Assembly (NCBI RefSeq): GCF_002263515.1
Contig: NZ_CP022752.1
Location: 1,612,001-1,676,000, forward strand
DNA length: 64,000 nucleotides
From: Actinopolyspora erythraea
GTDB lineage: Bacteria > Actinomycetota > Actinomycetes > Mycobacteriales > Pseudonocardiaceae
Reading direction: 5' to 3'
Positions 1 to 64,000 of this stretch are shown here, piece by piece. The notes below the pieces were generated by a model. That model saw only the letters and a program-made list of their open reading frames with translations, was not told the DNA's origin and made no database searches. The position numbers and the translations under genes are program-made. How positions within the stretch are numbered: position 1 is the first letter of the stretch; each line of letters starts with the position of its first letter.

Positions 1-276
1 ACGTTCGCCAGGTTCGAGGACGGTCAGGTGGTCTTCAAGGCCGAGATCGGAGCGGTCTCCAGCACCGTCGGGCAGATCCAGGGAGTCTGGGTGCGTCCTG
101 ACCGGCGTGGTAGCGGGCTGGGCGCGGCCGGTACCGCCGCCGTCGCCGACCACCTGGTTCGCTTGATGCGGCGAAGGGCCAGCCTCTACGTCAACGATTT
201 CAACGTCGCCGCCAGGGCCGCCTACCGCAAGATCGGTTTCCGGCGGGCCGGTACCTTCGGCACCGTGCTGTTGTGA
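1..276 (+). CDS. GNAT-family N-acetyltransferase, 5' truncated by window edge
   Basis: The reading frame is open from the first base, so only the C-terminal 91 residues are present. They hold the acetyl-CoA binding core of a GNAT fold: a V-x-P-x-x-R-G-x-G-L-G type motif (residues V-R-P-D-R-R-G-S-G-L-G) followed by a helix, then the terminal N-x-x-A-R-x-x-Y-x-K-I-G-F strand-helix-strand signature. The position upstream of a lipoprotein PBP and MapB matches M. tuberculosis Rv2867c, a DUF4081-GNAT protein, so the missing N-terminus probably carries that extra domain. The substrate is unknown. Confidence is high for family and low for role. Confidence 0.85.
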   Translation, partial: TFARFEDGQVVFKAEIGAVSSTVGQIQGVWVRPDRRGSGLGAAGTAAVADHLVRLMRRRASLYVNDFNVAARAAYRKIGFRRAGTFGTVLL

Positions 277-496
277 AGCGGGGCGCCACGCCGGCGGGGT
301 CCGAGAAGCCGGTCCCGCGTCCCGGGAGGTGATCGCCGGCGACCGCTTCAGGTGTGAGTCGGAACACTCCGTGTTCGTGGTCATGCGACCGGGTGAGATC
401 TTACTTCCTGCTCAACAGGGTCCCCGAGTCCTCGGTGCGTTGTGCGCGATGCGTTGTTCGAGACACCCGGTCGGTTTCTTCGGCATACTGCGGCGT

Positions 497-2305
497 GTGC
501 GTACAGCTCGTGCTCTCAGCTTACTGACGGGACTGCTCGTCACCGTGCCGTTGGCCTCCTGTGGCGTTCTCGACACCGGCCCGTCCGCGAAGGACGCGGC
601 GAAGGCCTATCTGGACGCCTTCGCGGCGGGCGACAACGCCGCGGCCGCCCGGCGCACCGATGACCCGGAAGCCGCTCGCGGCTTCCTGTCCGAGACGAGG
701 CGGAACCTCTCCCCGGACAACGTCCGGACCTCCGTCACCGAGGTGGAGTCCGGCGGCGGTGACGAGCCCGCCACCGCGGAGTTCCGCGCCTCGTGGAACT
801 TCGGCTCCGAGCGGGTGTGGGAATACCGGGGAAGCTTCGAGCTGCGCGAGCGCGAGGGGGAGTGGAAGGTCCACTGGCAACCCTCCGTGGTGCACCCCGA
901 ACTCGGTTCGGAGCAGAGCCTGCACTACCGGTCGGATCCGGCCACCCCCGCTCCCGTCCTCGGCCGTGACGGGACCCGTTTGATGGGTCCGCAGCGGTTG
1001 GTCCGGGTCACGGTGGTGCCGAAGGAGGCGAAGAACCTCTCCGAGGTCGCCGGTTCGTTGGCACGGGGACTGCGGCCCGTCGCCCCCACGGTCACCGCCG
1101 GGGGGATAGTCGAGGGGGCCGAGAAGGTCCCCGACAACCAGGCCTACACGGTCGTCACCCTGCGCTGGTCCGACTACCAGCGGGTCAAGTCGGCGATATA
1201 CGAGCTACCCGGTGTCCGGTTCCCGGACGAGACCGCCCTGGTGGCTTCGGAACGAGACTACGCATCGCAGGTGCTGCCCGCCATCTCCAAGAGCCGGAAG
1301 GATCGGCTGAACGGTCGGGCGGGCTGGAGCGTCTTCACGGCCAACGCCTCGGGAGCGAAGCTGGAAACGCTGCACGAGGTCGAGCCCGAGCCGACCGAGG
1401 CGCTCAGGACCACTCTCAGCGACGAGGTCCAGCGCGCGGCCGAGTCCGCGGTGGACCCGATCGACAAGCCCGCCATGATCGTGGCGATGCGGCCCTCCAC
1501 CGGCGGTGTGCTGGCCGTGGCCCAGAACGAGGCCGCCGACGGGAAGGGCGCGTTGGCGCTGACGGGGCAGTACCCGCCCGGCTCGACCTTCAAGATGGCC
1601 ACCGGCCTCGCGGCCCTGGAAGCGGGGAAGGTCGATATCGACACCAGGCTGGGCTGCCCGGCGGAGCGGACCTTCAACGGTAAGACCCTGCCCAACTCGC
1701 ACCACTTCGAGCTGGGGCGGGTGACGCTGCGCAAGGCGTTCGCCGAGTCCTGCAACACCACCTTCGCGAAGCTGGCCACCGAGATGCCCGCCTCGGCGCT
1801 GCCCGACGCGGCCGAGAAGCTGGGGATCGGTGCCGACTTCGCCGTTCCGGGCATAACCACGCTCACCGGCGAAGTGCCCGCCTCCGAAGGGAGGGTGGCG
1901 CGCGCCGTCAACGGCATCGGCCAGGGCGAGGTGCTCGTGAGCCCGTTCGGGATGGCGCTGGCAAGCGCCTCGGTGGCCCACGGTTCCATGCCCACGCCGA
2001 AACTGATCCAGGGGGCCGAGACCCGCGTGAACGAGCGGGCGGGGCAGGTCCCCTCGAAGCCCGCGCTGCGGCAGCTCCGCGAGATGATGCGCGAGGTCGT
2101 CCGCTCCGGAACGGCCACCGGGCTGTCGGGGCTCGGCGAGGTGGCGGGCAAGACCGGTACCGCGCAGTTCGGCGACGGCAGCCGGGCGCACGGCTGGTTC
2201 ACCGGTTACCGAGGAGACATGTCGTTCGCGGTGCTGGTGACCGATGCCGGGAGCTCGGAACGTGCGGTGCGGGTGTCGGAGGAGTTTCTCGACGGGGTCC
2301 GGTGA
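497..2305 (+). CDS. Penicillin-binding lipoprotein (class B PBP, MecA_N/NTF2-like plus transpeptidase)
   Basis: Peptidoglycan D,D-transpeptidase acting on the outer face of the membrane. Starting at GTG 497 gives about 602 residues, essentially the length of M. tuberculosis Rv2864c, and a lipoprotein signal: two arginines, a hydrophobic stretch and the lipobox L-A-S-C, with the lipidated Cys near residue 23. An ATG at 449 is an alternative start but would bury the signal. An NTF2-like MecA_N domain follows (about 30-145), then a dimerisation region, then the transpeptidase with all three motifs: STFK (Ser363), SCN (418-420) and KTG (552-554). The gene sits in the GNAT-PBP-PIN-MapB order also seen in mycobacteria. 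It is predicted to be active and beta-lactam binding. Confidence 0.93.
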   Translation: MRTARALSLLTGLLVTVPLASCGVLDTGPSAKDAAKAYLDAFAAGDNAAAARRTDDPEAARGFLSETRRNLSPDNVRTSVTEVESGGGDEPATAEFRASWNFGSERVWEYRGSFELREREGEWKVHWQPSVVHPELGSEQSLHYRSDPATPAPVLGRDGTRLMGPQRLVRVTVVPKEAKNLSEVAGSLARGLRPVAPTVTAGGIVEGAEKVPDNQAYTVVTLRWSDYQRVKSAIYELPGVRFPDETALVASERDYASQVLPAISKSRKDRLNGRAGWSVFTANASGAKLETLHEVEPEPTEALRTTLSDEVQRAAESAVDPIDKPAMIVAMRPSTGGVLAVAQNEAADGKGALALTGQYPPGSTFKMATGLAALEAGKVDIDTRLGCPAERTFNGKTLPNSHHFELGRVTLRKAFAESCNTTFAKLATEMPASALPDAAEKLGIGADFAVPGITTLTGEVPASEGRVARAVNGIGQGEVLVSPFGMALASASVAHGSMPTPKLIQGAETRVNERAGQVPSKPALRQLREMMREVVRSGTATGLSGLGEVAGKTGTAQFGDGSRAHGWFTGYRGDMSFAVLVTDAGSSERAVRVSEEFLDGVR

Positions 2306-2320
2306 ACCGGGTGTGTTAGG

Positions 2321-2358
2321 TTGTCGCGCACCGTGCCCGTCCGGGTGCGGTGCGACAA
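2321..2358 (+). other. Stem-loop between PBP gene and PIN gene
   Basis: TTGTCGC at 2321-2327 pairs with GCGACAA at 2352-2358, and ACCG/CGGT pairing continues inward with a small bulge. The structure lies 16 bases after the PBP stop and 20 bases before the PIN start. There is no T-run after it. It could slow or end transcription from the PBP gene, or be a protein or RNA-cleavage site for the PIN protein. The function is not known. Confidence 0.4.
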
Positions 2359-2378
2359 CACCGTCGACGGGAGTGGAT

Positions 2379-2792
2379 GTGATCTACTTCGATTCTTCGG
2401 CCCTGAAGAAACTGATCGCCGCCGAACCGGAGAGCAGGGCGCTCAGCGTGTGGATCAGGAGCAACTGGGAGCAGCCGCGCGCCACCAGCGCGGTGTCCAA
2501 GGTCGACATACTGCGCAGTTTCCGCACGGCCGGGCCGGCGGCCGAGGATCTCGCCTCGATCGTGGTGTCGAAGATCGAACAGCTGCCCGTCGGTCAGGAG
2601 GTGCTCGACGCCGCGAGCGGGTTCGACTCGCCGTTGAGCTCCACGGAGGCGATCCACCTCGCCTCGGCCTGCCAGGCGGGCGAGGGGTTGCACGCCTTCG
2701 TCTCCTACGACCCCGTGATGGTCCGGGCCGCCGAACGCGCCGGTCTGGTGACGGTCTCGCCCGGCAACGACGTGTCCGACGCGCCGGGCTGA
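2379..2792 (+). CDS. PIN-domain (VapC-like) ribonuclease
   Basis: A 137-residue PIN-domain protein resembling VapC toxins, which are Mg-dependent RNases. The N-terminal V-I-Y-F-D-S-S-A-L-x-K motif supplies the first acidic residue; S-x-x-E-A-I-H-L-A in the second half and F-V-S-Y-D at the C-terminal end supply the remaining conserved acidic positions. GTG 2379 is chosen because GGGAG lies 5 bases upstream; GTG 2373 is in frame too. The place between the PBP and map genes matches Rv2863 (VapC23). No antitoxin ORF fits in the 73 bases upstream, so it appears to be an orphan or to use an antitoxin elsewhere. Confidence 0.78.
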   Translation: MIYFDSSALKKLIAAEPESRALSVWIRSNWEQPRATSAVSKVDILRSFRTAGPAAEDLASIVVSKIEQLPVGQEVLDAASGFDSPLSSTEAIHLASACQAGEGLHAFVSYDPVMVRAAERAGLVTVSPGNDVSDAPG

Positions 2793-2915
2793 GCGGCTCC
2801 GCGATCCGCGCCGCGCCGGAGCGTAGTGGTGTGGCCGTTGTGTGGTTGGTCATTTCGGGGTCACGTGGTCGCCCGTGGGCGGTTCCGCGCCGTTACGACG
2901 TTCTAGAGTGAGGGC

Positions 2916-3773
2916 ATGCCCGTACGAAGCCCGCTGCAGCCAGGACAGCAAACCCCGCGCCGTCCGGTGCCGTCGAACATCGAGCGGCCCGAGTACGTCG
3001 ACAAGCCGGCCCCGCGGCGCAACACGGACCCCGACGTCCAGCCGCCGGAGGTGATCGACGCCATGCGAGTCGCGGGCAAGCTCGCGGCCCAGGCGTTGGA
3101 GGAGGCGGGCAAGGCGGTCCGCCCCGGTGTCACCACCGACCACATCGACGCCGTGGTGCACGAGTTCTTCGTCGACAACGGGGTCTACCCCTCAACCCTC
3201 GGCTACCGGGGGTTCCCCAAGTCGTGCTGCACCTCGCTGAACGAGGTCATCTGCCACGGGATACCGGACTCCACCGTGATCGAGGACGGTGACATCGTCA
3301 ACGTCGACGTGACCGGCTACGTCGGCGGTGTGCACGGTGACAACAACGCGACCTTCCACGCGGGCGACGTCTCCGAGGAGGCCCGGCTGCTCGTGGAGCG
3401 CACCCACGAGGCAACGATGCGCGCGATCCGCGCGGCACAGCCGGGGCGGCAGCTGAACGTGATCGGGCGCGTCATCGAGTCCTACGCCAAGCGCTTCGGC
3501 TACGGGGTGGTGCGGGACTTCACCGGGCACGGCATCGGTCGCTCGTTCCACAGCGGCCTCGTGGTGCTGCACTACGACGAGCCGTCGGTGCAGACGGTGA
3601 TCGAGCCCGGCATGACGTTCACCATCGAGCCGATGATCACGCTCGGCACCCACGAGTACGACGTGTGGGACGACGGCTGGACCGTCACGACCCGGGACAA
3701 GAGCTGGACCGCGCAGTTCGAGCACACCATTCTGATCACCGAGGACGGCAACGAGATCCTCACCCGTCCCTGA
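2916..3773 (+). CDS. map: Type I methionine aminopeptidase
   Basis: Removes the initiator methionine from nascent proteins in the cytosol. The 285 residues equal the length of M. tuberculosis MapB (MetAP1c). The five metal ligands of the pita-bread fold are all present: Asp131, Asp142, His205, Glu238 and Glu269. The first 40 or so residues form a proline- and arginine-rich extension (P-R-R-P-V-P and K-P-A-P-R-R) typical of the actinobacterial long form and thought to contact the ribosome. The ATG at 2916 is 8-9 bases after a TAGAGT -10-like box (2904-2909 region), so the mRNA may be leaderless. It is followed by cobQ on the same strand. Confidence 0.95.
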
Positions 3774-3846
3774 GACCGTCCGCGCGGTGGTGTGAGTGGT
3801 GGCACTCCCCGCGGCGGGCGAAGGGGTTGGAACGCGGCCGTGGTGT

Positions 3847-5382
3847 ATGAAAGCTGACGTGAACTCACTGCTGGTTGCCGGGACCACCTCCGACGCGGGC
3901 AAGAGCGTTCTGGCCGCCGCCCTGTGCCGGTGGCTGGCGCGCCGCGGGGCCCGGGTGGCGCCGTTCAAAGCCCAGAACATGTCCAACAACTCCGTGGTCA
4001 CGGCCTCCGGCGGTGAGATCGGGCGCGCGCAGGCCGTGCAGGCCATGGCCGCGGGGGTCGAGCCCGACGTGCGGTTCAACCCGGTGCTGCTGAAGCCGGG
4101 AAGCGATCGCAGTTCGCAGGTGGTGGTGCTGGGCCACGTGGCGGGGCAGGCCACCGCGCTGTCGTACCGCGAGCGCAAGGCCGAGCTGCTTCGTACGGTC
4201 ACCGGGACGCTTTCCGAACTGCGCTCCGAGTACGACTACGTGATCTGCGAGGGAGCGGGCTCGCCCGCCGAGATCAACCTGCGCGCCCACGACATCGCCA
4301 ACATGGGGCTCGCCCGCGCGGCGGACCTGCCCGTGCTGGTGGTTGGCGACATAGACCGGGGCGGGGTGTTCGCGCAGCTGTTCGGCACGCTCGCGCTGCT
4401 GGACCCCGCCGACCAGGCGCTGGTTTCCGGGTTCGTGATCAACAAGTTCCGAGGCGAGCCCGAGCTGCTGACCCCCGGTCTGGCGGACCTCCGGAAGCTC
4501 ACCGGCCGGCAGGTGCACGGTGTGCTCCCGTGGTCGGAGGAGCTGTGGCTCGACGCGGAGGACTCGCTGTCGTACGTGGCCGACGGGGTGGTCGGCCGGC
4601 CCGCTCCGCCGGTGGGCGAGCAGTGGCTGCGCGTGGCCGTGCCCCGGCTGCCACGCATCTCCAACGCCACCGACGTCGAGGCGCTGGCGGCGGAGCCGGG
4701 GGTCTCGGTGCGGTTCGTGACCGAGCCCTCCCGGGTGGCGGACGCGGATCTGGTGGTGCTCCCCGGCTCCAAGTCCACGGTCGCCGATCTCGGTTGGCTC
4801 CGGGAGACCGGTCTGGCGCGAGCCGTGCTCGAACACGCCGCGTCCGGTGCGCCGGTGTTGGGGATCTGCGGTGGTTTCCAGATGCTGGGTGAGCGGATCG
4901 TCGACCACGTCGAGTCAGGGGCCGAGGTCGAAGGGCTGGGCCTGCTGGACATGGACGTCGAGTTCGACACGACCAAGACGCTGGGCAATCCCGTGGGGAC
5001 AGCTCTGGGGCGTCCCGTCGCCGGTTACGAGATCCACCACGGCAGGGTGCGACGCCCACCGGAGGCGGAGCCGTTGGTACTGCTCCCCGACGGGGCTGGT
5101 GAGGGGGCGCTCCACGGCTCCGTCGCGGGAACGCACTGGCACGGGCTGTTCGAGAACGACGAGTTCCGGCGCGATTTCCTCGGGCGAGTGGCGGGACTGG
5201 CCGGCAGGACCGGGTTCAGGGGATCGCGGGACACCTCGTTCGCCGAGCTGCGCCGCACCCAGCTGGAGCTGCTCGGCGACATGGTGGAGCACAACCTGGA
5301 CACCGACGCGCTGCTCCGACTGTTGAACCACGGCGCTCCGTCCGGTCTGCCGGGGGTCGCCGTGGGTGCGGTTTCCCCCTGA
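3847..5382 (+). CDS. cobQ: Adenosylcobyric acid synthase (glutamine-hydrolysing)
   Basis: Amidates the b, d, e and g side chains of adenosylcobyrinic acid a,c-diamide using glutamine and ATP. The N-terminal DTBS-like domain has the P-loop variant G-T-T-S-D-A-G-K-S (residues 12-20) and the family stretch A-Q-N-M-S-N-N-S. The C-terminal class I glutamine amidotransferase domain has its nucleophile Cys341 in G-I-C-G-G-F and His432 in W-H-G-L-F-E. The length of 511 residues is normal. ATG 3847 is preferred over an upstream in-frame start; GTG 3859 is also possible. It lies 31 kb from the other cob genes in the window, so it is regulated separately; no riboswitch is visible upstream. Confidence 0.95.
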
Positions 5383-5437
5383 ACCACCCGGTTGCGCCCC
5401 GCTGTCCGGGACGGCGTCGCGCTCCCGCCCTCGTCCG

Positions 5438-6121
5438 CTAGGGGTGTTCGGGCTCGAACTCGGCGAGCAGTTCGTCGAGGAACCCACCCGCCTCGGCCGC
5501 CGCTCGTTCGGGCTGTCCGTCGCGGACTGCCTCGAACAGTTCGGTGTGCGACACGGCGCGTTCCGGCGGGACCTCGGGGTCGAAGGTGGTGGCGACGCTG
5601 GACTGGACCGCTTCGCTGATGCCCTGGTAGAGCTGGACCAGCACCGGGTTGTGGGAGGCTTCCATCAGCCGGAGGTGGAAGTGGCTGTCGGTGCGCACCA
5701 CCCGTTCGCGGTCGCGTTCGGCCAGTGCGGCGTCCCGGTCCCGCAGCGCGACCTCCAGGTCGGCGATGTCGGCTTCGGTCCGGGCGCTGGCGGCCAGCCG
5801 GGCGCTCTCCACCTCCAGGGCTCGTCGCACTTCCAGGACCTGCCGGAGTTCGCTGTCGCACAGCCTGCTCACGGCTCCCGACAGTTCGCTCGTCGCGCGC
5901 ACGAACGTGCCGTCGCCCTGTCGCACTTCCAGCAGGCCCGCGTGGGACAGGGCTCTCACCGCTTCGCGCACCGTGTTGCGTCCCACGCTCAGCGCGTTGA
6001 CGAGTTCGGCCTCCGGAGGGATCCGCTGTCCGAGTGGCCACTCGCCTGACGCGACGAGCTCCCGCATCTGGGCGATGACTTGGTCCACCAGGCCGGTCCT
6101 CGTTGTCGTGACCAAGGGCAC
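5438..6121 (-). CDS. GntR-family transcriptional regulator (FadR/FCD subfamily)
   Basis: The N-terminal winged helix-turn-helix (about residues 10-75) has the GntR signature G-x-x-I-P-P-E-A-E-L and V-G-R-N-T-V-R-E-A-V-R-A-L. The remainder is an all-helical FCD domain, which in this subfamily binds a small carboxylate with or without a metal ion. It is divergently transcribed from the transporter at 6171 with only 49 bases between them, and a CAAAC-N7-GTTTG inverted repeat sits in that gap. The simplest reading is that it represses itself and the transporter until a ligand is sensed. The ligand is unknown. Confidence 0.88.
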   Translation of the reverse strand: MPLVTTTRTGLVDQVIAQMRELVASGEWPLGQRIPPEAELVNALSVGRNTVREAVRALSHAGLLEVRQGDGTFVRATSELSGAVSRLCDSELRQVLEVRRALEVESARLAASARTEADIADLEVALRDRDAALAERDRERVVRTDSHFHLRLMEASHNPVLVQLYQGISEAVQSSVATTFDPEVPPERAVSHTELFEAVRDGQPERAAAEAGGFLDELLAEFEPEHP

Positions 6122-6138
6122 AGCGAGGTCCTTTCATC

Positions 6139-6155
6139 CAAACATCCTACGTTTG
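6139..6155. promoter_or_regulatory. Putative operator for the GntR regulator
   Basis: CAAAC (6139-6143), 7 bases, GTTTG (6151-6155): a perfect inverted repeat centred between the divergent GntR and MFS genes, just upstream of the transporter -10. Size and placement fit a GntR/FCD dimer site; binding itself is inferred. Confidence 0.5.
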
Positions 6156-6156
6156 C

Positions 6157-6164
6157 CATACTAG
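6157..6164 (+). promoter_or_regulatory. -10 region of a leaderless promoter for the MFS transporter
   Basis: CATACT/TACTAG at 6157-6164 lies 7 bases before the ATG at 6171, the spacing expected when the mRNA starts at the initiation codon. No Shine-Dalgarno sequence is present, which supports leaderless translation. The operator abuts its 5' side. Confidence 0.45.
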
Positions 6165-6170
6165 TACGCG

Positions 6171-7487
6171 ATGTATTCCGAGTCGCGTACCGAAACCGTT
6201 TCCGATCGGTTGATCGTCCAGGATGCCACTCCGGGGGCGGACGAGACCCGGAATGATACGACTTCGCAAGCCAACCAAAGCGCGCCCGAGACCGACGGTG
6301 CCTCCGACCGGGCGGCGGCCGCGGGCGGCGGACTGCTGCTGGCGGGTGTCGCGCTCGCGGCGGCGAACATGCGTCCCGCCGTGACCAGCCTCTCCTCGAT
6401 ACTCGGCGGGGTGCGTGACTCGCTCGGTGCGAGTACCACCTGGGCCAGCGTGCTCACCTCCGTGCCGACGCTGTGCTTCGGAGTGGCCGGGATCGCCGCA
6501 CCGCTGCTGGCCCGCCGCTGGGGGATGCGGCGCGTCGTGGGGATCGCGCTCGGCGTGCTGACAGCGGCGATGCTGTTCCGGGTGACCGGTGCCGCGACCA
6601 CCGTTCTGGTGGGGACCGTGGTCTCCTGCGCGGCCATCGCCATGTGCAACGTGCTCATTCCGGTGGTGGTGAAGGAGTCCTTCCCCCGACGGGTGGGGAT
6701 GGCCACCGGCCTGTACACCACGGCGATGGCGGCCGGGGGATCCGTCGGCTCCGCCTTCACCCCCTGGCTGCGCGCCGAGCTGGGAGGATGGCGCCTCGCG
6801 CTGGCCACCTGGGCGGTGCTCGCGCTGGCCGCCTTCCTCGTGTGGAACTCGGCGGGGCGAGGCGGTGATTCCGGGGCCGGGGCCGCTCCGAAGGCTACGG
6901 CCGGGGCGGCGAACGGTGGGGCCTCGTTGCTGCGCAGCCCGCTCGCCTGGGCGGTCACCGTCTACTTCGCCATGCAGTCGCTGGTGGCGTACGTGGTGAT
7001 GGGCTGGCTTCCCGAGGTGTTCAAGTCGGCGGGGGCCGGAGCGGGCGCCGCGGGGGGACTGCTCGGACTGGTCCTGCTGATCGGCGTTCCGATCAGCATG
7101 GTGCTACCGCCCCTGGTGACCAGGACGAAGGGGCAGTCCGTCTGGACGGTCTGCCTGGCGGCCACGGCCATCAGCGGTTTCCTGGGAGTGCTGTTCGCGC
7201 CGATGAGCGCACCGCTGCTCTGGGCGCTGCTGATCGGGGTCGGAATGAGCGCCTTCCCACTGGCACTGGTGCTCATCTCGCTGCGCACGAGCAGTGCGGC
7301 CGACACGAGCAGGCTGTCCGGGATGGCGCAGAGCATCGGCTACCTGATCGCCTCGACGGGCCCGTTCCTGTTCGGCATGCTGCACGACGTCACCGGAAGC
7401 TGGTCGGCCTCGCTCGTGGTGCTGATAGGTGTCCTCACGGTGCAGGCGCTGGTCGGAACGTTCGCGGGTCGTCCCCGCACCGTCTGA
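6171..7487 (+). CDS. MFS transporter, CynX/NimT family
   Basis: A 438-residue inner-membrane transporter. A hydrophilic N-terminal tail of about 45 residues is followed by twelve predicted helices. The first helices carry the CynX/NimT hallmark N-M-R-P-A-V-T-S-L-S, and the R-R-W-G-M-R-R loop between helices 2 and 3 is the usual MFS motif A variant. Family members include the E. coli cyanate transporter CynX and the 2-nitroimidazole exporter NimT; the true substrate here cannot be read from sequence. Divergence from a GntR/FCD regulator suggests induction by a small organic acid or related compound. Confidence 0.85.
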   Translation: MYSESRTETVSDRLIVQDATPGADETRNDTTSQANQSAPETDGASDRAAAAGGGLLLAGVALAAANMRPAVTSLSSILGGVRDSLGASTTWASVLTSVPTLCFGVAGIAAPLLARRWGMRRVVGIALGVLTAAMLFRVTGAATTVLVGTVVSCAAIAMCNVLIPVVVKESFPRRVGMATGLYTTAMAAGGSVGSAFTPWLRAELGGWRLALATWAVLALAAFLVWNSAGRGGDSGAGAAPKATAGAANGGASLLRSPLAWAVTVYFAMQSLVAYVVMGWLPEVFKSAGAGAGAAGGLLGLVLLIGVPISMVLPPLVTRTKGQSVWTVCLAATAISGFLGVLFAPMSAPLLWALLIGVGMSAFPLALVLISLRTSSAADTSRLSGMAQSIGYLIASTGPFLFGMLHDVTGSWSASLVVLIGVLTVQALVGTFAGRPRTV

Positions 7488-7516
7488 CCCCTCCGAGCCG
7501 GGGCGGCCCCGGAGGG
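7488..7516. terminator. Stem-loop between convergent MFS and mtr genes
   Basis: CCCTCCG (7489-7495) pairs with CGGAGGG (7510-7516), with further GC pairing inside. It starts right after the transporter stop and is followed by a weak T-containing stretch. It is a plausible bidirectional terminator between converging genes. Confidence 0.5.
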
Positions 7517-7636
7517 ACGTCTTGCTCCGGTCGTCACCGAGCCCCCGGGGCCGCCGTTCGACGTCTCCGTCCCCCCGGGGCGCGGTCCGACCGGGGTTCC
7601 CCGGCGGACGTGCCCCGGGAGGGCGGCGGAGCTCGG

Positions 7637-9043
7637 TCAGTCCAGGGGGAGTCCGAGCAGTGCGTTCTCCACCAGTTCCGGCATCGCCGGGTGAATCCAG
7701 TACTGGCCGCGAGCCATGGAACGCGCGTCGATGCCGAACGCCATGGCCTGGATGAGCGGCTGGATCACGGTGGGGGCTTGCGGTCCGATGATGTGCGCGC
7801 CGAGCAGCTTGCCCGTCGAGGGATCGGCGAGCAGCTTGGCGAAGCCGGTGGTGTCCTCCATCGCCCAGCCGTAGGCGATGCCGCCGTAGTCCTGAGTGGC
7901 GGTGACGTGGCGGACGCCGCGTTCGACCGCCTGCTGCTCGGTGAGCCCCACCGAGGCGATCTGCGGATCGGAGAACACCGCGTGCGGGACGAAGCGGTGG
8001 TCGGACTCCACGGGTTCCTCGGGGTGCAGCAGGTTGTGCTGCACCACCCGTTCCTCGTGGTTGGCGACGTGCTTGAGCTCGTGGTCGCTGCTGATGTCGC
8101 CCAGGGCCCAGACCCCCTCGGCGCTGGTGCGCTGTGTGCTGTCCACCTTGATCTTGCCGTTCTCGGCGGTCTCGATCCCGGCGGCGGCGGTGTCGAGCAG
8201 GTCGGAGTTGGGGCGGCGCCCCGTGGCCACCAGCAGGGTCTGCCCCTCCACGATCTCGGCCCCCTCGGGGCCGTCCAGGTGGAGTCGCACACCCGATTCG
8301 GTCGGTTCCACTCCGGTCTCGCGCCGGTTCGGCCGCAGGTCCCACTGCCGTGCCGCGAGTTCCGTGAAACGCTCGGAGACGTCGGTGTCCTCGTTGCGGA
8401 GTACCCGTCCGGAGCGGCCGACCATGGTCACCCGCACCCCCAGTGCGGAGAAGATGTGGGCGAACTCCGCCCCGATGAACCCCGTGCCCAGGATGATCAT
8501 GTGTTCCGGGAGTCGTTCCAGGCGCATCACGCTGTCACTGGTGTGGTAATCGACGTTGTCGATCCCAGGGATCTCCGGGATCACCGGACGTCCCCCGGCC
8601 GCGAGCACCACCCGGTCAGCGCTGATCGTGGTCGGTCCCCCGGGCGTCTCGACCGAGAGTTCGCGGGGCGCGGTGAACCGCGCGAGGCCCTCGTACAGGG
8701 TCACGTTGGGGTTCTCGTCCCTGCGGAACCGCTTGCCGCTCTCGGCGATCGTGTCGATCCTGCCGAAAACCCGGTCCCTGATCTCGGGCCACCGCACCTC
8801 GTCGAGCCGTAGTCCGACGCCGAGCCGTTCCCCGGAACGGGGAGCGTTGGCGACGTCCGCGGTGTGAACGAACATCTTCGTCGGGATGCACCCCACGTTC
8901 AGGCAAGTGCCGCCGTAGGACGCGTGGCTCCCGACGCCCTTCTCCACGACCGCCACGTCCCAGTCCGCGAATCGTTCGTCGAGGATCGCGTTGCCCGAGC
9001 CGGTACCGATGATGATCAGATCGAAGTGTCGCACGTGCCCCAT
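7637..9043 (-). CDS. mtr: Mycothione reductase
   Basis: FAD- and NADPH-dependent disulfide reductase that reduces mycothione back to mycothiol in the cytosol. It has an N-terminal FAD-binding motif I-I-G-T-G-S-G-N, the redox-active pair Cys47/Cys52 in G-T-C-L-N-V-G-C-I-P-T-K, a central NAD(P) motif G-T-G-F-I-G-A-E-F-A, and a C-terminal dimerisation domain ending in the catalytic H-P-A-M-P-E-L-V-E. Starting at the ATG complementary to 9041-9043 gives 468 residues, close to M. tuberculosis Mtr (about 459); the longer upstream frame is rejected because it adds 40 arginine-rich residues. It stands alone and converges on the MFS gene. Confidence 0.94.
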   Translation of the reverse strand: MGHVRHFDLIIIGTGSGNAILDERFADWDVAVVEKGVGSHASYGGTCLNVGCIPTKMFVHTADVANAPRSGERLGVGLRLDEVRWPEIRDRVFGRIDTIAESGKRFRRDENPNVTLYEGLARFTAPRELSVETPGGPTTISADRVVLAAGGRPVIPEIPGIDNVDYHTSDSVMRLERLPEHMIILGTGFIGAEFAHIFSALGVRVTMVGRSGRVLRNEDTDVSERFTELAARQWDLRPNRRETGVEPTESGVRLHLDGPEGAEIVEGQTLLVATGRRPNSDLLDTAAAGIETAENGKIKVDSTQRTSAEGVWALGDISSDHELKHVANHEERVVQHNLLHPEEPVESDHRFVPHAVFSDPQIASVGLTEQQAVERGVRHVTATQDYGGIAYGWAMEDTTGFAKLLADPSTGKLLGAHIIGPQAPTVIQPLIQAMAFGIDARSMARGQYWIHPAMPELVENALLGLPLD

Positions 9044-9429
9044 CCTGTCTCGCTCGCCTTGCCGCCGCGTACAACCCGGGGCCCGTTCCCGAAATTCCCC
9101 TGTGCGGTTGGGGACTCCCCGGTGGTCCGGCAGGTGCGCCGGGAGCCGGGAAGTAGCGGACATCTTCGGCGGAACGACTCATCTTCTTGAGTAGAAAATA
9201 GTCAATTGTTACGTGGTTGTTCTCGACTTGGAACCGCTTGGTTCACCCTCCTCGAGAGGTCCTGTGCAGGAAATATTCCGGATTCTCGCTGGGTGTTCCG
9301 GATGTAACGTGATATGAAAGATGCTCGAAAAAGTGGGGGAACAGCGAGTCGAACATCCCCGCGACACCGGAATCCGGCGATTCCCCGGGCCGCTGCTCGG
9401 CCCGTGCTCTCGTGGTGAGTGGAGTACGA
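9044..9429. promoter_or_regulatory. Intergenic region, divergent promoters for mtr and the EPS sugar transferase
   Basis: 386 bases without a convincing gene. An AT-rich block near 9183-9225 (AGTAGAAAATAGTCAATTG and flanks) and another near 9300-9335 with GATATG (about 9311-9316) look like promoter elements in an otherwise GC-rich context. A short inverted repeat ACTCA/TGAGT lies at about 9177-9192. A Shine-Dalgarno GGAG at 9421-9424 serves the next gene. Confidence 0.4.
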
Positions 9430-10962
9430 ATGCGACTATCCTCGGGGCGGCGAACGCGACCTGTCGAGCTACGAGAGGCGATCCCCCCGTCCGAGACCTC
9501 CGGTGCGACGACTTCCCGCCCCCGAGGTGGTCGAACTCATGACAGGGGGCGCAGGTCGTACAGCGCTCGGGTGCTTCCCTGGGAACGTCGTTACCGGTTG
9601 GCGGTCGCCCTCGGCGATGTCGTCGCCACCGGGTTGGCGGTGGCGGGGGCGGCGGTGCTCTCCGCTCCACCGGAGTCCTGGCAGACGGTCCTGTTCGCCG
9701 CGCTCACCGCTGCCGCGCTGCTCGTCGCCCTCGTCCCCGCCTGGGACCACCGGATTCTCGGCCAGGGAGCCGAGGAGTTCCACCGGCTGGGCAGGGCACT
9801 GCTCACCGCCGCCGTGCTGCTGGCCTTCGGCGCGGTCGCCACCGGTGTCGGCCAGCTGCGCGGTTGGATCTTCGTCGTGCTGCCCGGGGCCGCTGTGCTG
9901 TGTCTGTTGCAGCGCTACGTACTGCGCAAGTCGCTGCACCGCAGGAGGGCTGTCGGCCGGTGCATGCTGCCCGTGGTCGCGGCCGGTCACCCCGAGGCGC
10001 TGCGCGATCTGATCGCGCGTACCCGCAGGGAGTCCCATCTCGGCTGGCAGATCCGCGCGGTGTGCACCGCCGGAAGGTCGGCGGGCGGGGCGGACGTCGA
10101 ACAGATCGACTCCGTTCCGGTCGTCGGCGGCCTCGACGAGGTGGCTCGCAGCGCGCGTGAGGGCGCCTACCGCGCAGTGATGATCAGCGCCGACCGGTAC
10201 TGGACCCGCAGTCGCCTGCAGTGGTTGTCCTGGGAGCTGGAGGGCACCGCCACCGAGATGGTGGTGGCCCCGGTGCTGATGGACATCGCCGGTCCCAGGG
10301 TGCACGTGTCCGAGGTGCTCGGCATGCCGCTGCTGCGGCTGAGCGAACCGGTGCTGACGGGGCCTCGCCTGTTCGTGAAGTTCGCCGTGGACAGAGTCGG
10401 CGCGCTGCTGTTGTTGCTGCTGCTGTCCCCGTTGTTGTGCCTGATCGCCGTCGTGATCAAGTCGGACAGCCCCGGGCCGGTCTTCTACCGCCAGCGACGG
10501 GTCGGTCACAACGGTCGCGTGTTCACGATGCTGAAGTTCCGGACGATGGTCACCGACGCCGACCGCTCGACGCTCGGCGGTGAGGTGGCCGACGAGGGTG
10601 CGGGGCCGCTGTTCAAGTCGCGGCGAGATCCCCGGATGACCAGGATCGGCCCCGTGCTGCGGGGCTACTCCATGGACGAACTGCCTCAGCTGTTCAACGT
10701 TCTCCTCGGCGACATGTCACTCGTCGGTCCCCGTCCACCGCTGCCGAACGAGGCCGAGTCCTACGAGCCGGAGATGCACCGCCGCTTTCTGGTGCGGCCC
10801 GGGATGACGGGGCTGTGGCAGGTCAGTGGCCGAAGTGACCTCTCGTGGGCCGAGAGCGTGCGACTGGACCTGCGGTACGTGGAGAACTGGTCGCTGACCC
10901 TGGACGGGATGATCCTCTGGAAGACGGTGCGCGCGGTGGTGACCAAGGAGGGGGCCTACTGA
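9430..10962 (+). CDS. Exopolysaccharide-initiating sugar-phosphate transferase (polyprenyl glycosylphosphotransferase)
   Basis: Transfers a sugar-1-phosphate from a nucleotide sugar to undecaprenyl phosphate, the first step of EPS repeat-unit assembly on the inner membrane. An Arg/Ser-rich N-terminus is followed by four predicted membrane helices (about 55-165), a CoA-binding-like cytosolic domain, then a re-entrant helix (V-G-A-L-L-L-L-L-L-L-S-P) and the bacterial sugar transferase domain with F-x-M-x-K-F-R-T-M, D-E-L-P-Q-L-F-N and M-S-L-V-G-P-R-P. ATG 9430 has GGAG 5 bases upstream and is preferred to GTG 9412. It is about 510 residues, of the WbaP/WcaJ type. It opens the EPS region that continues to 30.5 kb. 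Confidence 0.9.
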   Translation: MRLSSGRRTRPVELREAIPPSETSGATTSRPRGGRTHDRGRRSYSARVLPWERRYRLAVALGDVVATGLAVAGAAVLSAPPESWQTVLFAALTAAALLVALVPAWDHRILGQGAEEFHRLGRALLTAAVLLAFGAVATGVGQLRGWIFVVLPGAAVLCLLQRYVLRKSLHRRRAVGRCMLPVVAAGHPEALRDLIARTRRESHLGWQIRAVCTAGRSAGGADVEQIDSVPVVGGLDEVARSAREGAYRAVMISADRYWTRSRLQWLSWELEGTATEMVVAPVLMDIAGPRVHVSEVLGMPLLRLSEPVLTGPRLFVKFAVDRVGALLLLLLLSPLLCLIAVVIKSDSPGPVFYRQRRVGHNGRVFTMLKFRTMVTDADRSTLGGEVADEGAGPLFKSRRDPRMTRIGPVLRGYSMDELPQLFNVLLGDMSLVGPRPPLPNEAESYEPEMHRRFLVRPGMTGLWQVSGRSDLSWAESVRLDLRYVENWSLTLDGMILWKTVRAVVTKEGAY

Positions 10963-11123
10963 AGCCGCTGCCCCCACTTCGACGCGGCGGCACCGCCCGC
11001 GAACCCGGTGACCCGGGACTCCGGCCGTGGCCGGTACCGCTCTCCGGGGCCCGTCCCGGACGGTTGGTCCTCGTGTCGGTTCCGCGCGCCCCGCGCGGCC
11101 CGTGCTCCGGAACGTGTCGGTTG

Positions 11124-11138
11124 CCTAAAGCTTTTAGG
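11124..11138. promoter_or_regulatory. Putative TetR operator
   Basis: CCTAAA-GCT-TTTAGG (11124-11138) is a perfect inverted repeat with a 3-base centre, 36 bases before the TetR start, in an AT-rich patch that also holds the likely promoter. Autoregulation is the expected use. Confidence 0.55.
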
Positions 11139-11174
11139 TGAATGTAGGATGGTTTTCGTCGAACAGGGGAGAGC

Positions 11175-11744
11175 ATGGTGCGGACAGGACTGACCGCGCA
11201 ACGCCTGACGCGAGGCGGGGCCGAGCTGGCCGACGAGGTCGGTTTCGAGCAGGTGACCGTCTCGGCGCTCGCCAGGCGGTTCGGCGTCAGGGTCGCGAGC
11301 CTGTACTCCCACCTGAACGGCTCCCAGGACCTCAGGACGAGGATCGCCCTGTTCGCCCTGGAGGAACTCGCCGACCGGGCCTCCGCCGCGCTCGCCGGGC
11401 GGGCGGGCAAGGACGCGCTGGTGGCCTTCGCCGAGGTCTACCGGGACTACGCTCGGCAGCACCCTGGACGTTACGCCGCGACCCAGCTCAGGCTCGACCC
11501 GGAGACGGCGGCCGCGAGTGCCGGGGTCAGGCACGCACAGCTGACGCGGGCGATCCTGCGCGGCTACGAGCTCAGCGGCGAGGACCAGACCCACGCGGTC
11601 CGGCTGCTGGGCAGCGTCTTCCACGGCTACGTCAGCCTGGAACTGGGAGGCGGTTTCGAGCACAGCGCTCCCGACGCCGGGCAGAGCTGGTCACGGGTCC
11701 TCGAAGTGCTCGACTTCCTCCTGCGGAACTGGCCGGAGCCCTGA
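11175..11744 (+). CDS. TetR-family transcriptional regulator
   Basis: A 189-residue repressor. The N-terminal helix-turn-helix reads A-D-E-V-G-F-E-Q-V-T-V-S-A-L-A and A-S-L-Y-S-H-L (about residues 10-55), followed by an all-helical ligand domain of the TetR_C_33 (WHG) type, with Y-S-H-L-N-G and V-F-H-G-Y-V. A strong Shine-Dalgarno GGGGAG precedes the ATG at a 4-base spacing. It is followed 153 bases later by an SGNH hydrolase on the same strand and preceded by a palindrome, so it probably controls itself and that hydrolase. It bears no sign of being the ArpA-type gamma-butyrolactone receptor. The ligand is unknown. Confidence 0.88.
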   Translation: MVRTGLTAQRLTRGGAELADEVGFEQVTVSALARRFGVRVASLYSHLNGSQDLRTRIALFALEELADRASAALAGRAGKDALVAFAEVYRDYARQHPGRYAATQLRLDPETAAASAGVRHAQLTRAILRGYELSGEDQTHAVRLLGSVFHGYVSLELGGGFEHSAPDAGQSWSRVLEVLDFLLRNWPEP

Positions 11745-11897
11745 AGGGGAGCTCGTTCCGGTTCGACGGGTGCTGCTCGCGCCCGGCGCTGCCCTCCGTT
11801 CGTCCCCGGACGGAAGACCTCGGTGGACCCCACTCGGCGGAGAGCTGTCGACCGCACGACCACGAACCGAACGACCATCCGGCCACAGGAGCGGACC

Positions 11898-13079
11898 ATG
11901 TCCAACGGAGACCTCCGGAACACCACACCCGTCACCGCCGAGCTCCTGCGCGGAGCGCTCGAACTGGAGCACACCGCGCGTGGCGTGCTGCCGCACCGGA
12001 TTCCCTCCTGGGCACGTGCGCGCGGCGCCGACGCGCAGCTCGCCATGGCCGAGACACAGCCCTCCGGGGTCCGGCTGAAGTTCCGCAGCCGCGCCACCGC
12101 GGTCGAACTGGACACGGTGCCCACCAAACGGGTCTACGCGGGACTGCCACCGCGTCCGGACGGTGTCTACGAACTGCTCGTCGACGGTTCCCCCGCCGGC
12201 AGGGGGAGAGTGGGCGGCGGTGACACCCTGACCGTCGACATGACCACCGGAGCCACCGAGAACCGTCCCGGCGAGGTCGGCACCCTGGGCTTCACCGGCC
12301 TGCCCGCACGCGCGAAGGACGTCGAGATCTGGTTGCCGCACGACGAGACAACCGAGCTCGTGGCCCTGCGCACCGACGCCCCCGTCGAGCCCGTGGTGGA
12401 GACCGGCCGCAGGGTGTGGCTGCACCACGGCAGCTCGATCAGCCACGGTTCCGACGCGGCGGGCCCGACCAGCACCTGGCCCGCGTTCGCCGCCACCACC
12501 GCCGGGGTGGAGCTGATCAACCTGGGGCTGGGCGGCGGCGCGCTGCTCGACCCCTTCACCGCCCGCACACTGCGCGAGACCCCCGCGGACCTGATCAGCG
12601 TCAAGGTCGGCATCAATCTGGTCAACGCCGACCTGATGCGCAGGCGCGCCCTCGCCCCGGCCGTCCACGGCTTCCTCGACACCGTCCGCGACGGACACCC
12701 CTCGGCGCCGTTGTTGGTCGTTTCACCCGTACACTGCCCGATCCACGAGGACACCCCCGGGCCCAGCTTCCCCGACTTCACCGAGCTCGGTGGTGGGAAA
12801 CCGCGGTTCCGGGCGGCTGGTGACCCGGCGGAGCGCGAGAACGGGAAACTCACCCTGAACGTCATCCGGGAGGAGCTGGAGCGCATCGTGCGGCAGCGGG
12901 CCGTGCACGACCCGAACCTGCACTACCTCGACGGCAGGGAGCTCTACGGTGCGGCCGACTTCGAGGAACTGCCGTTGCCCGATCAGCTCCATCCGGACGC
13001 CGCCGCGCACCGCCGCATCGGCGAACGCTTCCACCGGCTCGTCCTCACCGCCGACGGTCCTTTCGCCGATCGGAGCTGA
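11898..13079 (+). CDS. SGNH/GDSL-family hydrolase
   Basis: Predicted cytosolic esterase or lipase-like hydrolase of 393 residues; no signal peptide is visible. The N-terminal 170 residues form a beta-rich accessory domain. The SGNH blocks follow in order: nucleophile Ser in H-H-G-S-S-I-S-H-G, oxyanion Gly in L-G-L-G-G-G, Asn in K-V-G-I-N-L-V-N, and the D-x-x-H dyad in D-Q-L-H-P-D-A-A. ATG 11898 has AGGAG 6 bases upstream. It is paired with the upstream TetR gene. The natural ester substrate is unknown. Confidence 0.86.
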   Translation: MSNGDLRNTTPVTAELLRGALELEHTARGVLPHRIPSWARARGADAQLAMAETQPSGVRLKFRSRATAVELDTVPTKRVYAGLPPRPDGVYELLVDGSPAGRGRVGGGDTLTVDMTTGATENRPGEVGTLGFTGLPARAKDVEIWLPHDETTELVALRTDAPVEPVVETGRRVWLHHGSSISHGSDAAGPTSTWPAFAATTAGVELINLGLGGGALLDPFTARTLRETPADLISVKVGINLVNADLMRRRALAPAVHGFLDTVRDGHPSAPLLVVSPVHCPIHEDTPGPSFPDFTELGGGKPRFRAAGDPAERENGKLTLNVIREELERIVRQRAVHDPNLHYLDGRELYGAADFEELPLPDQLHPDAAAHRRIGERFHRLVLTADGPFADRS

Positions 13080-13205
13080 GCGAACGGGCCGAGCGGGGCC
13101 TGCCGGCAGCGGACTCCGCGACCACGGTTCCGGCGGGTGCTCGCGTGGTGGGAAGTCGCGGGTGCTCCCGCCGCGACGCGGTCGGTCCCACCGCGCGGCG
13201 GAGCT

Positions 13206-14423
13206 CTACCGGTGGGCGGGTGCGGTGAGCAGCTCGCGTATCGAGTCGTGGTACCGGGCGGGATCGAACAGGTCCGCGGCCTCCCGTCGGGCGTGCTCCG
13301 CGCGTTCCGTCGCACCGGACCAGTCGCGCAGCAGCCGCTCGATCCCGTCCGCGAGCGCCTCGGGGTCGTCGGGCGCGACGATGTGGCCCCGCCTGCCGTC
13401 GCCGACCGCTTCGGGAAGCCCCTGGACGTCGGTGACCACCACCGGAACCCCCGCCAGCTGGGCCTCCACCGCGGTGTTGCCGAACGGCTCGAACCGGGAG
13501 GGCACCAGCGCGATGTCGGCCCGGGCGTAGTGGTGCCACACAGCGGAGTCGAAGCCGTGCAGCGCCACGGCGTCCGACAGCTCCAGCTCCGCGATCAGCT
13601 CCCGTACCTCGCGTTCGAACCATTCGTAGCCGCCGAAGACCGAACCGACCAGGTCCAGCGTGACCGGGTGCCCGCGTTCGCGGAGCAGTGCCGTGGCGCG
13701 TACCGCCGTGTCCGTCCCCTTGCGCGGTGAGAGCCTGCCGACCAGGACGAGCCGTCGCGGCCGCTCGTTCGGAGCCTCCTCCGGGGCCGGGTCGGGACCG
13801 GGAACACCGTTGTAGACCACGTTCGTCCTGCTCCGCAGCAGCGGGACGGTCCGGTGCAGCGCGTTCGCCGCGGCACGACTGTTGACCACGACCTCCCGGC
13901 ACGCCAGCAGTGGCAGTGCCAGCCCCACACGTACCGGTAACGGCGGTGTCTCCTCCGCCTCGTGCACGTGGGTCACCACGCGGTGGCCCAGCGCCGCCGC
14001 CAACAACGTCCACACGGGAACGGTGATCGTGCTGACGTAGACGGCGTCGAAGCGGTGCCGCAGCAACCGGAGCGTGCCTGGCAGCGAGGTCAGGCAGTCC
14101 CGCATGAAGGCGAGCATGCCGCGAGGGCGCAAGGCGCTCTTGCGAAGCACCGCTGTCCGGCGGTGGAGCACCCTGGCGCCGCTCCGCCGGAGGTGGTCCA
14201 CCAGGGGGCCGTGTTCGGGCAGCACCACGACCACCCGTCTTCCCGTGCTGGTCAGGGCTCGCACCGACTCGAGGAAGACCCGGTCGGAGCCGTACAGCTC
14301 GGCCGAGGGGTGCACGAGCAGCAGGCGGTTCCCCGGTTCTCGGCGGTCAGGGGAGGACTCAGCCGGTGCTTTCCGATTCGTGGGCGGGCCTTCCGAGGAC
14401 GGCCGGATCATCACTGCTCCCAT
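13206..14423 (-). CDS. GT4-type glycosyltransferase (EPS)
   Basis: A retaining glycosyltransferase of the GT-B fold acting in the cytosol on a lipid-linked oligosaccharide. The N-terminal Rossmann half has L-L-V-H-P-S-A-E-L-Y-G-S-D; the C-terminal half has L-V-G-R-L-S-P-R-K-G-T-D and the E-x7-E donor motif in R-F-E-P-F-G-N-T-A-V-E-A. It has 405 residues counted from the ATG at 14421-14423; a second ATG four codons in is also possible. It lies downstream of the putative polymerase gene on the same strand (51 bases between them), so the two probably form an operon. Donor and acceptor sugars cannot be inferred. Confidence 0.88.
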   Translation of the reverse strand: MGAVMIRPSSEGPPTNRKAPAESSPDRREPGNRLLLVHPSAELYGSDRVFLESVRALTSTGRRVVVVLPEHGPLVDHLRRSGARVLHRRTAVLRKSALRPRGMLAFMRDCLTSLPGTLRLLRHRFDAVYVSTITVPVWTLLAAALGHRVVTHVHEAEETPPLPVRVGLALPLLACREVVVNSRAAANALHRTVPLLRSRTNVVYNGVPGPDPAPEEAPNERPRRLVLVGRLSPRKGTDTAVRATALLRERGHPVTLDLVGSVFGGYEWFEREVRELIAELELSDAVALHGFDSAVWHHYARADIALVPSRFEPFGNTAVEAQLAGVPVVVTDVQGLPEAVGDGRRGHIVAPDDPEALADGIERLLRDWSGATERAEHARREAADLFDPARYHDSIRELLTAPAHR

Positions 14424-14474
14424 CGTCGCGGCCCCGCCGTTCGAAGCGGGGAGAAGTGGAGGGTCTCGTCGTTG

Positions 14475-15764
14475 TCACCGCCCGGCCGTGGACACCGTTC
14501 GGTTCGCACCGTACGTTTCGTCCCGGAGCATGCTGGCCCAGGCCGCCAGCATCAGCAGCCAGACGGCCGCGGCGTTGGCCGGTGCGCCGAGGGCTTCGGT
14601 GAACACCGAATTGGCCAGCATCCCCAGCGAGACCGAGATGATGATGGTGCGGTCCACTCGCGGTTCCGGGGTCAGCCGTTTCGCGCGTGCGCTGTTGACG
14701 AATATGCCGAGCACCAGCGCCGACCACGCGATCAGCCCGAGCACGCCGCTGTTGACCAGCAGGTTTATCACGGCGTTGTGCCCACCGCCGAGACCCATCG
14801 CGTCGAGGAAGAGGCCTCGTGTGGCGCTCTGGCCGTGCCCGTACAGCGGTCGTTGTGCGAAGGCCTCCAACGCGTGGCTCCACAACTCGGTGCGGGCGTT
14901 GAGGGTCATCAGTCGTGACATCGAGTGGCCCCGGGTGAAGAACCCCGCGATGGCGGGAGCGGCGGCCAGTACCGCCGCCAGCGCGCCCACCGAGAGGAAG
15001 GCGGTGATCTCCAGTCGGCGGGCCCCCCGCCACCTGATCCACAGTGCGGCCACCGATCCCACGGCGGCGGCCAGTGCGGCGCCCCGCGTGTTCGTCGCGA
15101 CCAGACCGCCCGCGCAGACGGCGAGCATCCCCAGGTAGATCCCGAGCGGCCACCGGGGTCCGATTCGGGTGTTGCGTCTGCCGATGACGTAGCTCGCCAG
15201 CACGATCACGGCGATCGCCAGCAGCTGGCCCGCCGCGACGGGGTGCAGGTACAGCCAGGTGAACCGGTCCGGTTGGCTTTCTCTACGTGGGAACGGAACC
15301 AGTACGCCGAAGATCACCGAGCCGGTGATCAGGGCGCTGTAGGCGTGTGCGAAGCAGTGCATGCTCGCGCGGTTCGAGTGCCGTGCCGTCGAACGCGTCA
15401 GGGCCAGGATGATCGCCATCTGGCAGGACCGCACCAACGCCATCTCGAAGTACGGTGAGTACAGTGTGGATAAAAACAGCGTCGCGACGTAGCCGTAGGC
15501 GGCCAGCGTCGTCCAGTGGGCCGTTGTGAGCCTAGGCGCCGGCCGGAAACGAAGGAACAGCCAACAGGCGACCACTCCGTAGGTGACGATCTCCAGCAGC
15601 ACGAAGAAGTCCGGATTGCCGGAGATGGATTGGTCCTCATCGCGGATTCGGAACTCGTACTCGCTGGCTACGATGAAAGCCAGTGCGCACGCGACCAGTC
15701 GCCAGGTGTCTCTGTCGGAGCGGGAACCGGGAGCGTCGGCCAGGAAGTGACGGTAGTCGAGCAC
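14475..15764 (-). CDS. O-antigen ligase/polymerase-like membrane protein (Wzy-type)
   Basis: A polytopic membrane protein of about 429 residues with roughly eleven predicted helices and a large periplasmic loop in the second half containing R-T-E-L-W-x-x-A-L-E-A-F and L-Y-G-H-G, the signature area of the Wzy_C domain. Such proteins polymerise EPS repeat units on the outer face of the membrane. The start is set at the GTG complementary to 15762-15764, which has GAGGG 5 bases upstream; the longer open frame to 16103 would overlap the divergent glycosyltransferase and adds an improbable arginine- and proline-rich tail. It is operonic with the GT4 gene downstream. Confidence 0.82.
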   Translation of the reverse strand: MLDYRHFLADAPGSRSDRDTWRLVACALAFIVASEYEFRIRDEDQSISGNPDFFVLLEIVTYGVVACWLFLRFRPAPRLTTAHWTTLAAYGYVATLFLSTLYSPYFEMALVRSCQMAIILALTRSTARHSNRASMHCFAHAYSALITGSVIFGVLVPFPRRESQPDRFTWLYLHPVAAGQLLAIAVIVLASYVIGRRNTRIGPRWPLGIYLGMLAVCAGGLVATNTRGAALAAAVGSVAALWIRWRGARRLEITAFLSVGALAAVLAAAPAIAGFFTRGHSMSRLMTLNARTELWSHALEAFAQRPLYGHGQSATRGLFLDAMGLGGGHNAVINLLVNSGVLGLIAWSALVLGIFVNSARAKRLTPEPRVDRTIIISVSLGMLANSVFTEALGAPANAAAVWLLMLAAWASMLRDETYGANRTVSTAGR

Positions 15765-15993
15765 GGGAACCCTCGGCTTGGAAGTATTGCGGAACGAGTT
15801 TTTACCAGCCCCGTCCGGTGTGTTGGGCTTCGGTCGTGGGAACGGTTTTCCCGGCGTGTGGATGTGGGCGGCGACGGCGCGTGTCGGGAGAGATCCTGTA
15901 ACGAACCGGTACCGCGAGCTTATCCAGCGCCCCGTGTACCCGCACCATTGGTTGCCGAACCACGGCGCGGAGGTGCGATGTGATTGGACGGCG

Positions 15994-17190
15994 ATGCGCA
16001 TAGCGATGTTCGGAACACGGGGTGTTCCAGCACGATACGGCGGGTTCGAAACCTGTGTGGAGGAAGTCGGCAAACGGTTGGTCCGGTCGGGCCACGACGT
16101 CACCGTTTACTGCCGTGAGGGCAACGACGAGGAGCGGAGCACCGAACACCTGGGGATGAAGCTGGTGCGGCTGCCGGCCGTCCGCAGGAAGACCCTGGAG
16201 ACGCTGAGCCACACCGGCGTGTCGGTGGGTCACGCGTTACGGAACCCACCGGATGTGGCCGTGGTGTTCAACGCCGCGAACGCGCCGTTCCTGCCCCCGC
16301 TGCGTGCCAGGGGCGTACCGGTCGTCACCCACGTCGACGGTCTGGAATGGAAGCGCGCCAAGTGGGGGAAGGTCGGATCGCGTTACTACCGTGCCGCCGA
16401 GGCGGCGGCGGTTCGCTGGTCCGACGCGCTGATCGCCGACTCCCGTGGCATCCAGGATTACTACGCGGAGCGTTTCGGCATCAAGACGGAATACATTCCC
16501 TACGGTGCGCCCGTGCTGGACACCGTCGGCGCCGACACCCTGGCCGAGCACGGGCTGCGGGCCGGGGAGTACCACCTGGTGGTGGCGCGTTTCGAACCGG
16601 AGAACCACGTGGACGTCGCGGTGGCCGGGTACCACCGCAGCGGCGCCGTGCGTCCGCTGGTGGTCGTGGGGGGAGCACCCTACTCGGACGCCTACACCGC
16701 CCGCGTCCGCGGGCTCGCCTCGCGCGGCCCCGGCGTGAGGTTGCTGGGGGCGGTCTGGGACCAGCGCACGCTCGACCAGCTCTACGCCAACGCGCTGACC
16801 TACGTGCACGGCCACTCGGTCGGCGGCACGAATCCCTCGTTGCTGCGCGCCATGGGGGCCGCGACGGCGGTCTCGGCCTTCGACGTGCCGTTCAACCGGG
16901 AGGTCCTGGGGGAGTACGGCGCCTACTTCACCGATCCCGCGTCGCTGGCCGAGTGCTTCGACCGCGCGGAGGAGCGCCCGCAGGACACCGTGGACCGGGG
17001 GCGCGGGCAGCTCGCCGAGCTCCGGCACAACTACGACTGGGACGCCGTGGCACGTGACTACGCCGAACTCGCGGAGCGGCTGCGCGTCTCTCGAGTCTCC
17101 CCGTCAACCGGGAGAGCGTCGCGCCTGTTCGGCCGGGAAGTGGCCGGACGCTGGCATGCGCGGCGAAGCCAACCTGACAGAGAGGAGTGA
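15994..17190 (+). CDS. GT4-type glycosyltransferase
   Basis: A 398-residue GT-B glycosyltransferase. It starts with I-A-M-F-G-T-R-G-V-P-A-R-Y-G-G-F-E-T, a signature of the rhamnosyltransferase-like WsaF/DUF1972 subgroup that acts on surface polysaccharides. The mid-protein H-V-D-G-L-E-W-K-R-x-K-W and C-terminal H-G-H-S-V-G-G-T-N-P-S-L-L-R-A-M support that subgroup. ATG 15994 is used; a long upstream extension would run into the divergent polymerase promoter. The stop codon is separated from the next ATG by one base, so it is translationally coupled to the secreted protein at 17192. Confidence 0.88.
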   Translation: MRIAMFGTRGVPARYGGFETCVEEVGKRLVRSGHDVTVYCREGNDEERSTEHLGMKLVRLPAVRRKTLETLSHTGVSVGHALRNPPDVAVVFNAANAPFLPPLRARGVPVVTHVDGLEWKRAKWGKVGSRYYRAAEAAAVRWSDALIADSRGIQDYYAERFGIKTEYIPYGAPVLDTVGADTLAEHGLRAGEYHLVVARFEPENHVDVAVAGYHRSGAVRPLVVVGGAPYSDAYTARVRGLASRGPGVRLLGAVWDQRTLDQLYANALTYVHGHSVGGTNPSLLRAMGAATAVSAFDVPFNREVLGEYGAYFTDPASLAECFDRAEERPQDTVDRGRGQLAELRHNYDWDAVARDYAELAERLRVSRVSPSTGRASRLFGREVAGRWHARRSQPDREE

Positions 17191-17191
17191 G

Positions 17192-18856
17192 ATGTTACGT
17201 CGTAGCCGAAGAGTTGGTGCGGCTATGGTCGGGATCGTCGGGCTGGGGCTGTTGACCGCTCCCACGGCGGGGGCGGCCGAGCAGCCACCGCAGCCGGTCA
17301 CGGCCGGTGCGCTGCCCACTCCGCAGACCGACGGGATCGTGCTTTCGATGGCGATCGTGGGGGACACCGTCTACGCGGGCGGCCATTTCAGCAAGGCCCG
17401 TCCCTCGGGGGTGGCCCCCGGCGGTGCCGGTGAGGTGGCCAGGGACAACCTGCTCGCCTTCGACCTCGGAACCGGCGAACTGCTCGACTGGTCTCCCTCG
17501 GTGACCTCCACCGAGTTCGAGTCCAGCGCCGATCCCGGACCGCTGTGCGACTCGCTCGGCGAGAACCGTTGGCGGTGTGACACGGTCTTCAACGTCACCG
17601 CGGCACCCGATGACAGCAGGGTCTACGTCGGTGGTGATTTCGACCGGATCAACGATCGGTGGCGTTCCCGGGTGGCCGCCTTCGACGCGGCCGACCGCAC
17701 GCTGGTCGACGGGTTCGACCCCAGGGTCGCCGGTCGCGTCCGGGCGCTGTCGGTCACCGAGGACACCGTCTACCTGGGCGGGGCCTTCGACAGCGTCGAC
17801 GGCACCGACCGCACCAGGCTGGCCGCGGTGTCCACCTCGGGCGAGCTGCTTCCGTGGTCCCCCACGGCCGACGCCACGGTTCACAGCCTGCTGGCGGTGC
17901 CGGAGCAGCGGCGCACCCTCATCGGTGGTGCTTTCGACAACGTCAACGGGCAGTCCCGTGTCGCGTTGACGGCCGTCGACGACACCACCGGCGCCGGTGT
18001 CCCCTGGCAGTGGGAAGCGCCCGCTGCCGAGGACGTGGTGACCGACATCGACACCGACGGCAGTGGACGGGCCTACATCGGTTCGTACAACTGGGACGGC
18101 GGAAACGTCGATCGGTTCGAGGGCCGTGGTGCCGTGCGCATCGAGGACGGGTCCACGGTCTGGATGGACGGTTGCTACGGCGACACCCAGTCGGTCGCGG
18201 TGTCCGAGGGAGTGGTCTACGCGGCCTCCCACACCCACTCGTGCGCCGCGTTGGACGCCATCCCGGAGGACGGGCCGATCGACTACCAGCGGTTGACCGC
18301 GGAGACCGCCGCGGCCACCGGAACGGCGCCCCGTGACACGAACCACGTGGCCGAGGGCGACCCCGTTCCGGAGCTGCTGCCCTGGTTGCCCAACACCAAC
18401 GGTGGGCCCGAGGACAGCCCCTGGCAGAACGGCACGTGGGCGATCGAGGCGAACTCGGACTACGTCGTCGTCGGTGGTGAGTTCACCACGGTCAACGGTG
18501 AGCGGCAGCAGTCGCTGACCCGCTTCGCGGCGCGTTCGGTGCCGGACGCGGTCAACAACGGACCGCAGATCCCGTTCCGGGCTCCGGACGTGCGACGTGA
18601 GTGGCTGAGCGGCGACGTCACGATCGAGTGGACCGGAACCTGGGACGCGCAGAACCGTTCCATCCGCTACGAGGTGGTTCGGGTCGGCGAGTCCGAACCG
18701 ATCCACACCGTGACGAAGGAGTCCTGGCCGTGGTCGTTGCCGACCATGCGGTTCACCGACACCGGGGCTCCCGACGGGAGCACGGAGTACTGGATCAGGG
18801 CCGTCGACGCCGACGGAGCGTCCATCGGTTCACCACGAGGCAGTACCGACTGGTGA
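17192..18856 (+). CDS. Secreted beta-propeller (delta-60-repeat-like) protein with C-terminal Fn3-like domain
   Basis: A 554-residue exported protein. A signal peptide (R-R-S-R-R, hydrophobic core, cleavage after T-A-G-A-A about residue 28) precedes repeated units of about 50 residues reading V-Y-x-G-G-x-F-x-x-x-N/D and ending L-x-x-W-S/D-P, at least five copies, typical of DUF5122-like propellers. The last 110 residues look like a fibronectin III or Ig-like domain. AGAGGAG lies 4 bases before the ATG, and the gene is coupled to the glycosyltransferase upstream. It may bind or organise the extracellular polysaccharide. No catalytic residues are recognised. Confidence 0.78.
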   Translation: MLRRSRRVGAAMVGIVGLGLLTAPTAGAAEQPPQPVTAGALPTPQTDGIVLSMAIVGDTVYAGGHFSKARPSGVAPGGAGEVARDNLLAFDLGTGELLDWSPSVTSTEFESSADPGPLCDSLGENRWRCDTVFNVTAAPDDSRVYVGGDFDRINDRWRSRVAAFDAADRTLVDGFDPRVAGRVRALSVTEDTVYLGGAFDSVDGTDRTRLAAVSTSGELLPWSPTADATVHSLLAVPEQRRTLIGGAFDNVNGQSRVALTAVDDTTGAGVPWQWEAPAAEDVVTDIDTDGSGRAYIGSYNWDGGNVDRFEGRGAVRIEDGSTVWMDGCYGDTQSVAVSEGVVYAASHTHSCAALDAIPEDGPIDYQRLTAETAAATGTAPRDTNHVAEGDPVPELLPWLPNTNGGPEDSPWQNGTWAIEANSDYVVVGGEFTTVNGERQQSLTRFAARSVPDAVNNGPQIPFRAPDVRREWLSGDVTIEWTGTWDAQNRSIRYEVVRVGESEPIHTVTKESWPWSLPTMRFTDTGAPDGSTEYWIRAVDADGASIGSPRGSTDW

Positions 18857-18868
18857 GCAGCCGTTGAG

Positions 18869-18898
18869 CGGCCGGTCCGCCCCGGGGCGGACCGGCCG
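18869..18898. terminator. Perfect 15-bp inverted repeat terminator
   Basis: An uninterrupted 30-base palindrome (arms 18869-18883 and 18884-18898) begins 12 bases after the propeller-gene stop and is followed by GTTTC. The T-run is weak, as is common for actinobacterial terminators. Confidence 0.75.
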
Positions 18899-19557
18899 TT
18901 TCACGTGGACGCCGCGACGCGTCGGAAGCTCGATGCTTGATCCGAATTCGGTCGTGGTGATGCCGGTTCCGGTACGTCGAGAAACGGTGTGTGGTGTGCT
19001 CGAAGGCGGTTCTCCACCACGAGTCCGGAGAACCGCCTTCGAGCACGTGCTCAGTTTCCCGGAGCCAGGAGTACTTTTGACCGAGACGTGGGGGCGCGTT
19101 GTTGGAACCGGCCAGCTTCGTTCTCGGGAGCCGACCGTCCTCGGGCGAGCGTGATCACGCGCCGGGCGGACGAGGCCGGCCAGAACGCCTCGCTGTTCGA
19201 GGCGCGGCGCTTACCTCTCCCTGAGATCAGCGGGACCTCTGGAGGTGTCCCGCTTCGGTGGGGCCGGTCCCACCAGTCGACCGGTCACGAGCACCACCGC
19301 CACTGAATACCTGAAACGCTGTCCAAGCGATTCGTCCGCTGCTCATGCCCCGAGGACGGGGGCGATGTCAGCGTGAAGTCAGCGCTGTGTCACGCAGCTC
19401 GGTTACACCTGGGCCTGAGTAGCCGTCGATGCGAATACGAGGCTTGCCCGTGCGGTGCGGGAAGGACAGCACCGAAGCGGGGCGGTGTTGTGAGCTCGGA
19501 CACGACTCGGAGGAGCGCGACGGGTGCTGGCATCGACGACATGATCCGAAGGAGGTG
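18899..19557. other. Long intergenic region before the KAS III cassette, hairpin-rich
   Basis: About 660 bases with no supportable gene. It holds a perfect 20-bp hairpin (18996-19046, listed separately), a perfect 12-base palindrome GCGTGATCACGC (19149-19160), and a bulged stem with AGCGGGAC arms (19229-19254). The strong AAGGAGG at 19549-19555 belongs to the next gene. The region may carry the promoter and leader of the cassette or decayed sequence. Confidence 0.45.
18996..19046. repeat. Perfect 20-bp hairpin with 11-base loop
   Basis: Arms 18996-19015 and 19027-19046 are exact reverse complements; the loop is 19016-19026. There is no T-run on either side, so it is not a standard terminator. 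It could be a second transcription barrier, an RNA element, or a remnant terminal repeat of a mobile element. Confidence 0.6.
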
Positions 19558-20598
19558 ATGAAGCTGGTCGATATCGGGATCGTCGGACTGGGGGCTTATC
19601 TGCCGGAAACGGTGCGCGGTAACAGCGAAGTGGCTCCCGCGGCGGGAGTCACCGCCGAGTGGATCGAGGAGCGCACCGGCGTGCTCGAGCGACGAACGGC
19701 CGACTCCGGGCAGGCCGCGTCGGACTTGGCGGCGAACGCGTCGATGCGAGCCCTGCGCTCGGCGGGGATCGCACCGGAGCAGGTGGGACTGGTGGTCCTG
19801 GGAACATCCACCTTGGATGAACTCGGCCCCGCCACCGCGTGCCGGGTGCAGCACCAGATCAGTGCCACCAGCGCGGTCGCGTTCGACGTGAACGCCGCCT
19901 GCTCGGGCTTCGTGTTCGGCATGCAGATCGCGCACGACTGGTTGGTGCAACGAGGTCGCGGACGGTACGCGCTGGTGATCGGTGTGGAGCTGTACTCGAA
20001 GTTCCTCGATCCCACTGATCGGGGAACCGCAGTGCTGTTCGCCGACGGCGCGGGAGCGGCAGTGGTGGGGGAGGTGCCTCCCGGAAGGGGAATCCTGCAC
20101 GTGGCCACCGGCTCGGACGGCAGCCAGGCGGACCAGGTGCTCATCCCGGGTGGGGGCAGTCGTGTTCCGGCCAGTGAGGAGTCGCTGGCGAAGGGGGCGC
20201 ACACGATTCACATGAACGGACGCGCGGTGCGGGACTTCATCACCGACGCTTTTCCGCGCGTGTTGGACGAGACCTGTCGTGCGGCCGGAATCGAGAGCAC
20301 CGAGCTGGACATGATCGTGCCGCACCAGCCCAATCCGCTGCTGTTGCGGCATCTGGCCGAACAGGCGGGAATCCCGCCGGAGAAAACGGTGATCACGGGG
20401 GATCGGGTGGGCAACGTCGGCGCCGCTTCCATACCGGTGGCCCTGACCCACGCCGTCGCGGAGGGTCGGGTCGGTGACGGGGAGTACGTGCTGCTCCCGA
20501 CCTTCGGGGCGGGGGTTACCTGGGGAGCCTGCCTGTTGCACTGGTCTCCACCGTTCCAGCTGCCGCGCAGTCCGCTCGACGATTCCTACGGAGTGTGA
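19558..20598 (+). CDS. 3-oxoacyl-ACP synthase III-like (KAS III) condensing enzyme
   Basis: A thiolase-fold enzyme that condenses an acyl-CoA starter with malonyl-ACP or a related acceptor. The full catalytic triad is present: Cys115 in N-A-A-C-S-G-F, His256 in P-H-Q-P-N and Asn287 in G-N-V-G-A-A-S. The length of 346 residues is normal. ATG 19558 gives the usual FabH-like beginning, but the Shine-Dalgarno AAGGAGG ends only 2 bases before it, an unusually tight spacing. It is the first gene of a four-gene cassette with SDR, AfsA-like and acyl-CoA oxidase genes, so a specialised rather than housekeeping role is likely; primary fatty-acid fabH would normally sit beside acpP/fabD/fabF. Confidence 0.88.
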   Translation: MKLVDIGIVGLGAYLPETVRGNSEVAPAAGVTAEWIEERTGVLERRTADSGQAASDLAANASMRALRSAGIAPEQVGLVVLGTSTLDELGPATACRVQHQISATSAVAFDVNAACSGFVFGMQIAHDWLVQRGRGRYALVIGVELYSKFLDPTDRGTAVLFADGAGAAVVGEVPPGRGILHVATGSDGSQADQVLIPGGGSRVPASEESLAKGAHTIHMNGRAVRDFITDAFPRVLDETCRAAGIESTELDMIVPHQPNPLLLRHLAEQAGIPPEKTVITGDRVGNVGAASIPVALTHAVAEGRVGDGEYVLLPTFGAGVTWGACLLHWSPPFQLPRSPLDDSYGV

Positions 20599-20604
20599 CC
20601 AAGA

Positions 20605-21408
20605 ATGTTCGGACAAGCCTTGTTCGATCTCACGGGCAGGCGAGCGCTGATCACCGGAGCTTCCCGGGGAATCGGGGCCCAGATCGCCCGGGGATTCGCC
20701 GCGGCTGGGGCGCGTGTCGCGCTCACCGCCCGCTCGAGGAACACGCTGCAGCGGATCACCGCCGACATCGAGGAGGAGGGGGGTGAGGCGGTGGCGGTTC
20801 CGGGGGACCTGTCCACCGCCGAGGGATGCACCACCGTGGTGGAGGACGCCGTCTCCACCCTGGGCGGGTTGGACGTGCTGCTGCACAACGCCGGTGGTCC
20901 GGTGACGGACGAGCAGGGCGTGGTGCAGCTGCGTCCTGTGCTGGGCACCTCGGACGACGAGTGGGCCGGCGTGTTGGACGTCAACCTGATGGGGGCGGTG
21001 CGGCTGCTGCGGTGCGCGCACCCGTTCCTGGAGGTCTCGCCGGATCCGAGCGTGACGGTCATGTCCTCGGTGGCCGGATTCGTCGGTATGGGCGGAGCGG
21101 AGTCGTACGGGGCCGCCAAAGCCGCCCAGATCTCACTGGTGCGTTCACTGGGCACCGCGTGGGGCCGGAGCGGTATCCGGGTGAACGCGCTGTGCCCCGG
21201 TTGGGTGCGTACCGACATGACCTCGTCGATACACGAGGACGAAGCCACTTCCGAGGCGGTGCTGGCGGAGGTTCCGCAGCGCCGGTGGGCTGCCCCGAGC
21301 GAGGTGGTGGGCCCCGCGGTGTTCCTGGCGTCTCCGGCCGCGTCGTTCATGACGGGCCAAACACTGGTGATCGACGGAGGGCTCGTGGCTCACCCGATTA
21401 TCGGCTGA
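20605..21408 (+). CDS. Short-chain dehydrogenase/reductase (SDR, FabG-like)
   Basis: A 267-residue NAD(P)-dependent oxidoreductase. The cofactor motif T-G-A-S-R-G-I-G is at 17-24, N-A-G at 95-97 and the catalytic Ser154/155-Tyr168-Lys172 triad is complete. It starts 6 bases after the KAS III stop, so it is in the same operon. The pairing suggests reduction of the beta-keto product of the condensing enzyme. The C-terminus I-D-G-G-L is typical of classical SDRs. The exact substrate is not known. Confidence 0.9.
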   Translation: MFGQALFDLTGRRALITGASRGIGAQIARGFAAAGARVALTARSRNTLQRITADIEEEGGEAVAVPGDLSTAEGCTTVVEDAVSTLGGLDVLLHNAGGPVTDEQGVVQLRPVLGTSDDEWAGVLDVNLMGAVRLLRCAHPFLEVSPDPSVTVMSSVAGFVGMGGAESYGAAKAAQISLVRSLGTAWGRSGIRVNALCPGWVRTDMTSSIHEDEATSEAVLAEVPQRRWAAPSEVVGPAVFLASPAASFMTGQTLVIDGGLVAHPIIG

Positions 21409-21440
21409 TCACGTGACACGTCCGACGGGAGGTACGACTG

Positions 21441-22193
21441 ATGGGCGAGAAGCACGCGTGGGTCGTCGGCGACTGTTTCGCCCGGTTCACCGGCAACGAA
21501 GGCGTGATGACGTTGTCCGAGGTGTTGCGGCGGGTACGAGCCACGACCGACCTGGACACCGAGGGGTTGGTGCTGCATCCCGCGCTGGGGACGGACGGCG
21601 CGGCGTGGCGCGAGCTCATGCGGGCCATCGCTCGGGCGGAATTGGAGCAGGTCGTTGTGCCGCAGGGCTCCCCGCCCGAGCCGGTGGGGCGGCACACCGT
21701 GTTGAAGCAGCAGCGGGACAACGTTCTGCTCGGTGAGCCGCACGTCGCGGGGGAGGAGATCAGCGGGGCGCTGGTGGTGCCCAACGACACCGAGATGCTG
21801 CGGGACCACACCGCCGACCAGCAGCACGTCCCCGGCATGTTGCTGGTCGAGGCGGTTACTCAGCTCATCACTTGGGCCGTCGGTGAGACGGTGCCGCCGA
21901 CCCCGGACGGAACACCGCGCTACGCGGTGATGCACCAGCTGCGGACCGAGTTTCACCGGTTCGTGTTCCCGCTGCCCGCCGTGCTGCGCGCCCGGCTCGC
22001 TCGCAGCGGCGAGGCCACCGATGAGCGAGTGCCGTTGCGGGCTCAGGTCGACATCGAGCAAGCCGGCCGGGTGACCACCACGTGCGAGATCGGGTTGAAC
22101 GCCTTCGACCCGAACGCCGTGTTCACCGTCGAAGCCGGACAAGCGGCCAAAACCGTGCGGCGCATGGCATCGGCACCGGAGGTGGCGGCATGA
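21441..22193 (+). CDS. AfsA-like hotdog-fold protein
   Basis: A 250-residue protein whose segment at about 84-200 resembles the AfsA/ScbA (A-factor synthase) hotdog domain: L-K-Q-Q-R-D-N-V-L-L at 88-97, then D-H-T-A-D-Q-Q-H-V-P-G-M-L-L-V-E-A (122-138), followed by an R-x-E-F-x-R-F-V stretch. In Streptomyces, AfsA joins a beta-ketoacyl chain to dihydroxyacetone phosphate in gamma-butyrolactone synthesis. True AfsA has two hotdog repeats and about 300 residues; here the first 80 residues do not clearly form one, so this may be a single-domain dehydratase or condensing relative. It is operonic with KAS III, SDR and acyl-CoA oxidase; its stop overlaps the next start (ATGA). Confidence 0.65.
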   Translation: MGEKHAWVVGDCFARFTGNEGVMTLSEVLRRVRATTDLDTEGLVLHPALGTDGAAWRELMRAIARAELEQVVVPQGSPPEPVGRHTVLKQQRDNVLLGEPHVAGEEISGALVVPNDTEMLRDHTADQQHVPGMLLVEAVTQLITWAVGETVPPTPDGTPRYAVMHQLRTEFHRFVFPLPAVLRARLARSGEATDERVPLRAQVDIEQAGRVTTTCEIGLNAFDPNAVFTVEAGQAAKTVRRMASAPEVAA

Positions 22194-23905
22194 GCGGTGA
22201 CGTGCGGGACGGGAGAAGCGAGTTCGACGCCGACATGCGGGGCGTGTTCAGCGGTGGTCTGTTCGCGCCACGTGAAGATCAGGCACCTTCCGAAAAGCAT
22301 CGGCGCACCTATCAGCAACTGCGTCACATCACCCACAGCCTGAACCTGCCCCGGCGCTCCCGGCAGGACCCTCGGTCGCTGTTCGCCGCCCTGGAGTGGG
22401 CCGCCGTGGTCAGTCCCGCGCTGTTCCTGACCAGCACGGTGCACTACGGGGTGTGCGTGGCCGGTATCGACGGAATGACCCAGGTCGATGCCGACCTGTC
22501 CGTTCTCCGCGGCGAACTGGACGCCGCGAGGACCGTCGGAACCATTCTGATCACCGAGGTCGGACACGGCACCAGTCACGTGGCGCTGCGTACCCGCGCC
22601 GATTACCGCCCCGAAACCGGAGACTTCGTGCTGTCGACCCCCGAGGAGGCGGCGTGCAAGTTCATGGCTCATGCCGGGTTGGAGGGGATTCCCAAGGTGG
22701 GCATGGTCTACGCCCAGCTGTGGGTGGGCGGCGAGTGCCACGGGGTGTTTCCGTTCCTGGTCCGGCTTCGTGACGAGCGCGGCGGGGCCGAGGGTGTCCG
22801 CGTGGGACGCGCGGTGCGCTCCGACGCGGTGGACCTGGACTACACGCTGGTCCGGTTCGACCGGACGGTCGTGCCGTACGAGCAGTGGCTCTCGGACGGG
22901 GCGCACATCGACCACGAGGGGGTGATACACGACCCGGCGGTTTCCCCGGGGCGTCGGCTGGTGCGCTCGCTTCAGGTGTCCCGCAACGCCTCCACCGCCG
23001 GGGCCGTGGGGCTGGCCGCCGTGGCACGTGCCACCAGCGCGTTGATCACCCGTTACGTACATCACCGCACCACATCGGGAGCGCTCGCACCGGGAGCGGC
23101 GCTGGTCAGCCACGCGCGGGTGCGGCATGCTCTCTTCCCCGCGCTGGCCGTCGCCCTGGCCGCCACGGCACAGGTCAACCGCGCGCTGCGCATCACACTC
23201 ACCGGGGATGATCCGCAGCACGCGATGAGCACCGACTGGTCCCCGTGGGCCTCGGTACACTCCGAGCTCGCCCTGTCCAAGGTCTACGCGACCTGGGCCG
23301 CCGAGCGGGTGACCCGAGACTGTCGAAAGCTGCTCGGGGCGCACGGTGTGCTGAACGCCAACCGCATCCATGCCTATGAGGGCCTGGCGGCGGTCTACCA
23401 CTCAGCAGGCGGGGACAACACCCTGACCACCATGGACCTGGCCCGCGCGTTGGCAGACGACCCTCGGGCGGTGCCCGTCTCCTCCGGTTGTGACCGGCTG
23501 GACCAGCCGGAAGCACTTGTCATGCTCGCCCGTGCCCGGGAAAACCTGCTGCGCGCCCGGCTGTGCACCCGTCTGGGTGCCGACCGCTGCCTACCGGAAG
23601 GGGAGCGCTGGAACCGACACGACCAGCTGGCCGACGAGCTGGTGAGCGCACATGCTCATCGGATCGTGCTGGAGCAGTTCCGCGCGTGGGTAGACACGTT
23701 CCCCCGGGGAACAGCGGAACGCGCTGCACCGGCTGTGCCTGCTCCACGGGTTGGACCATGCGCGGCAGCATCGGGACGAGCTGCACCACGCCGGATGGCT
23801 GTCGCGCGAGTGGCATCGGCGAGTGGAGGAGGTTTTCACCGAACAGTGCGATGTGCTCGCCCATTACGGCCCCGAGTTGGTGGACACGCTCGGACTGACT
23901 ACTGA
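22190..23905 (+). CDS. Acyl-CoA oxidase/dehydrogenase-like flavoprotein, C-terminus apparently frameshifted
   Basis: The protein resembles acyl-CoA oxidases: an N-terminal helical domain with H-Y-G-V-C-V-A-G-I, a middle beta domain with I-T-E-V-G-H-G-T-S-H and K-F-M-A-H-A-G-L, and a C-terminal helical domain with L-G-A-H-G-V-L-N-A-N-R-I. Where peroxisomal enzymes carry the catalytic Glu (Y-E-G-E-N-T) this one reads A-G-G-D-N-T. From about 23702 the frame turns into Arg/Ala/Pro-rich sequence unlike the family, while the frame starting at 23703 reads sensibly to 23996. One extra C in the run 23701-23705 would explain it. It starts by ATGA overlap with the AfsA-like gene. Role: probable alpha,beta-desaturation step of the cassette's product. 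Confidence 0.78.
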   Translation: MSGDVRDGRSEFDADMRGVFSGGLFAPREDQAPSEKHRRTYQQLRHITHSLNLPRRSRQDPRSLFAALEWAAVVSPALFLTSTVHYGVCVAGIDGMTQVDADLSVLRGELDAARTVGTILITEVGHGTSHVALRTRADYRPETGDFVLSTPEEAACKFMAHAGLEGIPKVGMVYAQLWVGGECHGVFPFLVRLRDERGGAEGVRVGRAVRSDAVDLDYTLVRFDRTVVPYEQWLSDGAHIDHEGVIHDPAVSPGRRLVRSLQVSRNASTAGAVGLAAVARATSALITRYVHHRTTSGALAPGAALVSHARVRHALFPALAVALAATAQVNRALRITLTGDDPQHAMSTDWSPWASVHSELALSKVYATWAAERVTRDCRKLLGAHGVLNANRIHAYEGLAAVYHSAGGDNTLTTMDLARALADDPRAVPVSSGCDRLDQPEALVMLARARENLLRARLCTRLGADRCLPEGERWNRHDQLADELVSAHAHRIVLEQFRAWVDTFPRGTAERAAPAVPAPRVGPCAAASGRAAPRRMAVARVASASGGGFHRTVRCARPLRPRVGGHARTDY

Positions 23906-23996
23906 CGGCACCGGAGCGCCACTGGCCGCCGAGGACCACGTGGCCACCATGACCGACCTGGCCGGGATCGGCCACCGGAGTCCGTCCCGAGGGTGA
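23701..23996 (+). other. Displaced C-terminal coding segment of the acyl-CoA oxidase gene
   Basis: The frame beginning at 23703 gives P-G-E-Q-R-N-A-L-H-R-L-C-L-L-H-G-L-D-H and continues through a helical, non-repetitive sequence to a stop at 23994-23996. This is the composition expected for the end of an acyl-CoA oxidase. The join lies in a CCCCCGGGG tract. Removing one C restores a single frame of about 601 residues. Confidence 0.65.
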
Positions 23997-24093
23997 AACC
24001 TGTCAGAGCGCCGCGGTTGTGCGGACGTGGCCTTGCCGGGGAAGCCGGTCCGGGCGGAGGACAGCCCCCAGCGGCGGAACGGTCACGGCCGGA

Positions 24094-25905
24094 TCACCCT
24101 CCGCGTGCTCCCGGCTCCGTCAGCAGTCCCACATCGGGGTGCTGGAACTGCCGCACCCCGAGCCGCTCCGCCACTTCCCCGGGCAGTGGGCGGCCTTCCC
24201 CTTTCCCCGGCGCATCGGTGCGCAGCCGGTAGTCGCCGTTCTCCGGGGCTCGGAACGGGTGCCGCTCGGTGCGTTTCGAGGCGCTGTGCCCGCCCTGCCC
24301 GGTGACCTCGGTCAGCTCGTCCAGCGACCGGAACCTGTCGCGTTCGCCGTCGCCGTGGTACCACTCCGCGAGGTAGGGCTCGTCGCCGCGAAGGTAGACG
24401 TTGCCGTCGCTGCGCGAGACGAAGGCGGGAGTGGTGACCTCCTCCGGTTTGTTATCCCCCATCCGGATGAACGGCTCGTCGTGGGAGGTTCCCGCGAAGA
24501 GGTTGTTCACGATCCGGGTGTCGGCGGTGATCCAACTCATCCCCAGCTCGTGACTGTAGGGGTCGGACTCGGGGGGCCGGGGATCGTTGTAGATCCCGAG
24601 GGAACCGTGGTTGTGCCAGAAGGTGTTGTTGCGGAACCCGACGTGGTCGGTACTGGAGATCTTCATGCCGAAGCGTTCGTTGCGCAGCAGCAGGTTCGAC
24701 GCGAACAGCGCCTTCGAGGAGACCTCGTAGTACATGCCGTGCTTGACGTTCTCCCGCGCGAGGTTGTGCACGACCGTCGCGTCCGTGCAGCCCAGATCGC
24801 ACCACCAGCCGGAACCGATGTTGTTCACGAAGGAGTTGTGCTCGATCACCGCACGCTTGGTGCGGGTCATCTTCACCCCGCCAGCCCCGATGGCCGGCCC
24901 GGACAGTGCGAAGTGCTCCCGGTTGTTGCGCAGTACCCGGTTGTCGACCATCCGCACGTCGTGCGCCAGGTTCGACATCAGCCCAACCAGACCGTTGTCG
25001 GCGATGATGTTGCCGTCCACCTCCGCGTTCGGCGCGAACACGGCCACACCGCTGGAGGCCGACCACGCGAACACGTTGTCGCGCAGCACGACGTCGGCGG
25101 CGTTGACCACCACCATCGCGCCTTTCCGGCCGTACTCCTGGCGAGCGGCGTAGTGCGCGATCCCGATCCCCCGCAGACTGCTTCCCGCGGCCCCAGAGCC
25201 GTCGAACTGCAGCAACCACGGGTACGTGCTCACCTCGACGGTTTCGCCGGTCGGATCGGAGCCCAGCAGCAGGGTGTCGGCCGCCGGGTCGACGAAGAAC
25301 GTCCCGTCCGTCACCTCCTCCCGCTCGGCCACCTGCCGCAGCGGTCTCCCGTCGAGGAAGACCATGTCCGGCAGTCCCGCGTTCGGGTGGTCCGAGTCGA
25401 TTATCTCGGGGAGGAAGCAGTCCCGGCAGTAATCCGGTGACCAACCCCGGTGTCGCCAACCGCGCTCGGTGCGCGTCCACCCGCTGAGGACCTCGCTGCC
25501 CTTGAGCCACACCTGTTCCCCGGGGAAGGACCTGATGTGCAGCTGCTTGCGGACTATTCCGAGGCTCTCGCGGTACGTGCCGCCCCGGAGCACGATCGTC
25601 GTGGACGGGGCCGCCTTCCCGACCGCCGCATCGAGGGTTCGCAACGGGGATCCCCGGGTTCCCGGAGCGTCGTCCGCCCCGTCGGTGGACACGAACAGCG
25701 CGTCCTGCGGAACCGGCGCGCTCGTGCCCGGCACCGTGGGAAGGGAGGAAACCGGCAACGGGTCGCGGGTGACCGTTTCCGGGGTTCCCGAACTGTCGCG
25801 CACCAGGAGTCCCGCCACCAGAGCGCACGCGCACAGCACGACCGCTCCCACGGCGGAGAAGAACCGGACGCGGTGGTCTTCGGTGCGTGGCACGAGGGGA
25901 AACAT
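24094..25905 (-). CDS. Membrane-anchored or secreted right-handed parallel beta-helix protein
   Basis: A 603-residue protein. A short basic N-terminus and one hydrophobic segment (about 14-37) give a signal anchor; a Ser/Thr/Pro-rich linker follows. The body has the start of a pectate-lyase-like fold (F-V-S-T-D-G-A-D-D-A-P-G-T-x-G-S-P-L-R-T-L), then many coils with N-x-x-x-N-N and V-x-N-N-x-F-like steps, as in DUF1565/NosD-type or polysaccharide lyase and epimerase proteins. It is the last gene of an operon with a CDP-alcohol phosphotransferase and a TagD-like enzyme, so it likely acts on the EPS outside the cell. Catalytic residues cannot be assigned. Confidence 0.75.
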   Translation of the reverse strand: MFPLVPRTEDHRVRFFSAVGAVVLCACALVAGLLVRDSSGTPETVTRDPLPVSSLPTVPGTSAPVPQDALFVSTDGADDAPGTRGSPLRTLDAAVGKAAPSTTIVLRGGTYRESLGIVRKQLHIRSFPGEQVWLKGSEVLSGWTRTERGWRHRGWSPDYCRDCFLPEIIDSDHPNAGLPDMVFLDGRPLRQVAEREEVTDGTFFVDPAADTLLLGSDPTGETVEVSTYPWLLQFDGSGAAGSSLRGIGIAHYAARQEYGRKGAMVVVNAADVVLRDNVFAWSASSGVAVFAPNAEVDGNIIADNGLVGLMSNLAHDVRMVDNRVLRNNREHFALSGPAIGAGGVKMTRTKRAVIEHNSFVNNIGSGWWCDLGCTDATVVHNLARENVKHGMYYEVSSKALFASNLLLRNERFGMKISSTDHVGFRNNTFWHNHGSLGIYNDPRPPESDPYSHELGMSWITADTRIVNNLFAGTSHDEPFIRMGDNKPEEVTTPAFVSRSDGNVYLRGDEPYLAEWYHGDGERDRFRSLDELTEVTGQGGHSASKRTERHPFRAPENGDYRLRTDAPGKGEGRPLPGEVAERLGVRQFQHPDVGLLTEPGARGG

Positions 25906-25966
25906 GTCGGGTTGACCTCATCGTGTTGTCGCGTCGGGGGCTCACCGAGCGTTGCCGGGGCCGGGA

Positions 25967-26386
25967 TCACAGCTCGGGGACCGATACCCGGTCGCGCAGG
26001 GAGGTGCTCGACACGTGCTCGGTGTACGGGAAGTACACGATCCTCACCCCCACGGCACCGAGTCTGCCCTCCAGGTCCGCTCCTCGCTCGGTGTCCTTCC
26101 AGTCGTCACCCTTTATCAGGACGTGGAAACCGATTCGCCGCCACGAGAGGAACTTGTCCGTGTAGGGGTCGGCCACGGCCTTGTCCACGTGCCGGATGCT
26201 GGCGACGATCTCGAGGCGCTCCTCGAAGGGTACGACGGGGTGTCTGGCCTTGGCGCGCAGAATCATCTCGTCCGTGGCCACCCCCGCGATGAGTCGGTCG
26301 CACGTCGAGCGCGCCCGCTGCAGAATCCGGAGGTGGCCGATGTGGAACATGTCGTAGGCACCTGGCGCGTATCCGATCGTCGGCAT
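25967..26386 (-). CDS. Glycerol-3-phosphate cytidylyltransferase-like nucleotidyltransferase (TagD family)
   Basis: A 139-residue cytosolic enzyme that makes a CDP-activated polyol (CDP-glycerol or similar) from CTP. The nucleotide-binding H-I-G-H motif is at 15-18 (preceded by Y-D-M-F), and the C-terminal S-S-T-S-L-R-D-R matches the I-S-S-T-x-x-R motif. The ATG complementary to 26384-26386 gives the compact TagD length; the longer frame upstream would overlap the preceding gene. Only 2 bases separate it from the CDP-alcohol phosphotransferase stop, so the products probably work in sequence: activation here, then transfer. Confidence 0.87.
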   Translation of the reverse strand: MPTIGYAPGAYDMFHIGHLRILQRARSTCDRLIAGVATDEMILRAKARHPVVPFEERLEIVASIRHVDKAVADPYTDKFLSWRRIGFHVLIKGDDWKDTERGADLEGRLGAVGVRIVYFPYTEHVSSTSLRDRVSVPEL

Positions 26387-26388
26387 GC

Positions 26389-27183
26389 TCACCGACCCGG
26401 TTCCGGCGGGCGCAGCGCTCCCATCTCGGAGAACCACTTCGGCAGGGCCAGGCACGCGAATCCGAGGTGAGCGGCGAACAACACCGTGTACACCGTGAGA
26501 AAGGGAATCGTCTCGCCCAGCAGGAAGAAGCACAAACACAGCACCCCGTAGTCGGTGGGAGCGACCAGCAGGGAGCGCTTCACTCCCGTTGTCCCGGAAT
26601 TCCCGGTTTCCGGTGACGACGAATCGCTCGGATGTGCTCGTCGCAACTGATCGTTAAGGATCATCGCGAAAAACAGCACGCTCTCGGTTATCGCGAAACC
26701 GAGCGGCACCAACAACCACGGGTCCGGGACCTCGGCGAACCGGAACGTCGAAAGCAGCACCGCGAGGTGCAGCGCCGGGATCTTCGCGCTGTCCACGACG
26801 TGGTCCAGCCACTCCCCGGCGGGATTTCCCCCACCCCGCAGCCTGGCCAGCTGCCCGTCGGCCGAGTCGAGCGCGTATCCCAGCAACAGGGCCAGGCCAA
26901 CCAGTACTCCGAGTGGCAGGGAGGGCGGCGCGGCGGCGAGCGCGACGATCCCGCCGAATGTGAACACCGCGCTCGTTATTGTCACACGATTAGGGGTGGC
27001 TCCCGTCAGATAAGCCGCCGCGGCGAGGTAACCCCCCGCCCTGCGGTTGACGAACCTGGAGTACGCGGGTGCTCCCCTGGCCGACTTCTGCGCTCCGGGA
27101 AGCCGCCGCAGCGCTTCTCGGAACGCCGAGTCCGTCCGGTCCTGGTCGCTCCGGGAAACACTCCGTAAGGCGGGTCCGCGCAC
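26389..27183 (-). CDS. CDP-alcohol phosphatidyltransferase family membrane enzyme
   Basis: A 264-residue inner-membrane enzyme that transfers a phospho-alcohol group from a CDP-alcohol to an acceptor hydroxyl. The family signature D-G-x2-A-R-x8-G-x3-D-x3-D is intact (D-G-Q-L-A-R ... G-E-W-L-D-H-V-V-D). About five to six predicted helices follow a polar N-terminal region of 45 residues. It is first in a three-gene operon with the TagD-like enzyme and the beta-helix protein, and diverges from the Wzz-like gene. Context suggests decoration or synthesis of a polyol-phosphate-containing surface glycan rather than ordinary phospholipid synthesis, but this is inferred. Confidence 0.87.
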   Translation of the reverse strand: MRGPALRSVSRSDQDRTDSAFREALRRLPGAQKSARGAPAYSRFVNRRAGGYLAAAAYLTGATPNRVTITSAVFTFGGIVALAAAPPSLPLGVLVGLALLLGYALDSADGQLARLRGGGNPAGEWLDHVVDSAKIPALHLAVLLSTFRFAEVPDPWLLVPLGFAITESVLFFAMILNDQLRRAHPSDSSSPETGNSGTTGVKRSLLVAPTDYGVLCLCFFLLGETIPFLTVYTVLFAAHLGFACLALPKWFSEMGALRPPEPGR

Positions 27184-27656
27184 AGGCTCTCCTTCGTCGA
27201 AGGTACTGGTCGTCCGGTTCCGAACACGTCACCCGGAGCAGGGTCGCGCGATGCCGTCGAATCGATCTCCGCGGTGAGGATCCACTCCGGGGAGACGGGG
27301 AAATCTCCGTTGTGTTCCGAGGGGGCGGAAACCTCGCGATTCGCCAAACTCTCGGACGCGACCGGATACTCGTCAAGTGCTCGCGGTTCGTTACACCGCC
27401 ATCGTAATCATGGTGTTCATCTCGGGGTGTGGCACCGTGATCCGGCGGTCGACGTCGGCTCCCGCCGTCCAGGCGTGGCGTGCCGGTCGGGCCGTACTCA
27501 TTCGGGCGCCGAGGAAGTCGGCCGTCCGCGCAGTGGTCGGTGACCGACGGGCAGCTATCGTGATCCCCGTCGTCGTGCCGCGCGAGTCGACCGTTTCCGC
27601 TGATCGTTCGATCGTGACTGTCACCGGGGAGCGATCTCGCGTCGAATGGAGCCGCA
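27184..27656. promoter_or_regulatory. Intergenic region between divergent EPS operons
   Basis: 473 bases with no supportable gene; small frames here lack family features and codon bias. It must hold promoters for the leftward CDP-alcohol operon and the rightward Wzz-Wzx operon. GGAG lies 5 bases before the ATG at 27657. No clear terminator or operator is seen. Confidence 0.35.
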
Positions 27657-29195
27657 ATGAACGAACCACTGCCCGCCCCGAACATCCTCGGCGCGTTATG
27701 GCGATACCGGTGGAGTTCGCTCGGGATCGCCGTCGGTACCGTGCTGCTCAGCCTCGTCGTGGCGCTCACGGTGGGAAGCGCGGGAGTGGCCGAGGCGCGC
27801 ATCGTGCTCAAGGCCCCCGATTCGGCGCAGGCGCTCGGCTTCGAGGTGACCAGCGAGTCCGGTTTCGTTCGCTACGTCAACCAGCGGGCGCTGTTCGTGA
27901 CCTCCGACCGCACTCTGGGAACGGCTCGGGAGCGGCTCGGCGGGCAGGAGACGATCAAGGAGCTGCGTGAGGCGGTCACCGCGAAGGCCTCCGACAACGG
28001 TGACTCGATACTCCTGCGCGTCGACATAGGAGACGCACGTCGATCGACGAGGATCGCCAACGCCGTGGTGGCGGCCTACCAGCGAGAGTCCCGTGCGGAG
28101 GTCTCCAGCTCCGCCGAGGAGACACTCGAAACGCTTCGCGGTCGCCGCGAACAACTCGTGTCCGACATCGCGGACTCCGGCTCGGGGGCGGACTCGGCCG
28201 CCAGCCGCACCATCAGCGAGCTCGACCAGCGCATCACCGAGATCAAGATAGCCTCCCGGCAGTTCGGCGACGGGGTGTCCTTCGTGGACGAGGCCGTGAC
28301 CGACTCCTCCGGTGTGCTCACCACCCTGCTGCGTGACGCCCTCGTCGGCCTCGCCGTGGGGCTGCTGCTGGCCGCGACCGTGGCCTGGGCTCGTGCCGAC
28401 CGCAACCGCAGGGTCCGCGACGCGGCGGACCTCGCACGGTTGTCCGACGAGCCACTGCTCGGCGAGGTGGAGGCACTCGGCGAGGGCGAGACCGCCCGGC
28501 TGCACAATCTGGTGGTTCCACCGCTGGGTTCCTATCGACTCGTCTCCTCGGTGCTCCGCAACACCGTCAGGGGTGGCCTGGTGGCCGTCACGGGGGTCTC
28601 GGTCGGGGACGGCGCCACCACCACCGTGCTGCAGGTGGCCGGAGCGGCGGCGCGGGACGGGCTCCGCGTGCTCGTGGTCGACGCCGCGGTGCGAACCAGG
28701 GAGCTCTCGCACAACGTCGCGCTGCAGAACGACTGGTACGGCATGGCTCCCATCGCCACCGGCGCGGCGACCGTGCACGCTTCGACCAGGGTCATAGAAG
28801 TGGGGCCCGGTATCGAGTTCCGCGTGATCCCCGCTGGGCGCGCCAGTGAGGGAGCTCCCGACTACTTCCGCTCCTCCCTGCTGCGGCGGGCGATGGTGGA
28901 GGCGCGCGGCGGCTACGACCTCGTGCTGGTCGACCTTCCGCCGCTGGAGTCCGCGCCGGAGGTCAGCGCCCTGGTCCCCGCCGCCGACGGAGTGGTGCTC
29001 ACTGTCCGCAAGGAGCGTTCGGTGGCCGCGTTGCGCCGCGCGCGGGAGCGGATCGAGCTGCTGGGCGGCAAGATCGCCGGATACGTGTTCACCTTCGCCT
29101 CCCAGAGCTCCCAGACGAGCCAGCAGTTCACCGAGCAGCAGTCCGAGACTCAGGGCAGGGTCTCCGCCGTGCCGGGCCGGAGGGACGGGCAGTGA
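27657..29195 (+). CDS. Wzz-type chain-length protein fused to a degenerate BY-kinase/ParA-like domain
   Basis: A 512-residue membrane protein with two hydrophobic segments (about 20-42 and 225-247) enclosing a periplasmic coiled region, the Wzz layout that sets EPS chain length. The cytosolic C-terminal half resembles a bacterial tyrosine kinase ATPase domain, with Walker B-like D-L-V-L-V-D-L-P-P-L-E. The Walker A position reads G-V-S-V-G-D-G-A-T-T-T, lacking the usual lysine, so ATP hydrolysis is doubtful. The C-terminus is Ser/Gln-rich but has no tyrosine cluster. Its stop overlaps the GTG of the flippase gene. Confidence 0.82.
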   Translation: MNEPLPAPNILGALWRYRWSSLGIAVGTVLLSLVVALTVGSAGVAEARIVLKAPDSAQALGFEVTSESGFVRYVNQRALFVTSDRTLGTARERLGGQETIKELREAVTAKASDNGDSILLRVDIGDARRSTRIANAVVAAYQRESRAEVSSSAEETLETLRGRREQLVSDIADSGSGADSAASRTISELDQRITEIKIASRQFGDGVSFVDEAVTDSSGVLTTLLRDALVGLAVGLLLAATVAWARADRNRRVRDAADLARLSDEPLLGEVEALGEGETARLHNLVVPPLGSYRLVSSVLRNTVRGGLVAVTGVSVGDGATTTVLQVAGAAARDGLRVLVVDAAVRTRELSHNVALQNDWYGMAPIATGAATVHASTRVIEVGPGIEFRVIPAGRASEGAPDYFRSSLLRRAMVEARGGYDLVLVDLPPLESAPEVSALVPAADGVVLTVRKERSVAALRRARERIELLGGKIAGYVFTFASQSSQTSQQFTEQQSETQGRVSAVPGRRDGQ

Positions 29196-30541
29196 CCTCC
29201 TCCCGTGGCCCCGGACGGATTCGCGGGCAGCTGCGGGACGGTGTGGCGGGGGTGCTGTCCCAGGGGGTCACCGCCGCCACCAGCCTGTTGGCACAGTTGA
29301 TCGCCGCCGTCTCGCTGGGGCTGTCCCAGTACGGGGTGTTCGCGGTGCTGCTCGCCATGCTGGTGGGGGTCAACGCGCTCTACATCGGATTCGTCTGCGA
29401 CAGCTTCACCGTTTTCGACCGGCACGCGCCGCGCTGCCGCGCCGCGTTGGTCTGCGCGGCGTCACTGCTGATCCTGCTGTTCACCACCGCCGCGGCGGTG
29501 CTGGCGCTGACCTTCGCGGGCGGAGGGGTCCGCTCGGCGGCGCTGTACGCCGCGTTGGTCGGTTGCAAGCTGGTAGCGGAAACCGTGCGCAGGTTGTTCG
29601 TGGTCCGGGTGGCCTTCCGCGCCCTGCTGTTCAACGACGTGTGCTGCCTGGTGGTCACCGCACTCGCCCTGGCCACGCTGCCCACGGTGGTGTGGAGCCC
29701 CAGCCTCGCCGTGCTGTTCGGCTCGATGTGCTGCGGTGCGCTCGCCGCCGTCCTGGTGGGGTTGTGGCAGCTTCCCGCCGTCGAGTGGCGTGGCCTGCGA
29801 CCGGGGTGGACGGAGCTGCCACGACTCGCGGAGTTCGCGGTGTGGCGCGCCCTGCAGTCCGGGTTGCGTCCGCTGACGCTGCTCGCGGCCAGGCTGGTGG
29901 TGGCGAACGTGGTTTCCACGGCCGCGGTGGGGGTGCTCGAACTGGCCCGACTGGTCGTGGCCCCCCTGCAGGTGGTGATCAACGGTTCGGGCAGCCTGCT
30001 GCTGGGCAAGCTCGCGGCGCGCGAACGCGGGGGAGCGCGGCGTGATCCGCGTTCGATCGGCAGGGCCGCCTGGTTGCTGGCGGCGGGGACCGTTCTCGGT
30101 GGGCTGTTGTCGGGCACCGCGGCCGTGCTGCTCGCGCCGCTGTCGTTCGGTAGGAGCATCGACGCCGCGACGGTGTTCGGCTGGGTCGCCTATCTCGCGG
30201 TGTGGGCGGCGGGACTGCCCTACGCCACCGAGCTCGTCACTCGGCGCAGGGCCCGTGCGGTGTTCGTCCCGCGGTTGGTGGACTCGCTCGTCGGCCTGGG
30301 CCTGGCCACCCCCGCGCTGCTGCTGGGCGCACCTGTGGCCGCGCTGCCCTGGTCGCTGGCGCTCGGCGGGGTCTACGCCGTGTACCGGCTGCGCGCGCTG
30401 GCCGGATCCGACTCCGAGTCCGCGGTGGCCCGCGGTGTGCGCGCCGATCGGCAGGAACCCGCCCCCGCGGCTGAGGCCGAGTCCCACGTGCGGACCCCGC
30501 ACGTCCCGGAGGGAAGACCTGACTCGGGCGGGGGGACGTAG
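29192..30541 (+). CDS. Polysaccharide flippase-like membrane protein (Wzx/MATE-like)
   Basis: A 449-residue protein with about 12 predicted helices and a polar, acidic C-terminal tail of 50 residues. The N-terminal G-V-A-G-V-L-S-Q-G-V-T-A-A-T-S-L-L helix and the overall layout fit the MOP superfamily (PST/Wzx), which moves lipid-linked repeat units across the membrane. Sequence motifs in this family are weak, so assignment rests on topology and on the coupled Wzz-like gene (GTGA overlap). A strong terminator follows. Confidence 0.72.
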   Translation: MTSSRGPGRIRGQLRDGVAGVLSQGVTAATSLLAQLIAAVSLGLSQYGVFAVLLAMLVGVNALYIGFVCDSFTVFDRHAPRCRAALVCAASLLILLFTTAAAVLALTFAGGGVRSAALYAALVGCKLVAETVRRLFVVRVAFRALLFNDVCCLVVTALALATLPTVVWSPSLAVLFGSMCCGALAAVLVGLWQLPAVEWRGLRPGWTELPRLAEFAVWRALQSGLRPLTLLAARLVVANVVSTAAVGVLELARLVVAPLQVVINGSGSLLLGKLAARERGGARRDPRSIGRAAWLLAAGTVLGGLLSGTAAVLLAPLSFGRSIDAATVFGWVAYLAVWAAGLPYATELVTRRRARAVFVPRLVDSLVGLGLATPALLLGAPVAALPWSLALGGVYAVYRLRALAGSDSESAVARGVRADRQEPAPAAEAESHVRTPHVPEGRPDSGGGT

Positions 30542-30559
30542 TGGACCGGCCGAAGTGGC

Positions 30560-30593
30560 CCCGGACCCGCCGCGTTCGGGCGGCGGGTCCGGG
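30560..30593. terminator. 14-bp stem-loop terminator
   Basis: Perfect arms 30560-30573 and 30580-30593 with a 6-base loop GTTCGG, 18 bases after the flippase stop. It separates the EPS operon from the convergent PEBP gene and may act in both directions. There is no T-run. Confidence 0.75.
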
Positions 30594-30659
30594 AACCACC
30601 GCGGTCGGCCGCACGATGTGGCCCGTGGGCGGTGGGAATCGTTCTCGTCCCGACGTGGT

Positions 30660-31205
30660 TCAGTGCGCGTAGGTCGGCGCGATCACGGCACGCCCCAGCG
30701 TGTGGAACGCGAGCATGAAGTTCACCACCGCCGGTGTGGCGGTGCTGTCGACACCGAGCTTTTCGCTGTCCACCGCGTTCACCGCGAAGTAGTAGCGGTG
30801 CGGGCGGTCGCCCTCCGGCGGGGCCGCTCCGCCGAACGCTTGTTCTCCCACGTCGTTGCGCACGTGGAAGGAGCCCTCCGGGATGCCGTTGCCGCTCCGG
30901 TCCCCCGCACCGGTGGGAAGCTCGGTGACCGACGCCGGGACGTCGACGAGCACCCAGTGCCAGAACCCCCCGGGGATGGGGGCATCAGGATCGAAGCAGG
31001 TGACCACGAAGCTCTTCGTGCCCTCGGGGAAGCCGTGCCAGGCGAGGTGGGGCGAGATGTTGTCGCCGCCCGCCCCCATGCCGTCGAAAGCCTGCGCCTT
31101 GGACATGGGTTGGCCATCGGTTACGTCGTTCGAGGTGACCGTGAACGATGGTACTTCGGGCAACAGGCTGTAGGGATCGGGATCGATGGGACGTTCGAGG
31201 CTCAT
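30660..31205 (-). CDS. YbhB/YbcL-type phosphatidylethanolamine-binding protein (PEBP)
   Basis: A 181-residue cytosolic PEBP-fold protein. The ligand-pocket motifs are present: [30 protein letters not shown] and P-H-R-Y-Y-F-A-V. Bacterial members have no agreed function; some inhibit proteases or kinases in eukaryotes. The length is normal for the family. It stands alone, with its own 500-base upstream region. Confidence 0.9.
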
Positions 31206-31705
31206 TGCGCCTACCCTTCTCGTCGATCGGAGTTCGGTACACCTCGGCAGGGATCGCCGTCGCGCGGAGATCAGCCGTTCCCAACCGTAGTCATCCCCTC
31301 GGGGCCGGTCGTGCCCGCTCCCGTCGGGCTCCTCGTGACCGCGCGTCCCGGGAGCGCGGTCCCGCCGCTGCCGGAACCGCCGTTACCGCTCCGGTGGAGC
31401 ACCGTCCACGTGAGCCGGTTCGGCCGGTTCAGGGCCTTGCCGTTGCGGTCGGGCGGAGCTCTCGGCGGGAGCGCTCGCCCGTGGTATCGCCACGTTCGCC
31501 CCCCCCCCCCCTCGGAGCGACGACAGCGTATTTGTCACCGAATCGGGTGATGCGGTGTCCACCTCCGGCTTGCTGCCGAGCCGGTTCGGGGGGCGTCTTG
31601 GACACTGACGGCACCAGCCCGGTGACGGGAACGACCACAGATGCGCGAAGCCCGACCAGTGCTTCGTCGGATTCCGGGGACGATGACGGTTACAGGGAGC
31701 TTTGA
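31206..31705. other. Intergenic region with a 13-C homopolymer
   Basis: 500 bases without a supportable gene between the divergent PEBP and protease genes. A run of 13 C (31499-31511) is the longest homopolymer in the window and a possible slippage or assembly-error site. GGGAG at about 31695-31699 serves the protease start. Promoters for both genes should lie here. Confidence 0.4.
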
Positions 31706-32512
31706 ATGCGACAACGCGTGCGGCCCAGTCGTCCGGCAGTACTCTTCGCGGTCCTCGTGCTCTGGATGGTGCTTCCCGCCACGGCGGCAGCGGTCGAACA
31801 ACCGCCCCCCGAGGTGAGCTCCTCCTCGCTGCGCCCGATCGTGGGAGGTGAACCCGCCGACGTCTCCGAGTACCCGTGGGCGGTCTACCTGGTCGACTCC
31901 AGTGGACAGCAGTTCTGCGGCGGAGCCCTGGTCGCGGCCGACAAGGTGCTGACGGCGGGCCACTGCGCGGCCGACCGGCAGCCCGCCGGGCTCGGGGTGG
32001 TGGCCGGCCGTACCCACAAGGACAGCCAGCGGGGTACGGAGGTCGGCGTCGGGGACGTCTGGGTCCACCCCGACTACGTGACTCCCTACCAGGGAGCCGA
32101 CGTGGCCGTGCTCACGCTGGACCGAGCGCTCTCGCGTTCCACCGCCGGGTTGGCCACCCCGAGTGACGAGGAGCTCTACCGCGAGGACACCAAGGCCACC
32201 GTCCTGGGGTGGGGAGCCCGCTCGGAGGGAGGGCAGACCGCCGAACGACTGCGCCGGGCCACGGTCCCGGTGATCGCCGACGCCGACTGCGCCGAGACCT
32301 ACGGTCGCAACTTCGTCCCGAACGCGATGGTGTGCGCCGGATACCCCGAAGGCGGGGTGGACGCCTGCCAGGGTGACTCCGGAGGACCGCTGGCCGTGGG
32401 AGACAAGCTCATCGGGCTCGTCTCCTGGGGAGTCGGGTGCGCCCGCCCGGGGAAGCCGGGGGTCTACACCGAGGTGGCGACCTATGTGGACCGGATACGC
32501 GCCCAGTTCTGA
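31706..32512 (+). CDS. Secreted trypsin-like serine protease (S1 family)
   Basis: A 268-residue exported endopeptidase. A signal peptide of about 29 residues (cleavage after A-A-A) and a propeptide of about 15 residues precede the mature start I-V-G-G. The catalytic triad is His86 (T-A-G-H-C), Asp132 (G-A-D-V-A-V-L) and Ser225 (G-D-S-G-G-P). Asp219, six residues before the serine, predicts trypsin-like cleavage after Arg/Lys. Six cysteines fit three disulfides. A second protease of the same architecture lies at 33490. Confidence 0.94.
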   Translation: MRQRVRPSRPAVLFAVLVLWMVLPATAAAVEQPPPEVSSSSLRPIVGGEPADVSEYPWAVYLVDSSGQQFCGGALVAADKVLTAGHCAADRQPAGLGVVAGRTHKDSQRGTEVGVGDVWVHPDYVTPYQGADVAVLTLDRALSRSTAGLATPSDEELYREDTKATVLGWGARSEGGQTAERLRRATVPVIADADCAETYGRNFVPNAMVCAGYPEGGVDACQGDSGGPLAVGDKLIGLVSWGVGCARPGKPGVYTEVATYVDRIRAQF

Positions 32513-32531
32513 CGGGAGAGCCCTCGGGCGG

Positions 32532-33167
32532 TCAGCCGGCCACCAGCCCGACGGAGATTCCTAGGAACGCGACCGCGCTGACCAGGTCCAGCGAGTTGCG
32601 GATGCTCGGCTTCCGCAGTCTGGCCGACACCCGGGAGGCGGTGAGCACGATCGCCAGTTCCCACACGGCGGCCAGCGCCAGGAAGACGACCCCCAGCATC
32701 GTCAGCTGCAGGGCCGGACTCGTGGCCTCCCCCACGAACTGGGGCAGGAAGGCCAGGCTGAACAGCAGCATCTTGGGGTTGGTGATGTTGCTGAACAGTC
32801 CGCGCAGGTACGGATTGGCGTCCGGCGTGCCGGGGTCCGAGCCGAGCACCGCCTCCGGGGCGCCGCTCCGGGAACGCCACAGTCCACGCAGGATCGTGCC
32901 GGCCAGGTAGATCAGGTAGGCGGCTCCCACCCACTTCATCACCGAGAGCACTTCCGGCCTGCTCGTGACGAGCGCCCCCAGCCCGGAGACCACCAGTGCC
33001 ACCTGGATCAGGCTCGCGGTGTGTATGCCGGCCAGGGTGTACATCCCCGGACGTGTCCCGAAGCGCATCGAGGTCCGCAACAGCAGGAAGGTGTCCACGC
33101 CCGGGGTGAGGACCACCACCGCGCTGATGAGCACGAAGCCCGGCAGGGTTCCCGGATCCAGCAGCAT
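32532..33167 (-). CDS. LysE/RhtB-family amino-acid exporter
   Basis: A 211-residue inner-membrane exporter with about six predicted helices. The N-terminal P-G-x-x-x-x-x-x-x-x-V-V-V-L-T-P-G-V-D-T segment and the G-L-F-S-N-I-T-N-P-K loop are family hallmarks. The start is the ATG complementary to 33165-33167, which has GGGAG 4 bases upstream; the longer frame adds an unlikely charged extension. It lies between the two protease genes, convergent with the first and divergent from the second. It may export amino acids released by proteolysis, which is inferred from position only. Confidence 0.88.
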   Translation of the reverse strand: MLLDPGTLPGFVLISAVVVLTPGVDTFLLLRTSMRFGTRPGMYTLAGIHTASLIQVALVVSGLGALVTSRPEVLSVMKWVGAAYLIYLAGTILRGLWRSRSGAPEAVLGSDPGTPDANPYLRGLFSNITNPKMLLFSLAFLPQFVGEATSPALQLTMLGVVFLALAAVWELAIVLTASRVSARLRKPSIRNSLDLVSAVAFLGISVGLVAG

Positions 33168-33489
33168 GCCGCTCCCTTCCTCGCGTGGTGACGTGTCGAG
33201 CCGGATCGCCGGCGCAGGTCTGACGAGCTCGACCGCCAGTACTGATCGGGTTTCACGCGATCGGGGGTGATTCGCGCTCCCCGTCTCGTCGCCCGATGGA
33301 GTATCCAACTGGCGGTTCAGGATTAAAGCCGGATTCGTTCCGATATCTCAGCAACTTTTCCTGCAGTTACCCATGATATCGAAAAAAATTACGTTTCAGC
33401 TGTGAGCTGTCCCTCCTGTGAGCGAGTCAACAGCGGTGGATACGTTCCGTTCAAAGGTCGACACGCTCGGATGAGACTGGAGGCTCCGG
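33168..33489. promoter_or_regulatory. AT-rich divergent promoter region of LysE and the second protease
   Basis: 322 bases with a marked AT-rich block (about 33320-33400, including a run of seven A at 33382-33388). The palindrome GATATC occurs twice, at 33342-33347 and 33375-33380, 33 bases apart (about three helical turns), a possible paired operator. Confidence 0.4.
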
Positions 33490-34332
33490 TTGCGTTGTAG
33501 CGGTGCCCACAACAGCCGGAAGGCGAGCCCCTCGACGTCGCGGCGTGTCCGGGCACTCGTGTGCTGTCTGGTGTCGTTGCTGTGCGGCGCGGCTCCCGCC
33601 GCGGCGGGAGCCGCGCCGACGAGCGGCGGTGAGATGCGGGCCAGGATCGTCGGGGGCGACAGAACCCAACCGGGAGCCGCGCCGTGGACCGTCGCGCTCA
33701 CCGACTCCTCGGGAACCCAGTTCTGCGGAGGTGCCCTGACCGCGCCGCGCAGGGTGGTGACGGCGGCGCACTGCACCGTCCACCCGAAAACCGGTGAGCT
33801 CAGAGGGGGTGACGACATCCGGGTCGTGCTCGACCGCCGCGACCTCCGCACCGATGCCGGAGAGGTGATCACAGTGCGGCGGGTCTGGCGGCATCCTCGC
33901 TACGAGCACTTCACAACGGGCCACGACGTGGCCGTGCTCACCCTGGACAGCGCGGCCTCCCAGCCGACCATCGAACCGGTCGGACCGGGGGTGCGGGAAC
34001 CCTACCTGCCGGGAACCCTCGGCACGGTCTACGGCTGGGGCCGCCTCGGTGAGCGGAGACCGACATCACCGGTGCTGCGTTCGGTACGGCTTCCGGTGAT
34101 GTCGGGAACCAGGTGTGCTCGGGCGTACGGCGGTTTCGACCGCGACGCCATGTTCTGCGCCGGTTTCCCCCGGGGTGGCAAGGACGCGTGCGCGGGGGAC
34201 TCCGGCGGCCCGTTCGTGGTCGACGGCAGGCTCGTGGGGCTGGTCTCCTTCGGAAGCGGTTGTGCGCGCCCCGGTTTTCCGGGGGTCTACACCCGGCTGG
34301 CCACCTACGCCGACGAGATCCGCGCGCGATGA
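33490..34332 (+). CDS. Secreted trypsin-like serine protease (S1 family)
   Basis: A 280-residue exported protease starting at TTG 33490, chosen because GGAGG lies 6 bases upstream and the frame then yields a twin-basic, hydrophobic signal peptide with A-A-A-G-A-A cleavage. The mature start is I-V-G-G. The triad is His94 (T-A-A-H-C), Asp146 (G-H-D-V-A-V-L) and Ser238 (G-D-S-G-G-P); Asp232 predicts trypsin-like specificity. It is clearly a paralogue of the protease at 31706 but diverged in the loops, so the duplication is not recent. Confidence 0.92.
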   Translation: MRCSGAHNSRKASPSTSRRVRALVCCLVSLLCGAAPAAAGAAPTSGGEMRARIVGGDRTQPGAAPWTVALTDSSGTQFCGGALTAPRRVVTAAHCTVHPKTGELRGGDDIRVVLDRRDLRTDAGEVITVRRVWRHPRYEHFTTGHDVAVLTLDSAASQPTIEPVGPGVREPYLPGTLGTVYGWGRLGERRPTSPVLRSVRLPVMSGTRCARAYGGFDRDAMFCAGFPRGGKDACAGDSGGPFVVDGRLVGLVSFGSGCARPGFPGVYTRLATYADEIRAR

Positions 34333-34486
34333 GGGCGGCTCGGCGGAGGGGCTGGCCGGGGCTCTCGCTCCCCCGGCCGGGCCGGTGCCCCGCCCCGCCG
34401 CCCGGAGCCGTGCGCCATCGCTCGGGGCGTGCCGGCGGGCACTCGTGGCCCCGGCCAGGCCGGAACGGGGCGGGAACCGTCGCGGG

Positions 34487-35488
34487 TCAGCCGGAGTCGA
34501 TCTCGGCCAGCAGGCGCTCACGCCGTTCCGGTGCGAGGAACGACGCCGCCACCGAATTGCGCGCGAACTCCCGCAGCGCCTCCGCGCCGAATCCCAGCTC
34601 CCGCTCGATCGCCCGGAAGTTGTCACCCGCGTAGCCGCCGAAGTAGCTCGGATCGTCCGAGTTGATCGTGGTGACAACGCCCGCGTCGACGAGGCGGGGC
34701 AGCGGGTGCTGCCCGAGGTCGTCCACCCCGCGCAGCCGTACGTTCGACAGCGGGCACACCGTCAGCGGGACGCGGTCGCGTGCCAGCCGTTTGACCAGTT
34801 CGGGATCGTCGACGGCCCGAACACCGTGGTCGACCCGATCCACGCCCAGCACGTCCAGCGCCTGCCAGACGTAGTCCGCGGGCCCCTCCTCACCGGCGTG
34901 GGCCACCAGCCGGAGCCCCGCCCGTCGGGCCCGGGAGAACACCTCCGCGAAGTCTCCCGGCGGATGCCCCAGTTCGGCGGAGTCGAGGCCGATGCCGATT
35001 ATGCGCTGCCGGTGCTCCAGCAGCTCGTCGAGCATCCGGGAGGCCTCCGCGCTGCCGCGGTCGCGCAGGAAGCAGGCGATCAGGGCGGTGCTGACTCCGA
35101 AGCGCTCCTCGCTGGTCGACAACGAGGCCTCCAGCCCGTCGAGCACCGTCTCCAGCGCGACTCCGCGAGTGGTGTGTGCCTGCGGGTCGAAGAAGATCTC
35201 GGCGTGACGGACCCCTTGGGCGGCCGCCCTGGTGAGATAGCTGTCCGCCAGCGCGGTGAAGTCCTCGGCGCGGTGCAGCACGTTCATCCCGGTGTAGTAG
35301 AGGTCCAGGAACGACTGCAGATCACTGAACTCGTACCTGCCACGCAGCTCCTCGACCCCCGCGTACGGCAGGGTGACGCCGTTGCGCTCGGCGCGCGCGA
35401 ACGTCAGTTCCGGCTCCAGTGCTCCTTCGATGTGGATGTGCAGCTCGGTTTTGGGCACTGTCAGTGCCGTGGACGTTTCCGCGGTCAC
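34487..35488 (-). CDS. Adenine/adenosine deaminase family hydrolase
   Basis: A 333-residue zinc-dependent TIM-barrel deaminase of purine salvage. Zinc ligands and catalytic residues are seen in E-L-H-I-H-I-E-G-A-L, H-A-G-E-E-G-P, D-H-G-V-R-A and N-S-D-D-P-S-Y-F-G-G-Y. The stretch G-L-D-S-A-E-L-G-H-P-P resembles bacterial adenine deaminases of this family (Pseudomonas PA0148 type) more than classic adenosine deaminase, so adenine is the likelier substrate; assignment between the two is uncertain. It is monocistronic. Confidence 0.85.
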   Translation of the reverse strand: MTAETSTALTVPKTELHIHIEGALEPELTFARAERNGVTLPYAGVEELRGRYEFSDLQSFLDLYYTGMNVLHRAEDFTALADSYLTRAAAQGVRHAEIFFDPQAHTTRGVALETVLDGLEASLSTSEERFGVSTALIACFLRDRGSAEASRMLDELLEHRQRIIGIGLDSAELGHPPGDFAEVFSRARRAGLRLVAHAGEEGPADYVWQALDVLGVDRVDHGVRAVDDPELVKRLARDRVPLTVCPLSNVRLRGVDDLGQHPLPRLVDAGVVTTINSDDPSYFGGYAGDNFRAIERELGFGAEALREFARNSVAASFLAPERRERLLAEIDSG

Positions 35489-35628
35489 CGCGTCTCCTTC
35501 CTGTGCCGGTGGACGGAGCCAGCAACTCTAACCGCTCCGCGCCCCACGGCTCGCCGTAACGTGGTGCCCGCTACTTCCGCTCCTCACGAGCCGCCGGGAT
35601 CACGCGGGGGTGTGATAGGTACTGGGGA

Positions 35629-36105
35629 GTGAACCTGCAGCCCCTCGCCACCGCGGTGCAACGCGCTTACACGGCCGACCTCGCGCCGGAGGACTTCTAC
35701 CGTATGCTGCGGCTGCGGGTGGACGTCTTCGTCGTGGAACAGCGCTGTCCCTACCCTGAGCTGGACGGTCGTGACCTCGAAGGATCCACTCGGCACTTCT
35801 GGATCGACTCCGCCGACGACGGGGTGCTCGGATACCTGCGGTTGCTCGAGGAGCCCGACGGCTCCTACCGGATCGGCCGGGTGTGCACCGCTCCTTCGGG
35901 CCGGGGACTGGGACTCGGCAAGAAGCTGATGCGTGCCGCCGTGGCCGAGGTGCGCAAGTCGTACGCGGTGCTTTCGGCCCAGACCTACGCCCTCGACTTC
36001 TACCGCTCGTTCGGGTTCGTCGAGTGCGGTGAGCCCTACGAGGAGGACGGGATACCGCACATCGACATGTGCCGGGACCCGACAGTGACGGGAGTAACGC
36101 GATAG
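35629..36105 (+). CDS. ElaA-type GNAT N-acetyltransferase
   Basis: A 158-residue acetyltransferase. The N-terminal L-R-L-R-V-D-V-F-V-V-E-Q-R-C-P-Y-P-E-L-D-G segment defines the ElaA subgroup; the acetyl-CoA loop reads R-V-C-T-A-P-S-G-R-G-L-G-L-G. It starts at GTG 35629, right after GGGGA. The substrate is unknown. It precedes the first cobalamin riboswitch on the same strand without functional link. Confidence 0.87.
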   Translation: MNLQPLATAVQRAYTADLAPEDFYRMLRLRVDVFVVEQRCPYPELDGRDLEGSTRHFWIDSADDGVLGYLRLLEEPDGSYRIGRVCTAPSGRGLGLGKKLMRAAVAEVRKSYAVLSAQTYALDFYRSFGFVECGEPYEEDGIPHIDMCRDPTVTGVTR

Positions 36106-36157
36106 GGCACGACGTTTGGTGGCCGCAAGGGCTTCTGCGAGGATGCGACGTGGTCCG

Positions 36158-36305
36158 AGCGAGCGACGGTGAGGAAGCCGGTGTGAATCCGGCACGGTCG
36201 GCGCCACTGTGACCGGGGAGCGTTCTTCCCGCGAGACTGGTCACCGGAGGTATCCGGGAAGGCCGGAAGAACGCCGTGATCCGGGAGTCAGGACACTGCC
36301 GTCGC
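36158..36305 (+). ncRNA. Adenosylcobalamin riboswitch (upstream of chelatase subunit)
   Basis: The conserved core is clear: GAAGCCGGTGTGAATCCGGC (36173-36192 region), the central GCCACTG (36203-36209) followed by TGACCGGGGAG, and the B12 box GAGTCAGGACACTGCC (36285-36300). It ends about 50 bases before the ATG at 36355, so AdoCbl binding probably masks the ribosome-binding site AAGGAA. It should lower expression of the chelatase-cobO-cobB genes when cobalamin is sufficient. Confidence 0.92.
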
Positions 36306-36354
36306 CGCGTTCCGCAACCAGGGGCGTCCGAGACCCTAGGAAGGAATACCAGCG

Positions 36355-38559
36355 ATGACCGCTGCCACGTCGGCACCGTCCACCGTGCGTTACCCGTTCT
36401 CCGCGGTTGTCGGGCACGACGATCTGCGACTGGGGCTGCTGCTCAACGCGGTGTACCCGCGTATCGGCGGGGTGCTGGTACGAGGGGAGAAGGGGACCGC
36501 GAAGTCGACCATCGTGCGCGCGCTCGCGGCCCTGCTGCCCGCGCTCGACGTCGTCGAGAACTGCCGGTTCGGTTGCGACCCGGCCGAGCCCGACCTGGAC
36601 TGCCCCGACGGGCCGCACGACGAGACCTCCGGCGGTGTCCGCCGGCCCGCTCAGCTCGTCGAACTACCGGTGGGTGCCTCGGAGGACCGCCTGGTCGGTT
36701 CCCTGGACGTCGAACGCGCGTTGACCGAGGGAGTGCGCGCGTACCAGCCGGGACTGCTCGCCGCCGCGAACCGTGGCGTGCTCTACGTGGACGAGGTCAA
36801 CCTGCTGCACGACCACCTCGTCGACCTGCTGCTCGACGCCGCCGCCATGGGGCGTTCGCACGTGGAGCGCGAGGGCGTATCGCTGTCGCACGCCTCCTCC
36901 TTCCTGCTGGTCGGCACCATGAACCCCGAGGAGGGGGAGCTGCGTCCCCAGCTGTTGGACCGTTTCGGGCTGACCGTTCAGGTCGAGGCCTCGCGCGAGG
37001 TCGACACGCGCACCGAGGTCGTACGCCGTCGGCTGCGGTTCGAGGCCGATCCGGTCGGGTTCGCCAAGGAGTGGGCCGAGGAGGACGCCGAACTCGCGCG
37101 ACGTATCGCCGAGGCCCGTTCCCGGGTCGAGTCCGTCCGGTTGCCCGACTCCGAGGTCCGCCGGATCGCCTCCGTGTGCGCTTCGTTCGAGGTCGACGGG
37201 ATGCGTGCCGATCTGGTGCTGGCTCGCGCCGCGGTGGCCCACGCCGCGTGGCGCGGCGTGGAGGCCGTAGCCGCGCCGGACGTGGAGGCGGCCGCCAGGC
37301 TGGCCCTGCCGCACCGGCGGCGACGGGACCCGTTCGACGAGCCCGGGATGGACGAGCAGCAGCTGCAGCAAGCGTTGGCCGACGCCGAGGGGGAGGCCGA
37401 GCAGCGGGATTCCGAGGTGGATGCCGCTCCCTCCGGTTCGGACGGTGCTTCCGAGCCGGACGGCTCCGAGGAGGGACCGGACGAGGGGGGACCGGACGAC
37501 GAGGGCCCCGATGACGGTGGTCCCGGTGGCGGTGGCTCCGGAGGGCCGGACGATCAGCAGGGCCCCGACAGCGGTCCAGCCGGTGGTGCGAACGAGCCGC
37601 CTTCCGCCGAGGGCGCCACGGACGACAACGCGCACAACGGTTCGAACCGTCCGGACGAGAACCGCTCCGACGACTCCGGCCGGGCACCGCGGGAGCGGAC
37701 CTCCGAGGCCTCCGAGTCCACCTTCCGGGCACGTCTGCTTGAGATCCCCGGCCTGGGGGAGGGAGCACCGGGACGGCGTTCGCGCTCGCGTTCCCGCACC
37801 GGTCAGGTGGTCCGGCCGTCCGCGGTGGACGGACACGGTGTTCATCTTCCCGCCACGCTGCTCGCCGCGGCACCGCACCAGCGTTCCCGGGGACGTTCCG
37901 GTCCCGGCCTGCGGCTGCACGCCACCGACCTCCGCCACTCCGTGCGTGAGGGCAGGGAGGGCAACCTGGTGCTCTTCGCGGTGGACGCCTCGGGCTCGAT
38001 GGCGGCGCGCGAGCGGATGTCGGCGGTCAGCGGCGCGGTCATCGCGCTGTTGCGCGATGCCTACCAACGGCGGGACAAGGTGGGGGTGGTGACCTTCCGG
38101 GGCTCGGACGGCGAGATCGCGCTGCCGCCGACTTCCTCGGTGGAAACCGCTGCCACGCGGATGCGCAGGCTCAGCACCGGAGGGAAGACACCGCTGGCGG
38201 GTGGACTCCTCACCGCCCGCAAAGTGATCCGCACCGAGCGGATGCGCGATCCCCACCGCCGTCCGTTGCTGGTCGTGCTCACCGACGGCAAGGCCACGGT
38301 GGGGGTCGACTCCGAGGGCGGTGCCGCCACGAGGGGGCGCCGGGCGGTCGACGACGCGATGCGTTCGGCCGCGCTGCTCAACGAGATGGGCGTGTCCTCC
38401 GTCGTCGTCGACTGCGAGAACGGGCCGGTCCGACTCGGATTGGCAGACCGGTTGGCGTACGTGCTGGGGGCTCCCAACCTTCGGCTGGAGGAACTGTCCG
38501 CCGACAACGTAGCCGGAGTCGTGCGTGCCGCGCGGGGAGCGGGTGCGGCGGTCGGATGA
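36355..38559 (+). CDS. Magnesium-chelatase-like ChlI/ChlD fusion; probable cobaltochelatase AAA+/VWA subunit
   Basis: A 734-residue AAA+ ATPase expected to work with CobN in inserting cobalt into hydrogenobyrinic acid a,c-diamide. Walker [10 protein letters not shown] is at 44-52 and Walker B L-Y-V-D-E-V at 143-148, with a sensor-like G-T-M-N-P-E-E-G. A linker of about 120 residues (335-455) is very rich in Asp, Glu, Gly and Pro. The C-terminal von Willebrand A domain has the MIDAS motif D-A-S-G-S at 544-548. It replaces the separate CobS and CobT of proteobacteria. An AdoCbl riboswitch precedes it; cobO and cobB follow. Confidence 0.9.
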
Positions 38560-38888
38560 AACCGACTACCGGAGCGCACCACTGGCTACGCACGAGGGAT
38601 GTTTGCTGATACAATGCGCGGTGTCCACCTGACCCCCAGGGGTGGACCACAGCGCCCTCGCGCTCCCGGTACCCCCAGGCCGGTTGAGTGCGAGGGCGTC
38701 TTCTCGTCGAGCCATCTCGGGAGGTGCCCTCCCGGAATTCCGTGCCGCGAAGGCGACCCGGAGAGCGGTGTGCCGTCGAGGCACGAGCGGTCGCGCGGTC
38801 GCCGAAGTCCACTCCTAGGTTCCCGGAACCCGGTATCCACGCCGGGATCGCGGACCGGAACAACCATCGTCGCTTTGGAGATGTCGCT
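38560..38888 (+). promoter_or_regulatory. Structured leader with promoter upstream of cobO
   Basis: 329 bases. A -10-like TACAAT (38610-38615) is followed by hairpin 1 (GTCCACC 38623-38629 with GGTGGAC 38641-38647) and hairpin 2 (CGCCCTCGC 38653-38661 with GCGAGGGCG 38690-38698), the latter followed by TCTTCTCGT. Both loops contain ACCCCCAGG (38632-38640 and 38671-38679). No cobalamin core (GCCACTG) is present. The arrangement looks like an attenuator of unknown ligand, or a small RNA gene. Confidence 0.45.
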
Positions 38889-39503
38889 ATGCCACAGGGA
38901 AAACCGAGTTCCGTACCCGACGACGGCCTGACCACCAGGCAACGTCGGAACCGCCCCCTGCTCGCGGTGCACACCGGTGACATGAAGGGCAAGTCCACCT
39001 CCGCCTTCGGGATGGCGTTGCGGGGCTGGAACCAGGGCTGGTCCATCGGGGTGTTCCAGTTCGTCAAGTCGGCCAAGTGGCGGGTCGGCGAGGAGTCGGC
39101 CTTCCGGGCGCTGGGCAGGTTGCACGAGGAGACCGGTGAGGGCGGCCCCGTCGAGTGGCACAAGATGGGCGAGGGGTGGTCCTGGACCCGCAAGCGCTCC
39201 ACCGAGCAGGACCACGCCGAGGCCGCCCTGGAGGGGTGGCGTGAGATCGCCCGCCGGATCGAGCGGGAGCAGCACGACCTCTACGTGCTCGACGAGTTCA
39301 CCTACCCGCTGCACTGGGGCTGGGTCGACGTGGCCGAGGTGGTGGACACGCTGCGGCGACGTCCGGGTTTCCAGCACGTGGTGATCACCGGTCGCCGTGC
39401 TCCGCAACAGTTGGTCGACGCCGCCGACCTGGCCATGGAGACCGGCAAGCTCAAGCACCCGATGGACGCCGGGCAGAAGGGGCAGAAGGGAATCGAGTGG
39501 TGA
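38889..39503 (+). CDS. cobO: Cob(I)yrinic acid a,c-diamide adenosyltransferase
   Basis: Transfers the 5'-deoxyadenosyl group of ATP to the cobalt of cob(I)yrinic acid a,c-diamide. It has 204 residues with P-loop T-G-D-M-K-G-K-S-T at 29-37, the CobA/CobO family segments F-Q-F-V-K-S-A-K-W and L-D-E-F-T-Y-P-L-H-W-G-W, and the terminal H-P-x-D-A-G-Q-K-G-Q-K-G-I-E-W. ATG 38889 is used; upstream in-frame codons lie in the structured leader. The stop overlaps the start of cobB. Confidence 0.95.
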   Translation: MPQGKPSSVPDDGLTTRQRRNRPLLAVHTGDMKGKSTSAFGMALRGWNQGWSIGVFQFVKSAKWRVGEESAFRALGRLHEETGEGGPVEWHKMGEGWSWTRKRSTEQDHAEAALEGWREIARRIEREQHDLYVLDEFTYPLHWGWVDVAEVVDTLRRRPGFQHVVITGRRAPQQLVDAADLAMETGKLKHPMDAGQKGQKGIEW

Positions 39504-40897
39504 GCCACTCCGTCGCGGCGACGAGCGAGTCCCGGCCACGCGTGGTGGTCGCGGCCCCGGCTTCCGGGCACGGCAAGACCACCGTGGCGACCGGGTTGCT
39601 GGCCGCACTGCGGAGGCGGTTCGGCAGGGTGGCCGGCTTCAAGGTCGGCCCCGACTACATCGATCCCGGATACCACGCCGTCGCCACGGGAGCACCGGGC
39701 CGCAACCTCGACCCCGTGCTCGTGGGAGAGGGGCTGGTCGCACCGCTGTTCGCCCACGGCGCCGAGGGGGTCGACCTCTCCGTGGTGGAAGGCGTCATGG
39801 GGTTGTTCGACGGTCGGCTCGGCACCGCCGACGAGGTACCGCCGTACGGTTCGACGGCGCACGTCGCCGCGCTGCTGGAGGCGCCGGTGGTGCTCGTGGT
39901 GGACGCCAGGGGGCAGAGCCAGAGCGTCGCCGCGTTGCTGCACGGGTTCCGCGCCTTCCAGCCGGGGCTGCGGCTGGGCGGAGTGATCTTCAACCGGGTC
40001 GGTTCGGCGCGGCACGAGCGGGTGCTGCGGGATGCGGCGCGCTCCGTGGGGGTCAACGTGCTCGGTGTGCTCGGGCGTGCCGACGAGTTGCACGTGCCCT
40101 CGCGGCACCTGGGGCTCGTCACGGCTGCCGAGCACGGTACCCAGGCCACCGACGCCGTGTCCGCCATGGCGGACGTGGTGGCTTCGGGAGTGGACCTCGA
40201 CGAGGTGGCCGCACTCGCCGCCTCGGCTCCAGACCTCCCCGCCGAACCGTGGTCTCCCGAGGTCTCGCTCGGTGACCCGGTGCTCCGCGGTGACCGGTCG
40301 CCCCGGATAGCGATGGCGGGAGGACCGGCGTTCACCTTCGGTTACACCGAACACGTCGAACTGCTGCGCGCGGCGGGCGCGGAGGTCACCGTGGTGGACC
40401 CGTTGCGGGCCGAACGGCTGCCCGCCGGGACTTCGGGGCTGGTGCTGCCCGGTGGTTTTCCGGAGCAGTACGTCGCCGAATTGTCCGCCAACGAGGGCCT
40501 GCGCCGTGACATCTCCGAGCGAGTCGGTGAAGGTCTGCCGGTGCACGCCGAGTGCGCGGGTCTGCTGTACCTGGCGCGGAACCTGGACGGTCATCCGTTG
40601 TGCGGGGTGCTGGACGTCGAGGCGCGGATGTCGCCCCGGCTCACGCTCGGGTACCGCGAGGCGGTGGCGGCCAGCGACTCGGTGCTCTTCCGGGAGGGGA
40701 GCCGGGTCGCCGGGCACGAGTTCCACCGCACCGTGCTCACGCCGGGTGCGGGGGAGAAACCGGCCTGGTACTGGCGTGACGGGGGTGTGGTGACCGAGGG
40801 GTTCGTGCGCGGCGGGCTGCACGCCTCCTACCTGCACACCCATCCCGCCGCGAGCCCGGACGCGGTCGCGCGTTTCGTGCGGGAGTGCGCCGGCTGA
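39500..40897 (+). CDS. cobB: Hydrogenobyrinic/cobyrinic acid a,c-diamide synthase
   Basis: Glutamine- and ATP-dependent amidation of the a and c side chains of the corrin ring. 465 residues: N-terminal ATPase domain with A-S-G-H-G-K-T-T (21-28) and K-V-G-P-D-Y-I-D-P-G-Y, then a class I glutamine amidotransferase domain with Cys352 in H-A-E-C-A-G-L and the C-terminal H-A-S-Y-L-H-T-H. GTG 39500 overlaps the cobO stop (GTGA); GTG 39497 is also in frame. Part of the chelatase-cobO-cobB group. Confidence 0.95.
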   Translation: MSHSVAATSESRPRVVVAAPASGHGKTTVATGLLAALRRRFGRVAGFKVGPDYIDPGYHAVATGAPGRNLDPVLVGEGLVAPLFAHGAEGVDLSVVEGVMGLFDGRLGTADEVPPYGSTAHVAALLEAPVVLVVDARGQSQSVAALLHGFRAFQPGLRLGGVIFNRVGSARHERVLRDAARSVGVNVLGVLGRADELHVPSRHLGLVTAAEHGTQATDAVSAMADVVASGVDLDEVAALAASAPDLPAEPWSPEVSLGDPVLRGDRSPRIAMAGGPAFTFGYTEHVELLRAAGAEVTVVDPLRAERLPAGTSGLVLPGGFPEQYVAELSANEGLRRDISERVGEGLPVHAECAGLLYLARNLDGHPLCGVLDVEARMSPRLTLGYREAVAASDSVLFREGSRVAGHEFHRTVLTPGAGEKPAWYWRDGGVVTEGFVRGGLHASYLHTHPAASPDAVARFVRECAG

Positions 40898-41379
40898 GAC
40901 CGCGCTCGTCGAGTCCCTCCCGGAGTCGAGTACGTCGCCGAATCGGGGTAATTCCCGGTTCGCGGCCGCGCCCACCGTGCGCTCGCACGGGGCGAGAGCG
41001 GTTCTCCTCGGCGGTACGGGGTCCGCCCGTTCCGCGTTTCCCGCCCGGAATTCCCGGAAACGCGCCCGCTCGCGATCCACGGCGGATGCTCGGTTCCCCG
41101 CCGCGCGGCGTTGTCGGGGAGTTGGTGCGCTCCGCGCCGTCGTCACCCTCGCGATACGGTCGATCAGTGCGCGTCGTGGTTTCCGTGGTGGCGTCGATGA
41201 TCGAAGCGCGGTGTTTCGAAAGCGCGTGAATCCCGTCTCCACTCCGGACGGGGACAGTACGAGGCCGCGTGAACGTCCGTTGTGCCGCCGGTGCGCGGCC
41301 GTGAGCGGGCACGGCGCGTGTCGGTTGTCCGCAGTGGTAATACTTGCACCGCGTGAGGCGCGGAGAGGAGAACGATCGC
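40898..41379. other. Intergenic region after cobB
   Basis: 482 bases with no supportable gene. A possible terminator pairs GCGTTTCC (41034-41041) with GGAAACGC (41056-41063). A TAATAC box at 41338-41343 may be the -10 of the next operon; AGAGGAG at 41364-41370 is its ribosome-binding site. No cobalamin riboswitch is visible. Confidence 0.4.
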
Positions 41380-43017
41380 ATGACTTCGGGAACACGTACC
41401 GGTCTGATCTCGTTCGTGGGGGCGGGCCCCGGTGCGGCGGATCTGATGACGCTGCGTGCCGCGCGGCGGATCTCCGAGGCGGACATCGTTCTCTGGTCTC
41501 CGAGCGTGGTTTCCCCGGAGTGCGTGCGGGAACACGCACGGGCCGACGCCGAACTGGTCGACACGGGCTCGGTCGACCAGCGCGAGGTTCATGAGATCTA
41601 CCGCAGGGCGGAGCGGGAACGGTTGCGGGTGGCGCGGCTGCACGCCGGTGACTCCGCCGTATGGAGCTCGGTCCAGCAGCAGTACGACTTCTGCGCGCGA
41701 ATGGAGCTGGAGGTGGAGATCGTCCCCGGCGTCTCGGGCCACACCGCGGCGGCCGCGTCGGTCGGCAAGGAACTCACCGGCACCGAGCACGCCCGTCCCG
41801 TCATGGTGACCAAACTCGACGGTGACTCCACCGAGGTGCCCGATGCCGCGAAAGTGCGCGAGTTCGCCGAGCACGGTATGACGATGGCGCTGTCGGTCTC
41901 GGCGGCGCGCACCGGACAGCTCGTGGAGCGGCTGCGCGCGGCCGGTCACGCGGACGACGTTCCCGTCGTGGTCGCCTACAAGGTCACCTGCTCCGACGAG
42001 CTCGTGCTGCGCACCACGCTCGGTGAGCTGGAAGGGGTCGTCAAGGGACACAAGCTCTGGCGCCAGACCCTCTTCCTGGTGGGGGACGTGCTGCGGTCGA
42101 CCGCCCCGCGTTCCCGCTCCTACGCGTCCGCCCGGAGCCGGGGTGGCGCCACTTCCGGAGGGCGTTACGCGGACCCGTCACCGGGATGGCGCGGAAGCGC
42201 CGGAAGCCGGTACTCCGCCGGGCGCGGAACGGGGAGCGGGGCGAGCTCCAGGCGTGGTTCGGAGGATTCCTCGCACGAGGGTGACGGGCCACTGCCGCAA
42301 CCGCGCTCGGACGAGCAGCGCGGTGGTGCCCGCGCCGACGCGGACGTCGCCTGGTGGGCGGTGCGGGACTGGCAGCAGAACGCGCGGGACACCGTCCGGC
42401 CCGCCGGTCGCGGTGGTGCGGTCCGGCAGCCGGTCGTTGCCGAACCGCAGTCCCCCGACCTGTTCACCGTCTCGGACGAAGCCGAAGCAAGCGGCTCCGA
42501 CACCGCCCTGGTCGAGGGGGACACGGGTGGTGACCTTTCCCCCTCAGGGGAGTACGTCGCTGAGTCCGGAGCGGACGGTGCCGCCGAGACGACGGAGTCC
42601 GTCGAACGCGCCTCCTCCGGCGAGGCTTCCCCGGAGGAGGTGACCCGTACGGCATCCCCCGGGAGCGAACGTCCCGCCGAGCGGGAGGGCGAACCGTCGG
42701 ATGTGGGGGAGGCGACCGACGAGCTCGCCACCGATCGTCCCGCTGTCGAGGAGGCGGTCGCTGAGACGTCCGCACAGTCCGGGATCTCGACGGCGTCGGC
42801 CGAGAACGGTTCCTCGACGTCGGGGGCCAAGAGCGGTTCCCGCTCCGGCACTTCGGCGAAGTCGGGCTCCCGGAGTGCGTCGGGCAAGACCGGTGGCGGC
42901 AGGACGAGTTCGACGAAGAGCGGCAGCAGGACCAAGTCGCAGCAGAAGAACACCACTTCCGGCGGCAAGGGCGGTTCCTCGAACTCCGCTTCGGGAAAGC
43001 GGCGCACCACCGAGTAG
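41380..43017 (+). CDS. CobM/CbiF-like precorrin-4 methyltransferase with long low-complexity C-terminal extension
   Basis: Residues 1-245 form an SAM-dependent tetrapyrrole methylase close to CobM: S-F-V-G-A-G-P-G-A-A-D-L-M-T-L at the N-terminus, A-R-L-H-A-G-D-S-A-V-W-S, and I-V-P-G-V-S-G. The remaining 300 residues are unique: a Ser/Gly/Arg-rich part, an acidic Glu/Ser-rich part, and a final Ser/Gly/Lys/Thr repeat-like tail with several S-G-S-R-S-G and K-S-G-S-R units. Normal CobM is about 250 residues, and a normal copy exists at 59215, so this is a paralogue. It heads an operon with a second CobL and a CbiG-like fragment. Whether it methylates precorrin-4 is open. Confidence 0.75.
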   Translation: MTSGTRTGLISFVGAGPGAADLMTLRAARRISEADIVLWSPSVVSPECVREHARADAELVDTGSVDQREVHEIYRRAERERLRVARLHAGDSAVWSSVQQQYDFCARMELEVEIVPGVSGHTAAAASVGKELTGTEHARPVMVTKLDGDSTEVPDAAKVREFAEHGMTMALSVSAARTGQLVERLRAAGHADDVPVVVAYKVTCSDELVLRTTLGELEGVVKGHKLWRQTLFLVGDVLRSTAPRSRSYASARSRGGATSGGRYADPSPGWRGSAGSRYSAGRGTGSGASSRRGSEDSSHEGDGPLPQPRSDEQRGGARADADVAWWAVRDWQQNARDTVRPAGRGGAVRQPVVAEPQSPDLFTVSDEAEASGSDTALVEGDTGGDLSPSGEYVAESGADGAAETTESVERASSGEASPEEVTRTASPGSERPAEREGEPSDVGEATDELATDRPAVEEAVAETSAQSGISTASAENGSSTSGAKSGSRSGTSAKSGSRSASGKTGGGRTSSTKSGSRTKSQQKNTTSGGKGGSSNSASGKRRTTE

Positions 43018-43173
43018 TTTCGGCGACCCTCCGGCCCATCGCCCGGCTCCCCGGGGCTCGATCCCATATCGTCGGTGTCGGTTTCCGGGCCGGTCATCGG
43101 GGAGACCGCTGCGACAGCGTGTCGGCCCGCGGCGAGCACGACAGCGGACGGTTAGTTGGACGGAGTGTGTGAC

Positions 43174-44382
43174 GTGGCGGTCACGGTTATCGGAATCGAC
43201 GGCGGGCCGTTGCCCGAGGGGGCGACCGAGGTGTTGAACTCGGCCGCACTGGTCGTGGGGGCTCCGCCGCACCTGCGGGCGCACGCACCGGAAGGAGCGC
43301 GGACGGTCGAACTCGGTTCGTTCGGTCCCGCGCTCAACGCGCTCTCGGCACTGACCGCATCGGAAACCGGCGTGGTGCTCGCCTCGGGCGATCCCGGTTA
43401 CTTCGGAGCGGTTCGCGCGCTGCGCGACAAGGGGGTGCGCTGTTCGGTGATGCCCGCCCTGTCGAGCGTGCAACGCCTGCTCGCCAGGATGGGACGTTCC
43501 TGGGAGGACACGAGCGTGGTCAGCGCACGTATCGGTGGGTTGCACCGCGCCCTCAACGTCTGCCGCGCGCGCTCGGCCGTGGTGGTGCTGACCGGAGGGG
43601 GAATCGGACCGGCTCAGCTCGCTTCCGGCCTGCGTGGATGGCGTCGCACCATGATCGTGGGCGAGAACCTCGGTGGCGAGCACGAGCGCGTCACCACCGT
43701 CGCCCCCGAGGAGGCGGCCGAGCGCAGCTGGTTCGAGCCCAACATCGTCTGCTGCGTGGACGATCCCGACGCGGTTCCGGGCCGGAACTGGCACAGCGGT
43801 GGGGAGCCCACCCCGCCCGCCCGGTGGGCTCTGCCGGAGGAGGAGTTCTCGCACCGGGAGGGAACCATAACCTCCGCCGAGGTCCGTGCGCTTGCGCTGG
43901 CGAGGCTGCGGCCCCGCCCCGGGACTCTGGTGTGGGACGTGGGGGCCGGTTCCGGTTCGGTGGCTGTGGAGTGCGCCGGGATGGGGGCCGCGTGCGTCGC
44001 CGTCGAGTCGGACGAGGCGCAGGTCGCGCGGCTGGTCTTCAACGCGGCCGTGCACGGGGTGGACGTCCGGGTGGAGGAGGGGGCGGCCCCGGCCGTGCTG
44101 CGCGGGCTCGCCAAACCCGATTCGGTTTTCGTCGGGGTCGACGACGCCGAGGTGCTCACCGCCTGCGCCCACGTGGGGGCCACCCGCGTCGTACTGGTCC
44201 TGTCCGCTCTGGACAGAATAGGGGCGAGCAGGGACGTGCTGCGCAACGCGGGCTATCGCGTCGAGGGAGTGCAGCTCTCGGCCAATCGGATGCTCACCTC
44301 CGACGAGGAGGGACCGAGGTTGTCCGCCGGTGAGCCGGTGGTGTTGCTGTCCGCCGAGCTTCCCGCCGCGGAGAACGAGTGA
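43174..44382 (+). CDS. CobL-like precorrin-6Y methyltransferase paralogue (CbiE-CbiT fusion)
   Basis: 402 residues with two SAM-methyltransferase domains: a CbiE-like tetrapyrrole methylase (about 1-195, with A-S-G-D-P-G-Y-F-G) and a CbiT-like class I methyltransferase (about 225-400, with V-W-D-V-G-A-G-S-G-S-V-A-V-E). CobL methylates C5 and C15 and decarboxylates the acetate at C12. GTG 43174 has GGAG 8 bases upstream. A second, more canonical CobL is at 59955, so this copy may be specialised or redundant. Its stop overlaps the next GTG. Confidence 0.8.
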   Translation: MAVTVIGIDGGPLPEGATEVLNSAALVVGAPPHLRAHAPEGARTVELGSFGPALNALSALTASETGVVLASGDPGYFGAVRALRDKGVRCSVMPALSSVQRLLARMGRSWEDTSVVSARIGGLHRALNVCRARSAVVVLTGGGIGPAQLASGLRGWRRTMIVGENLGGEHERVTTVAPEEAAERSWFEPNIVCCVDDPDAVPGRNWHSGGEPTPPARWALPEEEFSHREGTITSAEVRALALARLRPRPGTLVWDVGAGSGSVAVECAGMGAACVAVESDEAQVARLVFNAAVHGVDVRVEEGAAPAVLRGLAKPDSVFVGVDDAEVLTACAHVGATRVVLVLSALDRIGASRDVLRNAGYRVEGVQLSANRMLTSDEEGPRLSAGEPVVLLSAELPAAENE

Positions 44383-44879
44383 GTGATCTCGCGGGGGTCG
44401 TCGTCGGCCTCGGTGCTTCCAGCGGTACCACCGTCGCCGCGTTCGCCGAAGCGCTGTCCCGGTTGGACCGGGAGTGGCCCACCGGGCCGGTCGTGGTGCG
44501 GGCCGTGGCCACCATCGATCGCGCGGCGCGTTCGGCGGAGCTCCGGGCGGCGTTGCGGGAGCACTCCCGGAACTGGGTGCTCGCCGGCACCGGTGAGTTG
44601 CCGCTGCTCTACTACCCGGCCGAGGTACTCGGCCGGGTCAGTGTTCCCAACCCGAGTGATCGCGTCAGCGCTCGAGTGGGCACTCCCAGCGTCGCGGAGG
44701 CGTCGTGCCTGCGGGCCGCCGCCGAACTCGGCGACGGCCCGGCGCGGCTGGTGGTGCGCAAGTTCGCGGCGTCCGGGGTCACACTCGCGGCCTCCGTCGC
44801 GACGGGGACGCCCGTCGTCCCCGAAGCCACCGTTTCCGGGCGAGGACTGTGCCCGTTGCGGGCGCACCGGTCGCGCTGA
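44379..44879 (+). CDS. CbiG C-terminal domain / CobE-like protein
   Basis: A 166-residue cytosolic protein matching only the C-terminal third of CbiG, equal to stand-alone CobE: V-V-G-L-G-A-S-S-G-T-T near the start and a C-terminal V-G-T-P-S-V-A-E-A-S-C-L-x-A-A-x-E-L-G segment. CbiG opens the ring lactone in the anaerobic pathway; the exact role of CobE in the aerobic pathway is not settled. It overlaps the CobL paralogue stop by GTGA, so it is in the same operon as the CobM- and CobL-like genes. Confidence 0.8.
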   Translation: MSDLAGVVVGLGASSGTTVAAFAEALSRLDREWPTGPVVVRAVATIDRAARSAELRAALREHSRNWVLAGTGELPLLYYPAEVLGRVSVPNPSDRVSARVGTPSVAEASCLRAAAELGDGPARLVVRKFAASGVTLAASVATGTPVVPEATVSGRGLCPLRAHRSR

Positions 44880-45049
44880 GCGTCGCTTCGTACCCTGCTC
44901 GCCGTCGCGACCCCCACGTGCCCTCCGTTCGAGTGAGGGGAATCGAGGTCGCTGTCCCCTGATTGGAGTGACCGGCTGTAGTCGTCAGCAGAAATCGACT
45001 ACGTGAAGTCAGCAATTCACTGACGGTTAGACCGATTTGATGACAGATC

Positions 45050-45080
45050 TTGACTGTATCGAGTGAACTTCAATTACAGT
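45050..45080 (+). promoter_or_regulatory. Sigma-70-like promoter of the candidate small RNA
   Basis: TTGACT (-35, 45050-45055) and TACAGT (-10, 45075-45080) with a 19-base spacer; the predicted start is about 45087. The box quality is unusual in this GC-rich window. Confidence 0.5.
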
Positions 45081-45086
45081 ACGGTG

Positions 45087-45198
45087 AGCAATATGTGACA
45101 AAGATTCAGCTTGCGTGGTTGTCCAGGACCTCAAGGGTGATCGACCACGCTCACCACCGCACTGACTGGGGGTGTGCGGTGGTGTTTTCTTTTTCTCC
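45087..45198 (+). ncRNA. Candidate small RNA
   Basis: A transcript of about 110 bases is predicted between the promoter and a canonical terminator. A first stem pairs GCGTGGTTG (45113-45121) with CGACCACGC (45142-45150), including one G-U pair. The second stem is the terminator. No ribosome-binding site with a sensible short ORF was found. It is not a tRNA and has no riboswitch core that I recognise. It could also be a leader of the downstream aminotransferase gene, but that gene appears to have its own -10. Confidence 0.5.
45152..45194 (+). terminator. Rho-independent terminator with T-run
   Basis: CACCACCGCAC (45152-45162) pairs perfectly with GTGCGGTGGTG (45174-45184), followed at once by TTTTCTTTTTCTCC. 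This is the best canonical intrinsic terminator in the window. Confidence 0.85.
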
Positions 45199-45406
45199 GC
45201 CCCGATCTCTCCTCGCGTCCGCGTGGCGGCTCGCGACTCTTTCCGCGGGGACCCGATGTCCCCAGGTGTGTGACATTGTCAACACTTCGTGCTGACATGC
45301 TCGTGGAATCTTGTTTTCGCCTGTCGGAATCGGGTGTGCCCAGGTCGGATCCTCGTCAAGTGGGGACGGCCCGGTGCGCTGCGAAGGTGTGCCTAGGGTG
45401 GAAGCC

Positions 45407-46507
45407 ATGGCACTGGTTGAACGCTCTCTGCTCGGCCCCGGGCCGTCGAACACGTATCCGGAGGCCACCGCGGCGCTGTCCGCGCCGCTGCTCGGCCACC
45501 TCGACCCCGAGTTCCTCAAGTTGCTGGACGAGACCGGGGAACGTCTGCGGTCCGTCTGGGGAACCCGAAACCTCCGTACGCTTCCGCTCTCCGGAACCGG
45601 CTCCATCGGTATGGAGGCCGCCTTCGTCAACTTCGTGCATCCGGGTGACGCGGTCGTCGTGGCCGTCAACGGCCTGTTCGGCGAACGCATGTGCGACGTC
45701 GCCGGCCGCTACGGAGCCGAGGTCGTGCGTGTCGAGCACGAGTGGGGCCAGCCCGTGGACGTCCAGCGCGTGCTGGACGCTCATCCCTCCCCGGCCCTGG
45801 TCGCCGCCGTCCACGCCGAGACCTCGACCGGCGTGCGCAGCGACATCGGACGGCTCGGCGAGGCGCTGCGCGCCCGCGACGACCGGACCCTGCTGCTGGC
45901 CGACTGCGTCACCTCCATCGCGGGCGAATCGATCGAGCTCGACGCGTGGAACGTCGACATCGCCTACGCCGGTACCCAGAAGTGCCTCGGCGTGCCCCCC
46001 GGCCTCGCGCCGTTCACGGTTTCCGAGCGTGCCTGGCAGCGCAGGGTCGAAAAGCCCACCACCTGGTATCTCGACCTCGGGCTCATCGGCAACTACGTGA
46101 CCGGAGGCGCTTCCGGTGGACGCGCCTACCACCACACCGCGCCCACCGCGATGGTCGCCTCGCTGCACGCCGCGCTCGGCCGGGTCCTCGACGAGGGGAT
46201 GCCGGCGGTGGCCGAACGCCACCGGACGGCGGGCGAGGCGCTGCAGCAGGGCCTGCAGCGGATGGGGCTCCAGCTGTTCGCCCCCGAGGGCAACCGGCTG
46301 CACCAGCTCACCAGCGTGTGGGTTCCCGAAGGCGTGGACTCGGCAGACGTGCGTAAGCAGCTGTTGACCGACTACGGCATCGAGATCGGTGCCGGTGCCG
46401 GCCGGTTCGCCAACAGCGTCTGGCGCATCGGTCTGATGGGCAACAACGCGCGGCTGGACCGCGTCGAGATGCTGCTCGGTGCGTTGCGCACAGTGCTGGG
46501 CAGGTAA
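45407..46507 (+). CDS. Class V PLP-dependent aminotransferase (serine/alanine-glyoxylate type)
   Basis: A 366-residue aminotransferase of the AGXT/SerA-glyoxylate group. It starts L-L-G-P-G-P-S-N, the PLP lysine is Lys192 in A-G-T-Q-K-C-L-G, and the phosphate-binding G-T-G-S-I-G-M-E is near residue 64. The physiological amino donor and acceptor (alanine or serine with glyoxylate) cannot be separated by eye. ATG 45407 lies about 7 bases after a TAGGGT box, consistent with a leaderless mRNA. It is monocistronic, with a terminator after it. Confidence 0.9.
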   Translation: MALVERSLLGPGPSNTYPEATAALSAPLLGHLDPEFLKLLDETGERLRSVWGTRNLRTLPLSGTGSIGMEAAFVNFVHPGDAVVVAVNGLFGERMCDVAGRYGAEVVRVEHEWGQPVDVQRVLDAHPSPALVAAVHAETSTGVRSDIGRLGEALRARDDRTLLLADCVTSIAGESIELDAWNVDIAYAGTQKCLGVPPGLAPFTVSERAWQRRVEKPTTWYLDLGLIGNYVTGGASGGRAYHHTAPTAMVASLHAALGRVLDEGMPAVAERHRTAGEALQQGLQRMGLQLFAPEGNRLHQLTSVWVPEGVDSADVRKQLLTDYGIEIGAGAGRFANSVWRIGLMGNNARLDRVEMLLGALRTVLGR

Positions 46508-46532
46508 CTCTCTCAAGCGACAAGTCACCCGG

Positions 46533-46573
46533 CCGTGCCAGGGGTTCGTCGGAGCGGCGGAGCCCTGGCACGG
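46533..46573 (+). terminator. Stem-loop after the aminotransferase gene
   Basis: CCGTGCCAGGG (46533-46543) and CCCTGGCACGG (46563-46573) form a perfect 11-bp stem with a 19-base loop, 25 bases after the stop and ahead of the next riboswitch. Confidence 0.7.
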
Positions 46574-46634
46574 TCGTGTCCGAAACGTTCCCGGCGCCGC
46601 GACCACCGGGGTGAACAACCTCACCTTGATTGAC

Positions 46635-46812
46635 CTGGTGCCTTCGGGTGAAGATGCTCGCGCCGTGAGGCGAGGAACTCGGTGCGAGTCCGAGGCGGTC
46701 CCGCCACTGTGACCGGGGAGCAGGTTCCCAATCGACGCCACGGCCCGTTCAGGCGGGCTGGAAGGCGGGAACCCGGGCCACGATCCGGAAGCCAGGAAAC
46801 TGCCCTCGGCCC
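46635..46812 (+). ncRNA. Adenosylcobalamin riboswitch (upstream of cobalt transporter)
   Basis: The core reads GGAACTCGGTGCGAGTCCGA (46672-46692 region), then GCCACTG (46703-46709) with TGACCGGGGAG, then B12 box AAGCCAGGAAACTGCC (46789-46804). It ends about 60 bases before the ATG at 46876. It should shut off cobalt uptake when AdoCbl is plentiful. Confidence 0.93.
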
Positions 46813-46875
46813 CGCGTCACGCCGTGACGCGCGGAATCGGTCCCCAGGGCGGGAAAACCCGGGAGGTTCCTCCGA

Positions 46876-47946
46876 ATGACGTCCTCCGACGCGTTGCCGA
46901 ACCGGCCGGACAGCGGCTGGTCCGCCACGGAGCGCCGGAAAGTGATCCTCGTGTTCGCCGCGCTGGCCGTGCTGCACCTGCTCGGCTGGGGTGGCTATCT
47001 GCTCTACCAGAACTCCCTCGGTGCCGCGGGAGGGCTGGCCGCAGCGGGTGGCGTGGCCTACTTGCTCGGTGTGCGGCACGGTTTCGACGCCGATCACGTC
47101 GCGGTGATCGACGACGCCACCCGGCTGCTGATGCAGCGGGGCAGGAAACCGGTCTCGACCGGTATGTGGTTCGCGCTGGGGCACTCCAGCGTGGTGTTGG
47201 TCCTGGCGACGGCGGTCGCCTTCGTCGCGGGCGTCGCGGCGAAGGGGTGGGCCGAGAGCTTCGGCTCGCACACGGCGCTATTCGTGGACGTCTTCGTGGT
47301 GCTCGTCGTGGGGGCGCTGGCCGTACTCAACGCCCTCGTGCTGCGCGACGCCACCCGGCTGCTGCGTCGTGCCCGCACCTCGGGAGTCGACGACGCCGAG
47401 GTGGAGGAGGTGCTGGGCCGGCGCGGGCTGCTGGCGCGAGTGCTGCGCGGCCGGATGCGCAAGCTGATCGGCAGGTCCTGGCACCTCTTCGTGATCGGCC
47501 TGCTGTTCGGGCTCGGGATGCAGACCGCGACCGAGATCACCGTGCTTGCCCTCGTGGCCCCGACCGGGGGGTCGGCCCTGGTGGTACTCACCCTCCCGCT
47601 GCTGTTCGCGGCCGGTATGTGCACTGTGGACAGCGTGGACGGGATGCTGATGTCACGCGCCTACACGTGGTCGCTGGCGCAGCCGGTCCGCAGGCTGTGG
47701 GTGAACGTCACCACCACCGCGCTGACGGTGGCGCTCGCCGTGGTCATCGGCGTGGTGGTGCTCGCGGGCGTGCTCTCCGAACTCGGCGTCCCGCTGGCCG
47801 GGGCGGTCGCGGGTATCGGGGATCACTTCGAGCTTCTCGGGTATCTGACGCTGGCGGCCTTCATGGCAGTATGGGGAGGCGCCGCGCTCTGGTGGAAGCT
47901 CTCCCGCACCGGGACGCACGAAGTCGTACGTCCTCCCGTCCGGTGA
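46876..47946 (+). CDS. Nickel/cobalt transporter, HoxN/NicT (NiCoT) family
   Basis: A 356-residue inner-membrane permease with about eight helices. The metal-binding signature R-H-G-F-D-A-D-H-V-A-V-I-D-D-A-T-R is at 67-83; the other family motifs, L-G-H-S-S-V-V, L-F-G-L-G-M-Q-T-A-T-E and F-A-A-G-M-C-T-V-D-S-V-D-G, are present. The AdoCbl riboswitch upstream argues for cobalt as the main substrate. It is followed 81 bases later by the CysG-like gene on the same strand, probably the same operon. Confidence 0.92.
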   Translation: MTSSDALPNRPDSGWSATERRKVILVFAALAVLHLLGWGGYLLYQNSLGAAGGLAAAGGVAYLLGVRHGFDADHVAVIDDATRLLMQRGRKPVSTGMWFALGHSSVVLVLATAVAFVAGVAAKGWAESFGSHTALFVDVFVVLVVGALAVLNALVLRDATRLLRRARTSGVDDAEVEEVLGRRGLLARVLRGRMRKLIGRSWHLFVIGLLFGLGMQTATEITVLALVAPTGGSALVVLTLPLLFAAGMCTVDSVDGMLMSRAYTWSLAQPVRRLWVNVTTTALTVALAVVIGVVVLAGVLSELGVPLAGAVAGIGDHFELLGYLTLAAFMAVWGGAALWWKLSRTGTHEVVRPPVR

Positions 47947-48027
47947 CGGACACCAGCGGCAGCAGAACTCCCGAACCTACCCCGCCGACGCCGCCGGGGG
48001 TGTGACCCGACAGGAACGACTACCCAG

Positions 48028-49263
48028 ATGACCTCGCACAGCCAGCACCACTACTTCGCCGGACTCGACCTGCAGGACAGGCGGGTGGTGGTCGTCGGAG
48101 CCGGATCCGTCGCGCAGCGCCGGGTCCCCAGACTGCTCAAGGCCGGGGCGCGAGTCGTGGTGATCTCCCCCGAGGCCACCCCGGCCGTTGAGGCCATGGC
48201 CGACTCCGGCGAACTGGTGTGGTACCGCAGGCAGTACGCGGAGGGGGATCTGGACGGGGCCTGGTACGCGGTCGCGTGCACCTCCAGCGGAGAGGTCAAC
48301 GAGCGGGTGGTCGCCGAGGCCGAACGTGACCGGGTGTTCTGCGTGCGCGCGGACGAGGCGAGCCGGGGCTCCGCGGTCACGCCTGCCGTCGCCGAGCACA
48401 ACGGGTTGCTGTTCGGAGTGCTGGCCGGCGGTGACCACCGGAGGTCCGCCGTGGTCAAGGAGGCGTTGCTGGAGGCCCTGCGCACCGGGCAGGTCGACGA
48501 GCGCGCCGAACCCCCGCAGCCGGGGGTCGCGCTGGTCGGCGGTGGTCCCGGTGACCCCGACCTGATCACGGTTCGGGGACGCCAGCTGCTGGGCAGGGCC
48601 GATGTGGTCATCACCGACCGGCTCGCGCCGCGTGAGCTGCTGGAGGAGTTGTCACCGAACGTCGAGGTGATCGACGCCTCCAAGATCCCCTACGGGCGTG
48701 CGGCGAACCAGGAGGTCATCAACGAGCTGCTGATCGAGCGTGCCACGGCGGGCAAGTTCGTGGTACGGCTCAAGGGCGGCGATCCCTACGTGTACGGGCG
48801 CGGTTTCGAGGAGCTGCTGGCCTGTGTGGAGGCCGGGGTGGCCGTGACCGCGGTACCCGGCATAACCAGCGCGTTCGCGGCTCCCGCCATCGGGGACGTA
48901 CCGGTGACCCACCGAGGAGTGGCCCACGAGGTCGTCGTGGTGTCCGGACACGTCGGCCCGCACGACGAGCAGTCGCTGGTCGACTGGCCCGCTCTGGCTC
49001 GGTTGAACGGAACGCTGGTGCTGATGATGGCCGTCAAGCGGATCCGCGAGTTCGCCGACGTGCTGCTCGAACACGGCAGGAGGCCCGACACGCCGGTCGC
49101 GGTGGTGCAGGAAGGCACCACGCACACGCAGCGGACGCTGCGCAGCAGGCTCCGCGACGTCGCCGACGACGTGGAGAACTCGGAGGTTCGCCCGCCCGCA
49201 GTGATCGTCATCGGACCGGTGGCCGGACTGGCTCCCGAACGCGACGCGTCGCCGGTGGGCTGA
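48028..49263 (+). CDS. CysG-like fusion: precorrin-2 dehydrogenase and uroporphyrinogen-III C-methyltransferase
   Basis: 411 residues in two parts. Residues 1-160 form an NAD-dependent precorrin-2 dehydrogenase domain (V-V-V-G-A-G-S-V-A-Q-R-R); residues 168-405 form the SUMT domain (G-G-G-P-G-D-P-D-L-I-T-V-R-G, R-L-K-G-G-D-P-Y-V-Y-G-R-G, V-P-G-I-T-S-A). The SUMT half makes precorrin-2, the entry to both siroheme and cobalamin. The C-terminal ferrochelatase function of full CysG cannot be confirmed. It lies downstream of the riboswitch-controlled cobalt transporter, so precorrin-2 supply is probably tied to cobalamin status. Confidence 0.92.
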   Translation: MTSHSQHHYFAGLDLQDRRVVVVGAGSVAQRRVPRLLKAGARVVVISPEATPAVEAMADSGELVWYRRQYAEGDLDGAWYAVACTSSGEVNERVVAEAERDRVFCVRADEASRGSAVTPAVAEHNGLLFGVLAGGDHRRSAVVKEALLEALRTGQVDERAEPPQPGVALVGGGPGDPDLITVRGRQLLGRADVVITDRLAPRELLEELSPNVEVIDASKIPYGRAANQEVINELLIERATAGKFVVRLKGGDPYVYGRGFEELLACVEAGVAVTAVPGITSAFAAPAIGDVPVTHRGVAHEVVVVSGHVGPHDEQSLVDWPALARLNGTLVLMMAVKRIREFADVLLEHGRRPDTPVAVVQEGTTHTQRTLRSRLRDVADDVENSEVRPPAVIVIGPVAGLAPERDASPVG

Positions 49264-49353
49264 TCCCGCCCGCACGAGGCCCGCACGTGGAGCGGGCGCG
49301 GCCGAATCCCGCGACCCCCACCCGCTGCCCGCTGCGCACGAGATCGCCGCCCT

Positions 49354-49379
49354 GCCGTGGCGGGAAAAGCGGCCACGGC
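49354..49379. terminator. Stem-loop between convergent CysG-like and cobN genes
   Basis: GCCGTGGC (49354-49361) and GCCACGGC (49372-49379) form a perfect 8-bp stem. A second small stem, GCCCGC/GCGGGC (49279-49284, 49292-49297), lies nearer the first gene. Either can serve as a bidirectional terminator. Confidence 0.55.
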
Positions 49380-49424
49380 GGGGCGGCGTGGGTCTATCGC
49401 GAGATCGCGGAGCGGGGTGCGGTG

Positions 49425-52400
49425 TCAGTCGCCGCCGGGCCCCTCCTCCAGATCACCCTCCACCTGCAGGTAGACCTCGCGCAGCCGTTGCAGCGTCTCG
49501 GGATCGGGCTCGGCCCACAGTTCGCGGTCCGCCGCCTCCAGCAGCCGCTCGGCGATGCCGTGCAGTGCCCACGGGTTGGACTCGGTCAGGAACTTCTGGT
49601 TCTGCTCGTCGAAGACGTAGGTCTCGGCGAGCTTCTCGTACATCCAGTCGCCGACCACACCGGTGGTCGCGTCGTAGCCGAACAGGTAGTCCACAGTGGC
49701 CGCGAGCTCGAAGGCCCCCTTGTAACCGTGGTCGCGCATCGCCGATACCCAGCGAGGGTTGACCACCCGGGAGCGGAACACCCGCGAGGTCTCCTCGTGC
49801 AGCGAGCGGGTCTTGATCGAGTCCGGCCGCGAGCTGTCCCCGATGTAGGCGGCCGGTGACTGCCCGGTCAGCGCCCGAACGGTGGCGACCATTCCGCCGT
49901 GGTACTGGAAGTAGTCGTCCGAGTCGGCGATGTCGTGCTCGCGGGTGTCGGTGTTCTTCGCCGCCACCGAGATCCTGCGGTAGGCGGTCTCCATGTCCGA
50001 CCTGGCCTCGACGCCGTCCAGCTCACGTCCGTAGGCGAAGCCGCCCCAGACCGTGTACACCTCGGCGAGGTCCGAGTCGTCGCGCCAGTTGCGACTGTCG
50101 ATCAGCGACAGCATCCCCGCGCCGTAGGCCCCGGGCTTGGAACCGAAGATCCGCATCGTCGCGCGCCGCTCGTCGCCGTGCTCGGCGATGTCGGCCCTGG
50201 TGTGCGCCCGCACGTGGTTCCACTCGTCGGGCTCGTCCAGTTCCGCGACCATCCGGAAGGCGTCGTCGAGCAGGTTGACCACGTGCGGGAAGGCGTCCCG
50301 GAAGAAACCGCTGATGCGCACCGTGACGTCCACGCGGGGCCGTTCGAGCTCGTCGAGCGGGATAACCTCCAGACCGTTCACCCGCCGTGAGGAGTCGTCC
50401 CAGGTGGGCCGGACACCGATCAGCGCGAGCACCTCGGCGATGTCGTCACCGGAGGTGCGCATCGCGCTGGTTCCCCACACCGACAGCCCCACCGCCCCGG
50501 GCCACTCGTCGTTGTCCTCGCGGTAGCGCCGCAGCAGCGACTCCGCGATGGCGTGTCCGGTGTCCCAGGCCAGCCTGCTGGGGATGCCCTTCGGGTCCAC
50601 CGAGTAGAAGTTCCTGCCGGTGGGCAGCACGTTCACCAGTCCGCGCAGCGGGGAACCGCTCGGCCCGGAGGGGATGTATCCGCCGTTGAGGGCGTGCAGG
50701 GTCGAGTCCATCTCGTCCGTGGTGGCGGCCAGGCGGGGCACTATCTCAGCGGCGGCGAACCGCAGCACCTCGGGAACCCGCTCCGGCACCTCCTCCAGCA
50801 CCGAGCGGCAGGCCTCCTCGACGGAATCGACGCGCCAGTCGCGCTCCTCCATGGCACTCACCAGCGAGTGGGCGAGGGCCTCGACGTCGTCCACCCGCTC
50901 GCGGGCCTCCGAACCGTCCTCGGCCAGGCCCAGCGCTTCGCGCAGTCCCGGAACGGCGGCCTGCTGACCGCCCCACATCTGCCGCGCCCGCAGCATGGCC
51001 AGCACCAGGCTGACCCGTGCCTCGCCGGTGGGGGCATCGCCGAACACGTGCAGCCCCTCCCGGATCTGGGCGTCCTTGACCTCGCACAACCAGCCGTCGA
51101 CCTGCATCAGCATGTCGTCGAACTCGGCGTCGTGCGGGCGTTCCTCCAACCCGAGGTCGTGGTCCAGCTTGGCCGCCTGCATCAGTGTCCAGATCTGGCT
51201 GCGGATGGCGGGCAGCTTGGCCGGGTCCATGGCCGTGATGTTGGCGTGCTCGTCGAGCAGCTGCTCCAGTCGTGCGATGTCGCCGTAGCTCTCGGCGCGG
51301 GCCATCGGCGGAACGAGGTGGTCCACCAACGTGGCGTGCACCCTGCGCTTGGCCTGCGTGCCTTCACCCGGGTCGTTGACCAGGAACGGGTACACCAGCG
51401 GCAGGTCGGCCAGCGCCGCGTCCGTGGCGCAGGCGGCCGACATCCCCGCCGTCTTTCCGGGCAGCCATTCCAGGTTGCCGTGCTTGCCCAGGTGCACCAT
51501 CGCGTGCGCGTCGAAGTCGTCGACGAGCCAGCGGTAGGCCGCCAGGTAGTGGTGGCTCGGCGGCAGGTCGGGGTCGTGGTAGATCGCGATCGGGTTCTCC
51601 CCGAAGCCGCGCGGCGGCTGGATCATCAGCACCACGTTGCCCGCCCTGATGGCGGCGAGCACGATCTCGCCCTCGGGGTCCCGTGAGTAGTCCACGAACA
51701 ACTCACCGGGGGGAGGGCCCCAGTGCTGTTCGATGTCGGAGCGCAGCTGCTCGGGCAGGGAGTCGAACCACTCCCGGTAGCGCCTGGCCGGGATCCGCAC
51801 CGGGTTGCCCGCCAGCTGCTCCTCGCTCAGCCAGTCCCGGTCCTGCCCGCCCGCCGCGATCAGCGCGTGGATCAGCGCGTCGCCGTCCTGCGCCGCCACG
51901 CCGGGCAGGGCGTCCGGGCCTTCGCCGGGGCCGATGTCGTAGCCGTGCTCGCGCAGCGAGCGCAGCATCCGCACCGCCGAGACCGGGGTGTCCAGCCCCA
52001 CGGCGTTACCGACTCTGGCGTGCTTGGTCGGGTAGGCCGACAGCATCAGGGCGAGTCGCTTGTCCCGGGCGGGCACGTGCCGCAGCCGGGCGTGCCGCAC
52101 CGCGATTCCGGCGACACGCGCCGCCCGCTCGCTGTCGGCGACGTAGACCGGCAGTCCCTCCGAGTCGTTCTCCTTGAACGAGAACGGCACCGTTATCAAG
52201 CGGCCGTCGAACTCCGGAACCGCGACCTGGGTGGCCATGTCCAGTGGGGACAGCCCCTCGTCGTTCTCCTCCCAGGCGGCGCGGCTGCTGGTCAGGCACA
52301 GCCCCTGCAGGATCGGGACGTCCAGCTGGGCGAGCGCACCGACGTCCCATGCCTCGTCGTCACCCCCGGCCGTGGCCACCGCCGGTTTGCTCCCGCCCGC

Positions 52401-53039
52401 CGCGAGCACCGTGACCACGAGAGCGTCCGCCCCACGCAGCTTTTCGAGCAGTTCCGGGTCGGGCGTGCGCAGCGAGGCGCAGAACAACGGCATGGCCTGC
52501 CCACCCGCGTTCTCGATCGCGTCGCAGAGGGTGTGGGCGAACGCGGTGTTGCCCGCCATGTGGTGCGCTCGGTAGTACAGCACGGCCACGGTCGGGCCCT
52601 CCCGCCTGCCGGGCGTGCGCTCCAACTCGCCCCACGTGGGGGTCTCAGCGGGGGGTGCGAAGCCGTTGCCGGTGAGCAGCACGGTGTCCGACAGGAAGTG
52701 GTACAGCTGGGTCAGGTTTTCCGGTCCACCGTGGGCCAGGTAGGCATGGGCCTCGGCGCACACACCGCCGGGAACGGTCGAGCACTCCATGAGCTCGGCG
52801 TCGGGCTGTTGCTCACCGCCGAGCACGACCACGGGACGAGACCCGTTGAGCAGGACGTCGAGCCCCTCTTCCCAGGCCCTGCGGCCGCCGAGCAGTCGCA
52901 CCACGACGAGGTGCACCCCGTCGAGCAGCTCGGGGAGGTCGTCCGCACCGACCCGCGCCGGGTTCGCGAGCCGGTAGTCGGCCCCGCTGGCCCGCGCGCT
53001 GAGCAGGTCGGTATCGGAAGTTGACAGCAGCAGGATCAT
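49425..53039 (-). CDS. cobN: Cobaltochelatase large subunit CobN
   Basis: A 1204-residue enzyme that binds hydrogenobyrinic acid a,c-diamide and cobalt and performs the chelation, driven by the ATPase partner. It is homologous to ChlH/BchH throughout. Visible CobN features include A-V-L-Y-Y-R-A-H-H-M-A-G-N-T (about 175), H-A-M-V-H-L-G-K-H-G-N-L-E-W-L-P-G-K (about 510), and the C-terminal F-E-L-A-A-T-V-D-Y-L-F-G-Y-D-A-T. The length is typical for CobN. An AdoCbl riboswitch lies in its upstream region on the same strand, and the chelatase I/D-like gene is 11 kb away. Confidence 0.96.
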   Translation of the reverse strand: MILLLSTSDTDLLSARASGADYRLANPARVGADDLPELLDGVHLVVVRLLGGRRAWEEGLDVLLNGSRPVVVLGGEQQPDAELMECSTVPGGVCAEAHAYLAHGGPENLTQLYHFLSDTVLLTGNGFAPPAETPTWGELERTPGRREGPTVAVLYYRAHHMAGNTAFAHTLCDAIENAGGQAMPLFCASLRTPDPELLEKLRGADALVVTVLAAGGSKPAVATAGGDDEAWDVGALAQLDVPILQGLCLTSSRAAWEENDEGLSPLDMATQVAVPEFDGRLITVPFSFKENDSEGLPVYVADSERAARVAGIAVRHARLRHVPARDKRLALMLSAYPTKHARVGNAVGLDTPVSAVRMLRSLREHGYDIGPGEGPDALPGVAAQDGDALIHALIAAGGQDRDWLSEEQLAGNPVRIPARRYREWFDSLPEQLRSDIEQHWGPPPGELFVDYSRDPEGEIVLAAIRAGNVVLMIQPPRGFGENPIAIYHDPDLPPSHHYLAAYRWLVDDFDAHAMVHLGKHGNLEWLPGKTAGMSAACATDAALADLPLVYPFLVNDPGEGTQAKRRVHATLVDHLVPPMARAESYGDIARLEQLLDEHANITAMDPAKLPAIRSQIWTLMQAAKLDHDLGLEERPHDAEFDDMLMQVDGWLCEVKDAQIREGLHVFGDAPTGEARVSLVLAMLRARQMWGGQQAAVPGLREALGLAEDGSEARERVDDVEALAHSLVSAMEERDWRVDSVEEACRSVLEEVPERVPEVLRFAAAEIVPRLAATTDEMDSTLHALNGGYIPSGPSGSPLRGLVNVLPTGRNFYSVDPKGIPSRLAWDTGHAIAESLLRRYREDNDEWPGAVGLSVWGTSAMRTSGDDIAEVLALIGVRPTWDDSSRRVNGLEVIPLDELERPRVDVTVRISGFFRDAFPHVVNLLDDAFRMVAELDEPDEWNHVRAHTRADIAEHGDERRATMRIFGSKPGAYGAGMLSLIDSRNWRDDSDLAEVYTVWGGFAYGRELDGVEARSDMETAYRRISVAAKNTDTREHDIADSDDYFQYHGGMVATVRALTGQSPAAYIGDSSRPDSIKTRSLHEETSRVFRSRVVNPRWVSAMRDHGYKGAFELAATVDYLFGYDATTGVVGDWMYEKLAETYVFDEQNQKFLTESNPWALHGIAERLLEAADRELWAEPDPETLQRLREVYLQVEGDLEEGPGGD

Positions 53040-53419
53040 GCGATTGGCTCCTCGGCGTCGAAAACCGGGGGGACCGACCAGGACAGGACGCGCGATGCAC
53101 GCGCGTTCGAACGGCGCATCAGTAACCTTCCCAGGGGTCCTCGCCCCTTTCCAGAGTGCGGCGGTGGTCGGAGTCTCCTGGCTCCCGGATCATCGCTCGC
53201 TCCGGTCTTCCCATCCCGACGGGACAGTGACCGTCGACGGAGTTCGCTCCTCGGTGACAGTGGCGGGACCGCGCCGGACTCGCACCGGCTTCCTCCATGA
53301 TCCACCGCAGATACGCGTTCCAGTCTCGGGAACGTGCGGATCCCTCGTCAAGCTGCCGGGCAGCCGGACCGCGCCATCGTGTCGCGGCGCACAGTGCCGC
53401 GGCCCGTAGCATCCCCGGA
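53040..53419. other. Divergent regulatory region between cobN and cobG
   Basis: 380 bases holding the minus-strand AdoCbl riboswitch for cobN (about 53160-53305) and, on the plus strand, a TAGCAT -10-like box (53407-53412) for cobG. No protein gene is supported; apparent frames are riboswitch sequence read as protein. Confidence 0.6.
53160..53305 (-). ncRNA. Adenosylcobalamin riboswitch (upstream of cobN)
   Basis: Read on the minus strand: GGAAGCCGGTGCGAGTCCGG near 53290-53270, GCCACTG (complement of 53258-53264) followed by a TCACCGAGGAG variant, and B12 box GAGCCAGGAGACTCC (complement of 53170-53184). It ends about 120 bases before the cobN start. It controls cobN only; cobG diverges. Confidence 0.9.
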
Positions 53420-54811
53420 GTGTCCGAGAACTTCAGTGCCGACCGTGACAGACCCGACGCCTGCCCGGGCGCGCTCCGGCTTCACCAGGCCGCGGACGGC
53501 GGGCTGGCCCGGATCCGCGTTCCCGGCGGAAGGCTGGACAGTCGACAGCTGCGTGCCCTGAACAGGGCAGCCGTGGAGCTGGGGAACTCCACGATCGAAC
53601 TGACCTCGCGCGCCAACCTGCAGTTGCGCGGGATCGAAGCCCCGGATGAGCTCGGGCGGCTGTTGGACGAGGTCGGGCTGCTGCCCTCGCTTACCCACGA
53701 ACGGGTGCGCAACATCGTGGCCGCTCCCCACGCGGGACTCGACGGGCGCGGTCGGCTGGACTCGGTGCGCTGGCTCGTGACCGAGCTGGACGCGCGGTTG
53801 TGCGCGGATCCGGCCCTGGCCGAGCTGTCCGGCAGGTTCCTGTTCACCGTCGACGACGGCAGCGGTGACCTCTCGCGGCTGTGCGCGGACGTGGGACTGC
53901 TGCCGGTGTCGGCCGGCAGCGTCGCCGTACTGCTGGCCGGGAGCGACTCGGGACTGCGGGTCCGGCCCGACGACGCGCCCTCCGCCGCGGTGATCGCGGC
54001 GCGGGAGTTCCTCGCCGTGTGCCACCGACACGGTGGCGCGGCGTGGCGAGTGGCCGAGCTGGACACGCAGGATGAGTTGGTGGAAGCGCTGTGTGCCAGC
54101 TGCGGACGGTGGCCCGGAGCCGTTGTCGATGTCACATCACGCGAGAGGACGCCGCCCGCGCGGCAGCGGAATCCGCAGGAAAGGCCCACCGTGGGGGAGC
54201 TGGGGCGCTCCGAGGGCCGGGTCGGGCTGGGAGTCGGAGCGCCACTGGGCCGCTTGTCCCCGGCGCAACTGCGTAGCATCATACGAACGGCCGAAGCCGC
54301 GTCCGGTGTCGTCCGACTGACGCCCTGGCGGACGGTGGTCGTCCCCGGCGTCGACGAGGGCGAGTGTTCGGCACGGCTTTCCGAGCTGCACTCGTGCGGC
54401 CTGATCGTCGAAACAGCCTCGCCGTTCAACGGCGCGACCGCCTGCGCGGGCAAGCCCGGCTGCGCCAAGTCCCTGGCCGACGTCCACCGGGACGCCGCGC
54501 GCGGTCTGGCCTACGTCGAGGCGGTGGGGGACGAGACGGCGGAAGCCGGTGTGCTCCCGGTGCACTGGGCGGGCTGTTCCCGCCGCTGCGGGCGGCCGCC
54601 CGGTCCCGCGGTGGAGGTGCTGGCGAGCCCCTCCGGATACTCGGTCAGCTCCACCACGGAGTCCGGTACGAGCACGTGGGTGGCCGACGCGGGCCACCGA
54701 GAGGTGGCCGAGGCCGTCAGGCGTGCCCGCCACGCCGGGACGACCACCGTCCCGTCCGGCACCGGCCACGAGAACAACGACCAGGAAACAGGTGACGAGG
54801 ACTACCGGTGA
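53420..54811 (+). CDS. cobG: Precorrin-3B synthase (CobG), aerobic ring-contraction monooxygenase
   Basis: A 463-residue nitrite/sulfite-reductase-like protein that uses O2 to form the gamma-lactone of precorrin-3B. Two ferredoxin-like half-domains are visible; the [4Fe-4S]/mononuclear-iron cysteines are Cys342 and Cys348 (C-A-G-K-P-G-C) and Cys386 and Cys390 (C-S-R-R-C). GTG 53420 lies 7 bases after TAGCAT and lacks a clear Shine-Dalgarno, so a leaderless start is proposed. Its presence marks the oxygen-dependent pathway. The end overlaps cobH. Confidence 0.93.
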
Positions 54812-55434
54812 TCGAATACATCCGGGACGGCGAGGAGATCTACCGGCGCTCCTTCGCGACGATCCGCGCGGAAGCCGGTCTCGACGAGCTGCCGTCGGAC
54901 GTCGCCGGTGTGGCCGTGCGCATGATCCACGCCTGCGGCATGGTCGATCTGGTCGACGATCTCGCCTTCTCGCCGGGGGTGGTGGGTGCGGCGCGCGGTG
55001 CGCTGAACGCCGGAGCCCCGGTGCTGTGCGATGCGGAGATGGTGGCAGCGGGTGTGACGCGCCGCAGGCTTCCCGCCGACAACGAGATCCTTTGCACCCT
55101 GTCCGACCCGGCGGTTCCCGACCTCGCGCGGCGCCTCGGCACCACGCGCAGCGCCGCCGCCATGGAGCTGTGGCGCGGCAGGATGGACGGGGCCGTGGTC
55201 GCGATCGGCAACGCTCCCACCTGCCTGTTCCGGTTGCTGGAGCTGATCGAGGAGGGGGCGGGCACCCCGGCCGCTGTGCTGGGGATTCCCGTGGGCTTCA
55301 TCGGGGCGGTCGAGTCCAAGCAGGCGCTGCGGCAGCATCCGGGGTGCCCGGAGTACCTGGTGGTGCACGGCAGGCGGGGCGGTAGTGCGATGACCGCGGC
55401 CGCCATCAACGCGATCGCGAGCGAGGAAGAGTGA
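54808..55434 (+). CDS. cobH: Precorrin-8X methylmutase
   Basis: Moves the methyl group from C11 to C12 to give hydrogenobyrinic acid. 208 residues; the catalytic histidine is His41 in [11 protein letters not shown], and the C-terminal [10 protein letters not shown] and V-G-F-x-G-A-V-E-S-K segments are conserved. GTG 54808 overlaps the cobG stop (GTGA) and its own stop overlaps the cobIJ start, so the three are translationally coupled. Confidence 0.95.
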
Positions 55435-56963
55435 GCAGCCAACAGAGCGACACCCCCGCGCCCGGCCGACTGTTCGGAGTGGGGCTGGGGCCGGGCGATC
55501 CCGAACTGGTAACGGTCAAGGCGGCACGCCTGATCGGCGAGGCGGACGTGATCGCCTACCACAGCGCCAGGCACGGCAACAGTATCGCCCGGTCGGTGGC
55601 CGAGCCCTACCTGCGCGGTGACCAGATCGAGGAACCCCTGGTGTATCCGGTCACCACCGAGACCACCGACCACCCGGGGGGATACCAGGGCGCGATCGAC
55701 GAGTTCTACACCGAGATCGCCGGACGGCTGGCCGCCCACCTCAGCGCCGGTCGCGACGTCGCGCTGCTGGGGGAGGGCGACCCGTTCTTCTACGGCTCCT
55801 ACATGCACATGCACAAGCGGCTCTCGGAGCGGTTCGAGACGCGGGTCGTGCCCGGGGTGAACTCCGTCGGCGCGGCCTCCGCCGAGCTCGGACGTCCGCT
55901 GGCTGAGCGCGACGAGGTCCTGACCGTGCTGCCCGGCACCCTGGAACCCGAGGTGCTGGCCGAGCGGCTGCGCGACACCGACGCGGCCGCCGTGCTCAAG
56001 CTGGGCCGGACCTTTGAGGGCGTCCGTGACGCCTTCGACCGGGCGGGTTGCCTCGACAGGGCTTACTACGTGGAGCGGGCCAGCACCCGGCGGCAGCGCG
56101 TCGAGCCGCTCGCCGACGTCGATCCCGACAGCGTCCCCTACTTCTCGCTGGCGCTGTTGCCCAGCCCGGTGGGAACGGGGGTGAGCGCCACCCCGGAAGC
56201 CGGCCCCACCGGGCGGAACTCCGGGCGGGTCGTGGTGGTCGGGCTGGGGCCCGCCGGGCGGGAGTGGACCACGCCCGAGGCGCAGGCCGCGGTCGGCGCC
56301 GCCGACGACCTCGTCGGTTACGGTCCCTACCTCGACCGGCTCCCGAGCAATCCGAGGCAGCGCAAGCACCCCTCGGACAACCGGGTGGAGGCCGAACGCG
56401 CCGCCGAGGCCCTCGAACTCGCCGCGAACGGCCGGGAGGTCGTGGTGGTCTCCTCCGGCGACCCCGGCGTCTTCGCGATGGGCAGCGCGGTGCTGGAAGC
56501 GGCCGCCGCCCCGGCCTACGAGCACGTCGAGGTCCGCGTGCTGCCGGGACTGACGGCCGCGCAGGCGGTGGCCAGCCGGGTGGGGGCACCACTGGGCCAC
56601 GACTACTGCGTGCTCTCGTTGTCCGATCGGCTCAAGCCGTGGGAGGTGATCGAACAGCGGTTGGAGGCGGCCGCGGGCGCGGACCTCGCGATGGCCGTCT
56701 ACAACCCGGCCTCGGCGAGCCGACGTTGGCAGGTCGGCGCGGCCCGCGACGTGCTGCTCCGGCACCGCGCGCCCGACACCCCGGTGGTGATCGGAAGGGA
56801 CGTCGGAGGGCCCGAGGAGCACGTGCGGATCGTTCGGCTCGACGAGCTGGACCCGGAGCAGGTCGACATGCGCTGTCTGCTGCTGATCGGCTCGTCCACC
56901 AGCCGGCTCGTGGAGCGGGCCGACGGCCGGGCGGTCTTCACTCCCAGGCGTTACCCGGCGTGA
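55431..56963 (+). CDS. cobIJ: CobIJ fusion: precorrin-2 C20-methyltransferase and precorrin-3B C17-methyltransferase
   Basis: 510 residues, matching the fused CobIJ of M. tuberculosis (about 508). CobI domain: [16 protein letters not shown] near the start, [10 protein letters not shown]. CobJ domain from about residue 265: [28 protein letters not shown]. The two methylations flank the CobG step, so fusion and coupling place consecutive reactions together. Its 3' end overlaps that of the convergent cobK gene by 13 bases. Confidence 0.96.
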
Positions 56964-57700
56964 GAACGGCGCTCCCGGAACCAGGCGAGCGCGTCCTCAA
57001 CCGTGTGCACCACCGGAACCTCCGGGAGCTCGGGCTGGCGAACCAGCACCACCGGCAGCCCCAGCTGACGGGCGGCGGTGAGCTTGCCCTCGGTCATGGT
57101 GCCGCCGCTGTTCTTGCTGACGACCACCTCGATGCGGTGCCGTCGGAGCAGGTCCAGCTCGGCGGCGGTGTCGAACGGTCCCCTGGCGAGCAGCGTTGTC
57201 ATGTTCGGCGGGAGGGGGTGCTCGGGCTCGTCGACACTACGTACCAGGAACCAGTTGTCCCGTGCCGGGGCGAAGTGCTCCACGCCCTGGCGGCCGGTGG
57301 TCAGCAGCACGCGGTGCCCCAGTCCGCCGACCCTCTCGGCGGCCTCGGCCAGCGACCCCACCTGGTGCCAGTCGTCGCCCGGTCCCGGCGACCACGCCCG
57401 TCTGCGCAGTACCAGCAGGTCGGTTCCCGTGGTCGCCGCCGCGGCCACCGCGTTGTCGGTCATCCGCCTCGCGAACGGGTGGGTGGCGTCCACGACCGTC
57501 CCGATCCGCTCGTCCCGCAGGTACTCGGCCAGGCCCTCCGGGCCGCCGAATCCGCCTATCCTGACCTGGCCCCTCGGCAGTCTCGGTTCACGAACCCGGC
57601 CCGCCAGCGAGGACACCACGGGCACCCCCAGCTCGGTGAGCTGTTCGGCCAGTCGCCTGCCCTCGCCGGTACCTCCCAGAATGAGGACACGCGGATCCAT
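56951..57700 (-). CDS. cobK: Precorrin-6A reductase
   Basis: NADPH-dependent reduction of the macrocycle of precorrin-6A. 249 residues with the N-terminal L-I-L-G-G-T-G-E-G-R-R-L-A, D-A-T-H-P-F-A and the C-terminal V-V-S-K-N-S-G-G family motifs. The ATG complementary to 57698-57700 gives the normal length; a longer frame upstream is Arg/Pro-rich and rejected. It is transcribed against cobG-cobH-cobIJ and away from cbiD. Confidence 0.94.
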   Translation of the reverse strand: MDPRVLILGGTGEGRRLAEQLTELGVPVVSSLAGRVREPRLPRGQVRIGGFGGPEGLAEYLRDERIGTVVDATHPFARRMTDNAVAAAATTGTDLLVLRRRAWSPGPGDDWHQVGSLAEAAERVGGLGHRVLLTTGRQGVEHFAPARDNWFLVRSVDEPEHPLPPNMTTLLARGPFDTAAELDLLRRHRIEVVVSKNSGGTMTEGKLTAARQLGLPVVLVRQPELPEVPVVHTVEDALAWFRERRSHAG

Positions 57701-57950
57701 CGGCACACCCCTGAATCGGCTGCGGACTTCCTGCGCCCCGGCCGGTGCGGAGGTCCGCCGGGGCGTGAGCGGGCTCGTGGGAACCCGGACCACCGTGTCC
57801 GTGCTCCACGGGACCGGTCGTACGGTCGCCCCCGCGTTCGTGCGGGTGAGCCGGTGGGAGCACCGACCACGTCCGGAACCGGGACTGTCGAGCCAGCTGG
57901 GACCCGCTTGGCCACGACTCACGATCGAACCCGTTGGAGTGCATTCTGCC

Positions 57951-59051
57951 GTGGCAAACGATAGTGCCGAGCAGTCGGGTGGTCTTCGCTACGGCTGGAC
58001 CACGGGGGCCTGCGCGCTGGCCGCCACCTCAGCCGCCTACGAGGCGTTGCTCACGGGAGGCTTCCCCGACCCCGTACCGGTGCGGTTGCCCAGGGGGCAC
58101 CGCCCCTCGTTCGCGCTCACCAGGGAGAGCTCGGGGCCGGGCTGGGCCCTGGCCGGGGTGGTCAAGGACGCAGGGGACGACCCCGACGTCACACACGGCG
58201 CCGTCGTCCGCTCCCGTGTCAGCCGTGGCGAACCGGGGAGCGGGGTGACGTTCCGCGCGGGTCCGGGGGTGGGAACCGTCACCAAGCCCGGCCTGCCGCT
58301 GGACGTCGGCGAACCGGCGATCAACCCCGTTCCCCGCAGGCTGATGCGCGAGGCGGTCACCGAACTCGCCGAGCGCCACGGCGACTCCGGGGACCTGGTG
58401 GTGGAGGTCTCCGTCGAGGACGGCGAGGAGCTGGCCAGGCACACCTGGAACCCGAGGTTGGGGATCACGGGCGGACTGTCGATCCTGGGGACCACCGGCG
58501 TGGTGATCCCGTACTCGTGCTCGGCGTGGATAGACAGCATCCGGCGCGGGGTGGACGTGGCCCGCGCCGAAGGGCTCGACCACGTGGCGGGGTGCACCGG
58601 CAGCACCTCGGAGCGCACGGTCGTCGAGCTCTACGGACTCGCCGACGAGGCGCTGCTCGACATGGGCGACTTCGCGGGAGCGGTGCTGAAGTACCTCCGC
58701 AGACACCCGGTTCCCCGGCTGACGATCGCGGGCGGGATCGGCAAGATCACCAAGCTCGCGGACGGTCACCTGGACCTGCACTCGAAGCGTTCGCGGGTCG
58801 ATTTCGCCCAGCTGTCCCGCCTGGTGCGGCAGGAGGGCGGCGGCGAGGAGCTCGCCGAGCGCGTGGCCGGGGCCAACACCGCTCTGGACGCGCTGCAGGC
58901 GGCCCGTGCCGAGGAGTTCCCCCTCGGCGACCTGGTCGCCCGTGACGCTCGCGAGGTGGCGCTGGAGACCCTGCGGGGGGCCGCCGTCCGGGTCGAGGTG
59001 ATCGTCATCGACCGGGCGGGCGCCGTCGTGGGACGCACCGCCCCGCACTGA
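57951..59051 (+). CDS. cbiD: CbiD-type cobalt-precorrin-5B C1-methyltransferase
   Basis: Adds the C1 methyl group of the corrin ring. 366 residues: N-terminal L-R-Y-G-W-T-T-G-A-C-A, D-A-G-D-D-P-D-V-T-H-G, N-P-V-P-R-R-x-M and the C-terminal G-G-I-G-K-I-T-K-L-A-D-G segment are classic CbiD. GTG 57951 is used; GTG 57939 is possible, the GGAG being at 57935-57938. It belongs to the anaerobic-type pathway yet stands beside the O2-dependent CobG, and no CobF is in the window, so it probably supplies the C1-methylation in an otherwise aerobic-type route. Confidence 0.93.
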   Translation: MANDSAEQSGGLRYGWTTGACALAATSAAYEALLTGGFPDPVPVRLPRGHRPSFALTRESSGPGWALAGVVKDAGDDPDVTHGAVVRSRVSRGEPGSGVTFRAGPGVGTVTKPGLPLDVGEPAINPVPRRLMREAVTELAERHGDSGDLVVEVSVEDGEELARHTWNPRLGITGGLSILGTTGVVIPYSCSAWIDSIRRGVDVARAEGLDHVAGCTGSTSERTVVELYGLADEALLDMGDFAGAVLKYLRRHPVPRLTIAGGIGKITKLADGHLDLHSKRSRVDFAQLSRLVRQEGGGEELAERVAGANTALDALQAARAEEFPLGDLVARDAREVALETLRGAAVRVEVIVIDRAGAVVGRTAPH

Positions 59052-59084
59052 CCGGTCTCCGCCACCCGGCTTCCGCAGGACTCA

Positions 59085-59115
59085 CCCGGCGGAGCCTCCC
59101 ACGGGCTCCGCCGGG
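59085..59115. terminator. 12-bp stem-loop between convergent cbiD and cobM
   Basis: Perfect arms 59085-59096 and 59104-59115 with a 7-base loop, 34 bases after the cbiD stop and about 100 bases from the end of cobM. A bidirectional terminator is likely. Confidence 0.72.
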
Positions 59116-59214
59116 GTCGGGCCCGACGTCGAGCGGTCACCGCGCCACCTCGGTCCCCGTCTTCGGGAGCGCCGCGGGCGGATCCGGATCCCCTGGGGAG
59201 TCACGGCCGGGTGA

Positions 59215-59958
59215 TCACTCGCGGCACCGGTTCGCGGAGTACAGGTGGCTGTCGGGGAACTCGCCCGCCGTGAGCACCTCCCCTACGACGATCACGGCGG
59301 TCCGTTCGATCCCGGCCTGCCTGACCTGGGCGGCTATGTCGGCCAGCGTGCCGCGCAGCACGGTCTCGTCGTCCCTGCTCGCCCCGGCGACCACGGCCAC
59401 GGGGCACTCCCGGCCGTAGTTCGGCACCAGCCGCTCCACGAGTTCCTCGACGCGGTTGACCGCTAGGTGCAGCACCATCGTCGCGCCGCCGCGCCCCAGT
59501 GTTTCGAGCTCCTCCCCCTCCGGCATCGGGGTCGCCCTGGCCGCGATCCTGGTCAGCAGCACGGTCTGCCCCACGCCGGGAACGGTGAGCTCCCGGTTCA
59601 GCGCTGCGGCGGCCGCCGCGAAGGCGGGAACCCCGGGGACCATCTCGTAGGCGACACCGTGGGCGTCGAGCCTGCGCATCTGTTCGGCCACCGCGCTGAA
59701 CACCGCCGGGTCCCCGGAGTGCAGCCGCGCCACGTCCTGCCCTCGCCGATCCGCCGCCAGCATCTCCTCGACGATCTCGTCGAGCGTCATCCTGGCGGTG
59801 TCCACGAGACGGGCGTCCGCCGGGCACTGCTCCAGCAGCTCCTGGGGAACCAGACTGCCCGCGTACAGGCACACCGGGCAGTTCGCGAGGACGTCGCGGC
59901 CCCGAACCGTGATCAGGTCGGCCGCGCCGGGGCCGGCACCGACGAAGTGAACGGTCAT
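59215..59958 (-). CDS. cobM: Precorrin-4 C11-methyltransferase
   Basis: 247 residues, normal for CobM. The N-terminal H-F-V-G-A-G-P-G-A-A-D-L-I-T-V-R-G, A-R-L-H-S-G-D-P-A-V-F-S and the V-P-G-V-P-A-F-A region fit closely; it is more canonical than the tailed paralogue at 41380. The ATG overlaps the cobL stop (ATGA), so the two are coupled. Confidence 0.94.
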   Translation of the reverse strand: MTVHFVGAGPGAADLITVRGRDVLANCPVCLYAGSLVPQELLEQCPADARLVDTARMTLDEIVEEMLAADRRGQDVARLHSGDPAVFSAVAEQMRRLDAHGVAYEMVPGVPAFAAAAAALNRELTVPGVGQTVLLTRIAARATPMPEGEELETLGRGGATMVLHLAVNRVEELVERLVPNYGRECPVAVVAGASRDDETVLRGTLADIAAQVRQAGIERTAVIVVGEVLTAGEFPDSHLYSANRCRE

Positions 59959-61199
59959 CGCTTCGTCACCGCCCACTGGGTCACCCGCATCGCGGGGCGC
60001 CAAGCGGTGAATCCGCCGATCGGTGCGGCTTGCTCGATGCCGATGCGCACCAATTCGCCGCCCAGTCGGCCGTACCAGTCGGACACTATCGACTCCGATT
60101 CCATCGTGACGGCGTTGACCACCAGGCGTCCACCCGGGGCCAGTGCCTCCGTACAGGTCCGTAACACGTCGGGGGTGGTCACCCCACCGCCGACGAACAC
60201 CGCGTCCGGGCGTTCCAGGTCGCGCAGGGCCTCCGGGGCGGCTCCGCGAACCACGTCCAGCTCAGGTACGCCCAGCCGGGTGGCGTTGCGGGTGATGCGC
60301 TCGGCCCGTTCGCCGCTCCGCTCGACCGCGACCGCACGGCAGGCGGGGGAGGCGCGCATCCACTCGATCGCCACGCTTCCCGCGCCCGCTCCCACGTCCC
60401 ACAGCAGTCCGCCGGGGGAGGGAGCCAGCCGGGCCAGGGTGGTGATCCGCACGTCGCGCTTGGTGAGCTGCCCGTCGTGCTCGAACGCGTCGTCGGGCAG
60501 TCCCGGTGCCCCCACGGTCCGGAAACGGCCGAGGGGTTCCCGCGGCCCGTCCTCGGCGCGGCACTCCACCGCGAGCACGTGCAGCGGTCCGGTGTGTTCC
60601 CGCAGCTCGGCCGCTGTGGTGCTGCGCCGCCGTTCGCGCTCCGAGCCCAGGTACTCCAGCACCGTCAGCTCGCTGCGGCCGAAACCGTGTTCGGTGAGCA
60701 GCTCGGCGACCTTCGAGGGCGTTGTGCCGTCGGAGCCGAGCACCAGCAGTCGAGCCCCGGGTTCGAGAGCGGCCAGGACGTTCTCCACCGCCCTGCCGAC
60801 CAGGTTGACCACGCGGGTCTCCTGGAGTGGCCAGCCCAGCCGGGAACAGGCCAACGACACCGAGGACGGCCGGGGGATCACCTCCAGCCGTTCCGGCCCC
60901 AGCAGCCTCGCCAGGGTCGCCCCGATGCCGTGGAACATGGGATCTCCGCTCGCCAGCACGCACCGGGACCTGTCGGCGTACTCGGCGAGCAGGCCGGGCA
61001 GCGCGGGCAGCAGCGGTGAGGGCCAGGCGACCCGGAGCCCGCTCGGTTCCGGTACCAGGTCGAGCTGGCGACGGCTGCCCAGCAGCACCTCGGCCTCGGT
61101 GATCGCCTCCCTGGCGGCCGGGGACAGGCCCTCCCAGCCGTCGGCGCCGATGCCCACCACGCGCACTCGTCCGGTGGGATCCGTTCCCGTCCCGCTCAC
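59955..61199 (-). CDS. cobL: Precorrin-6Y C5,15-methyltransferase (decarboxylating), CbiE-CbiT fusion
   Basis: 414 residues in two domains: CbiE (V-V-G-I-G-A-D-G-W, A-S-G-D-P-M-F-H-G-I-G) and CbiT (L-L-W-D-V-G-A-G-A-G-S-V-A-I-E-W). It converts precorrin-6B to precorrin-8X. The start is GTG at 61199. It is followed directly by cobM. A weak, degenerate cobalamin-riboswitch-like sequence lies upstream. Confidence 0.93.
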   Translation of the reverse strand: MSGTGTDPTGRVRVVGIGADGWEGLSPAAREAITEAEVLLGSRRQLDLVPEPSGLRVAWPSPLLPALPGLLAEYADRSRCVLASGDPMFHGIGATLARLLGPERLEVIPRPSSVSLACSRLGWPLQETRVVNLVGRAVENVLAALEPGARLLVLGSDGTTPSKVAELLTEHGFGRSELTVLEYLGSERERRRSTTAAELREHTGPLHVLAVECRAEDGPREPLGRFRTVGAPGLPDDAFEHDGQLTKRDVRITTLARLAPSPGGLLWDVGAGAGSVAIEWMRASPACRAVAVERSGERAERITRNATRLGVPELDVVRGAAPEALRDLERPDAVFVGGGVTTPDVLRTCTEALAPGGRLVVNAVTMESESIVSDWYGRLGGELVRIGIEQAAPIGGFTAWRPAMRVTQWAVTKR

Positions 61200-61640
61200 A
61201 GCGGCCCCGCTGTCCCGGGCAGCGGCCCCCCGCTCCTGACGGTTCCGGCCGCCGCGTCTTCCCGGGCCGCGCGTGGTTTCCCGCCCGTGACGGGCAGCGG
61301 GATCGGTCCCCCACCGGTGAGGTCTTCGGACACGTTCGCGCTGTCTCCTTATCCACGGGATCGGTGTTCCTCGGAGCAGCGGCCACCGTCGTCGGCGGCC
61401 ACCAGGCCCAGCCGGAGCGGTGCACGGTCGACGACCGCCGTGCGAGGTGACCGGCGGGGGCGCGCCGGCCCGCCGGATCGGCGAGGGCCGGACATCGCGG
61501 CCGGTTCCCGGCCGGCTCAGCGGGACTGCTCCACGAGCGTCAGAACCGAGGAAAGCGCCGTTGCGGCGCCCATCGCTGCGGTCGGACGCGAGGGGACACC
61601 CTATCGCACGTCGGGGCGACGGTGAGCGGTACCGGACCGC
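61200..61640. other. Intergenic region upstream of cobL with possible degenerate riboswitch
   Basis: 441 bases without a supportable gene, between cobL and yaaA (both minus strand). Read on the minus strand, 61340-61205 holds a GATAAG -10-like box (about 61352-61347), GGTGGGGGACC and GATCCCGC followed by TGCCCGTCACGGG, and GTCAGGAGC, in the order of an AdoCbl riboswitch but without the invariant GCCACTG. Confidence 0.4.
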
Positions 61641-62381
61641 TCAGCCCGCGATCACGCGCAGCGTTCGCTCCCCCGCGCGTTCCACCCTGATCCCGGCCTT
61701 CTCCGCCACCACGACCATGTCGTCGAGATCGTCCGGTTCCTCCGGGGTCGAGGCCAGCGCGCGGGCCAGCCGCCCCTTGTGAGCCTTGTTGTGATGGCTC
61801 ACCGTCTTCCGCGAGCCGTCCGGGAGCTCGGTGACCACGCTCACTTCCACGGCGCCCCGAGTTCTCGCCAGTGCCGCGTACGCCCCGGAGCGCAGATCCA
61901 CCACCGGCTCCGCAGCGGCGGCCAGCACCGGCTCCAGCGCGGGGCGCCACACGGAGCGCAACCCGCCGAGACCGGGCAGCGCCGAGTTGGCGGAGAGCCG
62001 GTAGGCGGGGATGGGATCCCCGCCGCGAACCAGACCGAACAGCGCCGAGGCCACCACCAGCCTGCTGTCGGCACGGGAGCGCTCGACCGCCGACATCGAA
62101 TCGGCCTCCAGCGCGTCGTAGAGCACTCCGGTGTAGCGCTCAAGGGCAGGAGCGGTGGGTGAGCTCCACAGGGCGGCGTTGCGCTCCACCTCGCCGGACA
62201 TCCGTTCGGAGAGCCCGAGGGCCCGCAGGCTCGCATCGGGGTCGCCGGCCAGTTCCGTCAGCGCTTCGGTCAGCCGCAGCCGTGTCGGGTTGAGCTCCCC
62301 GAACGACAGCGAATCGAGTCGGAGCGGCGCTCCGGTGCCACCGTTCGACTTGGTTTCGGACGGGGGAAGCAGCACCAGCAC
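61641..62381 (-). CDS. yaaA: YaaA family (DUF328) peroxide-stress-type protein
   Basis: A 246-residue cytosolic protein. The family start L-V-L-L-P-P-S-E-T-K, the middle Y-T-G-V-L-Y-D-A-L and the C-terminal H-x-x-K-A-H-K-G-R-L-A-R segment match YaaA, which lowers free iron and DNA damage during peroxide stress in E. coli. GTG 62381 is used, giving the usual length; the longer frame is an arginine- and proline-rich extension. Confidence 0.9.
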   Translation of the reverse strand: MLVLLPPSETKSNGGTGAPLRLDSLSFGELNPTRLRLTEALTELAGDPDASLRALGLSERMSGEVERNAALWSSPTAPALERYTGVLYDALEADSMSAVERSRADSRLVVASALFGLVRGGDPIPAYRLSANSALPGLGGLRSVWRPALEPVLAAAAEPVVDLRSGAYAALARTRGAVEVSVVTELPDGSRKTVSHHNKAHKGRLARALASTPEEPDDLDDMVVVAEKAGIRVERAGERTLRVIAG

Positions 62382-62516
62382 GGAACTCGGAGTCCTTTCC
62401 GGTCGGATCCTTCGGTTCGAGGGCCGGTGGTCCGGGACCCGTCCCGCGAACCGGGGGCGAGAAGCGGGATCGTGGCGGGGCGGGCGAGCCGCGAGGGCCA
62501 CCGAGGGCACCGCAGC

Positions 62517-62792
62517 CTAGTAGTCCTCGGCCTCCCGGCCGTCCTCGGGGCTCGTCCACGGGTAGTCCGGCACTTGCTGCCGCACCAGGTTCTCCCAGCA
62601 CGTCTCGCAGGTCGGATGCAGCAGCCACTCCGTCGAGCTGACCGGAGCCGGGTCGATCCGGGAGCCGCACAGCGCCTCGACCTCCGACCAGCCGCGTGGC
62701 GGGCGGTCACCGCGGATCGCGTGTCGTTTCCCGTCCAGTTTCCGCGCCGGGTGCCAGAACAACCCTCCGTCGCTGGATTCGTCCGAGCTCAT
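62517..62792 (-). CDS. Small putative zinc-binding protein
   Basis: A 91-residue protein with His14, His24, Cys42, Cys62 and Cys65 in the order H-P-A, R-H-A, L-C-G and P-T-C-E-T-C-W, a pattern found in small actinobacterial zinc-finger proteins of unknown role. The start is the ATG complementary to 62790-62792, which has GGGAG 5 bases upstream; another ATG lies four codons earlier. No operon partner is obvious. Confidence 0.72.
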   Translation of the reverse strand: MSSDESSDGGLFWHPARKLDGKRHAIRGDRPPRGWSEVEALCGSRIDPAPVSSTEWLLHPTCETCWENLVRQQVPDYPWTSPEDGREAEDY

Positions 62793-63036
62793 CACAGCTC
62801 CCATCGTGCGCTCGGGCCGGTCGAGGTGCGGAACAATTGAGCCACACTCCCGCGTGGCGAGTGTGGGGAGATCGACTGCCGTGCTTCGATCGTGGGACCG
62901 CTGCCCGGGCGATGCACGGCGCACGGAGGGGAGTGTCTCCCTGGGGAGGGAGTCCGCCGCCATCGAGCGTGAATCCGGCAGCTACGCTTCCCGGTAATAC
63001 GCGAGGACAGTGCCGGGCGTAAAGGAGCGCGTAGCC

Positions 63037-64000
63037 GTGATCACGAGGATGTCCACGTTGTTCCTGCGTACCCTGCGGGAGGATCCGGCGGACGCGGAGG
63101 TGCCGAGTCACCGTCTGCTCGTGCGCGCCGGATACGTACGCCGGGTCGCACCGGGCATCTACTCCTGGCTGCCGCTGGGGTTGCGCGTGCTGCGCAACAT
63201 CGAGCGGGCGGTGCGGGAAGAGATGGACGCCATCGGCGCCCAGGAGATCCATCTGCCCGCGCTGCTGCCCAAGGAACCCTACGAGGCGACCGGCCGCTGG
63301 ACCGAGTACGGGCCGAACATGTTCCGTCTCAAGGACCGCAAGCAGGCCGACTACCTGCTCGGGCCCACCCACGAGGAGCTGTTCGCGCAGACGGTCAAGG
63401 GCGAGTACAACTCCTACCGGGACTTTCCCGTGATCCTCTACCAGATCCAGACCAAGTACCGCGACGAGGAGCGGCCGCGCGCCGGGATCCTGCGTGGCAG
63501 GGAGTTCGTGATGAAGGACTCCTACTCCTTCGATCTGGACGACGAACAGCTGCTGAGTTCCTACCAGCTGCACCGCGAGGCCTACGTCCGGTTGTTCGAC
63601 CGGCTGGAGCTCGACTACACCGTGGTGTCGGCGACCTCCGGAGCCATGGGCGGTTCCGCTTCCGAGGAGTTCCTGGCCGAGTGCGCCACCGGCGAGGACA
63701 CGTTCGTGCGCAGCAGCGAGTCCGACTACGCCGCCAACGTCGAGGCCGTCACGACTCCGGCGCCGCCCGAGGGCAGGATCGAGGACCACCCCCCGGCGGA
63801 GGTTCACCACACCCCGGACACCCCCACGATCGAGACCCTGGTCGACTTCCTCAACTCCGAGAGCGGGGAACGCACCTTCACGGCTGCGGACACGCTGAAG
63901 AACGTGCTGGTCAAGACGCGCGCCCCGGGCTCGGAGGAGTGGGAGCTGCTCGCGGTGGGGGTTCCCGGGGACCGGGAGGTCGACATGAAGCGGTTGGAGG
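63037..64000 (+). CDS. proS: Prolyl-tRNA synthetase, 3' truncated by window edge
   Basis: A class II aminoacyl-tRNA synthetase that charges tRNA-Pro. About 321 residues are present. Motif 1 region ([11 protein letters not shown]), motif 2 region ([20 protein letters not shown]) and the start of the YbaK-like editing insertion (from about 225, type 1 bacterial ProRS) are visible. GTG 63037 has AAAGGAG 9 bases upstream; ATG 63049 is the alternative. Motif 3 and the anticodon domain lie beyond the window. Confidence 0.95.

What the first reader, a model, noticed from the sequence alone, without database searches (positions are those of the whole stretch)
19558..23996. Four-gene KAS III / SDR / AfsA-like / acyl-CoA oxidase cassette: candidate signalling-lipid pathway
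Seen: four tightly packed, overlapping genes encoding a KAS III with an intact Cys-His-Asn triad, a complete SDR, a hotdog protein with an AfsA-like D-H-T-A-D-Q-Q-H-V-P-G-M motif, and an acyl-CoA oxidase-like flavoprotein. Known: AfsA-family proteins build gamma-butyrolactones, and an acyl-CoA oxidase (Aco) is needed for avenolide, a butenolide hormone. Inference: the cassette makes a small acyl-derived signal or a short lipid. No ArpA-type receptor is adjacent, and the AfsA-like protein seems to have one hotdog domain, so a known hormone type cannot be assigned.
Basis: partly seen in the sequence, partly recalled or inferred. Interest (0 to 1): 0.78.

Follow-up and report, generated by a model that had tools for sequence, protein, structure and literature searches.

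The report
Four-gene fatty-acyl biosynthesis cassette
Four neighbouring bacterial genes encode enzymes that look able to build and modify a small fatty-acid-like chain; they resemble makers of Streptomyces hormones but lack residues those enzymes normally keep, so they more likely serve a different, still unidentified pathway.

Summary
The four genes are real and conserved: KAS III, SDR, a single-hotdog AfsA-family protein (HD) and an acyl-CoA-oxidase-like flavoprotein (ACO). In the window and 12 loci reached through HD (HD score 200 bits or more), ACO follows HD directly in 13 of 13, KAS III is in the run in 13 of 13 and the SDR in 11 of 13. Some Streptomyces/Kitasatospora versions add a second KAS III, an ACP and a KAS II.

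The hormone reading fails at the catalytic parts. HD has one hotdog and lacks the Arg/His of EAx(R/H)Q, present in 27 of 27 readable (of 32) canonical AfsA loci. ACO has Gly where acyl-CoA oxidases carry Glu and lies in a Glu-less clade, apart from HxcO-like and avenolide-like enzymes. No ScbR receptor or HAD-IB phosphatase was found beside it; two true AfsA genes lie elsewhere. Single-hotdog AfsA relatives split: Arg-plus, often with a HAD-IB phosphatase (9 of 14), and Arg-less, with ACO (one exception).

Best reading: a compact module, derived from type II fatty-acid synthesis, that makes and oxidises a small acyl-ACP. Chemistry and product are unproven. The window's ACO frame is broken near its C-terminus. 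New variant of a known kind.

The parts
19558..20598 (+). beta-ketoacyl-ACP synthase III (KAS III), 346 aa, Cys115-His256-Asn286 present
   Evidence: NF006829 325.1 bits over cut-off 249; PF08541 and PF08545 over cut-off; the three residues invariant in 9 of 9 rows
20605..21408 (+). short-chain dehydrogenase/reductase, FabG-like, 267 aa
   Evidence: PF13561 205.5 bits, PF00106 162 bits; natural fusions of an SDR with an ACO-like protein exist, P0045 and P0047
21441..22193 (+). HD: AfsA-related protein, 250 aa, N-terminal alpha/beta part (about 1-78) plus one hotdog domain; H123, H129 and E137 present, T140 where canonical AfsA has Arg or His
22190..23905 (+). ACO: acyl-CoA-oxidase-like flavoprotein, 571 aa as read; Gly407 at the catalytic-Glu column; residues after about 507 are out of frame relative to relatives
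   Evidence: PF22924 45.7 bits over cut-off 27; in the alignment to 1w07, E424 faces G407; tail 511-571 has pLDDT under 50
23703..23978 (+). stretch in another frame that matches the C-terminal 90 residues or so of intact ACO relatives; part of the interrupted gene
   Evidence: separate tblastn match at 72-77% identity; differences mostly at third codon positions
22190..22193 (+). ATGA overlap of HD stop and ACO start, seen likewise in relatives (ATGA or GTGA)
   Evidence: 11 of 11 junctions printed, window included

Best explanation
The cassette is a compact module derived from type II fatty-acid synthesis for a specialised small acyl chain, not a known hormone pathway. Proposed order: KAS III condenses an acyl-CoA starter with malonyl-ACP to a beta-ketoacyl-ACP (inferred from family and residues). 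The SDR reduces it to the beta-hydroxyacyl-ACP (inferred). HD acts on that intermediate, most likely as a FabZ-like dehydratase, because it keeps the His and Glu but has lost the AfsA basic residue and the phosphatase partner (inferred). The flavoprotein ACO then carries out a redox step on the carrier-bound acyl chain (2,3-oxidation, oxygenation or reduction) without the Glu of acyl-CoA oxidases (inferred). The ACP, and any elongating KAS II, must come from elsewhere in this genome; in several Streptomyces and Kitasatospora relatives both are in the cluster. Shown here: gene content, order, conservation, residue states and clade. Not shown: any reaction or product.
For: In the window and 12 loci reached through HD, ACO follows HD in 13 of 13, KAS III is in the run in 13 of 13, SDR in 11 of 13. 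Second KAS III, ACP and KAS II follow in L009-L012 and L092. Ten surveyed Streptomyces loci have the ACO and KAS III of this set without HD: 9 of 10 with SDR (not L110), 9 of 10 with a second KAS III, ACP and KAS II (not L131); the two scanned of these, L100 and L107, have an acyltransferase beside ACO. ACO-SDR fusions. KAS III, ACP and KAS II with an HxcO-type flavoprotein are proposed to make 2,3-epoxyacyl chains in CDA and cystargamide (PMC9136287, passages). HD hotdog structurally closest to FabZ. No basic residue in EAxxQ in 15 of 15 ACO-linked HD loci; HAD-IB phosphatase in 0 of these 15, in 9 of 14 Arg-plus loci and in 0 of 38 background loci.
Against: By sequence HD scores best to AfsA, not FabZ, and no AfsA relative turned up among solved structures, so the FabZ fold match does not discriminate. 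Two relatives, A. biskrensis L008 and genome locus L038, carry a further GHF-motif protein downstream, and L013 a separate FabA-like hotdog; either could be the true dehydratase. L129 has HD and ACO but no KAS III or SDR beside them. The window cassette has no ACP or elongating synthase. Gly for Glu could also mean loss of redox activity. The window's ACO frame is broken.
Confidence: 0.5

Rival explanations
1. Signalling-lipid pathway: HD makes a butenolide or butyrolactone skeleton, ACO plays the avenolide Aco role, and the receptor is elsewhere in the genome.
For: HD belongs to PF03756. The genome has five ScbR-type matches over cut-off, some of which might serve other signals. AfsA-like domains do build butenolides (PMC7756379 and PMC7756420, passages).
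Against: Basic residue of EAx(R/H)Q lost and one hotdog only; ACO lacks Glu and is outside the avenolide-like clade; no receptor or HAD-IB phosphatase match beside the cassette; no P450 among the ten cassette and flanking proteins scanned; two true AfsA genes lie elsewhere, one about 1.5 kb from a receptor.
Confidence: 0.12
2. HD is an offloading acyltransferase (AfsA-like chemistry on another acceptor, such as glycerol, a sugar or water) that releases the acyl chain, while ACO tailors it.
For: AfsA family membership; two HD-less sister clusters, L100 and L107, carry an acyltransferase gene beside ACO.
Against: Loss of the AfsA basic residue; EAxxQ stretch resembles FabZ in the weak profile match to 7qv0 (E 0.022); no acceptor-supplying gene in the conserved set.
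Confidence: 0.17
3. ACO is a flavin oxygenase that epoxidises or oxygenolytically cleaves the acyl thioester, in the manner of TdaE or HxcO; HD only shapes its substrate.
For: ACAD-like TdaE joins dehydrogenation, CoA-ester oxygenolysis and epoxidation (PMC8283759, abstract and passages). HxcO-type enzymes sit with KAS III, KAS II and ACP (HxcO-like order). The Glu-less clade recurs beside KAS/ACP genes and large PKS-like ORFs.
Against: HxcO-like enzymes in this survey keep the Glu (4 of 4). TdaE and HxcO themselves were not aligned here. No oxygen chemistry tested.
Confidence: 0.15
4. The pathway is a relic in this strain, as the broken ACO frame suggests.
For: ACO frame interruption; HD-type cassette in 5 of 10 Actinopolyspora genomes searched.
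Against: All four genes and the stretch past the break differ from A. righensis mostly at third codon positions (one relative compared), which fits a very recent change or an assembly error.
Confidence: 0.15

Closest known systems
AfsA/ScbA/MmfL phosphorylated-butenolide synthases (PF03756) and PKS-terminal PBS domains (gladiostatin, gladiofungin)
   Same: PF03756 family; HD aligns to the C-terminal hotdog of this genome's own two AfsA proteins; DH...PGM...EA..Q motif.
   Different: One hotdog plus an alpha/beta N-terminal part instead of two hotdogs; basic residue lost; no phosphatase or receptor found beside it; ACO partner.
CDA HxcO and cystargamide CtmA-D (2,3-epoxyacyl-ACP module)
   Same: KAS III beside an acyl-CoA-oxidase-like flavoprotein of about 600 aa; extended relatives also have ACP and KAS II.
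   Different: Loci with that gene order (L102-L104, L106, A. alba L179) keep Glu and have no HD and no SDR in the run; the window's ACO is in the Glu-less clade. HxcO and CtmB themselves were not aligned; 'HxcO-like' rests on gene order, and an ACP was detected in L106 and L179 only.
Avenolide pathway (aco, cyp17, avaR)
   Same: An acyl-CoA-oxidase homologue.
   Different: Avenolide-like locus L134 has a P450, three ScbR-type genes and Glu; none of these was found at the cassette. S. avermitilis Aco itself was not aligned.
FabZ 3-hydroxyacyl-ACP dehydratase
   Different: Sequence under the PF07977 cut-off; extra N-terminal part.
TdaE, TmcF/EpnF (acyl-CoA-dehydrogenase-like flavoenzymes with oxygenase or decarboxylase chemistry)
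   Same: Precedent for such flavoproteins doing more than plain alpha,beta-dehydrogenation.
   Different: Not compared by sequence here; other contexts and substrates.

Membership tests
AfsA/ScbA butenolide synthase | PF03756 over gathering score | tested here: met
   41.8 bits, cut-off 24
AfsA/ScbA butenolide synthase | ScbA_BarX equivalog score (NF041195, cut-off 200) | tested here: not met
   40.9 bits
AfsA/ScbA butenolide synthase | two hotdog domains | tested here: not met
   model read as one hotdog, pLDDT 93.7; one PF03756 stretch
AfsA/ScbA butenolide synthase | basic residue in EAx(R/H)Q | tested here: not met
   R 25 and H 2 of 27 readable of 32 canonical loci; T in the window, non-basic in 15 of 15 ACO-linked HD loci. 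That the residue is catalytic is recalled
AfsA/ScbA butenolide synthase | condenses a beta-ketoacyl thioester with DHAP | not testable with these tools
   needs enzyme assay
GBL/butenolide signalling system | ArpA/ScbR-type receptor beside the synthase | tested here: not met
   only a 20.9-bit match within the window (cut-off 150); over-cut-off receptors elsewhere
Avenolide Aco | catalytic Glu of acyl-CoA oxidase | tested here: not met
   G407 faces E424 of 1w07; avenolide-like L134 has E
Avenolide Aco | adjacent P450 (cyp17 type) | tested here: not met
   no P450 among the ten cassette and flanking proteins scanned; not every window gene was scanned
Avenolide Aco | same clade as the avenolide-like enzyme L134 | tested here: not met
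   separate clades, FastTree support 0.899 for the Glu-less side
HxcO/CtmB epoxyacyl module | KAS III, KAS II and ACP in one operon | tested here: not met
   cassette has KAS III only; KAS II and ACP present in extended relatives
HxcO/CtmB epoxyacyl module | Glu at the catalytic column, as in HxcO-like loci | tested here: not met
   E in 4 of 4 HxcO-like loci, G in window
FabZ dehydratase | PF07977 over gathering score | tested here: not met
   19.0 bits, cut-off 23
FabZ dehydratase | hotdog fold with conserved His and Glu | tested here: met
KAS III (FabH) | family score and Cys-His-Asn triad | tested here: met
   NF006829 325.1 over 249, but fabH model TIGR00747 284.3 under its cut-off 292.1; triad residues invariant in 9 of 9 rows

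The most novel reading that the evidence does not exclude
An Arg-less AfsA-type hotdog and a Glu-less acyl-CoA-oxidase-like flavoprotein form a dedicated two-enzyme step on acyl-ACP, in which both scaffolds have lost their textbook residue and together carry out a new reaction (for example oxygenation or oxygenolytic release of a 3-hydroxy- or 3-oxoacyl-ACP), giving an unrecognised class of small oxygenated lipids.
Probability: 0.25. Interest if true: 0.75.

Novelty: new variant of a known kind. Interest (0 to 1): 0.5.

Why it matters
AfsA-family genes and acyl-CoA oxidase genes are easily read as signs of hormone synthesis in actinomycetes. This case offers a simple residue and neighbour test (Arg/His in EAx(R/H)Q, HAD-IB phosphatase, catalytic Glu) that may separate hormone-type from other members, and it points to a Glu-less flavoprotein clade beside KAS, ACP and PKS-like genes whose reaction is unknown and can be assayed in vitro.

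Tried and rejected
Hormone reading: tested through receptors, the Arg/His column, the Glu column and a tree; rejected as main reading. HxcO membership: similar gene company, but Glu state and clade differ; kept only as the nearest functional precedent. Tropolone link through the Burkholderia plantarii relative: the annotated plasmid stretch around it (L132) lists no KAS gene, and TdaE was not compared by sequence; dropped. Cell-surface polysaccharide link: glycosyltransferases lie near the window cassette and near that of L015, but none was recognised among the ORF starts read by eye around A. alba, A. righensis and A. mortivallis, which were mostly not scanned; weak. His-to-Glu spacing as evidence for FabZ: FabZ spacing rested on recall, so not used. 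The N-terminal part of HD (1-78) was barely covered by the structure matches (rows span 79-225) and was not folded alone; its fold is untested. HxcO, CtmB, S. avermitilis Aco and TdaE sequences were not obtained. Paper searches: I recognised no description of this cassette in their listings; papers were seen as listings, abstracts or passages, none whole. The role of the AfsA basic residue was looked for in one paper and not found there.
Full report
What is there. The window is 1612001-1676000 of a 5.24 Mb single-contig genome; its nearest named relatives for HD are three Actinopolyspora species at 79-80% identity. Four genes run on the + strand: KAS III 19558-20598, SDR 20605-21408, HD 21441-22193, ACO from 22190. 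HD and ACO share four bases; all 11 junctions printed, window included, show ATGA or GTGA. KAS III passes NF006829 (325.1 against 249) though not the fabH model TIGR00747 (284.3 against 292.1), and C115, H256, N286 are invariant in 9 of 9 rows. The SDR scores 205.5 bits to PF13561 over the whole domain.

The broken frame. ACO as read is 571 aa and stops at 23905. The three named Actinopolyspora relatives have open frames of 596-615 aa. Differences from A. righensis fall mostly on third codon positions in all five segments tested, including the stretch after the break, so the break is recent or an assembly error.

Conservation. The genome-contig scan with HD gave 9 relatives among 61 pattern matches. 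In all, 28 HD-family loci were looked at without selecting for ACO: the window, L006-L018 and L037-L050. Thirteen score 200 bits or more to the A1 profile (the threshold is mine): the window, L006-L015, L037 and L038. In these, ACO directly follows HD in 13 of 13, KAS III is in the run in 13 of 13 and the SDR in 11 of 13 (not L013, L014). In the 15 weaker loci ACO is found in none and a KAS III over 200 bits in four, L016 and L040-L042. Two more HD loci, L092 and L129, came from an ACO search, so their ACO is given by construction; L129 has no KAS III in its 20 kb. Second KAS III, ACP and KAS II follow in L009-L012 and L092; in L015 the second KAS III is a short, internally deleted form; in L013 a KAS II follows. 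In the genus, HD matches occur in 6 of 10 genomes, 5 of the cassette type and one (G401, L049) of the other type. In 394 genomes drawn from the class, 10 had an HD match at E 1e-15 or better, and only G000 and one of the two G223 loci carry ACO in the stretch fetched.

A second split follows the first. A HAD-IB phosphatase lies within the fetched stretch of 9 of the 14 Arg-plus loci (two of them, L016 and L017, supplied the query), of 0 of 15 ACO-linked loci and of 0 of 38 background Streptomyces loci. Phosphatases are proposed to act after butenolide-phosphate synthesis (PMC7756379, passages). So the Arg-plus class fits AfsA chemistry better than the Arg-less class that holds the window.

ACO is not an ordinary acyl-CoA oxidase. 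Against Arabidopsis 1w07 the residue facing E424 is G407; that E424 is the catalytic base is recalled. Over 66 rows the column reads by context: HD G6 A5 T2 (13; the context of P0044 is assumed), KAS loci without HD G10 (10), large PKS-like neighbours G5 A1 (6), HxcO-like order E4 (4), P450 plus ScbR locus of S. lunaelactis E1 (1), other E21 A2 G9 (32). A FastTree tree puts a Glu-less clade (support 0.899) holding the window, the HD-less KAS clusters and the PKS-linked ones apart from the HxcO-like and avenolide-like rows. The survey used 40 regions that I picked from the listed matches; 169 of 392 Streptomyces genomes had a match. Of ten HD-less KAS loci, nine have the SDR (not L110) and nine a second KAS III, ACP and KAS II (not L131). 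'HxcO-like' rests on gene order as described for cystargamide and CDA (PMC9136287, passages), not on an alignment to HxcO. A. alba has a Glu-plus ACO-KAS III-ACP-KAS II operon as well as the cassette.

Is it a hormone locus? Five ScbR-type matches over cut-off lie at 2.44, 2.60 (two), 4.81 and 5.18 Mb; the only match in the window is a 20.9-bit one at about window 11.2-11.5 kb. The two true AfsA genes are at 2.42 and 2.60 Mb. Avenolide needs aco and cyp17 and has AvaR receptors (PMC5744401, passages); an avenolide-like locus with a P450 and three ScbR-type genes was seen on a S. lunaelactis plasmid. None of these companions was found beside the cassette, though only ten window proteins were scanned for families.

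How it probably works. KAS III, SDR and HD make a beta-ketoacyl-, beta-hydroxyacyl- and then, most likely, enoyl-ACP; ACO performs a flavin redox step on it. ACO-SDR fusions (P0045, P0047) support consecutive action. Acyl-CoA-dehydrogenase-like enzymes with other chemistry exist (TdaE, PMC8283759, abstract and passages; TmcF/EpnF, PMC9943649, passages). Against this: HD is nearer AfsA than FabZ by sequence; other hotdog or GHF-motif proteins sit in L008, L038 and L013; the window cassette has no ACP or KAS II; Gly for Glu could mean an inactive enzyme. In HD-less clusters L100 and L107 an acyltransferase stands beside ACO, which leaves an offloading role for HD open.

Verdict. A conserved, real biosynthetic cassette; hormone reading unlikely; new variant of a known kind; product unknown.

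Noticed in passing
L008:12714-13538, L038:10562-11383, partial match at L006:12592-12684: A fifth gene after ACO, about 274 aa with a GHF motif and no Pfam match, shared by A. biskrensis and genome G223 (about 31% identity); only a short partial match is left in A. righensis.
   Followed up: partly
L100:7651-8721, L107:10680-11864: HD-less Streptomyces clusters with Glu-less ACO, KAS III, SDR, second KAS III, ACP and KAS II carry an acyltransferase (PF00698) next to ACO; product unknown.
   Followed up: partly
L016, L017, L040-L042, L044, L046, L047, L049: A second class of single-hotdog AfsA relatives keeps the Arg and has a HAD-IB phosphatase nearby, four with a KAS III (L016, L040-L042): candidate small butenolide pathways.
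   Followed up: partly
P0045, P0047: Natural fusions of a Glu-less ACO-like protein with an SDR.
   Followed up: no
L007:14838-18609; L012:2684-4120; similar ORFs in L006: A cyclic-nucleotide-binding encapsulin shell protein lies near the cassette in A. alba (beside a terpene synthase) and S. xylophagus, and, by ORF likeness only, in A. righensis.
   Followed up: partly
L177 (own genome 3.899-3.919 Mb): A second ACO-family gene in the own genome follows an ACP-like ORF and a ketosynthase-like ORF.
   Followed up: partly
own genome 2.42-2.44 and 2.59-2.60 Mb: Two canonical double-hotdog AfsA genes with ScbR-type receptors in the region: likely the true GBL systems of this strain.
   Followed up: partly
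L015:11527-11961: A short KAS III-like ORF that holds only N- and C-terminal parts, in the S. violaceusniger plasmid cluster.
   Followed up: no
L009:15292-16542; relatives in L010-L012, L015, L092, L099-L101, L105, L107-L111, L131: A conserved regulator-like gene (416 aa in L009, no Pfam match) accompanies these Streptomyces/Kitasatospora clusters but gave no match in the window or the Actinopolyspora loci.
   Followed up: partly
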